Source of the DNA: a virus
IMG/VR virus record: IMGVR_UViG_3300031857_001520
Coordinates: 1-22,391 of that record
Length of the DNA: 22,391 bases
Direction: 5' to 3' (one strand)
In this document: positions 1 through 22,391 of the stretch, one piece after another
Numbering within the stretch: position 1 is the stretch's first letter
Layout of the letters: every line of letters starts with the position of its first letter
The notes under the pieces: model-generated
Seen by the model: only the letters and a program-made list of their open reading frames with translations
Database searches by the model: none
Told to the model about the DNA's origin: nothing
Program-made: the position numbers and the translations under genes

Positions 1-584
1 ATGGTGTTACAAGACGTTATGTAGAATACATTAATCAATTTGATTTTACAGAAACAGATAACACAACATTTAATTTCTTAGATTCACAACTTGCTTATTC
101 TGGTTCTGCAACGACTACTATTACTGGCTTAGATCATCTTGAGGGACAAACTGTATCTGTTCTTGCAAATGGTTCAACACATCCTGACAGAACAGTAACT
201 GGTGGATCTATAACTTTAGCAAGATCATCTACTAAAGTTAAAGTTGGTTTACCTTACACATCAATATTACAAACTATGAGAATAGATGCTGGATCTCAAA
301 ATGGAACATCACAAGCTAAAACAAAAAGAATATATAATATTACAGTTAGACTTTATGAGTCTATTGGTGTAGAGGTTGGACCAAACTTATCTAATATGGA
401 AACTATTCCATTTAGATCCTCAGCACAATTAATGGATACAGCTATTCCTGTATATACTGGGGATAAGGAAGTAGAGTTTAGAGGCAATTACGAAACAGAT
501 GGATATATCTATGTTCGTCAAACTCAACCTTTACCTTTAACAGTTTTATCGTTATATCCAGAATTGGTTACAAATGATGGTTAA
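1..584 (+). CDS. Tail protein, C-terminal part (tail tube/stabilisation protein of T7-like phages), partial
   Basis: The reading frame is open from the window edge (first complete codon at base 3) to TAA at 582-584, so this is the last ~193 residues of a longer gene; the internal ATG at 276 is not the real start. Visible features are an RYVEYIN segment, then 'GLDHLEGQTVSVLANG', 'KVKVGLPYTS', 'QAKTKRI...VRLYES', 'IPFRSS' and a C-terminal 'VRQTQPLPLTVLSLYPEL'. From memory this combination is typical of the large tail tubular/stabilisation protein (T7 gp12-like position) that forms the nozzle below the portal. The position directly before gp13-, gp14- and gp16-like genes fits. The family call rests on recognised phrases, not a search; a P22 gp10-like head-stabilisation protein is the main alternative. 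Confidence 0.75.
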   Translation, partial: GVTRRYVEYINQFDFTETDNTTFNFLDSQLAYSGSATTTITGLDHLEGQTVSVLANGSTHPDRTVTGGSITLARSSTKVKVGLPYTSILQTMRIDAGSQNGTSQAKTKRIYNITVRLYESIGVEVGPNLSNMETIPFRSSAQLMDTAIPVYTGDKEVEFRGNYETDGYIYVRQTQPLPLTVLSLYPELVTNDG

Positions 585-1044
585 TAAACTAATTATAATT
601 CCTTATAAACAAAATCATGGTAAAATAATAATGCAATCACAGATGAACCACATGCTCACACAAAAAGATGCACAGTTTATTATTAATGATACCAACAAAG
701 AATGTATGGATTTAGAACAAGAGCATTTAGCATTTACAGGATTAATTAATGATGAAGTAATCGCTGCAGCAGGTATGAAAAGAATATGGGGTAATGTTGC
801 TGAAGGTTGGTTTATTGCTAAAAAAGAAGTTTGGAATTATCCAATTACTATTGCAAAGGCTGTAAAGCAAAACATAGATTATCTTGCAACATCTAATAAT
901 ATTAAAAGATTACAAACAGCAGTAAGAGCTGACTTTGGAATTGGAATTAGATTTGCTAAATGGTTAGGATTTACTAATGAAGGTTTAATGAAGCATTATG
1001 GTTTTGATGGTGCTGATCATTACAGAATGGCAAGGATATATTAA
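574..1044 (+). CDS. GNAT-fold internal virion protein, T7 gp13-like
   Basis: A 156-residue protein starting at an ATGATG (574 or 577) that overlaps the end of the preceding tail gene by 11 bp, so translation is probably coupled. It has a degenerate acetyltransferase (GNAT) layout: 'AAAGMKRIWGNVAEGWFIAKKEVW' in the middle, then 'LQTAVRADFGIGIRFAKWLGFTNEGLMKHYGFDGADHY' at the C terminus, cut here into short phrases. The LGF-x-x-EG ending is characteristic of phage proteins grouped with T7 internal core protein gp13 (DUF2833). In T7 gp13 is needed for internal core assembly. Whether this copy has enzymatic activity cannot be told. The gene order (tail tube, gp13, gp14, large core proteins, fibre) matches the T7-like late region. 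Confidence 0.7.
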   Translation: MMVNKLIIIPYKQNHGKIIMQSQMNHMLTQKDAQFIINDTNKECMDLEQEHLAFTGLINDEVIAAAGMKRIWGNVAEGWFIAKKEVWNYPITIAKAVKQNIDYLATSNNIKRLQTAVRADFGIGIRFAKWLGFTNEGLMKHYGFDGADHYRMARIY

Positions 1045-1586
1045 TGGGACTAGAAACAGCAGCTTTAGTAGCAGTCGGTGGTTTAGGCGTAGCACAGTAT
1101 CAACAACAAGGTGCTACTGGTAAATTTAATCAAGCAGTTCAAAATCGTAATGCACAAATATCTGAGCAAGAAGCTGCTCAAATGCAAAAACAATTAGAGT
1201 TTGATTTACAAAGATTTGATCAACAATTTGATAAAATACAAGGTGCAACTACAACATCAGTATTAAAATCTGGAGTAGCATTAGAAGGTGGAACTGGATT
1301 AAGATTATTAAGAGCTAATGCTGTTGAAGCACAATTACAAAAAAATATTATGGAATATAATTCTAAAGTTGGTCAAGCAAAAAAAATGGAAGAAGCTAAT
1401 TTTTATAGAATACAGGGACAGATTGCAAGACAACAAGCAAGATCTGCACAACTAAGTACACTATTCTCAACTGGAACATCTTTACTTACAATGGGTGGTG
1501 GATTCAAAGGTGCTGGAAGTTTTGATGGTGCTTCATCAATGGCACAATGGCAATCTAACCCAACAGGATACTCAGGATCATTCTAA
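1044..1586 (+). CDS. Internal virion protein, T7 gp14-like
   Basis: 180 residues, starting on the TAATG overlap with the upstream stop (1 bp). After a short hydrophobic N terminus (LETAALVAVGGLGVAQY) the protein is a long, Gln/Ala-rich helix, with the phrase 'SGVALEGGTGLRLLRANAVEA' near residues 75-95 and 'RIQGQIARQQARSAQLSTL' near 130-150, followed by a Gly/Ser-rich tail. The 'GV.LEGG..L.LL...A.EA' helix, the length and the position are typical of phage internal virion protein B (gp14), which in T7 is ejected and forms part of the trans-envelope channel. The hydrophobic start agrees with membrane association. Function is assigned by family resemblance and synteny. Confidence 0.65.
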   Translation: MGLETAALVAVGGLGVAQYQQQGATGKFNQAVQNRNAQISEQEAAQMQKQLEFDLQRFDQQFDKIQGATTTSVLKSGVALEGGTGLRLLRANAVEAQLQKNIMEYNSKVGQAKKMEEANFYRIQGQIARQQARSAQLSTLFSTGTSLLTMGGGFKGAGSFDGASSMAQWQSNPTGYSGSF

Positions 1587-3043
1587 TGCCAAGAATCCCT
1601 ACATTTACAACACAAGCAAGACCAACAGCAGAAGTAGGTGCTGTTCAAACTGGAATACAAGCACCACTAGATAATACTTTATCAAAGATTGGTGCAGTAG
1701 TTGCTGATTATTATACTAAAGCAGAACAAGCATCTAATGTTCTTGAAGCACAAAAAATTAAAAATGCAAACATAGATAAAATTTCTGAATTAACTAGAGT
1801 TTCTGGAAACATATCTAATCCTAGAGTTGCATCTGAAACATTCTCAAAAGGATATAGAGATATAGTTAATCAATCTTTAGCAGGTATTAGTAATTCAAAT
1901 CTTAAAACATTAGTTCAAAGTAGTTTTAATGATGATGAATATAAATTTAAATACCAAGTATTAAATGCTAGTGGTAAATTATTAGAAACAGAAACTAAAT
2001 CTATATTAGATCAAACAACTACAACAGAAATTGCTGAAGCATTTAAAACAAACAATCCAGAAATTATAAAACAATTACCAAATAAATTAAATAATTTTTA
2101 TGATAAATATAATCCAGTAGATCCAAACTTAGTTAATGTTTATAAACAAGCATTAAGTAAAAAAATAGAAGTTGGAAGTTTTTATAACAATCTTAATTTA
2201 GACGCATCAGCAACATATAAATCTTTTGATCTTGGTGCTTATCCATCTTTAGTTGGTGAAGAAAGACAACAATTTAAAGATAAAGCATTATCTGAAATTA
2301 CTAAACAATCAAATCTTATAGAAAAATTACAAACTTATAAATCAGCAAAAATAGCTGAACAAAGATTTAAAGGAATGTTTGATAAATCAGTTTCTCAAGA
2401 TGACATTCTTAATGATCCAGAAATAAAAGGAATACCAATTTTTAGTGAAAAAATGTTAGCATTAAATAAATCTCTTCAAGCTGGTCAAGGAACTAAAATT
2501 CCAGACTTTGATAATGTATTAGATGTAAGTAAAAAAATATTAAATGGAGATATTAAAAACATATATCAAGATTTTAGAGTTGGTTTTGAATTAACATCTA
2601 AATCTATCTTAGATAGAAATGATAAATTTTCTAAAGAATCTTTTAATACATTTGCTAAAATGTTTCAAAATATTGATAATCCACAATTTGTAGATCAGCA
2701 TAAAAAGTTTTTTGATTTTATTGATAAAGCATCTATAGCTGTAAAGAAAAGTCCCAACTATAAAAATTTAGATTCTGATTATAATAATAGATTAGATGTT
2801 TTTTATAATGAAATGTATTCAAGATTTCAAAATGGTATTGCAACTAAAAAGAATACAAATGATTTATTAAATCCAAAATCTCCAGATTATATAGCAAAAG
2901 ATTTATATAAATATATTCCAGACTCTGCAGATATTATGAAAGGATTATATCAAGGAGTTGTTCAACAAGATATTAAAAAAGTAACAACACAAAGATTACC
3001 AGGCGAATCTGTAGCAGATTATAAAAAAAGAATAGGTAAATAA
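1586..3043 (+). CDS. Internal virion/ejection protein (gp15-like position)
   Basis: 485 residues, starting 1 bp inside the previous gene (TAATGCC). The protein begins with a Pro/Arg-rich segment (MPRIPTFTTQARPTAEVGAVQ) and continues as a hydrophilic, mainly helical protein rich in Lys, Asn and Asp, without membrane segments or recognisable catalytic motifs. In T7-like phages the gene between gp14 and gp16 encodes gp15, part of the internal core and DNA-ejection tunnel; this protein is shorter than T7 gp15 (about 750 residues) but holds the same slot. I recognise no diagnostic motif, so the call depends mostly on synteny and general character. Confidence 0.5.
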   Translation: MPRIPTFTTQARPTAEVGAVQTGIQAPLDNTLSKIGAVVADYYTKAEQASNVLEAQKIKNANIDKISELTRVSGNISNPRVASETFSKGYRDIVNQSLAGISNSNLKTLVQSSFNDDEYKFKYQVLNASGKLLETETKSILDQTTTTEIAEAFKTNNPEIIKQLPNKLNNFYDKYNPVDPNLVNVYKQALSKKIEVGSFYNNLNLDASATYKSFDLGAYPSLVGEERQQFKDKALSEITKQSNLIEKLQTYKSAKIAEQRFKGMFDKSVSQDDILNDPEIKGIPIFSEKMLALNKSLQAGQGTKIPDFDNVLDVSKKILNGDIKNIYQDFRVGFELTSKSILDRNDKFSKESFNTFAKMFQNIDNPQFVDQHKKFFDFIDKASIAVKKSPNYKNLDSDYNNRLDVFYNEMYSRFQNGIATKKNTNDLLNPKSPDYIAKDLYKYIPDSADIMKGLYQGVVQQDIKKVTTQRLPGESVADYKKRIGK

Positions 3044-6000
3044 ATGGATCTAAATCAGTTAAAAGAAGCTGGTTTTAATGACCAAGAAATTCAAGATTAC
3101 GTTGCTAAAGAATCTAAACAATTATTTAATGCTGGATTTAATGCTCAAGAAGTTAATGAATATTTTGGTATTAAAGAACCAGATACAACAGAAATTAAAA
3201 GTTATTGGCAATCAATTAAAGATTCAATAGTAAAACCAGTTGTTGCTATTGGTGAAAGAAAAGAAAAAGCGGAAGCTGCTGTAGGTGAGGTTTTAGTTGG
3301 AAAAGAGTTTGATCCAAAAACTTATTGGGAAAGAGGTGTTGGTAAACAAATATTTTCTTTAATTGATGCTTATAATACAACAGGTGAATTACCAAAAGCA
3401 TTTACGACTCCTGAACCACAAGATACAGGATTAGTTGAGGGACTTATAGAAAGATCAGCAACACTTTTAGGAGATACTCCATTTTATCTTGGAGGAGCTG
3501 CTATGGGATTACCACTTGGAGGAATTGGATCTATAGCTACTGCTGGATTTATACCAGGAACTGTAAGACAAATGTATATTACAGCTTTAGAAAAAGGAGA
3601 GGTAGATACATTTGAAGAATGGTGGAAAATATTTACTAATGAAGGAATAAAAGCTGGTGCTACAGAAGCAGCACAATTAGTTGTTGCATCTAAACTTCCA
3701 AGTGTACTTGGAGTAGATAAATATTTTGTTCCAAAAGTAATGGCACAAGTAGCTGGTTTTGAAGGAACTGGTTATGCAATTACTGGAGAAGTTCCAACTA
3801 AAGAAGAATTATTTTATACCACTTTTTTCTTTAAAGCATTTGGTTTAGGAGAAATTGGAGCAAGAAAAGTTATAAATCAAGTTAAACAAACTGGTAAAAA
3901 ACCATCAGAAATTTATGAAGATTCTATTGTAGAACCAACAATTAGAGAAGATGTTGGAAGTAAAAATATTGAAATAGCAAGAGCATACGAACCTTTAGTT
4001 GAAAAAAAAGTAGAACCACCAAAAGTTGTAGAAACTATTAAATCAGAAAAATCTATAGATCCAGATATTGCTAAAGTACAAGAAAAAATATCTTCTAATA
4101 ATACAGAAATTAAAACAAATTTTAAAGATTTAAAAAACAATTTAGTTTTTGATTGGTTAGATAAATTACATCCAATATCAAGAGCTGTTGCAGAAGCTGA
4201 AAAAATAGGAGTTAAAGCACAAGAAGGAACTCTTAATCCTTATGAACTTGCTAGACTTCAACCTGGAATGATTGGTAGAGGCGAACATTTTTTAAAATAT
4301 GGAACATTAGATTTTAAAAGTTTAGAAAACAAAAGTAAACCATTAACAACAATATTAGAACCAGTCATTAAAGATATGACAACTTATAATGAATTTAAGG
4401 CTTATGCAGTTTCTAGAAGAGTATTAGAAAAATCTAAACAAGGATATGAAACTGGTATTGATATAAAAGCAGCAGAAAATACAGTTAGAAAATTAGATAT
4501 TAAATATAAAGAAACATTTAAAGAATTAGGAGAATATCAAAACAATTTATTAAAATATTTAAAAGATTCAGGAATAGTAAATGAAAAAACATATAATGCA
4601 ATGTTAGAAGCAAACAAAGATTACGTTCCTTTCTTTAGAGTATTAGAAGACTTGGGTAAAGATGGAACAATTTCTAAATCAGTTGCTAATCCACTTAAAA
4701 GATTTAAAGGAAGTGAAAAAGAAATAGCAGACCCTATTGAAAGTATTTATAAAAATACATTACATTTTGTAACTCTTGCAGAACGCAATCGTTCATTAGT
4801 TGAATTTATTAAAATGGTTGAACAAACTAAAACAATAGATCCTACTGCATTTAAAGAAGTATCTAAATTAAAACCTAAAATGACAAGAACTAAGATTACA
4901 TTAGAAGAATTAGAAAATGTTGTAACTGATATTTCTAAAATAGATAAAACTGCATTAGAAGGATTTGAAATATTTAGAAGAACTCAACAACAACTTGGTA
5001 AAAATGAAGTTGCTATATTTAGAGATGGTAAAAGAGAAGTTTGGGATTTAGGTTCTGATTTATCTAGATCTTGGAAGTATTCAACTGATGTATCACAAAA
5101 ATTAGTTAGTAGCATTATTAGTTTACCCACAAGAACATTAAGAGCTGGAGCTACATTAGCACCTGAGTTCTTTTTAAGAAACGCAATGAGAGATACAATG
5201 TCTGCAACTGTGTTTAGCAGAAATGGATTTAAACTAGGATTAGACACAGTAAGAGGAATGATTACGCAAATATATGCAAAGGGTTCTGAAATATTTCCTA
5301 AACTTGCAAAAGAAAAAGAATCTAAAACATATCAAGATTTAATAAAATCTGGTGCATTACAATCTTCTTATGTAGCATTTGATAGAAATTATTTTTCAAA
5401 AAACATTGCAAAAGAATTAACATCAAGACCAGTTTATAATGTTGTTACCAAACCATTAGAAGCATTAAGAATAATGACTGAGTTTTTTGAAAATGCAACA
5501 AGACTTGGTGAGTTTCAAAAGGCTTATACAAATTCAATTAAAAAAGGATTAAATCATAAACAAGCAGTTGAAAGAGCTGGATTTGAAGCTAGAAATATAT
5601 CTTTAGATTTTCAAAGAATGGGTGCAAAAATGTCTGCAGTTAATTCTGTAGTTGCGTTTTTTAATGCTAGAGTTCAAGGTTATTTAAAATTATATGAAAC
5701 ATTTAAAAATCCAGAAACAAGATCAAAAGCATTATATACAGTTGGTGCTAGTATTACTTTACCATCTATTCTTCTTTGGATCGCAAACCATGAAGATGAG
5801 AGATATAAAGAATTACCACAGTGGCAAAAAGATTTATTTTGGATTGTAATTACTGGTGAAGGTAAAGATACTATTGTTTGGAGAATACCTAAGCCATTTG
5901 AATTAGGTTATATATTTGGAACTTTACCAGAGAGAGCATTAGATTTTGTTAAAACAAAAGATCCAACTGCTATTAAAAAATTTATAGAAACTTTAGCATT

Positions 6001-6703
6001 TGATAATGCAACAAGTTTAATTCCAGTTCCTGATATTGCTAAGCCTCTAGTAGAAGCATGGAGTAATAAAAGTTTATTTACTAAAAAACCAATCGTGCCA
6101 AGATCTTTAGAAGGTGTACTTCCTGAATATCAATATACAGAATATACTTCTGAAACATCTAAAATATTAGGAAAGTTAATTAGACAAATATCTGGTGAGT
6201 ATTCTGGAATATCTTCTCCTGTTAGAATTGAATCAACTATTAATAACTGGACTGGTACATTAGGTAGAACATTTACATCAGTATTAGATAAAGCGTTGAT
6301 TGCTTCTGGTATTGTAGATGATCCTATTAAACCAGAAGAAACATTATCAGATATTCCAATTATAAGAGCCTTTGTTGTTCGTAATCCTTCAGCTAGTTCT
6401 GAATATATAACTACGTTCTATGATAAATATGAAAAGGTTAATAAAATATTTAATACCATAGATAAGTTACAAAAGTCTGGTAACTTTGACGAAGCAAATA
6501 AATTGATAGTTAATCTTCCAGTAGAAGCATCTATTTTAAAATCAAGTTACAAAATAATACAAGATAATGATCAAAGGATTAGAAGTATTTATAACAGTAA
6601 ATTATTTACTCCTAATGAGAAAAGACAATTAATAGATGAAATGTATCGTCAAATGATTGATATAAGTAAATACTCTTTAGAAGCAATAAAAGATATTAAA
6701 TAA
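3044..6703 (+). CDS. Large internal virion/ejection protein (gp16-like position, LPD38-like region)
   Basis: 1219 residues, starting directly after the previous stop. The N terminus holds two copies of an L-x-x-AGFN-x-QE-[IV]-x-x-Y motif at residues 6-19 and 27-40, 21 residues apart. A glycine-rich hydrophobic stretch lies at about 146-172. Around residues 648-720 are 'AIFRDGKREVWDLGSDLS' and 'PEFFLRNAMRDT', which I recall from the 'large polyvalent protein-associated domain' LPD38 of phage polyproteins. A further hydrophobic segment (YTVGASITLPSILLWIA) lies near 896-912. No lytic transglycosylase motif like that of T7 gp16 is evident at the N terminus. Its length and position (last gene before the tail fibre) suggest the giant core protein ejected into the host with the DNA. 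Family details are from memory. Confidence 0.55.
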   Translation: MDLNQLKEAGFNDQEIQDYVAKESKQLFNAGFNAQEVNEYFGIKEPDTTEIKSYWQSIKDSIVKPVVAIGERKEKAEAAVGEVLVGKEFDPKTYWERGVGKQIFSLIDAYNTTGELPKAFTTPEPQDTGLVEGLIERSATLLGDTPFYLGGAAMGLPLGGIGSIATAGFIPGTVRQMYITALEKGEVDTFEEWWKIFTNEGIKAGATEAAQLVVASKLPSVLGVDKYFVPKVMAQVAGFEGTGYAITGEVPTKEELFYTTFFFKAFGLGEIGARKVINQVKQTGKKPSEIYEDSIVEPTIREDVGSKNIEIARAYEPLVEKKVEPPKVVETIKSEKSIDPDIAKVQEKISSNNTEIKTNFKDLKNNLVFDWLDKLHPISRAVAEAEKIGVKAQEGTLNPYELARLQPGMIGRGEHFLKYGTLDFKSLENKSKPLTTILEPVIKDMTTYNEFKAYAVSRRVLEKSKQGYETGIDIKAAENTVRKLDIKYKETFKELGEYQNNLLKYLKDSGIVNEKTYNAMLEANKDYVPFFRVLEDLGKDGTISKSVANPLKRFKGSEKEIADPIESIYKNTLHFVTLAERNRSLVEFIKMVEQTKTIDPTAFKEVSKLKPKMTRTKITLEELENVVTDISKIDKTALEGFEIFRRTQQQLGKNEVAIFRDGKREVWDLGSDLSRSWKYSTDVSQKLVSSIISLPTRTLRAGATLAPEFFLRNAMRDTMSATVFSRNGFKLGLDTVRGMITQIYAKGSEIFPKLAKEKESKTYQDLIKSGALQSSYVAFDRNYFSKNIAKELTSRPVYNVVTKPLEALRIMTEFFENATRLGEFQKAYTNSIKKGLNHKQAVERAGFEARNISLDFQRMGAKMSAVNSVVAFFNARVQGYLKLYETFKNPETRSKALYTVGASITLPSILLWIANHEDERYKELPQWQKDLFWIVITGEGKDTIVWRIPKPFELGYIFGTLPERALDFVKTKDPTAIKKFIETLAFDNATSLIPVPDIAKPLVEAWSNKSLFTKKPIVPRSLEGVLPEYQYTEYTSETSKILGKLIRQISGEYSGISSPVRIESTINNWTGTLGRTFTSVLDKALIASGIVDDPIKPEETLSDIPIIRAFVVRNPSASSEYITTFYDKYEKVNKIFNTIDKLQKSGNFDEANKLIVNLPVEASILKSSYKIIQDNDQRIRSIYNSKLFTPNEKRQLIDEMYRQMIDISKYSLEAIKDIK

Positions 6704-6740
6704 TATAGACACAAACATTAAAATATAATAAAGGAACTTT

Positions 6741-9665
6741 ATGACAATATCTTCAACTACAGTTAAGAACAGTTATAGTGGTGATGGCTCAACTACCACG
6801 TTTACATATACATTTAAGATATTCCAAGACTCAGATATTCAAGTAATCATTCGTGCTGCTAATGGTACAGAAACCATTAAGACTATTACAACTCATTATA
6901 CAGTTACAGGTGCTGGTGTATCTACAGGTGGTACAGTTGTATTTACATCTGGTAACATTCCAACCTCAACACAAACAGTTGTATTAAGACGTAACATTCC
7001 ACAAACACAAGCAATAGATTATATTGCTAACGATCCATTCCCTGCTGAATCCCATGAAGAAGGATTAGACAGAGCAACAATGGCAATTCAACAATTGCAA
7101 GAAGAAGTAACAAGATCTTTAAAATTATCTAAAACAAATACAATGACATCTACAGAGTTTACTGTGGGTGCTACTGCTCGTGCTAATAAGATTTTAGCAT
7201 TTGATACTAATGGAGAAATATCAGTTACTCAAGAACTTGGAACTAATAGAGGTTCATGGAGTTCTGGTGTTACTTTTAATGCTAGGGATATTGTAAAAGA
7301 TTCATCTAACAATAACGTATATCTTTGTAACACAACTCACACATCTACAGGTTCTACTCCTATCAGTTCTAATACTGATGTAGCTAAATGGGATTTAATT
7401 GTTGATGCACAATCTGCAACTAACAGTGCAAACGCAGCTGCAAATCACGCATCCAACTCTTCAAACTTTGCTAACAATTCATCTAATAGTGCTAACGCTT
7501 CAGCAAACCATGCTAGTAACTCATCTAATTTCGCAAACAATAGTTCTAATAGTGCATCTAATGCTGCTAACTCTGAAGCAAGTGTAAGTGCTAATGCTAA
7601 CGCATCTGCAAACTCTGCAGCAAACTCATCTAACTTTGCAAACAATTCTAGCAACAGTGCAAACTCTGCATCTAATCATTCTGCTAATAGTTCTAACTTT
7701 GCTAACAACAGTTCTAATCACGCATCTAACAGTTCTAATTTTGCAAACAATTCTAGTAACTCTGCAAATGCGTCATCTAATCATGCAAGTAATTCATCTA
7801 ATCATTCAGCGAATAGTTCTAACTTTGCAAACAACAGTTCTAATTCAGCTAATGATGCAAGTAACCATGCTTCAAACAGTTCTAATCATGCGTCTAATAG
7901 TTCTAACCATGCTGCGAACTCTAGCAACTTTGCTAACAACTCTAGCAATCATGCTTCAAATTCTAGTAACTTTGCTAACAACTCAAGCAACTTTGCAAAC
8001 ACTGCTTCTGATGCAGCCAATGCAGCTAATGCCGCAAGAGATACAGCAATAACATTGGTAGATAATTTTGAAGATGTTTACTTAGGTTCAAAAACAGATG
8101 ATCCTACAGTAGATAATGATGGTGATGCTTTAACAGCAGGAGATTTATATTACAATTCAGTAGGTAATGTTTTAAAATATTATACAGGTTCTGCTTGGGT
8201 AGCAATTACATCAGGTGGTATTACAGATTTAGTACAAGACACAACGCCACAACTTGGTGGTATGTTAGATGTCAATGGACAATCTATTGGTGATGGTACA
8301 TTAGAATTAGTTAAATTTGCAGAAACAGCAAGTGCTGTTAATGAAATTACAGTAACAAATTCTGCTACTGGTAATGCACCAGAAATATCAGCTACTGGAG
8401 ATGATACAAATATTGATCTTAAACTTACTCCAAAGGGTACTGGTAAATTAAATTTAGATGGAATTAAATTCCCTAATGCTGATGGTACAGCAAATCAAGT
8501 ATTAAAAACTGATGGTTCAGGTAACTTATCATTTACAACATTAACATCAGATGGAACTGCTGATTGGGACACAACTGTTAAAACAACAGGATTTACTGCT
8601 ACTGCTAATAAAGGATATTTTTGTAATACTACTTCTGCAGGATTTACAGTAACATTACCCGCAACTCCAAGTGCTGGAGATGAAATTATACTTTTAGATT
8701 ACGCAGGAACTTTTGATACCTTTGCTTTAACTATTAATCCTAATGGTGGTAAAATAGAAGGTGGAACATCTAACCTAAAATTATCTGGTGAAAGAGAAGG
8801 AGTAAGATTAGTTTATATAGATTCAACACAAGGTTGGTTAGCTTATTCAGGAATTAATGAAGGAACAGATGCCTTAGCACCAATAACTTATTCAGTAGAT
8901 TTTTTAGTAGTAGCTGGAGGAGGTGGTGGTGGTAGAGGTGATGGAGGAGGAGGCGGTGCTGGAGGATATAGAACATCAACTCAAACAGTATCACCAGGAA
9001 CAGTAATTACAGTAACAGTAGGAGATGGTGGTGCAGGAAGAGCAAGTACAAATGGTCAAGGTACTTCTGGTACAGACTCATCTATTTCAGGCACAGGTTT
9101 ATCAACGATAACTTCTGCTGGAGGTGGAGGCGGTGGAGGTGTTTCAGTAGGTTTAAATGGTGGTTCTGGAGGAGGTGGTTCTGGTGCTAATGCAGGAGGA
9201 AATGGAAACACACCAAGTACTTCACCAAGTCAAGGAAATAATGGAGGATCTGGATTTTCTGGTAATGCTGGTGGTGGTGGTGGTGGAGCTAGTGCTGTTG
9301 GTGAAAGTTCACCTTCCCAAGTTGGTGGTGCAGGAGGAGCTGGAACAGCTTCTTCAATTACAGGTTCTTCAGTTACAAGAGCAGGAGGTGGTGGAGGTAG
9401 AGGTGATAATGTAAATGGTGCTGGTGGAGCAGGAGGTGGTGGAGCTGCTGCTGCAGGAGATGCAACAGCAGGAACAGTAAATACTGGAGGAGGTGGAGGT
9501 GGAACAGCTAGTGGTACAGGTGGTGCTGGAGGAAAAGGAGTTGTTATATTAAGTATGCCAGATGGAGATTATTCAACAACTACAACTGGATCTCCAACTG
9601 TTGCTACAGGAGTTTCAGGAAAAACAGTTTTAACATTTAATGGTTCAGGGAGTTACACAACATAA
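6741..9665 (+). CDS. Tail fibre protein with T7-type N terminus and glycine-rich tip
   Basis: 974 residues with a clear ribosome site (AAAGGAAC, about 5 bp before ATG). Residues 1 to ~125 ('NSYSGDGSTTTFTYTFKIF', 'VVLRRNIPQTQAIDYI', 'DPFPAESHEEGLDRATMAIQQL') match the conserved N-terminal domain of T7-type tail fibres that docks to the tail. Residues ~229-424 are 28 near-perfect 7-residue repeats made of Ser, Asn, Ala, His and Phe. Residues ~425-720 hold beta-rich segments typical of fibre shafts ('YLGSKTDDPTVDNDGDAL', 'DLKLTPKGTGKLNLDGI'). From ~721 to ~935 the protein becomes a series of poly-glycine runs, as in glycine-rich adhesin tips such as phage S16 gp38. Likely role: host receptor binding. 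The stop overlaps the next ATG by 1 bp. Confidence 0.85.
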   Translation: MTISSTTVKNSYSGDGSTTTFTYTFKIFQDSDIQVIIRAANGTETIKTITTHYTVTGAGVSTGGTVVFTSGNIPTSTQTVVLRRNIPQTQAIDYIANDPFPAESHEEGLDRATMAIQQLQEEVTRSLKLSKTNTMTSTEFTVGATARANKILAFDTNGEISVTQELGTNRGSWSSGVTFNARDIVKDSSNNNVYLCNTTHTSTGSTPISSNTDVAKWDLIVDAQSATNSANAAANHASNSSNFANNSSNSANASANHASNSSNFANNSSNSASNAANSEASVSANANASANSAANSSNFANNSSNSANSASNHSANSSNFANNSSNHASNSSNFANNSSNSANASSNHASNSSNHSANSSNFANNSSNSANDASNHASNSSNHASNSSNHAANSSNFANNSSNHASNSSNFANNSSNFANTASDAANAANAARDTAITLVDNFEDVYLGSKTDDPTVDNDGDALTAGDLYYNSVGNVLKYYTGSAWVAITSGGITDLVQDTTPQLGGMLDVNGQSIGDGTLELVKFAETASAVNEITVTNSATGNAPEISATGDDTNIDLKLTPKGTGKLNLDGIKFPNADGTANQVLKTDGSGNLSFTTLTSDGTADWDTTVKTTGFTATANKGYFCNTTSAGFTVTLPATPSAGDEIILLDYAGTFDTFALTINPNGGKIEGGTSNLKLSGEREGVRLVYIDSTQGWLAYSGINEGTDALAPITYSVDFLVVAGGGGGGRGDGGGGGAGGYRTSTQTVSPGTVITVTVGDGGAGRASTNGQGTSGTDSSISGTGLSTITSAGGGGGGGVSVGLNGGSGGGGSGANAGGNGNTPSTSPSQGNNGGSGFSGNAGGGGGGASAVGESSPSQVGGAGGAGTASSITGSSVTRAGGGGGRGDNVNGAGGAGGGGAAAAGDATAGTVNTGGGGGGTASGTGGAGGKGVVILSMPDGDYSTTTTGSPTVATGVSGKTVLTFNGSGSYTT
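7425..8012 (+). repeat. 28 tandem 7-codon repeats in the tail fibre gene
   Basis: Residues 229-424 of the fibre split cleanly into 28 heptads such as HASNSSN, FANNSSN, SANASAN and HSANSSN. Position 1 is H, F or S, and positions 6-7 are nearly always SN. The repeats differ at the DNA level by synonymous changes (AGT/TCT/TCA for Ser; AAT/AAC for Asn), so the protein pattern is better conserved than the DNA. The strongly skewed content also produces long open frames in the other reading frames here; these are not genes. Confidence 0.85.
8905..9540 (+). repeat. Glycine-rich low-complexity coding region (fibre tip)
   Basis: Codons GGA/GGT/GGC dominate, giving repeated G(4-7) runs separated by short Ala/Ser/Thr/Asn spacers, for example AGGGGGGRG, GGGGGGASA and GGAGGKG. 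About 210 residues are affected. The region is markedly less AT-rich than its surroundings because of Gly codons. Confidence 0.8.
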
Positions 9666-10060
9666 TGGCTAGTTTTGCAAAAATAGGATTAAATGGAAAA
9701 GTGATTGAAGTTCAATCAGTAGTTAATGAAGTTCTTCATGACTCTAATGGAGTTGAACAAGAAGCTATTGGTATAGATTTTTTAACAAAATTAACTGGTT
9801 ATCCTTTGTGGGTTCAAACATCTTATAATACAATTGGTGGAATACATAATAACAATGGAACACCTTTAAGAAAAAATCATGCAGGAATAGGTTATACTTA
9901 TGATGAAGATAGAGATGCTTTTATACCTAAAAAACCTTTTAACTCTTGGGTATTAAATGAACAAACTTGTTTATGGGAATCTCCAATACCTTATCCACAG
10001 GATAATAATAAATATAATTGGAACGAACAAAATCAATCTTGGGATATATTAGAAGTATAG
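9665..10060 (+). CDS. Conserved marine-phage protein following the tail fibre
   Basis: 131 residues, translated from a TAATG overlap with the fibre gene. The protein contains 'NHAGIGYTYDEDRDAFIPK', 'PFNSWVLNEQTCLWESPIPYP' and a C-terminal 'YNWNEQNQSW'. I recognise this combination (AGIGYTYDEDRDAFIPPKPFPSW...CLWE.P) from conserved hypothetical proteins of marine cyanophages and pelagiphages; it has no established function that I know. Being translationally coupled to the fibre suggests a virion-associated or fibre-accessory role, which is inference. A perfect DnaA-box sequence occurs inside the gene at 9991-9999 but also simply encodes Tyr-Pro-Gln. Confidence 0.65.
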   Translation: MASFAKIGLNGKVIEVQSVVNEVLHDSNGVEQEAIGIDFLTKLTGYPLWVQTSYNTIGGIHNNNGTPLRKNHAGIGYTYDEDRDAFIPKKPFNSWVLNEQTCLWESPIPYPQDNNKYNWNEQNQSWDILEV

Positions 10061-10086
10061 TATATTAAAAAACGAAAGGAAGGAAT

Positions 10087-10695
10087 TTGTCAGAAGTAAT
10101 AAAAATTCACGAACCTAAATTTGAAAATTCATCTTGGAATTTTCAATTAGATAAAATTGAATTTTACGCATTTTGGAATAACGCATTTTCAAAAGAAGAA
10201 TGTCAAACAATCATTAACATAGCTAAAGATAAAGGTTTAATTAAAGGAAAGACTAAAGGAGGAAATACAAAAGATGTTAGAGATTCTAAAATATCTTGGT
10301 TATATCCAGTTGATGGTATGGATTGGGTATTTCGTAGAGTAACTGACATTACACTAAATCTTAATGAAAGGTTTTTTAAATTTGATTTGTTTGGAATTAA
10401 TGAAGGATTTCAGTTTACAAATTATGAAGCACCCTCTGGTAAATATGGTAAACATGTTGATAGAGGAATAAATATAGCAGTTAGAAAATTATCTATATCT
10501 ATTCAACTTACAAATCCTGAAGAATATGAAGGTGGAGAACTTTATTTATATGAAGATGATAAAGGAACTCTTATGGATAAAACACAAGGAACATTAATTA
10601 TGTTTCCTTCTTATGTATTACATGAAGTTATGCCAGTAACTAAAGGGGAAAGAAATTCTTTAGTAACTTGGGTAACTGGTAAACAATTTAAATGA
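10087..10695 (+). CDS. 2-oxoglutarate/Fe(II)-dependent oxygenase (prolyl-4-hydroxylase-like)
   Basis: 202 residues from a TTG start at 10087, chosen because a strong AAAGGAAGGAA ribosome site precedes it and no ATG lies nearby. The double-stranded beta-helix iron and cosubstrate ligands are visible: H123-V-D125, distal H179 in 'YVLHEVMPV', and R189 in 'KGERNSLVTW' for 2-oxoglutarate. The core 'LSISIQLTNPEEYEGGELYLY' lies between them. This pattern is that of P4H/PKHD-type hydroxylases, widespread in marine phages. The substrate is unknown; a virion or host protein residue is possible. The stop overlaps the next gene as ATGA. Confidence 0.88.
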   Translation: MSEVIKIHEPKFENSSWNFQLDKIEFYAFWNNAFSKEECQTIINIAKDKGLIKGKTKGGNTKDVRDSKISWLYPVDGMDWVFRRVTDITLNLNERFFKFDLFGINEGFQFTNYEAPSGKYGKHVDRGINIAVRKLSISIQLTNPEEYEGGELYLYEDDKGTLMDKTQGTLIMFPSYVLHEVMPVTKGERNSLVTWVTGKQFK

Positions 10696-10946
10696 CAGTT
10701 AGAAAATTATCTATTGAAGCTACAATAAAAAGATACACTAATGAGAATGGTTTTGCTTGGGGTATTAATACAGTAATGAAATCCTTAGCACCTGACGCAA
10801 GTTATGATTTAACTTCTGCTGGTGAGTTTATTATAGATAGATGGGATTCTCCTTTGCCACAACCTACATCACAAGAAATAAGAGATGAATATATTAGGCA
10901 ACAAACTATAGCTGAGTGTATTGAATACTTTAATAAAGTAAAATGA
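10692..10946 (+). CDS. Small protein of unknown function
   Basis: 84 residues, overlapping both neighbours by ATGA junctions, so it is translationally coupled between the oxygenase and the glycosyltransferase. Visible phrases are 'NENGFAWGINTVMKSL', 'GEFIIDRWDSPLPQPTSQEI' and a helical C terminus. The 'W..PLPQPT..EI' ending resembles the C-terminal segment of small phage tail-fibre accessory/XkdW-like proteins, but this is weak. No catalytic or membrane features. Confidence 0.55.
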   Translation: MTVRKLSIEATIKRYTNENGFAWGINTVMKSLAPDASYDLTSAGEFIIDRWDSPLPQPTSQEIRDEYIRQQTIAECIEYFNKVK

Positions 10947-11698
10947 ATATTTTGATAGCGATACCATGTTATGGTGGCAACATCAGTAACATGACATTTC
11001 ATTCATTATTTAATTGTATTAAACCTTTAAACGATATGGGACACAATCTTAGGATTGAAACTCTACCAACAGAATCTTTGATCTCAAGAGGTAGGAATAA
11101 GTTTGTTACTAAATTTTTAGATAACAAAGATTTTAAAGGTACACATCTATTATTTATAGATTCAGATATAGGTTTTACATTAGAGAATATATTAAGAGTT
11201 ATAGAGTTTAATAGAGAAGTTGTTACCTGTACATATCCTGTGAAAGGATTCTATTGGCAGCAGTTACTAGATCGTATCAAAGAAAATAATAATATAGATG
11301 AGAAAACAATGCGTGATTATTTATTGCAGTTCAATGTCAATCTATATCCAAACACAGAATTTAAGGGGGGATTCGCAAGGGTAAAAGAGTCTGCCACAGG
11401 ATTTATGATGATCAAGCGTGAGGTTTTTACTACTATCATAGATAAGAATCCGCATCTTAAATACAAACCAGATCTAAGAACAGGTATAGAAGGATCAGAC
11501 AATGCGTTTGATTTTTTCCCTGTTGGGATTTACAAAGAGAAAGATGGCGTGAATAGATATTTATCTGAAGACTATTACTTCTGCAGATTAGCTGAAGAGT
11601 GCGGCTTTGAGATCTGGACAGACATAAGTACGCCAATAAATCATTTGGGAAGTGCAGAATACTATGGTAGTTTTATTTCACAATTAAATAAGAAATAA
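10943..11698 (+). CDS. GT-A fold glycosyltransferase
   Basis: 251 residues, starting on an ATGA overlap. The protein opens with 'MNILIAIPCYGGNIS', a nucleotide-sugar-binding start, and has the metal-binding D73-S-D75 in 'HLLFIDSDIGF', the classical DxD of GT-A enzymes. Later come 'SATGFMMIKREVF', then E209-D210 in 'LSEDYYFCRLAEECGFEIW' and H234 in 'INHLGS', matching the distal acid and metal-coordinating His of the fold. Marine phages often carry such genes near tail genes. Possible targets are virion proteins, host surface glycans or modified DNA; the sequence does not decide. Confidence 0.82.
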   Translation: MNILIAIPCYGGNISNMTFHSLFNCIKPLNDMGHNLRIETLPTESLISRGRNKFVTKFLDNKDFKGTHLLFIDSDIGFTLENILRVIEFNREVVTCTYPVKGFYWQQLLDRIKENNNIDEKTMRDYLLQFNVNLYPNTEFKGGFARVKESATGFMMIKREVFTTIIDKNPHLKYKPDLRTGIEGSDNAFDFFPVGIYKEKDGVNRYLSEDYYFCRLAEECGFEIWTDISTPINHLGSAEYYGSFISQLNKK

Positions 11699-11699
11699 T

Positions 11700-11807
11700 A
11701 TGATTATATTTATTATTGGTTTAATAGCTGGAGTATCTGTAGGTTATGCTTACAAAGATGAGATTAGCAAAGCTATTGAATCTATCAAATCAATCCTCAA
11801 ATTATAA
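11700..11807 (+). CDS. Small single-span membrane peptide
   Basis: 35 residues (MIIFIIGLIAGVSVGYAYKD, then an amphipathic Lys/Glu/Ile helix), with ATG one base after the upstream stop. The N-terminal ~17 residues are hydrophobic with small-residue GxxxG-like spacing. The positive/polar C-terminal helix and its place ahead of the lysis region suggest an inner-membrane peptide; function unknown. Confidence 0.6.
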   Translation: MIIFIIGLIAGVSVGYAYKDEISKAIESIKSILKL

Positions 11808-11808
11808 T

Positions 11809-11823
11809 AGCTACATTGTAGCT
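11809..11823 (+). other. Small perfect inverted repeat after the membrane peptide gene
   Basis: AGCTAC-ATT-GTAGCT begins 2 bases after the upstream stop codon. The hairpin has 6 bp and is followed on the plus strand by A-rich, not T-rich, sequence, so it is not a canonical terminator; it could be an mRNA-end stabiliser. Confidence 0.4.
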
Positions 11824-11852
11824 TGAAAAAATAATAGTTAAACCCATATATC
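11823..11852 (+). promoter_or_regulatory. Possible sigma70-type promoter
   Basis: TTGAAA at 11823-11828 and TATATC at 11847-11852, spacer 18 bp, would start RNA about 18 bases before the 11877 gene and keep its GGAG ribosome site (11867-11870). Moderate match in AT-rich DNA. Confidence 0.35.
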
Positions 11853-11876
11853 CTTCATTAACCAATGGAGAATACT

Positions 11877-11999
11877 ATGTACAACTATTCAGATATTAAA
11901 TCATACTGGAATAAGTTCCTTAATGATTACACAGCAGACGTTAAGTCTTTCTGGAATAATTATTTAGAAACAGTAGAGAAAATATATAAAAATAAATAA
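11877..11999 (+). CDS. Small protein made of two tandem Trp-containing helical repeats
   Basis: 40 residues with an upstream TGGAGA ribosome site. The protein is almost entirely two 15-residue repeats: DIKSYWNKFLNDYTA followed by DVKSFWNNYLETVEK. Both have the [I/V]KS[Y/F]WN-x-[F/Y]L core and a predicted amphipathic helix. Short aromatic amphipathic helices of this type recall phasin-like or membrane-surface-binding peptides, but I cannot assign a family. Confidence 0.6.
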   Translation: MYNYSDIKSYWNKFLNDYTADVKSFWNNYLETVEKIYKNK

Positions 12000-12057
12000 A
12001 TTATATTTATAATTCAAAGAGTTATAAAAAATAATTTTATTTACTTATTATTCAATT
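11998..12057. other. Extremely AT-rich intergenic block
   Basis: About 60 bp with only a handful of G or C, between the 40-residue peptide gene and the acidic protein gene. No ORF or hairpin stands out. It could be a DNA-unwinding element or a promoter region; note the DnaA boxes 240 and 510 bp downstream. Confidence 0.4.
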
Positions 12058-12098
12058 AACCCTATCTCGCCATTGCCAAACCAACTATAGGAGTTTGC

Positions 12099-12257
12099 AT
12101 GGCAAAAAAGAAAAAGTCAGCCGAAGACATCATCTACGAAATCAAAGATTTATTAGATGACTTGGAATTGGTTATCAACCCAGATGATAATGATGTATCA
12201 TACGAAGATGATATGGATGATGATCTGGATTTAGAAGAAGACGAAGACGAAGAGTAG
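12099..12257 (+). CDS. Small, very acidic protein
   Basis: 52 residues with a strong ATAGGAG ribosome site. A basic N terminus (MAKKKKSAEDI) is followed by a short helix (YEIKDLLDDLELVI) and then a nearly uninterrupted Asp/Glu tail (about 20 acidic residues in the last 25). Such a charge pattern is seen in DNA-mimic, nucleoid- or basic-protein-binding phage peptides, but many functions fit. It is the last gene before a strong terminator. Confidence 0.7.
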   Translation: MAKKKKSAEDIIYEIKDLLDDLELVINPDDNDVSYEDDMDDDLDLEEDEDEE

Positions 12258-12266
12258 TCTATAAGG

Positions 12267-12295
12267 TAAGGGTGGTTTAATAGCCACCCTTATTT
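12267..12295 (+). terminator. Rho-independent terminator
   Basis: A perfect 9-bp stem TAAGGGTGG / CCACCCTTA with an 8-base loop (TTTAATAG), followed by TTTACTT. GC-rich for this genome and placed 10 bp after the acidic protein gene. It isolates the fibre/GT transcript from the lysis region. Confidence 0.8.
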
Positions 12296-12297
12296 AC

Positions 12298-12318
12298 TTA
12301 TCCACATTTTAGTATAAC
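12298..12318 (+). promoter_or_regulatory. Perfect DnaA box (12298-12306) next to a -10-like TATAAC
   Basis: TTATCCACA at 12298-12306 equals the bacterial consensus DnaA box. TATAAC at 12313-12318 follows after 6 bp and lies 8 bp before ATG 12327, which has no ribosome site, so a transcript from here would be nearly leaderless. No good -35 is seen. The box is certain as a sequence; its binding is inference. Confidence 0.5.
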
Positions 12319-12326
12319 TAATCATA

Positions 12327-12545
12327 ATGAAATTTTTATTAGTCTTTACTGTTTGCTCAATGGTTAATGGTAATTGCTTAGACACCATGAGTACAGGTAA
12401 GAAGTTTGATACCTTTAGGGAATGCACCATAGCTGGCTATGGGTTTATAGCAGAACAGAATAAGCTATTCCCATTAGATCAGTTTGAGAAAGTCAAACCA
12501 TCCTTTCATTTTGATTGCATAGAAACCAAAGAGCAATCCACATAA
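12327..12545 (+). CDS. Small Cys-containing protein, possibly exported
   Basis: 72 residues. The first ~15 residues (MKFLLVFTVCSMVNG) look like a short signal peptide or membrane anchor. The rest is hydrophilic with four further-spaced cysteines (C17, C33, C63 region) that could form disulfides in the periplasm. A similar layout (short hydrophobic start, paired Cys) is seen in the minus-strand protein at 18233-18445. Function unknown; its place beside the lysis genes suggests an envelope role. Confidence 0.6.
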   Translation: MKFLLVFTVCSMVNGNCLDTMSTGKKFDTFRECTIAGYGFIAEQNKLFPLDQFEKVKPSFHFDCIETKEQST

Positions 12546-12558
12546 TTACAATCTTTAA

Positions 12559-12586
12559 TTGACTTTTTATCCACAACCACTATAGG
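12559..12586 (+). promoter_or_regulatory. Promoter with a perfect DnaA box in its spacer
   Basis: TTGACT (12559-12564), 16-bp spacer, TATAGG (12581-12586). A second perfect DnaA box, TTATCCACA, fills 12567-12575 in the spacer. A bound DnaA-type domain would block polymerase here. A partial third copy (CAATCCACA) lies at 12533-12541. Confidence 0.5.
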
Positions 12587-12590
12587 TGGT
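12576..12590 (+). promoter_or_regulatory. Inverted repeat overlapping the ribosome site of the 12593 gene
   Basis: ACCAC-TATAG-GTGGT lies 2 bp before ATG 12593 and includes the only ribosome-site-like sequence (AGGTGG). In RNA it could hide the site; in DNA it could be an operator. Only 5 bp of stem. Confidence 0.35.
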
Positions 12591-12592
12591 GT

Positions 12593-12820
12593 ATGAAAAG
12601 AAAGAAGCAACCTATATCTGCTACTGCTATAAGATTATCATCTTATGAGAAGTATTCATCAGAACGTATGGATATGATCATAAAACGATTAGATGATCTT
12701 ACAGTGGAAGTCAAAGATCTTAGAACTGATATGAGCATGGGTAAAGGTGTCATAGCATTTCTAGTAATCATTGGCAGCATAGCAGGTTCAGTCATAGGTT
12801 TCTTTCAATTCAAAAACTAA
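12593..12820 (+). CDS. Holin-like or XhlA-like small membrane protein
   Basis: 75 residues. A hydrophilic helical N-terminal half, including 'SSERMDMIIKRLDDLTVEVKDLRTDM' (a coiled-coil-like stretch), is followed by one membrane span at ~52-71 (GVIAFLVIIGSIAGSVIGFF) and a 2-4 residue tail. The coiled coil plus C-terminal span is the plan of XhlA-type haemolysin/holin-partner proteins. It lies ~320 bp upstream of the lysozyme gene, which supports a lysis role. Confidence 0.6.
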   Translation: MKRKKQPISATAIRLSSYEKYSSERMDMIIKRLDDLTVEVKDLRTDMSMGKGVIAFLVIIGSIAGSVIGFFQFKN

Positions 12821-12840
12821 AACAACAACGAACAATACTG

Positions 12841-13143
12841 ATGAAGAAATCAGACAAGGGTTTAGTATCAGAGGCACTAGCACAAGCATACTTTGCTAAA
12901 GATCCAAACCTAATTGTATTCACAGCACTAGGTGGTGTTGGTCCAATAGATATTTGTACGTTTAATATTAAAACAAAAGAGTATTGCAACTATGACGTTA
13001 AGACTGTGTCATATAGAAAATCAAATACTAAATACGCACATAAAAAGAACGATAGAATAAATAGATCCCCATCTAAGATTCAAAAAGATATGAATGTTAA
13101 GATTGTCTATGTTTACGAAGATGGTAAGATAGTCGTTAAATAA
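12841..13143 (+). CDS. PD-(D/E)XK nuclease, Holliday-junction-resolvase-like
   Basis: 100 residues. 'KGLVSEALAQAYFAKD' with E11, then 'GGVGPIDICTFN' with D37, then 'YDVKTV' with D52-V-K54: the E...D...(D/E)xK arrangement and ~100-residue size match the minimal PD-(D/E)XK fold of archaeal Hjc and related phage resolvases. The C terminus 'IVYVYEDGKIVV' would supply the final strands. It lies unexpectedly between the holin-like gene and the lysozyme gene. Possible jobs are junction resolution before packaging or nicking of host DNA; unresolved. No ribosome site is evident before the ATG. Confidence 0.7.
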   Translation: MKKSDKGLVSEALAQAYFAKDPNLIVFTALGGVGPIDICTFNIKTKEYCNYDVKTVSYRKSNTKYAHKKNDRINRSPSKIQKDMNVKIVYVYEDGKIVVK

Positions 13144-13144
13144 A

Positions 13145-13573
13145 ATGTACGAAGATTTAAAATCAAGGATTAAACGACACGAAGGCTTTCTAAGTAAAGT
13201 TTACCTGGATATATTAGGTAAAGCTACCATTGGCTATGGTCATTTGCTTACAGAAGAAGATGATTTTGTTGAAGGCGTTATCTATGACAAGGATATACTT
13301 GAAGCATTGTTTGAGAAAGACTTTAACAAAGCTGTTCAGGGTGCAGAAGAATTATTAAAAGGTTATGATGTGGCTCTTGTTGCTAAAGAAGTAATCATTG
13401 AGATGGTATTTCAATTAGGAAAGACTGGGGTTTCTAAGTTTAAGAAAATGTTTGAAGCATTGAAAGAACATGATTATAGTAGAGCAGCTGCAGAGATGTT
13501 AAACTCAGCGTGGTATAGACAAACACCAAGCAGATGCGAAGAGTTGTCAAACATAATGAAGAGCTGTCATTAA
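13145..13573 (+). CDS. Endolysin, T4-type lysozyme (GH24)
   Basis: 142 residues, 1 base after the nuclease stop. The catalytic triad E13 (KRHEGF), D22 (YLDILG) and T28 (ATIGYGHLL) has the same spacing as T4 lysozyme E11-D20-T26. The later 'AWYRQTPSRCEELSNIM' corresponds to the C-terminal lobe. Muramidase cleaving peptidoglycan between MurNAc and GlcNAc. No signal peptide or anchor at the N terminus, so release should depend on a holin. Confidence 0.92.
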   Translation: MYEDLKSRIKRHEGFLSKVYLDILGKATIGYGHLLTEEDDFVEGVIYDKDILEALFEKDFNKAVQGAEELLKGYDVALVAKEVIIEMVFQLGKTGVSKFKKMFEALKEHDYSRAAAEMLNSAWYRQTPSRCEELSNIMKSCH

Positions 13574-13574
13574 T

Positions 13575-13952
13575 ATGTGGTGGAGTATATTACCAACTGT
13601 TTTTAAAACTGGTGCTGAGATCTATAAGAATCATAAGCAATCAGAACTATTAGAAAGTGAAGCAGAGAAACGATACTTTGAACGTATGGCTCGTGGTGAA
13701 ATAGAATATCAAAGAGATGTATCAGATCAACAAGACAAGACTTGGAAAGATGAATTTGTTTTAATCGTAGTATGTATTCCAATTATTGTTTTATCTTACG
13801 CAATCATTAGTGATGATGTTAATATTAAATCTAAATTAGATTTATTCTTTGATTACTTTGGTAAGTTCCCATCATGGTATCAATGGTTAATCGTAGGTAT
13901 CTTCGGTGCGATCTATGGATTAAAACCAACATTAGATATATTTAAAAAATGA
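13575..13952 (+). CDS. Holin, GTA-type three-span family (likely)
   Basis: 125 residues directly after the lysozyme. A hydrophobic-aromatic start (MWWSILPTVFKTGAEIY), a charged middle (ESEAEKRYFERMARGEIEYQRD), then 'KTWKDEFVLIVVCIPIIVLSY' with a span at ~61-78 and 'WYQWLIVGIFGAIYGLKPTL' with a second span at ~101-120. The W-K-DE-then-span pattern and the position fit the 'holin of 3TMs, for gene-transfer release' family described from alphaproteobacterial gene transfer agents. The stop overlaps the next ATG (ATGA). Confidence 0.7.
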   Translation: MWWSILPTVFKTGAEIYKNHKQSELLESEAEKRYFERMARGEIEYQRDVSDQQDKTWKDEFVLIVVCIPIIVLSYAIISDDVNIKSKLDLFFDYFGKFPSWYQWLIVGIFGAIYGLKPTLDIFKK

Positions 13953-14071
13953 GTGATCAAATAACTACAATGTTTGCACAATCTTATTCTAAAAAGAAAC
14001 CTACATTACTTGCACAGCAAGGAGTAAAAGCAAAGGTAAAGATTAAAAAGAATGGCAAGAAAAAATCTTGA
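13949..14071 (+). CDS. 40-residue basic peptide
   Basis: Starts on an ATGA overlap with the holin gene. MSDQITTMFAQSYSKKK, then a Lys-rich tail ending in KKNGKKKS. The overlap on both sides (next gene starts at 14052 inside it) argues that it is really translated. Unknown function; nucleic-acid binding is possible from charge only. Confidence 0.5.
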   Translation: MSDQITTMFAQSYSKKKPTLLAQQGVKAKVKIKKNGKKKS

Positions 14072-14177
14072 GAATAAACATATAAGAAAGCCACCTAAGA
14101 AAAGAAAAGGTAGGCATACAAAGAGAGTTAATAAACACAAGACATATAAAAAATATGCTGGTCAAGGGAGAGTATAG
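14052..14177 (+). CDS. 41-residue very basic peptide
   Basis: MARKNLENKHIRKPPKKRKG, then a His/Lys-rich end finishing YAGQGRV. About half the residues are Lys, Arg or His. It overlaps the previous tiny gene by 20 bp in another frame. Ribosomal-protein-like composition; may bind DNA or RNA. Confidence 0.5.
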   Translation: MARKNLENKHIRKPPKKRKGRHTKRVNKHKTYKKYAGQGRV

Positions 14178-14180
14178 TTT

Positions 14181-14297
14181 ATGCTAAATGTCAAATGTAT
14201 TTTTTGGTTAAGAAAAGGATTTTGTGCTTTACTAAATCAGTGTAAATGCTTTAATATAAATGAGGATGACTACAACCCTTTTAGAGAGAAATTATAA
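14181..14297 (+). CDS. 38-residue Cys-rich peptide
   Basis: MLNVKCIFWLRKGFCALLNQ, then CKCFNINEDDYNPFREKL. Four cysteines and an amphipathic/hydrophobic first half suggest a membrane-surface or metal-binding peptide. Its stop overlaps the next start (TAATGG), consistent with coupling. Confidence 0.5.
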   Translation: MLNVKCIFWLRKGFCALLNQCKCFNINEDDYNPFREKL

Positions 14298-14569
14298 TGG
14301 TTAAAAAAATGTATCAAAATCCTAGCGGAGGATTGAACGCTGCTGGTCGTGCTTACTTTAAACGTACTGAGGGATCTAATTTAAAAGCTCCTGTTAAATC
14401 AGGTGTTAATCCAAGACGAGTTTCCTTTGCTGCTCGCTTTGGAGGGATGAAAGGATCTTTACTTACTAAATCTGGTAAACCCACACGTCTTAAGTTGGCA
14501 CTCAAAGCCTGGGGATTTAGTTCAAAGGAAGCTGCGAGAAACTTTGCGGCAAGGCATAAAAAGAAATAA
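14297..14569 (+). CDS. Conserved basic phage protein, DUF6321-like
   Basis: 90 residues. 'NPSGGLNAAGRAYFKRTEG', 'LKAPVKSGVNPRRVSFAARF', 'GGMKGSLLTKSGKPTRLKLALKAWGF' (given in parts) form a pattern I know from conserved marine-phage proteins grouped as DUF6321. Very basic, no catalytic motif; role unknown, nucleic-acid contact likely from charge. Codon GC is higher than in neighbours. Last gene of the late plus-strand run. Confidence 0.72.
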   Translation: MVKKMYQNPSGGLNAAGRAYFKRTEGSNLKAPVKSGVNPRRVSFAARFGGMKGSLLTKSGKPTRLKLALKAWGFSSKEAARNFAARHKKK

Positions 14570-14632
14570 TCTTTAAAAAAAGTCTTTCAAATTTAAACGT
14601 ATATGAGTTTCTTGAGGTGGGTGCTAGGGTAA

Positions 14633-14657
14633 GTACCCCCCAAATTTTGAGGGGTAC
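14633..14657. terminator. GC-rich hairpin between convergent genes (late-region terminator)
   Basis: GTACCCC at 14633-14639 pairs with GGGGTAC at 14651-14657 around an 11-base loop, followed by AAAGTTTTAAGTTT. It lies between the last plus gene and the end of a minus gene, so it may serve both strands. An overlapping upstream GGGTA (14628-14632) could pair alternatively with TACCC, competing with the main stem. Confidence 0.6.
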
Positions 14658-14669
14658 AAAGTTTTAAGT

Positions 14670-15224
14670 TTAGTTAGTGGCTCTCTTTAATTTAGATTTA
14701 TATTTCTTAAGAAAAGTATTTGCTAGTTTTATTTTTCTTTCCCATTTTAAAACAGCCATTCTAAGTTTTGTAATCTTCATTTCTTTCTTTTGATCTGAAG
14801 ACAATTCTGCTTTTGGTTTCTGTTTTAACTTTCCATTTAACCAACCAGATTGAATGACATATCTTATAACTTGTCCCTCAAACTCTGCTTGCAAAGCACA
14901 ATGATCAGGAAGACTTGGACTCCTATATCTAAAGAGCCTATGTGCTAAGTCATGTATTAATCTTCTCCATCCTCTACTTAATAGAGAAGAATTTCCAGAT
15001 AAACAAACCCAACATTTTCTTATCTGAAGATTGATTGGATAGTTTCCATATCTTGATGGAGCAGCATCTTTCTTATTGCCAAACTTTCTAGCTAACAATC
15101 TTGATGCTTTCCTCGCCTCATCATAAGTGATGTAAGGTAAGTTATCTGGTAAGATAGAATTAGCTAAGTCATCATAAGACTTAACTAAATTTTCTCTATC
15201 AGATGTTTCTCTCATTTGTTTCAT
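14670..15224 (-). CDS. Putative zinc metallopeptidase-like protein with HDxxH motif
   Basis: 184 residues with a perfect AAAGGAG ribosome site 7 bp before the start. An N-terminal helical part with 'YDEARKASRLLARKFGNKK' is followed by 'RGWRRLIHDLAHRLF', giving H91-D92-L-A-H95, then H108 and E114/E116 in 'PDHCALQAEFEGQVI' and 'RYVIQSGWLNGKLK'. The H-x3-H plus downstream H/E layout recalls zincins, and I recall relatives with 'RL[IV]HD[VLA]SH...HA..E..I..YV...GWL' in phage and alphaproteobacterial genomes, function unproven. The C terminus is a Lys-rich helix. It stands alone with its own promoter carrying the operator described at 15263-15275. Confidence 0.55.
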   Translation of the reverse strand: MKQMRETSDRENLVKSYDDLANSILPDNLPYITYDEARKASRLLARKFGNKKDAAPSRYGNYPINLQIRKCWVCLSGNSSLLSRGWRRLIHDLAHRLFRYRSPSLPDHCALQAEFEGQVIRYVIQSGWLNGKLKQKPKAELSSDQKKEMKITKLRMAVLKWERKIKLANTFLKKYKSKLKRATN

Positions 15225-15258
15225 ATTTTCTCCTTTGTTGTTTTTTTATTATTTAGGT

Positions 15259-15287
15259 AGTGTACCATATCGGTTATATTATGTCAA
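15259..15287 (-). promoter_or_regulatory. Promoter of the HDxxH gene with an embedded operator
   Basis: On the minus strand TTGACA (15287-15282), 17-bp spacer, TACACT (15264-15259). Transcription would run into the gene starting at 15224. ACCATATCGGTT at 15264-15275 lies in the spacer beside the -10 box. Confidence 0.65.
15263..15276. promoter_or_regulatory. Operator copy 2 (TACCATATCGGTTA)
   Basis: Eleven of 13 bases agree with the perfect palindrome at 19661-19675, in the equivalent place between -35 and -10. ACC/GGT arms are conserved; see 19661. Confidence 0.55.
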
Positions 15288-15334
15288 ACGATATTTTTTG
15301 AGTAAAATATTTTTTAAATAATTTTATTGAAGAC

Positions 15335-15363
15335 TAGACGATAAAAGTTTTAGGGTGTACAAT
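15335..15363 (+). promoter_or_regulatory. Possible promoter for the 15412 gene block
   Basis: TAGACG (15335-15340), 17-bp spacer, TACAAT (15358-15363). It would yield a ~40-base leader before ATG 15412, which is preceded by poly-T/poly-A and no clear ribosome site. Confidence 0.4.
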
Positions 15364-15411
15364 ATTAGGTGCGACAACTTTATACAAATTGTTTTTTTTA
15401 AAAAATAAAAA

Positions 15412-15684
15412 ATGGGTAAGAAAAAATTAATAATTAAATCCTGCGGCAACTGCCATATCTGTGGTAAGGAACACATGTCAAATGAGGGGGGATGGGTTAT
15501 CAATGCTGAGAAACTTAATTTCTGTCATTCAATAGATCATAGTTGCTATGAGATATACTTTAATAATGTGCGTACCAAAGAGAAACAAGCTCTTGTCAAT
15601 AATAATGAAAATGATAAAAGAATGAACATGTACATTGAGTACTTAAAGAAACAAAAATGTAAACATAAGTATGCCACTGAATAA
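15412..15684 (+). CDS. Small putative zinc-finger protein
   Basis: 90 residues. An early CGNCHICGKEH cluster (two CxxC-type pairs, C11 to C17) followed by 'LNFCHSIDHSCYEIYF' gives a plausible four-Cys/His zinc site, and CKHKYATE ends the protein. Lys-rich elsewhere. Probably a small DNA- or protein-binding zinc protein; no family recognised. The next small gene begins inside its 3' end. Confidence 0.6.
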   Translation: MGKKKLIIKSCGNCHICGKEHMSNEGGWVINAEKLNFCHSIDHSCYEIYFNNVRTKEKQALVNNNENDKRMNMYIEYLKKQKCKHKYATE

Positions 15685-15820
15685 AAAAGGTAAAAAGATT
15701 CTTGCAGAAATGCAAAAGGAATATGGAGAGAAAAAAGGAACAGCTATTTTCTACGCATCTGAAAATAAAGGTACGATCAAAGGTGTAAAGAAAAAAGGCA
15801 AATCAATGTTAGCTAAATAA
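15671..15820 (+). CDS. 49-residue conserved basic phage peptide
   Basis: MPLNKKGKKILAEMQKEYGE, then KKGTAIFYASENKGTIKGVK and a Lys-rich end. 'KKGKKI...M...YG.KKG..VFYAS.NKGTIKGV' is a phrase I know from small conserved proteins of many marine and enteric phages, function unknown. It overlaps the preceding gene by 14 bp. Confidence 0.65.
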   Translation: MPLNKKGKKILAEMQKEYGEKKGTAIFYASENKGTIKGVKKKGKSMLAK

Positions 15821-15821
15821 T

Positions 15822-15986
15822 ATGGATAAATCTAAATATCATAAAACAAAAGAAGGTAAGATGGCTCGTAAAGGTTTGTATTATAATATTAACAAACGTA
15901 AAGAAGCTGGTACATCAAGATCTAAATCAGAATCTACTATATCTAAGAAGGCTTATAAGAGTTTGTTATCTGGTTTTAAGAAATAA
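15822..15986 (+). CDS. 54-residue basic phage peptide
   Basis: MDKSKYHKTKEGKMARKGLY, then YNINKRKEAGTSRSKSES and a Lys-rich end. 'KGL[YW]-x-NI-x-x-[KR]RK-x-AG' is a recurring core in tiny basic phage proteins. The stop is immediately adjacent to the stop of the convergent minus gene, with no spacer. Confidence 0.6.
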   Translation: MDKSKYHKTKEGKMARKGLYYNINKRKEAGTSRSKSESTISKKAYKSLLSGFKK

Positions 15987-16490
15987 CTATTTTACAGTTT
16001 TCATAACATAATCATATCTATTCCAGATAACATGATCTGGCTGCCAGAAATGTTCCTTATTCATTTTCATTCTAACATGATGGATCATTGTAGTGTGATC
16101 ACGATTACCTAAGATAACTCCAATCTTTGTAAATGGCATAGAGTATTTATCTCTAAGCACATTAATTAATATGGATCGTGCAATCACTGCAGCTTGTATT
16201 CTAGTCTTTGCAATAATATCATTTACATTTACACCTAACTGATTGGCAACGATTGCTAATATCTCTTTAACATTCTCAGGTACAACCACATCATTGATCG
16301 TTACATACTTAACAACTTCTTTAACTACTGTTTGTTTGTATCTGTAATTGTTTCTAAAAAATTGTCGTGCCAATTTATATCCAGTTCTAAATCCTGTACG
16401 ATAAATCTTTCTTTCTCTGTCATCTAAGTTAGCGAAACTATTAAATGAATATCTTAGTTTGATTTCTTTCTTAAACTCTTTTGGTGTCAT
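15987..16490 (-). CDS. DnaA domain IV (DnaA-box-binding) protein lacking the ATPase domain
   Basis: 167 residues with an AAAGGGGAT ribosome site. Residues ~1-75 are basic with a Tyr/Arg-rich helix (ERKIYRTGFRTGYKLARQFF). Residues ~75-160 match DnaA domain IV: 'VKEILAIVANQLGVNVNDII' then 'QAAVIARSILINVLRDKY' then 'MPFTKIGVILGNRDHTTMIHH', with the signature R130-D-H-T-T134 that reads the DnaA box. There is no AAA+ Walker motif; full DnaA is about 450 residues. It may occupy DnaA boxes as a replication or transcription regulator, either for the phage (boxes at 12298 and 12567) or against the host origin. It lies at the distal end of the minus-strand block. Confidence 0.9.
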   Translation of the reverse strand: MTPKEFKKEIKLRYSFNSFANLDDRERKIYRTGFRTGYKLARQFFRNNYRYKQTVVKEVVKYVTINDVVVPENVKEILAIVANQLGVNVNDIIAKTRIQAAVIARSILINVLRDKYSMPFTKIGVILGNRDHTTMIHHVRMKMNKEHFWQPDHVIWNRYDYVMKTVK

Positions 16491-16503
16491 AGCTATCCCC
16501 TTT

Positions 16504-16516
16504 GTTGCAATGCAAC
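16504..16516. promoter_or_regulatory. Perfect palindrome upstream of the DnaA-like gene
   Basis: GTTGCA-A-TGCAAC, 14 bp upstream of the start codon at 16490. It could be an operator or a small leader hairpin. Confidence 0.4.
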
Positions 16517-16535
16517 TGTTCGTTGTTTATCATTT

Positions 16536-16560
16536 AAGATAATGATTACGCCATTATCTT
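16536..16560. other. 9-bp perfect hairpin in the leader of the DnaA-like gene
   Basis: AAGATAATG / CATTATCTT around a 7-base loop (ATTACGC). On the plus strand it is followed by TTCTTTT, on the minus strand by AAATG. It could be a weak terminator for plus-strand antisense RNA or a leader structure. Confidence 0.5.
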
Positions 16561-16585
16561 TTCTTTTGTCTGCTCAATTTTAAAT

Positions 16586-16619
16586 ATCAAACGTTTAGAA
16601 TCATTTAGATTCTTTTGAT
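16586..16619 (-). terminator. Nested stem-loop directly after the 16622 gene
   Basis: Inner stem AGAATC/GATTCT with a 5-base loop, outer arms ATCAAA/TTTGAT with a bulge. On the minus strand it starts two bases after the stop codon and is followed by ATATTTAAAATT. AT-rich, so weak as a terminator; it may protect or end the upstream mRNA, giving the DnaA-like gene separate control. Confidence 0.4.
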
Positions 16620-16621
16620 AC

Positions 16622-16873
16622 TTATGAAAGAACTCCAGAGCTTTCTGATGTCTTAGCTCCTGCAGATCTCTCATCTTTTGCAGACGAATCTTTAGTTTGT
16701 CCAACTAAATCATCCTTCTGTTTAATCGTTGTAAAAACTGTTTTAATAGTTTTAATCTTTACATCAATCACTACACCTTTGGCAGCTGGATCTGATGCGA
16801 TTTCAGCACTATCAAATTCCTCTGAATATACAAAGGAACACTCACAGTTCTTATTGCGAATAACTTTTACCAC
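16622..16873 (-). CDS. Small protein of unknown function
   Basis: 83 residues, starting on a 1-bp overlap with the DUF6378 gene. N-terminal half beta-rich (VKVIRNKNCECSFVYSEEFD; VVIDVKIKTIKTVFTTI); C-terminal 25 residues are a Ser/Lys/Ala-rich flexible tail. Two near-adjacent cysteines (C10, C12). No family recognised. Confidence 0.5.
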   Translation of the reverse strand: MVKVIRNKNCECSFVYSEEFDSAEIASDPAAKGVVIDVKIKTIKTVFTTIKQKDDLVGQTKDSSAKDERSAGAKTSESSGVLS

Positions 16874-17178
16874 TATTTATCCTTTTTGGCAATATCTTTA
16901 TGTCTTAAATTCTTTGTCATTTTGCAGTAGATCGCAAGATCATCATAGCTATCAGCTTTATATTTCTTGGTGCAGCGATATAGTTTTAGTGCCATCATAA
17001 TGTGTCCCACATCCTCTGCTGTCAGTGCTTTATTAATCTTATCAAATAAAACAATGGAGAATAGTTCAGCAAGTAATGCAAAGTTTTCTTGGTAATCTCC
17101 ATAATCCTCATGGCGTTCTTGTATAATCTTCTTCTGTATTTTTTCTTCAATAGAAATAAAATCTTCTTTAGTAGTCAT
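16873..17178 (-). CDS. DUF6378-like protein (MazG-like nucleotide pyrophosphohydrolase fold)
   Basis: 101 residues with an AAAAGGAAC ribosome site. All-helical: 'IQERHEDYGDYQENFALLAEL', here shown in part, 'LTAEDVGHIMMALKLYRC' and 'DSYDDLAIYCKMTKNL'. The pattern R..DYG....N then K..R then DS..DLA.Y matches the phage family DUF6378, which resembles all-alpha NTP-pyrophosphatases of the MazG/dUTPase group with acidic metal ligands on successive helices (E20, D24, D83, D86 approximate). Expected role: hydrolysis of a nucleotide, perhaps (p)ppGpp or non-canonical dNTP control; inference. It is preceded by the structured leader at 17202-17265. Confidence 0.65.
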   Translation of the reverse strand: MTTKEDFISIEEKIQKKIIQERHEDYGDYQENFALLAELFSIVLFDKINKALTAEDVGHIMMALKLYRCTKKYKADSYDDLAIYCKMTKNLRHKDIAKKDK

Positions 17179-17201
17179 ATAGTTCCTTTTCTGTTTTTTA
17201 C

Positions 17202-17265
17202 TCTACCCTCAGGGAAACAACGAAAGGGTGGCTGAGAACAGCCGAGGTAAAACCCCAAGGGTAGA
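17202..17265 (-). ncRNA. Structured RNA candidate in the leader of the DUF6378 gene
   Basis: A three-stem fold is visible. P1: TCTACCCT (17202-17209) with AGGGTAGA (17258-17265), 8 bp. P2: GGGT (17226-17229) with ACCC (17252-17255). P3: GGCTG (17230-17234) with CAGCC (17239-17243), closed by a 4-base loop and stacked on P2. P2 and P1 are separated by a 16-base purine-rich internal loop and P3/P2 by an 8-base bulge. GC-rich against its surroundings. On the gene's strand it ends 23 bases before the start codon and lacks a T-run, so it is not a terminator. Confidence 0.55.
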
Positions 17266-17267
17266 AT

Positions 17268-17291
17268 TAATAGTTACTTACGTAGCTATTA
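17268..17291 (-). other. Inverted repeat overlapping the stop codon of the 17289 gene
   Basis: TAATAG (17268-17273) and CTATTA (17286-17291) around a 12-base loop containing TACGTA. On the minus strand it includes the TAA stop and lies just upstream of the structured element. Confidence 0.35.
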
Positions 17292-17624
17292 GTATTGTCT
17301 ATTACCGAAAGATTTTCCGCTTGTAAACGCTTTCTTTTGAAAGCCTCCAGCTTTAAATCCAGGTTGTTTGTTTTGTGTCGCTTGTGCTTCTTTCTTTGTT
17401 AGAATGACAGTGTATCCACCTGTTGAGTTTCCTTCAATGTCAGTTCCATCAAACGCTGCGTAATCGTACCATTCATTATTGATTGACACGTTCATTTTCC
17501 ATTGCTTTCCTTCTGGAGCTTTTGGAGAATTAGGTGCAACAAATACTGGTTGATTGTCGCCTGGCTTTTTATTTAAGTTAGGAACAAGATTTAAATATAT
17601 CTTGCTCTTTGGTTGGTCGTTCAT
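17289..17624 (-). CDS. Unknown protein coupled to the annealing-protein gene
   Basis: 111 residues, beginning directly after the preceding gene's stop. 'KSKIYLNLVPNLNK', a Pro-rich linker, 'GKQWKMNVSINNEWYDYAAFDG', 'GGYTVILTKKEA' and a flexible Gly/Phe/Lys tail (GFKAGGFQKKAFTSGKSFGN). The beta-rich core with a disordered tail could be an OB-fold ssDNA-binding partner of the recombination genes, but the tail is basic rather than acidic as in SSB. Unassigned. Confidence 0.5.
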   Translation of the reverse strand: MNDQPKSKIYLNLVPNLNKKPGDNQPVFVAPNSPKAPEGKQWKMNVSINNEWYDYAAFDGTDIEGNSTGGYTVILTKKEAQATQNKQPGFKAGGFQKKAFTSGKSFGNRQY

Positions 17625-18224
17625 CTATACCTCATTTTGAGTTGTGATCTCATCACGCTTACTATTAAATTTATTTAAAATAGAATCGTAAGTGGATTGA
17701 TCTTTTATTTTTATTTGATTTAGAAGATCTTTATTAGCACGCCACAGAAAATCTAATTTAGCTGTATGCGGTGCGTAATGTACCTTCTTCATCAATTCAT
17801 TAATTACACCATCATCAACATTTGTTGATGTAGTGCCTTTGCCATTCATAGGTTGTACTGGAATATCTAATTCCTCATACTCTTCCTTAGATGTCATATC
17901 TTCAAGAAGAATACCCATGATTGATAAAGCTCGTGTGATTGCAAATGTTTCAGCTATCTCAAGATAACCTGGTTTATCTCTAAACTGTTTAGAGTAACCT
18001 GTTGCTATAATATGTTCTGGATCGCATTTAGTTATAATACATTTCATTATAATATAACGATCAGAATGTTCTTGTATTACACAGTTGATACCAAACTCAG
18101 TACCAAATACTTCTCTAAAGTATTTAATTTTTGACCAGGCTGATACTGTTTTCTTACCATGTTGATTTATGTATGTGCCATTGGATGCACACAAATCATT
18201 CACTTGTTTTATTTTTTCTTTCAT
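17625..18224 (-). CDS. Putative phage ssDNA-annealing/recombination protein
   Basis: 199 residues. 'WSKIKYFREVFGTEFGINCVI', then beta strands ('YIIMKCIIT'), 'ATGYSKQFRDKPGYLEIAET' and 'FAITRALSIMGI'. The 'E.AET.AI.RAL...GI' helix after a short beta-sheet is shared by phage proteins annotated as ERF/Sak-like or RecT-like annealing proteins. The C-terminal ~70 residues are helical and charged. Lying in one block with a PD-(D/E)XK exonuclease, it would form a lambda-Red-like pair that anneals exonuclease-made single strands. The family assignment is tentative. Confidence 0.55.
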   Translation of the reverse strand: MKEKIKQVNDLCASNGTYINQHGKKTVSAWSKIKYFREVFGTEFGINCVIQEHSDRYIIMKCIITKCDPEHIIATGYSKQFRDKPGYLEIAETFAITRALSIMGILLEDMTSKEEYEELDIPVQPMNGKGTTSTNVDDGVINELMKKVHYAPHTAKLDFLWRANKDLLNQIKIKDQSTYDSILNKFNSKRDEITTQNEV

Positions 18225-18232
18225 TTGTTTCC

Positions 18233-18445
18233 TTAGGTTGTTTTATAATCACAGGTATATGCGAAAACCTCTTTGGATTTATAGAATGTACCTGTCTTGT
18301 TTCTTGCTGTACTGAACTTGCTTGTGTGTACATAAGTATGCTTACTAAATAAAGCATCACACAAACGAGGATCAATCTTATCTACTTTATATTCGTATGT
18401 ATTGGCATAGCCATTCATAAGAATTATTGTAAGTACAATTTTCAT
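18233..18445 (-). CDS. Small protein, possibly exported
   Basis: 70 residues, starting on an ATGA overlap with the upstream gene. A short hydrophobic start (MKIVLTIILMNGYA) may be a signal peptide or anchor. The remainder has two cysteines (LCDALF; YTCDYKTT) and is basic. Compare the protein at 12327-12545, similarly built. Unknown function. Confidence 0.5.
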   Translation of the reverse strand: MKIVLTIILMNGYANTYEYKVDKIDPRLCDALFSKHTYVHTSKFSTARNKTGTFYKSKEVFAYTCDYKTT

Positions 18446-18627
18446 TTTGATATTATGTAAATTATAAGAACAAATATTATTAAAATTAAAACTACTTTAA
18501 TAAACATATTTCTAAACTCCCTATCTTCCCTTTGTTTTAATTTACGCATTATATTATCATGCCTAAATTGTTGTCTAATCTTTTCGTGTTGCTTCTGATA
18601 ATAATTTATATCCATAATTCTACACAT
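18442..18627 (-). CDS. Small membrane protein, C-terminal single span
   Basis: 61 residues. A charged N-terminal helix rich in Gln, Lys and Arg (QKQHEKIRQQFRHDNIMRKL) and one span at ~41-60 (MFIKVVLILIIFVLIIYIIS). Tail-anchored topology with a cytoplasmic basic domain. It overlaps the exonuclease gene by 8 bp; M5 at 18615 is an alternative start. Function unknown. Confidence 0.55.
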   Translation of the reverse strand: MCRIMDINYYQKQHEKIRQQFRHDNIMRKLKQREDREFRNMFIKVVLILIIFVLIIYIISK

Positions 18628-19591
18628 TATCCCACAATGAAGCTGCTAATCTAACGTGTTCATCAGCTATAGTCTTCCACATAAAACCAGAAAAATCTGG
18701 TGGCGGAACTAACTTAGCCATGTCGTAAGGATTACCTTTTGTAATATAAACTAAGTTCTGTCTAATCTTAGCTGTAATTAAATCTTGCTGCACTAAGAAC
18801 TCCATGTACTCAGGTGTAAGCAATTCACAAGTGTCAGGAGTAAACACATTGTAGCTGTCTTGGTTTACATAAAGTAAATGAGGAGTTTTCTTTGTAGCGT
18901 ACCAATAGAAAGCACATTGTTTAACATGGTTGATGTCAGGTTGTTTAGGTAGATAACCTTTGATCCAAGAGTAACCTTGTTTAGTATCTGACTTTCTTTT
19001 GCTTCTATGTTTTGTTTTTAACTCCACTAACTTAGGTTTAGTACCACTCACAGAAGTATCCATCTGTTCGTAATCTATTCTACCAATTTTATCTAAAACT
19101 AATTCTTTAAATTTATAAGTGCAGTATCTTTCACTTGCAACCTCATCTCCTAATTTTAAGTCAGCTATTGCTTTACAAGTCAATTTAATCATGTCTGCAA
19201 GATAATTTTTTGTATCTTCTTTTTGTATTTTATCTTCTTCATCTGCCACGACATACTTATCATACTCAATTAATTCTTCTTTGATGATAGTATCTAAATC
19301 TTTTTTTTCATTTAGAATTTTTTTCTCAGCTTCATACATATACTTAGAAATATATTTTTGTGATGCTCTACCAATACTTACGCCAGCACTCATTCTGTAA
19401 GAACCTTGTAAAGCTCTCCTCTGTTCTTGTGTAAAAAAACAATATCTGACGATCCAATCACTTGTTGTTAATTGATCTTGAGATGGCGAACTGTGGTCCA
19501 AACCAAGTGCCTGATAATATTTAATACAAATATCAGGATCAAAATTATTTAGTGCCGAGATACTATTATTCTTTGTTAAATCAATAACCAT
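18620..19591 (-). CDS. PD-(D/E)XK exonuclease (RecB/Cas4-like)
   Basis: 323 residues with a GAAAGG ribosome site. N-terminal 'LTTSDWIVRYCFFTQEQRRALQG' and 'SAGVSIGRASQKYIS', a helical middle, then the nuclease core: 'VLDKIGRIDYEQ' with D173 and 'KLVELKTKHR' with E190-L-K192, followed by 'QGYSWIKGYLPKQPDINHVK' and 'QCAFYWYATKK', the C-terminal QxxxY-like helix of RecB-family nucleases. Expected role: resection of phage dsDNA ends for recombination with the annealing protein downstream. It is the promoter-proximal gene of the minus-strand block. Confidence 0.78.
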   Translation of the reverse strand: MVIDLTKNNSISALNNFDPDICIKYYQALGLDHSSPSQDQLTTSDWIVRYCFFTQEQRRALQGSYRMSAGVSIGRASQKYISKYMYEAEKKILNEKKDLDTIIKEELIEYDKYVVADEEDKIQKEDTKNYLADMIKLTCKAIADLKLGDEVASERYCTYKFKELVLDKIGRIDYEQMDTSVSGTKPKLVELKTKHRSKRKSDTKQGYSWIKGYLPKQPDINHVKQCAFYWYATKKTPHLLYVNQDSYNVFTPDTCELLTPEYMEFLVQQDLITAKIRQNLVYITKGNPYDMAKLVPPPDFSGFMWKTIADEHVRLAASLWDNV

Positions 19592-19615
19592 ATAAACCTT
19601 TCATTGTTTAAAAGC

Positions 19616-19643
19616 ATACTAATGTTAATAACCTTTATGTCAA
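19616..19643 (-). promoter_or_regulatory. Leftward promoter for the minus-strand block
   Basis: On the minus strand TTGACA (19643-19638), 16-bp spacer, TAGTAT (19621-19616). RNA would start about 20 bases before the exonuclease gene's start codon. Its -35 box is 9 bp from that of the rightward promoter, facing away. Confidence 0.65.
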
Positions 19644-19652
19644 TAATAATAT

Positions 19653-19680
19653 TTGACATGAAACCATATTGGTTTATAAG
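19653..19680 (+). promoter_or_regulatory. Rightward early promoter
   Basis: TTGACA (19653-19658), 16-bp spacer, TATAAG (19675-19680). RNA would start near 19687, leaving the AGAAAGG ribosome site of the 19704 gene intact. Confidence 0.75.
19661..19675. promoter_or_regulatory. Operator copy 1 (perfect palindrome AAACCATATTGGTTT)
   Basis: Six-bp arms around TAT, lying wholly between the -35 and the -10 of the rightward promoter, the classic site for a repressor that blocks polymerase. The HTH protein encoded ~120 bp downstream is the natural candidate. A related copy is at 15263-15276. Confidence 0.7.
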
Positions 19681-19703
19681 GGTTTTTAAACAGAAAGGTA
19701 AAT

Positions 19704-19802
19704 ATGAAAACTAACTTCAATAAACAAATAAGAAAATTACTTAAAAGGTATCATAGAATGTTTGATTGCTTTGGTAATAAAATAAAAAGGAAAGGAAAAT
19801 GA
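19704..19802 (+). CDS. 32-residue basic leader peptide gene
   Basis: MKTNFNKQIRKLLKRYHRMF, then DCFGNKIKRKGK. It has an AGAAAGG ribosome site and ends on an ATGA overlap with the HTH gene, so its translation may couple to the regulator. Highly basic; unknown function. Confidence 0.5.
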   Translation: MKTNFNKQIRKLLKRYHRMFDCFGNKIKRKGK

Positions 19803-20020
19803 AACACAAATTAGCACAATGGCAGGAAGAAAAAAAACTTAAGAACAAAGACGCTGCAAAATTTTTAGGATTAAAAGGAACTAATCCAACAGTTACTTTG
19901 TTAAGGTGGAAAAATTGCCAACGCATTCCACATCCACGTTTTATGAAACAAATAACTAAACTAACTGGCATCACTCCAATAGATTTTTATGAGGCATGGT
20001 ATGAAACACATAAACTATGA
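19799..20020 (+). CDS. Cro/XRE-like helix-turn-helix regulator
   Basis: 73 residues. 'LAQWQEEKKLKNKDAAKFLG' then 'LKGTNPTVTLLRWKNCQRIP' then 'HPRFMKQITKLTGITPIDFY' follows the XRE pattern: helix 2 (NKDAAKFLGL), turn, recognition helix (NPTVTLLRWKNCQRIP), and the 'P.P..M..I...TGI.P.DFY' ending of Cro-like proteins. No extra dimerisation or peptidase domain, so Cro-like rather than CI/LexA-like. Likely binds the operators at 19661 and 15263 and represses the early rightward promoter. Confidence 0.8.
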   Translation: MKHKLAQWQEEKKLKNKDAAKFLGLKGTNPTVTLLRWKNCQRIPHPRFMKQITKLTGITPIDFYEAWYETHKL

Positions 20021-20264
20021 TAAAGTAATTGTTGAGTGGTTGGATATACAATCATGCGATAATGCTTGGAGTAGTTTAGATGAATTTGATAAATTACTTC
20101 CAGCTAAATGTACAACCATTGGCTACCTTTATGAAGATAATAAAGATTGGATAAAAACTTTTGCCACATATAGCATCAACGAAAATTTAGAAGATTTTGA
20201 TATAGGCGATGCAGTGGTTATTCCTCGTGGCTGTATTTTATCCATTAAAAAAATAGAAAATTAA
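20001..20264 (+). CDS. Conserved small phage protein of unknown function
   Basis: 87 residues from ATG 20001, preferred over ATG 19989 because GAGG lies 6 bp upstream of 20001 while nothing precedes 19989. 'KVIVEWLDIQSCDNAWSSLD', 'FDKLLPAKCTTIGYLYEDN' and 'FATYSINENLEDFDIGDAVV' then 'IPRGCILSI' form a recurrent signature (WLDI.S...W......D.LLPA.C.T.GYLY.D) of small proteins in phages and bacteria. Not enzymatic by motif. Overlaps the HTH gene by 20 bp. Confidence 0.68.
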   Translation: MKHINYDKVIVEWLDIQSCDNAWSSLDEFDKLLPAKCTTIGYLYEDNKDWIKTFATYSINENLEDFDIGDAVVIPRGCILSIKKIEN

Positions 20265-20265
20265 A

Positions 20266-20412
20266 ATGATTGATAAAGAATTGCATGTTGAAGATGTAAT
20301 AGAAATGTACAACGAAAAGATTTTAATCTTACAAAAAGAAATAGATCGGCTTAACGAGGAAGTGCAAGCTCTCAATCTACAATTACAGAAATTAAATAAT
20401 GTCATTTCTTAA
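20266..20412 (+). CDS. 48-residue coiled-coil protein
   Basis: MIDKELHVEDVIEMYNEKIL, then 'ILQKEIDRLNEEVQALNLQL' and QKLNNVIS. Leu/Ile/Val recur at heptad positions, predicting one continuous leucine-zipper helix. It overlaps the next gene by 14 bp. Probably an oligomerisation or partner-binding peptide. Confidence 0.6.
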   Translation: MIDKELHVEDVIEMYNEKILILQKEIDRLNEEVQALNLQLQKLNNVIS

Positions 20413-21049
20413 TCACAATATTCCTGTATGGAAAGCCAAAGTTAGATTGGAATATTTATACAATAAAGAAAAACATATTGGCGAAGAAGAAGTTTGTCTT
20501 ATTCATTCTATAACTACATTAGAGGGTAGAACACCATTGTTTAATATCATGCTACCAAATGGTGCTAACTATGCAAGGCTACCAATCACAGCTTTTTTTT
20601 CTGATGCTTACAATAGAAAAGATGTAGTTGATTTAGAATTAAAACAAACTGTGTATTGGGATTGCTTATCTTATCATGCTAATGTTATTGAGTACAATGC
20701 ACTAGCCACATCACAGTGTAAGTTTATTGATCGTAATAATAAATTACATAGAGCTAATTATTTATTTAGTATTGATTATGCTCAACCTGATATGAACTTA
20801 TTAAACATAACTTACAGTGAGGTAAGTGCTGAACATAAACACCACCATATTTTAGAATTAAATAAAGATGATGAGTGGCAAGGTAATTTCGCACTCATGC
20901 CAAACAATAAAATATTATTTAATCTACCAAACTTTACAGTTAAAGATCAGATACCAGATTATAAAACTAATATGGATTATCCAAGCGTTGAAACAGATAG
21001 TTGGAGTACGTCAGATGACGATAGCTTTTATTATAAGGTAAAAGAATAA
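20399..21049 (+). CDS. Conserved protein of unknown function
   Basis: 216 residues. 'HNIPVWKAKVRLEYLYNKEK', 'LFNIMLPNGANYARLPITAF', 'YWDCLSYHANVIEYNALATS' and an acidic, aromatic C terminus ('VETDSWSTSDDDSFYYKVKE'). Mixed beta content, no membrane segments, no recognised catalytic motif. Acidic tail could contact a basic partner. I recognise no named family. Confidence 0.6.
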   Translation: MSFLNHNIPVWKAKVRLEYLYNKEKHIGEEEVCLIHSITTLEGRTPLFNIMLPNGANYARLPITAFFSDAYNRKDVVDLELKQTVYWDCLSYHANVIEYNALATSQCKFIDRNNKLHRANYLFSIDYAQPDMNLLNITYSEVSAEHKHHHILELNKDDEWQGNFALMPNNKILFNLPNFTVKDQIPDYKTNMDYPSVETDSWSTSDDDSFYYKVKE

Positions 21050-21058
21050 TACATAATT

Positions 21059-21826
21059 ATGCCAAAAAAAAAATATTTTACAGAAGAAGAAAAACAACAA
21101 GCAAAAAAAATATATAGAGAAAGAGATAATTTAAAAAAAAGATTAAGATATAAATTAGATAAAAAGTTTAGAGAAAAAGAAAAAAAAAGAACTAAATTAT
21201 ACCACCACAATAATCCTCACATTGCATTAAAAATTAGAATCAATAAAAAAAATAAAATGAAAACAGATTTAAAATACAGAAATCATACTTTGCAAGTTAG
21301 AAAAAAATATTTAATAAAAAATAAAAAATTAATCAAAGAGCAAAAAAGATTATATTTTTTAAAAAACAAAAAAAAATTATACCAAAAAAATAAAGAATGG
21401 AAAAATAAAAATAAAATTAAATTTAGTTTATGGAGAAAAAGTTATGAAAAATTACCACATGTTAGAAGTTCTACAAATGAAAGAATTAGAAAAAGAATGA
21501 AGACAGATCCTATTTTTAGATTAAGAAAAAATTTAAGATTAAGATTGTATGAATATATTAAATATAACAGGGGAAAAAAATATGGATCAATGCAAGAACT
21601 TCTTGGATGTGATTGGATTAAATTTAAAAAACATATTGAAAGTAAGTTTGTTAAAAATATGAGTTGGAATAATTATGGAGATTGGCATATTGATCACATA
21701 ATACCAATATCTAAATTCAATTTACTAGTAAAATCTGAACAATTTAAAGCATGTAATTATAAAAATCTCCAACCTTTGTGGAGAATGGATAATATTTTAA
21801 AATCAGATAAAATTATTAATAACTAA
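21059..21826 (+). CDS. HNH homing-type endonuclease
   Basis: 255 residues. The first ~150 residues are an extremely Lys/Arg-rich helical region (nearly all AAA and AGA codons), likely DNA-binding. The C terminus has the HNH core: H210-I-D212-H213-I-I-P in 'DWHIDHIIPISKF', then 'ACNYKNLQPLWRMDNILKSD' with the Asn/His-position residues. The pattern D-H-I-I-P...NLQPLW...N..K is typical of free-standing phage HNH endonucleases. It is even more AT-rich than its neighbours and sits between two unrelated genes, ending in a TAATGG overlap, consistent with a mobile insertion. Confidence 0.85.
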   Translation: MPKKKYFTEEEKQQAKKIYRERDNLKKRLRYKLDKKFREKEKKRTKLYHHNNPHIALKIRINKKNKMKTDLKYRNHTLQVRKKYLIKNKKLIKEQKRLYFLKNKKKLYQKNKEWKNKNKIKFSLWRKSYEKLPHVRSSTNERIRKRMKTDPIFRLRKNLRLRLYEYIKYNRGKKYGSMQELLGCDWIKFKKHIESKFVKNMSWNNYGDWHIDHIIPISKFNLLVKSEQFKACNYKNLQPLWRMDNILKSDKIINN

Positions 21827-22233
21827 TGGCTAGATATAATTATTTCGTAGGTGGATTTGGAGATTACTATTCCGAGTGGCATAGAAATAAATGTTCTGAT
21901 ATTGCTTACATAGATATAGATAGTGTACCTATCTGTATTAATAAACCTTGTTGGCAGCCATTAGCAGTCATTGAAACTGTATATGATACTGGTAAGAACT
22001 ATAATAAATATACTACTGTTGTAGAATACATAGCTAAAGGCTTAAATATACCTTGTTTTTTGCTATACTATAAACCTATACCAAGCACAGACAGCCTAGA
22101 GTTCAAAGTTAAGCGTCTATACCCCTTTAAAACTGATTTAAACCCTATCTTAGAGGAAGAATGGTACTATGAAATGCTTAAATTACAGATTGAGCATGAT
22201 AAGGTATGTAAATACAAGGTAAATCGTGGCTAA
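21826..22233 (+). CDS. Unknown protein with nuclease-like fold hints
   Basis: 135 residues, starting on a 1-bp overlap. 'EWHRNKCSDIAYIDIDSVPI', then 'QPLAVIETVYDTGKNYNKYT' and 'EYIAKGLNIPCFLLYYKPI'. Asp residues on one strand (IDID), a Glu on the next (VIET), a Lys-containing helix and a following buried strand resemble a restriction-endonuclease-like fold, but the canonical (D/E)xK is not clean. The C terminus is charged and helical. Confidence 0.55.
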   Translation: MARYNYFVGGFGDYYSEWHRNKCSDIAYIDIDSVPICINKPCWQPLAVIETVYDTGKNYNKYTTVVEYIAKGLNIPCFLLYYKPIPSTDSLEFKVKRLYPFKTDLNPILEEEWYYEMLKLQIEHDKVCKYKVNRG

Positions 22234-22391
22234 TAAATCGCATATAAGATTGAATGTAAGTCTATTTAATCACGACTTATTTCTCTCACTGCCAAGCAAA
22301 AGGAAAGGCGATTGCTTATCTATATTGATTGTATTGCTAAGATTTACTAACTTTAGATCTGGTTTATGCTACCCTAGGTATTCTAAGATTA
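22226..22391 (+). CDS. Start of a further early gene, truncated by the window end
   Basis: The frame is open from GTG 22226 to the last base (55 codons). GTG is preceded by AAGG 6 bp upstream and overlaps the previous gene by 8 bp, as is usual here. MANKSHIRLNVSLFNHDLFL, then SLPSKRKGDCLSILIVLLRF. The LP-x-K-x-KG...L..LL.RF pattern resembles winged-helix N-termini of replication-initiation proteins, but too little is present to say. Confidence 0.5.
   Translation, partial: MANKSHIRLNVSLFNHDLFLSLPSKRKGDCLSILIVLLRFTNFRSGLCYPRYSKI

Follow-up and report, generated by a model that had tools for sequence, protein, structure and literature searches.

A near-palindromic operator shared by early promoters and an inserted HDxxH cassette in a pelagiphage group, with a probable Cro-like repressor

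How a lone leftward gene, lying within the rightward late block of a phage, comes to carry in its promoter a site resembling the operator of a helix-turn-helix (HTH) control region is the question raised by the HDxxH gene of the window. The window is the whole stretch of DNA analysed here, IMG/VR virus record IMGVR_UViG_3300031857_001520, positions 1 to 22,391 (22,391 bases; a whole genome or a fragment). Few viruses are as abundant as pelagiphages, and all 17 phage records that match window positions 14600-22391 are Pelagibacter phages, Skadi and HTVC010P among them. The gene order is that of Skadi-4: late genes pointing rightward, then a DnaA-like gene, then the nuclease operon, read leftward, and the HTH operon, which diverges from it to the right. 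The window also holds a long open reading frame (6741-9665) that is Gly-rich in its C-terminal half and contains Ser/Asn/Ala repeats (SSNFANNSSN...), a tail fibre judging by its position, and an Rfam search of the window returned zero matches.

Two operator sites in promoter spacers

The sites and promoters concerned are as follows.

15259..15287, minus strand: HDxxH promoter, TTGACA-17-TACACT (read from 15287 to 15259), by consensus match only
15263..15275, minus strand: operator 1, AACCGATATGGTA, within the HDxxH promoter spacer, from sequence and kept in 12 of 14 HDxxH loci
19653..19680, plus strand: leader/HTH promoter, TTGACA-16-TATAAG, from sequence
19661..19675, plus strand: operator 2, AAACCATATTGGTTT, with 6-bp arms and a 3-bp centre, within the leader/HTH promoter spacer
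19616..19643, minus strand: divergent leftward (nuclease) promoter, TTGACA-16-TAGTAT, with the half-site AAGGTTATT only in the window

A sequence-only reading of this DNA had claimed that the two sites match in 11 of 13 bases, that both lie by the -10 box in the spacer of a TTGACA promoter, and that sharing both sequence and position is unlikely by chance; all three points were borne out. Operators 1 and 2 agree in 11 of 13 aligned bases (the top-strand letters at 15263-15276 are TACCATATCGGTTA), and in promoter orientation the HDxxH site AACCGATATGGTA matches the bottom strand of operator 2, AACCAATATGGTT, equally well. The spacers holding them measure 17 bp (HDxxH) and 16 bp (leader/HTH), and both operators fall wholly between -35 and -10 or touch the edge of the -10 only. 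When the motif scan proposed with that reading was run within the window, the exact core ACCATATNGGT was found twice, at these two promoter sites (shuffle mean 0.04), and none of 300 shuffles reached two. The same holds for TTGACA followed within 8 nt by AACY-N4/5-RGT, with two occurrences against a shuffle mean of 0.09 and, again, 0/300 shuffles reaching two. A chance origin of the operator sites was ruled out by these shuffles together with the conservation described below. Looser motifs are not enriched in the window, either at two mismatches (12 found vs 18.1 expected) or as AACY-N4/5-RGTT regardless of promoter (6 found vs a mean of 8.2), and the signal therefore lies in the exact core combined with the promoter-spacer position, without genome-wide excess. 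Position weight matrices lead to a similar view. Numbering the promoter classes in the order leader/HTH, nuclease, right-end and HDxxH, a matrix built from the class 1 and 2 operators of relatives ranks 44,756 window positions with the HDxxH site in 6th place; training on class 1 alone puts it 16th, training on class 2 puts it 6th, and leaving out type A sites puts it 25th, so that sequence alone would not single out the HDxxH site if its promoter position were disregarded.

The HDxxH promoter has an architecture that bears directly on this resemblance. A TGG stands just before its -10 box, resembling an extended -10, and the GGTA half of the site overlaps this element (TGG-TACACT), which leaves the AACC half alone as clearly unexplained by the promoter. 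It could be argued that an extended -10 and a chance AACC account for the whole likeness, with no operator present, the more so as TGG also precedes the -10 of the L120, HTVC111P and HTVC106P promoters. We consider this quite improbable, as the distance of the AACC is unchanged at 12 of 14 HDxxH loci and at both loci with an 84-aa cargo gene, the exact 13-mer reappears in the HTH control region of the distant relatives L120/L137, and class 1 and class 3 promoters carry the operator without that TGn element.

The HDxxH gene as cargo of an inserted cassette

14570..15411, no strand: 842-bp insert (the cassette), flanked by genes 14297-14569 and 15412-15684, whose homologues adjoin each other in relatives
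14670..15224, minus strand: HDxxH gene, 184 aa, the cassette cargo, of no Pfam, PHROG or PADLOC family
14633..14657, minus strand: hairpin GTACCCC...GGGGTAC, directly 3' of the HDxxH gene, -17.5 kcal/mol
15316..15378, plus strand: conserved non-coding element with core CTAGACGATNNAANTTTTAGGGTG, bordering the cassette on the side of gene 15412, with 84.4% identity to HTVC106P

In an alignment of 11 relatives the HDxxH protein shows no variation in its HDxAH motif or in a DH...E further on. A search for a close HDxxH carrier among cultured phages found none. Searches of Pfam, PHROG and PADLOC gave no match, comparison with the PDB gave no convincing one, and the AF2 model is poor (pLDDT 60.5). 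Identification as a zincin-like metallopeptidase is not supported, no recognisable fold or family having emerged from these four sources. At the DNA level, AACC(GA/AG)TATGGTA occupies the same promoter position at the 12 loci that keep the operator, one of which has AG for GA; the two that lack it are the most diverged (77% and 54%), and neither HTH nor nuclease was detected on their 13.5- and 17.1-kb contigs.

A comparison of 27 distinct junctions between homologues of genes 14297 and 15412 separates 16 empty from 11 occupied ones. The empty junctions have gaps of -1 to 8 bp and contain neither operator nor conserved element; the occupied ones hold inserts of 539-842 bp, and operator and element are both present in 11/11. 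The cargo is an HDxxH gene in ten of them and an unrelated 84-aa gene in one (L149), and the same exchange, with the 84-aa gene behind the same promoter and operator, is seen at L135, whose contig yielded no 14297 homologue. Judged from these alignments, the HDxxH gene is the cargo of a moron-like cassette, an insert with its own consensus-match promoter. Phage morons are single genes that bring their own promoter, have been inserted between genes adjoining each other in relatives and end in a hairpin, and the HDxxH cassette resembles them in each of these features. It differs in that its promoter has the phage's early operator, cargo is exchanged under one promoter, and a non-coding element marks the other edge. 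The hairpin is matched in folding by 0/200 shuffles (minus strand), lacks a T run and is absent from the terminator-scan list; it is possibly a terminator or the cassette end, and similar hairpins lie 3' of the cargo in L069, L078, L026 and L149. Near this junction, L064, L089 and L095 carry a Lys-rich open reading frame of 177-199 aa inserted directly after the 15412 homologue (HNH-like is a guess).

The core of the edge element is present in 18 IMG/VR stretches, and no stable RNA fold was found for positions 15316-15378. The element (CTAGACGATNNAANTTTTAGGGTG...GTGCGACAAC) adjoins the leftward cassette promoter wherever that side can be read. In HTVC106P-like sequences the leftward promoter beside the element reads AAAC(C/T)CAATGTGGTATAAT and lies ahead of other small genes, and in HTVC111P a non-coding stretch homologous (73.6%) to the HDxxH promoter contains AACCCATTTGGTA and precedes a different gene, gp11. 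The homology of the cassette to both phages indicates that the promoter travels between phage groups, and it might be taken to mean that the cassette operator is baggage inherited from another pelagiphage and without effect here. We give this very little credence, because in L078 the -35 of the HDxxH promoter has decayed to TTGAAC while the 13-mer AACCGATATGGTA is intact, and because every occupied junction has kept the operator. A broader reading, in which promoter-operator and edge element form a portable plug-in common to unrelated pelagiphages (the window group, HTVC106P-like phages and HTVC111P) that puts exchangeable single-gene cargo at various loci under early-repressor-type control, is tentative and perhaps doubtful.

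The operator family and its candidate binder

19704..19802, plus strand: leader open reading frame, 32 aa, very basic and conserved, between operator 2 and the HTH gene, overlapping the HTH start codon
19799..20020, plus strand: helix-turn-helix protein, 73 aa, the proposed repressor (AF2, Foldseek, Pfam on a homologue)
18620..19591, minus strand: putative nuclease, leftward early gene, homologues being so annotated in Skadi-4 and HTVC203P

The AF2 model of the HTH protein is compact (pLDDT 92.6), with five helices at residues 4-11, 16-22, 30-38, 46-56 and 60-71, and has the predicted five-helix fold expected of the Cro/CI (HTH_3) family, with the HTH at helices 2-3. The top Foldseek matches are of HigA (XRE), DdrO and P22 c2 types, at probabilities of 0.96-1.00 and all with E>0.1. 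In Pfam the window protein itself reaches only HTH_37 (E 0.14) and the L120 and Skadi homologues fall below the HTH_3 cut-off; the L078 homologue, 39% identical to the window's, scores 33.1 bits against the HTH_3 cut-off of 23. Activation of the MerR type was rejected in view of the 16-17 bp spacers and of this HTH_3 homologue. A search of bacterial genomes for HTH homologues found none.

Relatives of the HTH protein were collected as 65 IMG/VR loci, and a broader alignment gave 80 loci out of 235 confirmed, those from L312 onward being mostly new. Upstream DNA was available for 62 of the 65, L065-L067 being dropped since they start inside the gene. Operator 2 or a variant stands upstream of most of the homologues fetched with upstream DNA, in a recurring arrangement in which the spacer of a TTGAC promoter contains a near-palindrome. 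The types include AAACCAYATTGGTTT, AACCAATAAGTTT, AACTATTATGGTT, AACCATTTAGTT and AACTTAATGGTT, with AACTTTTATGGTT in the clade whose HTH proteins are 52-58% identical, and all are AACC-N-GGTT-like in one orientation. Within 160 nt upstream of the HTH gene no operator was found in L006, L032, L062, L063 and L064; L032, L062 and L064 have one further upstream, and none was found in L006. In L078 the HTH promoter holds TACCGATTTGGAA. Two loci stand out for their arrangement. L318 has a tandem duplication of the TTGACTGTTAATAACTTTTATGGTTAT promoter-operator upstream of its HTH gene, and L346 has an HTH protein of the 52-58% clade behind the type A operator AAACCATATTGGTTT, a pairing that suggests promoter swapping between lineages.

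The near-palindrome AACC-N5-GGTT/A sits in the spacers of three early promoters, the rightward leader/HTH, the divergent leftward nuclease and the right-end leftward promoter. Many lineages have a full operator (AACC-N-GATT) at the nuclease promoter, AACCAATAAGATT or a close variant, and type A genomes, the window included, have a half-site there. TAACTTTAATGGTTA, ACCAATATGGTT or variants of them occupy 15 right-end leftward promoters on 15 contigs, ahead of first genes that are mostly unlike one another, those of the pairs L032/L101 and L062/L092 being shared. In a census of 656,892 bases, made up of 100 distinct HTH-bearing contigs with the window among them, 128 promoter-embedded operators were counted against 7, 2, 6, 3 and 3 in five shuffles, a contrast that denotes over-representation rather than independent events, the pattern having been written after the sites were seen and the contigs being related. 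By promoter, 91 of them belong to leader/HTH, 18 to nuclease, 14 to right-end and 3 to HDxxH; these four classes take in 126/128, and the two others are the L120/L137 control regions. In 25 virus records the operator pattern matched 21 times and the reversed pattern 5 times. Scans of IMG/VR with the operator pattern gave 44 and 91 matching loci with no homologue of any of twelve window proteins, and as such matches are mostly chance, only loci with window-protein homologues were used.

The strongest link between the HDxxH operator and the HTH control region is provided by L120/L137. These were found by scanning for the HDxxH operator behind TTGAC, and their HTH and nuclease are 36% and about 29% identical to those of the window. 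In their HTH/nuclease intergenic region the leftward promoter, which is separated from the nuclease by an 83-aa open reading frame, holds AACCGATATGGTA letter for letter, and the rightward HTH promoter holds AACCTTTATGGTA. On the contig of L120 (L474) a third, accessory promoter about 3.4 kb away holds AACCTTTATGGTT, so that one genome has the operator at three promoters and one of the copies is identical to the HDxxH site of the window.

Two observations would fit an operator that is real and bound by some other factor, from the host or encoded elsewhere in the phage, with the HTH gene simply lying next to one of the sites. HTVC106P-like phages and HTVC111P have operator-like motifs at related cassette/leftward promoters, and no HTH of the window family was found in them. 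The HTH proteins of L003 and L004 are identical to that of the window, and the operator ahead of them, AACCAATAAGTTT, has a different spacing. To be set against a regulon of the HTH protein more generally are the half-site at the nuclease promoter of the window and the absence of an AACC-GGTT site from the examined stretches upstream of the HTH homologues (25-36%) of Skadi, HTVC203P, HTVC010P and HTVC034P. Binding by another factor is nevertheless unlikely in our judgement. A regulon in the host was rejected, the operator being rarer in 25 SAR11 genomes (25 loci used of at least 80) than the reversed-pattern control, with 6 matches vs 14. The operator accompanies HTH promoters across wide divergence of the HTH protein, down to 36%, and the segment GTNPTVTxLRWKNCQRIPHP, which aligns with the recognition helix, hardly varies among 28 HTH homologues while the operator keeps AACY...GGTT/AGTT.

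A proposed early circuit and its relatives

Taken as a whole, these comparisons make it probable that the 73-aa HTH protein is a Cro-like autorepressor of early promoters, and that the site at 15263-15275 belongs, as an operator, to the phage's own early regulon, which would include the promoter of the moron-like cassette. In this model, the HTH protein, as first regulator of the rightward operon, would bind near-palindromes of the AACC-N5-GGTT type between -35 and -10, blocking the host RNA polymerase and shutting the early promoters. Phages of the HTVC010P type have no RNA polymerase of their own, as stated for Skadi in PMC10504331, which reports two transcriptional regulators and four sigma-70 promoters in Skadi. 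The targets would be its own promoter and usually also the divergent nuclease promoter and the right-end leftward accessory promoter; where a genome has the insertion, the cassette promoter would be a further target, the cargo in the window being the HDxxH gene. This cargo would be transcribed leftward immediately after infection and turned down as the HTH protein accumulates, despite its location in the rightward late block. The site at the HTH promoter is the most symmetric, with its 6-bp arms, and that of the HDxxH promoter is less so, and a weaker or later shut-off of the cargo might therefore be expected. The identity of the 19799 protein as binder, repression rather than activation, and early timing are the parts of the model that we infer. 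The sequence-only reading had placed the HDxxH promoter in a regulon of the HTH protein, and the shared operator, kept at HDxxH loci and repeated as a 13-mer in L120/L137, upholds that part; two corrections are needed, in that the gene is part of an insertion and no long-standing neighbour of the late genes, and that the nuclease and right-end leftward promoters belong to the regulon too.

The closest parallel is lambdoid Cro, a small early HTH protein of a rightward operon whose OR and OL operators come in triplets. The window group is like it in its small early rightward HTH protein, its near-palindromic operators inside divergent early promoters (including one overlapping the HTH gene's own promoter, a feature of Cro-like autorepressors) and the proposed autorepression. 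It differs in having one operator per promoter rather than triplets and an inserted cargo cassette, and its binding is predicted; unlike the lambdoid system, no second repressor gene or integrase was noticed in the window. In cluster A mycobacteriophages one repressor acts through many stoperator copies dispersed in each genome, as described in the portions available of PMC9283540 and PMC6550527. As far as those portions go, the likeness is one regulator with multiple operator copies in a phage genome, and the differences are that operators of the window group are few, near-palindromic and in promoter spacers, with no lysogeny known. A stoperator system was rejected for the window, since sites outside promoters would be expected and both exact sites lie in promoters. 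The group shares its gene order and its DnaA-like, nuclease and HTH genes with HTVC010P-type phages (Skadi, PMC10504331; freshwater relatives, PMC6811365), and differs from them as portrayed in the available parts of those papers, where neither operator nor regulon is described. Nor is the operator described in the pelagiphage literature searched (promoters, regulators, operators, HTVC010P and HTVC106P), which covered few subscription papers.

As the switch recurs at the early promoters of many relatives, the HDxxH gene is probably wired into the early on/off circuit. An accessory gene inserted antisense in the late block could in this way stay on an early schedule, and if the plug-in reading were true, new genes would arrive already wired to the Cro-like protein of a resident or superinfecting phage. 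With a defined operator, a regulon and a candidate repressor in hand, the temporal control of HTVC010P-type phages becomes directly testable in vitro.

Follow-up and report, generated by a model that had tools for sequence, protein, structure and literature searches.

The stretch of DNA analyzed in this study, hereafter the window, is a 22,391-base virus record from IMG/VR that belongs to an HTVC010P-type pelagiphage. Judging from the length of isolates, it covers most of a phage of ~35 kb, and the word "genome" refers below to that portion. Over aligned stretches, the window is 73-76% identical to the Pelagibacter phages Skadi, HTVC203P, HTVC204P and Lederberg, and its gene order is that of the isolates: tail tube B, an acetyltransferase, internal virion proteins, the tail fibre, the lysis side, and an operon on the opposite strand. 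This operon starts with a nuclease-like gene (18620..19591, minus strand; PHROG 1706 and synteny), continues with a single-strand-annealing-protein-like gene (17625..18224, minus strand; synteny with HTVC034P gp16, PHROG 11717) and small genes, and ends with the gene for a DnaA-like protein (15987..16490, minus strand). The host of the phage is a bacterium of the SAR11 type. Relatives with 71-100% protein identity are treated here as the window's clade. Lytic HTVC010P-related phages that infect freshwater SAR11 (Fonsibacter) were described by Chen et al. 2019 (PMC6811365), who listed 'DnaA' among the proteins common to all those phage genomes. The window's clade presumably corresponds to such phages, and we have named it the freshwater clade after them.

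Other features of the window can be mentioned briefly. A 2OG-Fe(II) oxygenase gene with an apparent TTG start is found at 10087-10695 (PF13640, 1.2e-14). In the tail-fibre gene (6741-9665), long repeats of the NHASNSSNFANNSSN type produce long spurious ORFs in other frames, and the C-terminal domain is rich in glycine (PF21722). Searches with PADLOC and Rfam gave no match.

The DnaA-like gene encodes 167 amino acids. The first-pass annotation had described its product as a DnaA domain IV with an RDHTT signature and without the AAA+ ATPase domain, and each of these traits was recovered here. The Pfam profile Bac_DnaA_C (PF08299) matches residues 75-140 (16071..16268, minus strand) over profile positions 2-67 of 69, with an E value of 4e-15 and 56 bits (cut-off, 31.5 bits). 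The ORF also matches PHROG 27829, 'DnaA-like replication initiation protein', and its sequence matches in the PDB are exclusively DnaA proteins, over residues ~73-151. The RDHTT motif occupies residues 130-134. The AAA+ domain (domain III), sought in the Pfam, PDB sequence and TIGR00362 comparisons, is absent, as the DnaA profile TIGR00362 is matched only from position 324 to 414 of 437, which is its last quarter, and far under the cut-off. Domain I is absent as well, as judged from the structure model and TIGR00362: the N-terminus consists of two helices in ~48 residues (residues 3-48; 16347..16484, minus strand) with no match to AAA+ or DnaA. With both domains tested and absent, the phage protein is not DnaA.

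The residues through which DnaA contacts its box are nonetheless in place. R97, R105, D131, H132, T133 and T134 are the equivalents of E. coli R399, R407, D433, H434, T435 and T436, and all six are invariant in 12 of 12 diverse relatives; across 41 relatives the only exception is a lysine instead of R399 in three. According to a review (PMC5742627), R399 reads the TTA part of the box in the minor groove, the helix formed by residues 434-451 reads TnCACA, and box binding is impaired in the mutants R399A and T435M. A structure model built from the 41 relatives has a mean pLDDT of 79.9, with 86-95 per block in the domain and low values in a linker (residues 51-66). Its best solved match is 1j1v, which shows DnaA domain IV bound to box DNA; the rmsd is 1.9 Å and the TM score, referred to the target, is 0.81. 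All six of the contact residues tested are kept. Fold and DNA-contact residues are thus common to the phage protein and bacterial domain IV. Unlike bacterial DnaA, however, the phage protein lacks domains I-III and has ends of its own: the two-helix N-terminus, in which Y30, F34 and G37 are invariant or nearly so in the phage family, and a C-terminal stretch, K142..W149..W156, that extends past the Pfam domain. A scan of bacterial genomes matched the domain IV part, mostly over residues ~73-140, and no full-length relative was found among the matches listed; a standalone cellular relative was discarded on those grounds. From these comparisons, the phage protein probably reads DNA in the manner of DnaA domain IV.

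The existence of a DnaA-like protein in these phages was already known, as it is common to HTVC010P-type pelagiphages and constitutes a core protein. We found the homologue in 19 isolate records, at 28-35% identity and annotated as 'DNA replication initiation (DnaA)', 'DnaA-like', 'Bac_DnaA_C' or hypothetical. As far as the literature that we searched shows, the initiator role in these annotations appears to derive from domain similarity alone. The HTVC010P-type proteins (HTVC010P gp46, HTVC034P gp20, Greip gp42 and Skadi, of the proposed Ubiqueviridae) are 26-35% identical to that of the window over the full length. The homology includes both ends, the invariant residues are shared, and the gene is likewise the last of the nuclease - annealing protein operon and faces the late cluster. 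One difference is found beside the recognition helix: the freshwater clade has GNRDHTT, whereas the marine HTVC010P-type proteins have GQDHTT preceded by a gap and are one residue shorter.

Three perfect TTATCCACA boxes are present in the window, at 9991, 12298 and 12567, all on the plus strand. Their excess over chance, which the first-pass annotation had estimated by hand, held against shuffled controls run on the window: the mean expected count is 0.33, and none of 100 shuffles reached three or more. No enrichment in the window was detected for the relaxed box TTWTNCACA (4 vs 4.5 expected) or for boxes with one mismatch (9 vs 8.4 expected). The box at 9991..9999 lies inside ORF 9665-10060 and is probably incidental coding sequence. 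The other two are intergenic, each upstream of a small gene, at 29 and 26 nt from its start codon and 5-6 nt before a TATA-like hexamer, and they recur in relatives in the promoter-like leaders of the same two small late genes. In all 14 contigs of sufficient length with either site, the DnaA-like protein is also encoded.

Site 1 (12298..12306) precedes the ATG of a small gene (12327..12545, plus strand; PHROG 19893, function unknown) by 29 nt and a -10-like TATAAC by 6 nt. Of the 17 distinct leaders compared in the clade, 16 share an identical box in spite of variable flanks; the box is the most constant stretch of its leader and lies outside any stable hairpin. Directly before it, at 12268-12297, is a terminator-like hairpin (GGGTGG..CCACCC) that relatives keep with changed arms.

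Site 2 (12567..12575) is more complex. The perfect box is located between the two halves of a promoter-like element, TTGACT - 16 nt - TATAGG (12559..12586, plus strand), which was read from the sequences and falls below the cut-offs of the consensus scan. The same box doubles as the 5' arm of a hairpin (12563..12600) that covers a Shine-Dalgarno-like GGTGG and the ATG of ORF 12593, with arms matched across variants. The box is common in relatives, yet it is substituted in a sizeable fraction of variants, and TTGACT and TATA are retained even in variants without it, with a spacing of 16-17 nt in most. Folding is better than in shuffled sequences (p ≤ 0.05) in 15 of 17 site 2 variants, whether or not they have a box. 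When the 5' and 3' halves were exchanged among variants, native combinations folded better than permuted ones (-10.9 vs -9.9 kcal/mol, p 0.005; p 0.009 with one variant per 5' arm). Column-wise covariation of the hairpin in a MAFFT alignment was not significant, probably as a consequence of arms that pair in different registers.

The site 2 box is, therefore, at least partly a hairpin arm, and its conservation alone is no proof of DnaA-type binding; as independent evidence of such binding, this box is weakened by the hairpin. One hint of a second constraint is that in most box variants a C within the box creates a mismatch in the hairpin; an A or G at that position, which is rare, gives full pairing. 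A more radical view is that the boxes are by-products throughout, site 2 being the arm of a start-codon hairpin, the 9991 box coding sequence, and site 1 and the marine sites described below promoter sequence that matches by chance. Retention of the hairpin, of TTGACT and of TATA in box-less variants is what such an origin predicts, and the swap test agrees with it. It does not account well, however, for site 1, nor for the marine box form, which persists in different contexts and is about equally far from the start codon in each, and we consider it unlikely.

The gene downstream of site 2 (12593..12820, plus strand; PHROG 37133, unknown) encodes a small protein with a hydrophobic stretch at its C-terminus and is two genes upstream of the lysozyme (endolysin) gene (13145..13573, plus strand; PF00959), so that its product may possibly be a holin or a lysis accessory protein. 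The arrangement resembles that of T4 gene e, the lysozyme gene. There, a hairpin in the long early transcripts sequesters the gene's start, and the sequence of its 5' strand contains late promoters (PMC3014915). As in gene e, the gene at site 2 belongs to a lysis neighbourhood and has its Shine-Dalgarno and AUG covered by the hairpin, and promoter-like elements lie in the 5' part and loop of that hairpin. Unlike in gene e, the promoter looks like a sigma70 promoter and not a T4 late one, and the gene is not lysozyme itself. By analogy, site 2 can be viewed as a candidate switch of the gene e type. A free-standing Endonuclease-VII/HNH-like endonuclease gene is found elsewhere in the window (21059-21826; PHROG 1035), and in one relative (L009) an apparently similar gene is inserted between the genes that follow sites 1 and 2.

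Enrichment of boxes across the genome is not a trait of the family. Across the 349 kb of ten marine isolates there is a single perfect box, against 4.3-5.2 expected, and TTATNCACA occurs 15 times, against 25-30 expected; a near-complete relative of 40 kb (G004) has no perfect box. In distant relatives TTATNCACA seemed to be in excess, but this was dismissed, as it corresponds mostly to coding sequence of the DnaA-like gene itself (NIIHN codons). Box-reading residues that are conserved family-wide despite few boxes in most phage genomes raise the possibility that the target is in the host: the protein might occupy boxes in the host chromosome, at oriC or in the dnaA promoter, block host initiation and free the replisome for the phage. 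The absence of the parts required for DNA opening fits this idea, which the first-pass annotation had also entertained. Conserved boxes do exist in phage leaders, however, and such a take-over function seems an unlikely explanation to us.

In the freshwater clade, the perfect boxes are found at the two late genes described above; the box of marine relatives is found instead at the leader of the structural cluster. Five of the ten isolates have TTATMCACA in the long noncoding leader that precedes the structural cluster, whose first gene is the small one before terL. When the set of leaders was widened with IMG/VR contigs recovered through other segments of the same leader, TTWTNCACA was found at positions -75..-35 in 20 of 42 non-redundant marine leaders, compared with 1.8 expected and a maximum of 6 in 500 simulations; under stricter redundancy the figures are 8 of 18, 0.5 expected and a maximum of 3. 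Since marine leaders share descent, these counts are not fully independent, and the figures overstate independence. The marine boxes are mostly in the orientation of the gene and 46-58 nt before the ATG, mostly 56-58 nt, as opposed to 26-29 nt in the freshwater clade, and their form is kept in two different sequence contexts. In the freshwater clade, the structural-cluster leader has the one-mismatch form ATATCCACA or less. Gene order suggests that this leader is a start of late transcription.

The leader before the small pre-terL gene also contains a strongly conserved noncoding block (isolates L082-L091 and L315-L485; also L009, L013 and L095). The block includes a CCCC-rich stretch as well as TATATATACATGGGACT..GAGGACWCCCTTA; a further part, CTAGATRTAGTATATG, is located at the start codon and resembles the start element of site 2.

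It is also conceivable that host DnaA is the reader of the boxes, which would make them sensors of the host replication state for late genes, while the phage protein would have another DNA target. The sites do fit the general TTATNCACA consensus (PMC5742627). On the other hand, boxes and phage protein co-occur in the same phages, albeit as clade-level synteny only, and two control pelagiphages not reported to have the protein contain one and zero perfect boxes. We regard this explanation as improbable.

A separate candidate for replication initiation was detected at the end of the window, where the contig end cuts off a gene (22226..22391, plus strand) identified through complete relatives. 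The complete relative in L009 matches DnaD-like helicase loader, replication initiation and O-like families (PHROG 186, 270 and 391; 5.5e-10 to 2.1e-7). In isolates, the gene at this position is annotated as 'putative transcriptional regulator'. The window's copy being truncated, iterons were seen in the copies of relatives. Near the middle of most complete O/DnaD-like genes, a unit of 21-22 bp is repeated in tandem 2.4-3.9 times. These repeats fall into seven sequence classes, and their TRF scores, 61-129, compare with a maximum of 62 in 200 shuffled genes. Iterons were not found in five copies (L009, L025, L030, L073 and L109). Copies with iterons include those of L094 (G004; 17988-18066), L049, L013, L069 and L083 (HTVC034P gp09).

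In phage lambda, iterons inside the O gene form ori. The relatives' gene is similar in that up to four iterons near its middle are followed by AT-rich sequence; it differs in its C-terminal part and iteron sequences, and in being accompanied by a DnaA-like gene located apart. The analogy makes the iterons a lambda-like origin candidate of HTVC010P-type phages, and the main reason for calling the DnaA-like protein an initiator therefore falls away. A phage oriC made of the boxes was also discarded: they are unclustered, and the iterons are elsewhere. The origin function proposed in the first-pass annotation thus lost ground, on account of the dispersed boxes, the lack of perfect ones in G004 and the separate O/DnaD-like gene.

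A role in replication can still be envisaged, in which the DnaA-like protein binds the phage origin, alone or together with host DnaA, and recruits the host replisome. Isolates carry the annotation 'DNA replication initiation (DnaA)', the gene closes the nuclease - annealing protein operon, the family has no DNA polymerase (PMC10504331), and in one relative (G008) a perfect box adjoins the O-gene iterons, which suggests a possible accessory function. AAA+ and domain I are, however, missing, boxes do not cluster, an O/DnaD-like initiator with iterons is present elsewhere, and most iteron sets have no adjoining box. Altogether, a replication protein seems rather unlikely, if less so than host take-over or by-product boxes. 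None of these explanations and the one that follows are mutually exclusive.

Boxes in late-gene leaders, together with a separate candidate for the phage origin, lead us to favor a gene switch over a replication starter. Among the roles suggested in the first-pass annotation, that of transcription regulator has gained from the conserved boxes in late-gene leaders of both clades. We propose, with somewhat less than even confidence, that the DnaA-like protein is a box-reading regulator of late genes more than an initiator. Made from the replication/recombination operon, it would be a sequence-specific DNA binder composed of the box-reading domain IV and phage-specific ends, and would most likely bind DnaA-box-like sites without opening DNA. 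Regulation would take place at late-gene leaders: that of the first structural-cluster gene in marine relatives and, in the freshwater clade, those of genes 12327 and 12593 in the vicinity of the lysozyme gene. Replication would start elsewhere, at the iterons inside the O/DnaD-like gene. At sites 1 and 2 the protein would sit between -35 and -10, which would fit repression, while activation would fit the marine box, which is further upstream. What the sequences and the model show directly are the domain with its residues and fold, the boxes with their positions and conservation, and the iterons; DNA binding, regulation, its direction and its timing are inferred. The complete scheme, with operators at the structural-cluster leader in marine phages or at lysis-side promoters in the freshwater clade and replication through the O-like protein and its iterons, is more tentative than the regulatory role itself and less likely than not. 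Several observations go against a regulator: host DnaA would read the same sites; marine isolates show no box excess and G004 has no perfect box; site 2 is explained, partly at least, by the hairpin and promoter; and the clades differ both near the recognition helix (marine QDHTT) and in the distance from box to start codon.

What is new here are the leader boxes in relatives, the site 2 hairpin, the marine TTWTNCACA leaders and the separate O/DnaD-like initiator with iterons. HTVC010P-type phages rank among the most abundant pelagiphages known and are thought to depend on host RNA and DNA polymerases (PMC10504331), hence the interest of how their late genes are timed and their replication is started. 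The regulator hypothesis provides a concrete alternative to the initiator annotation, with named DNA sites as predicted targets (TTATCCACA/TTATACACA), and a separate origin candidate is offered; testing either idea would take one small protein and a handful of short DNA fragments. If the hypothesis is true, a very abundant phage family would have turned the box-reading domain of DnaA into a dedicated regulator of late genes.
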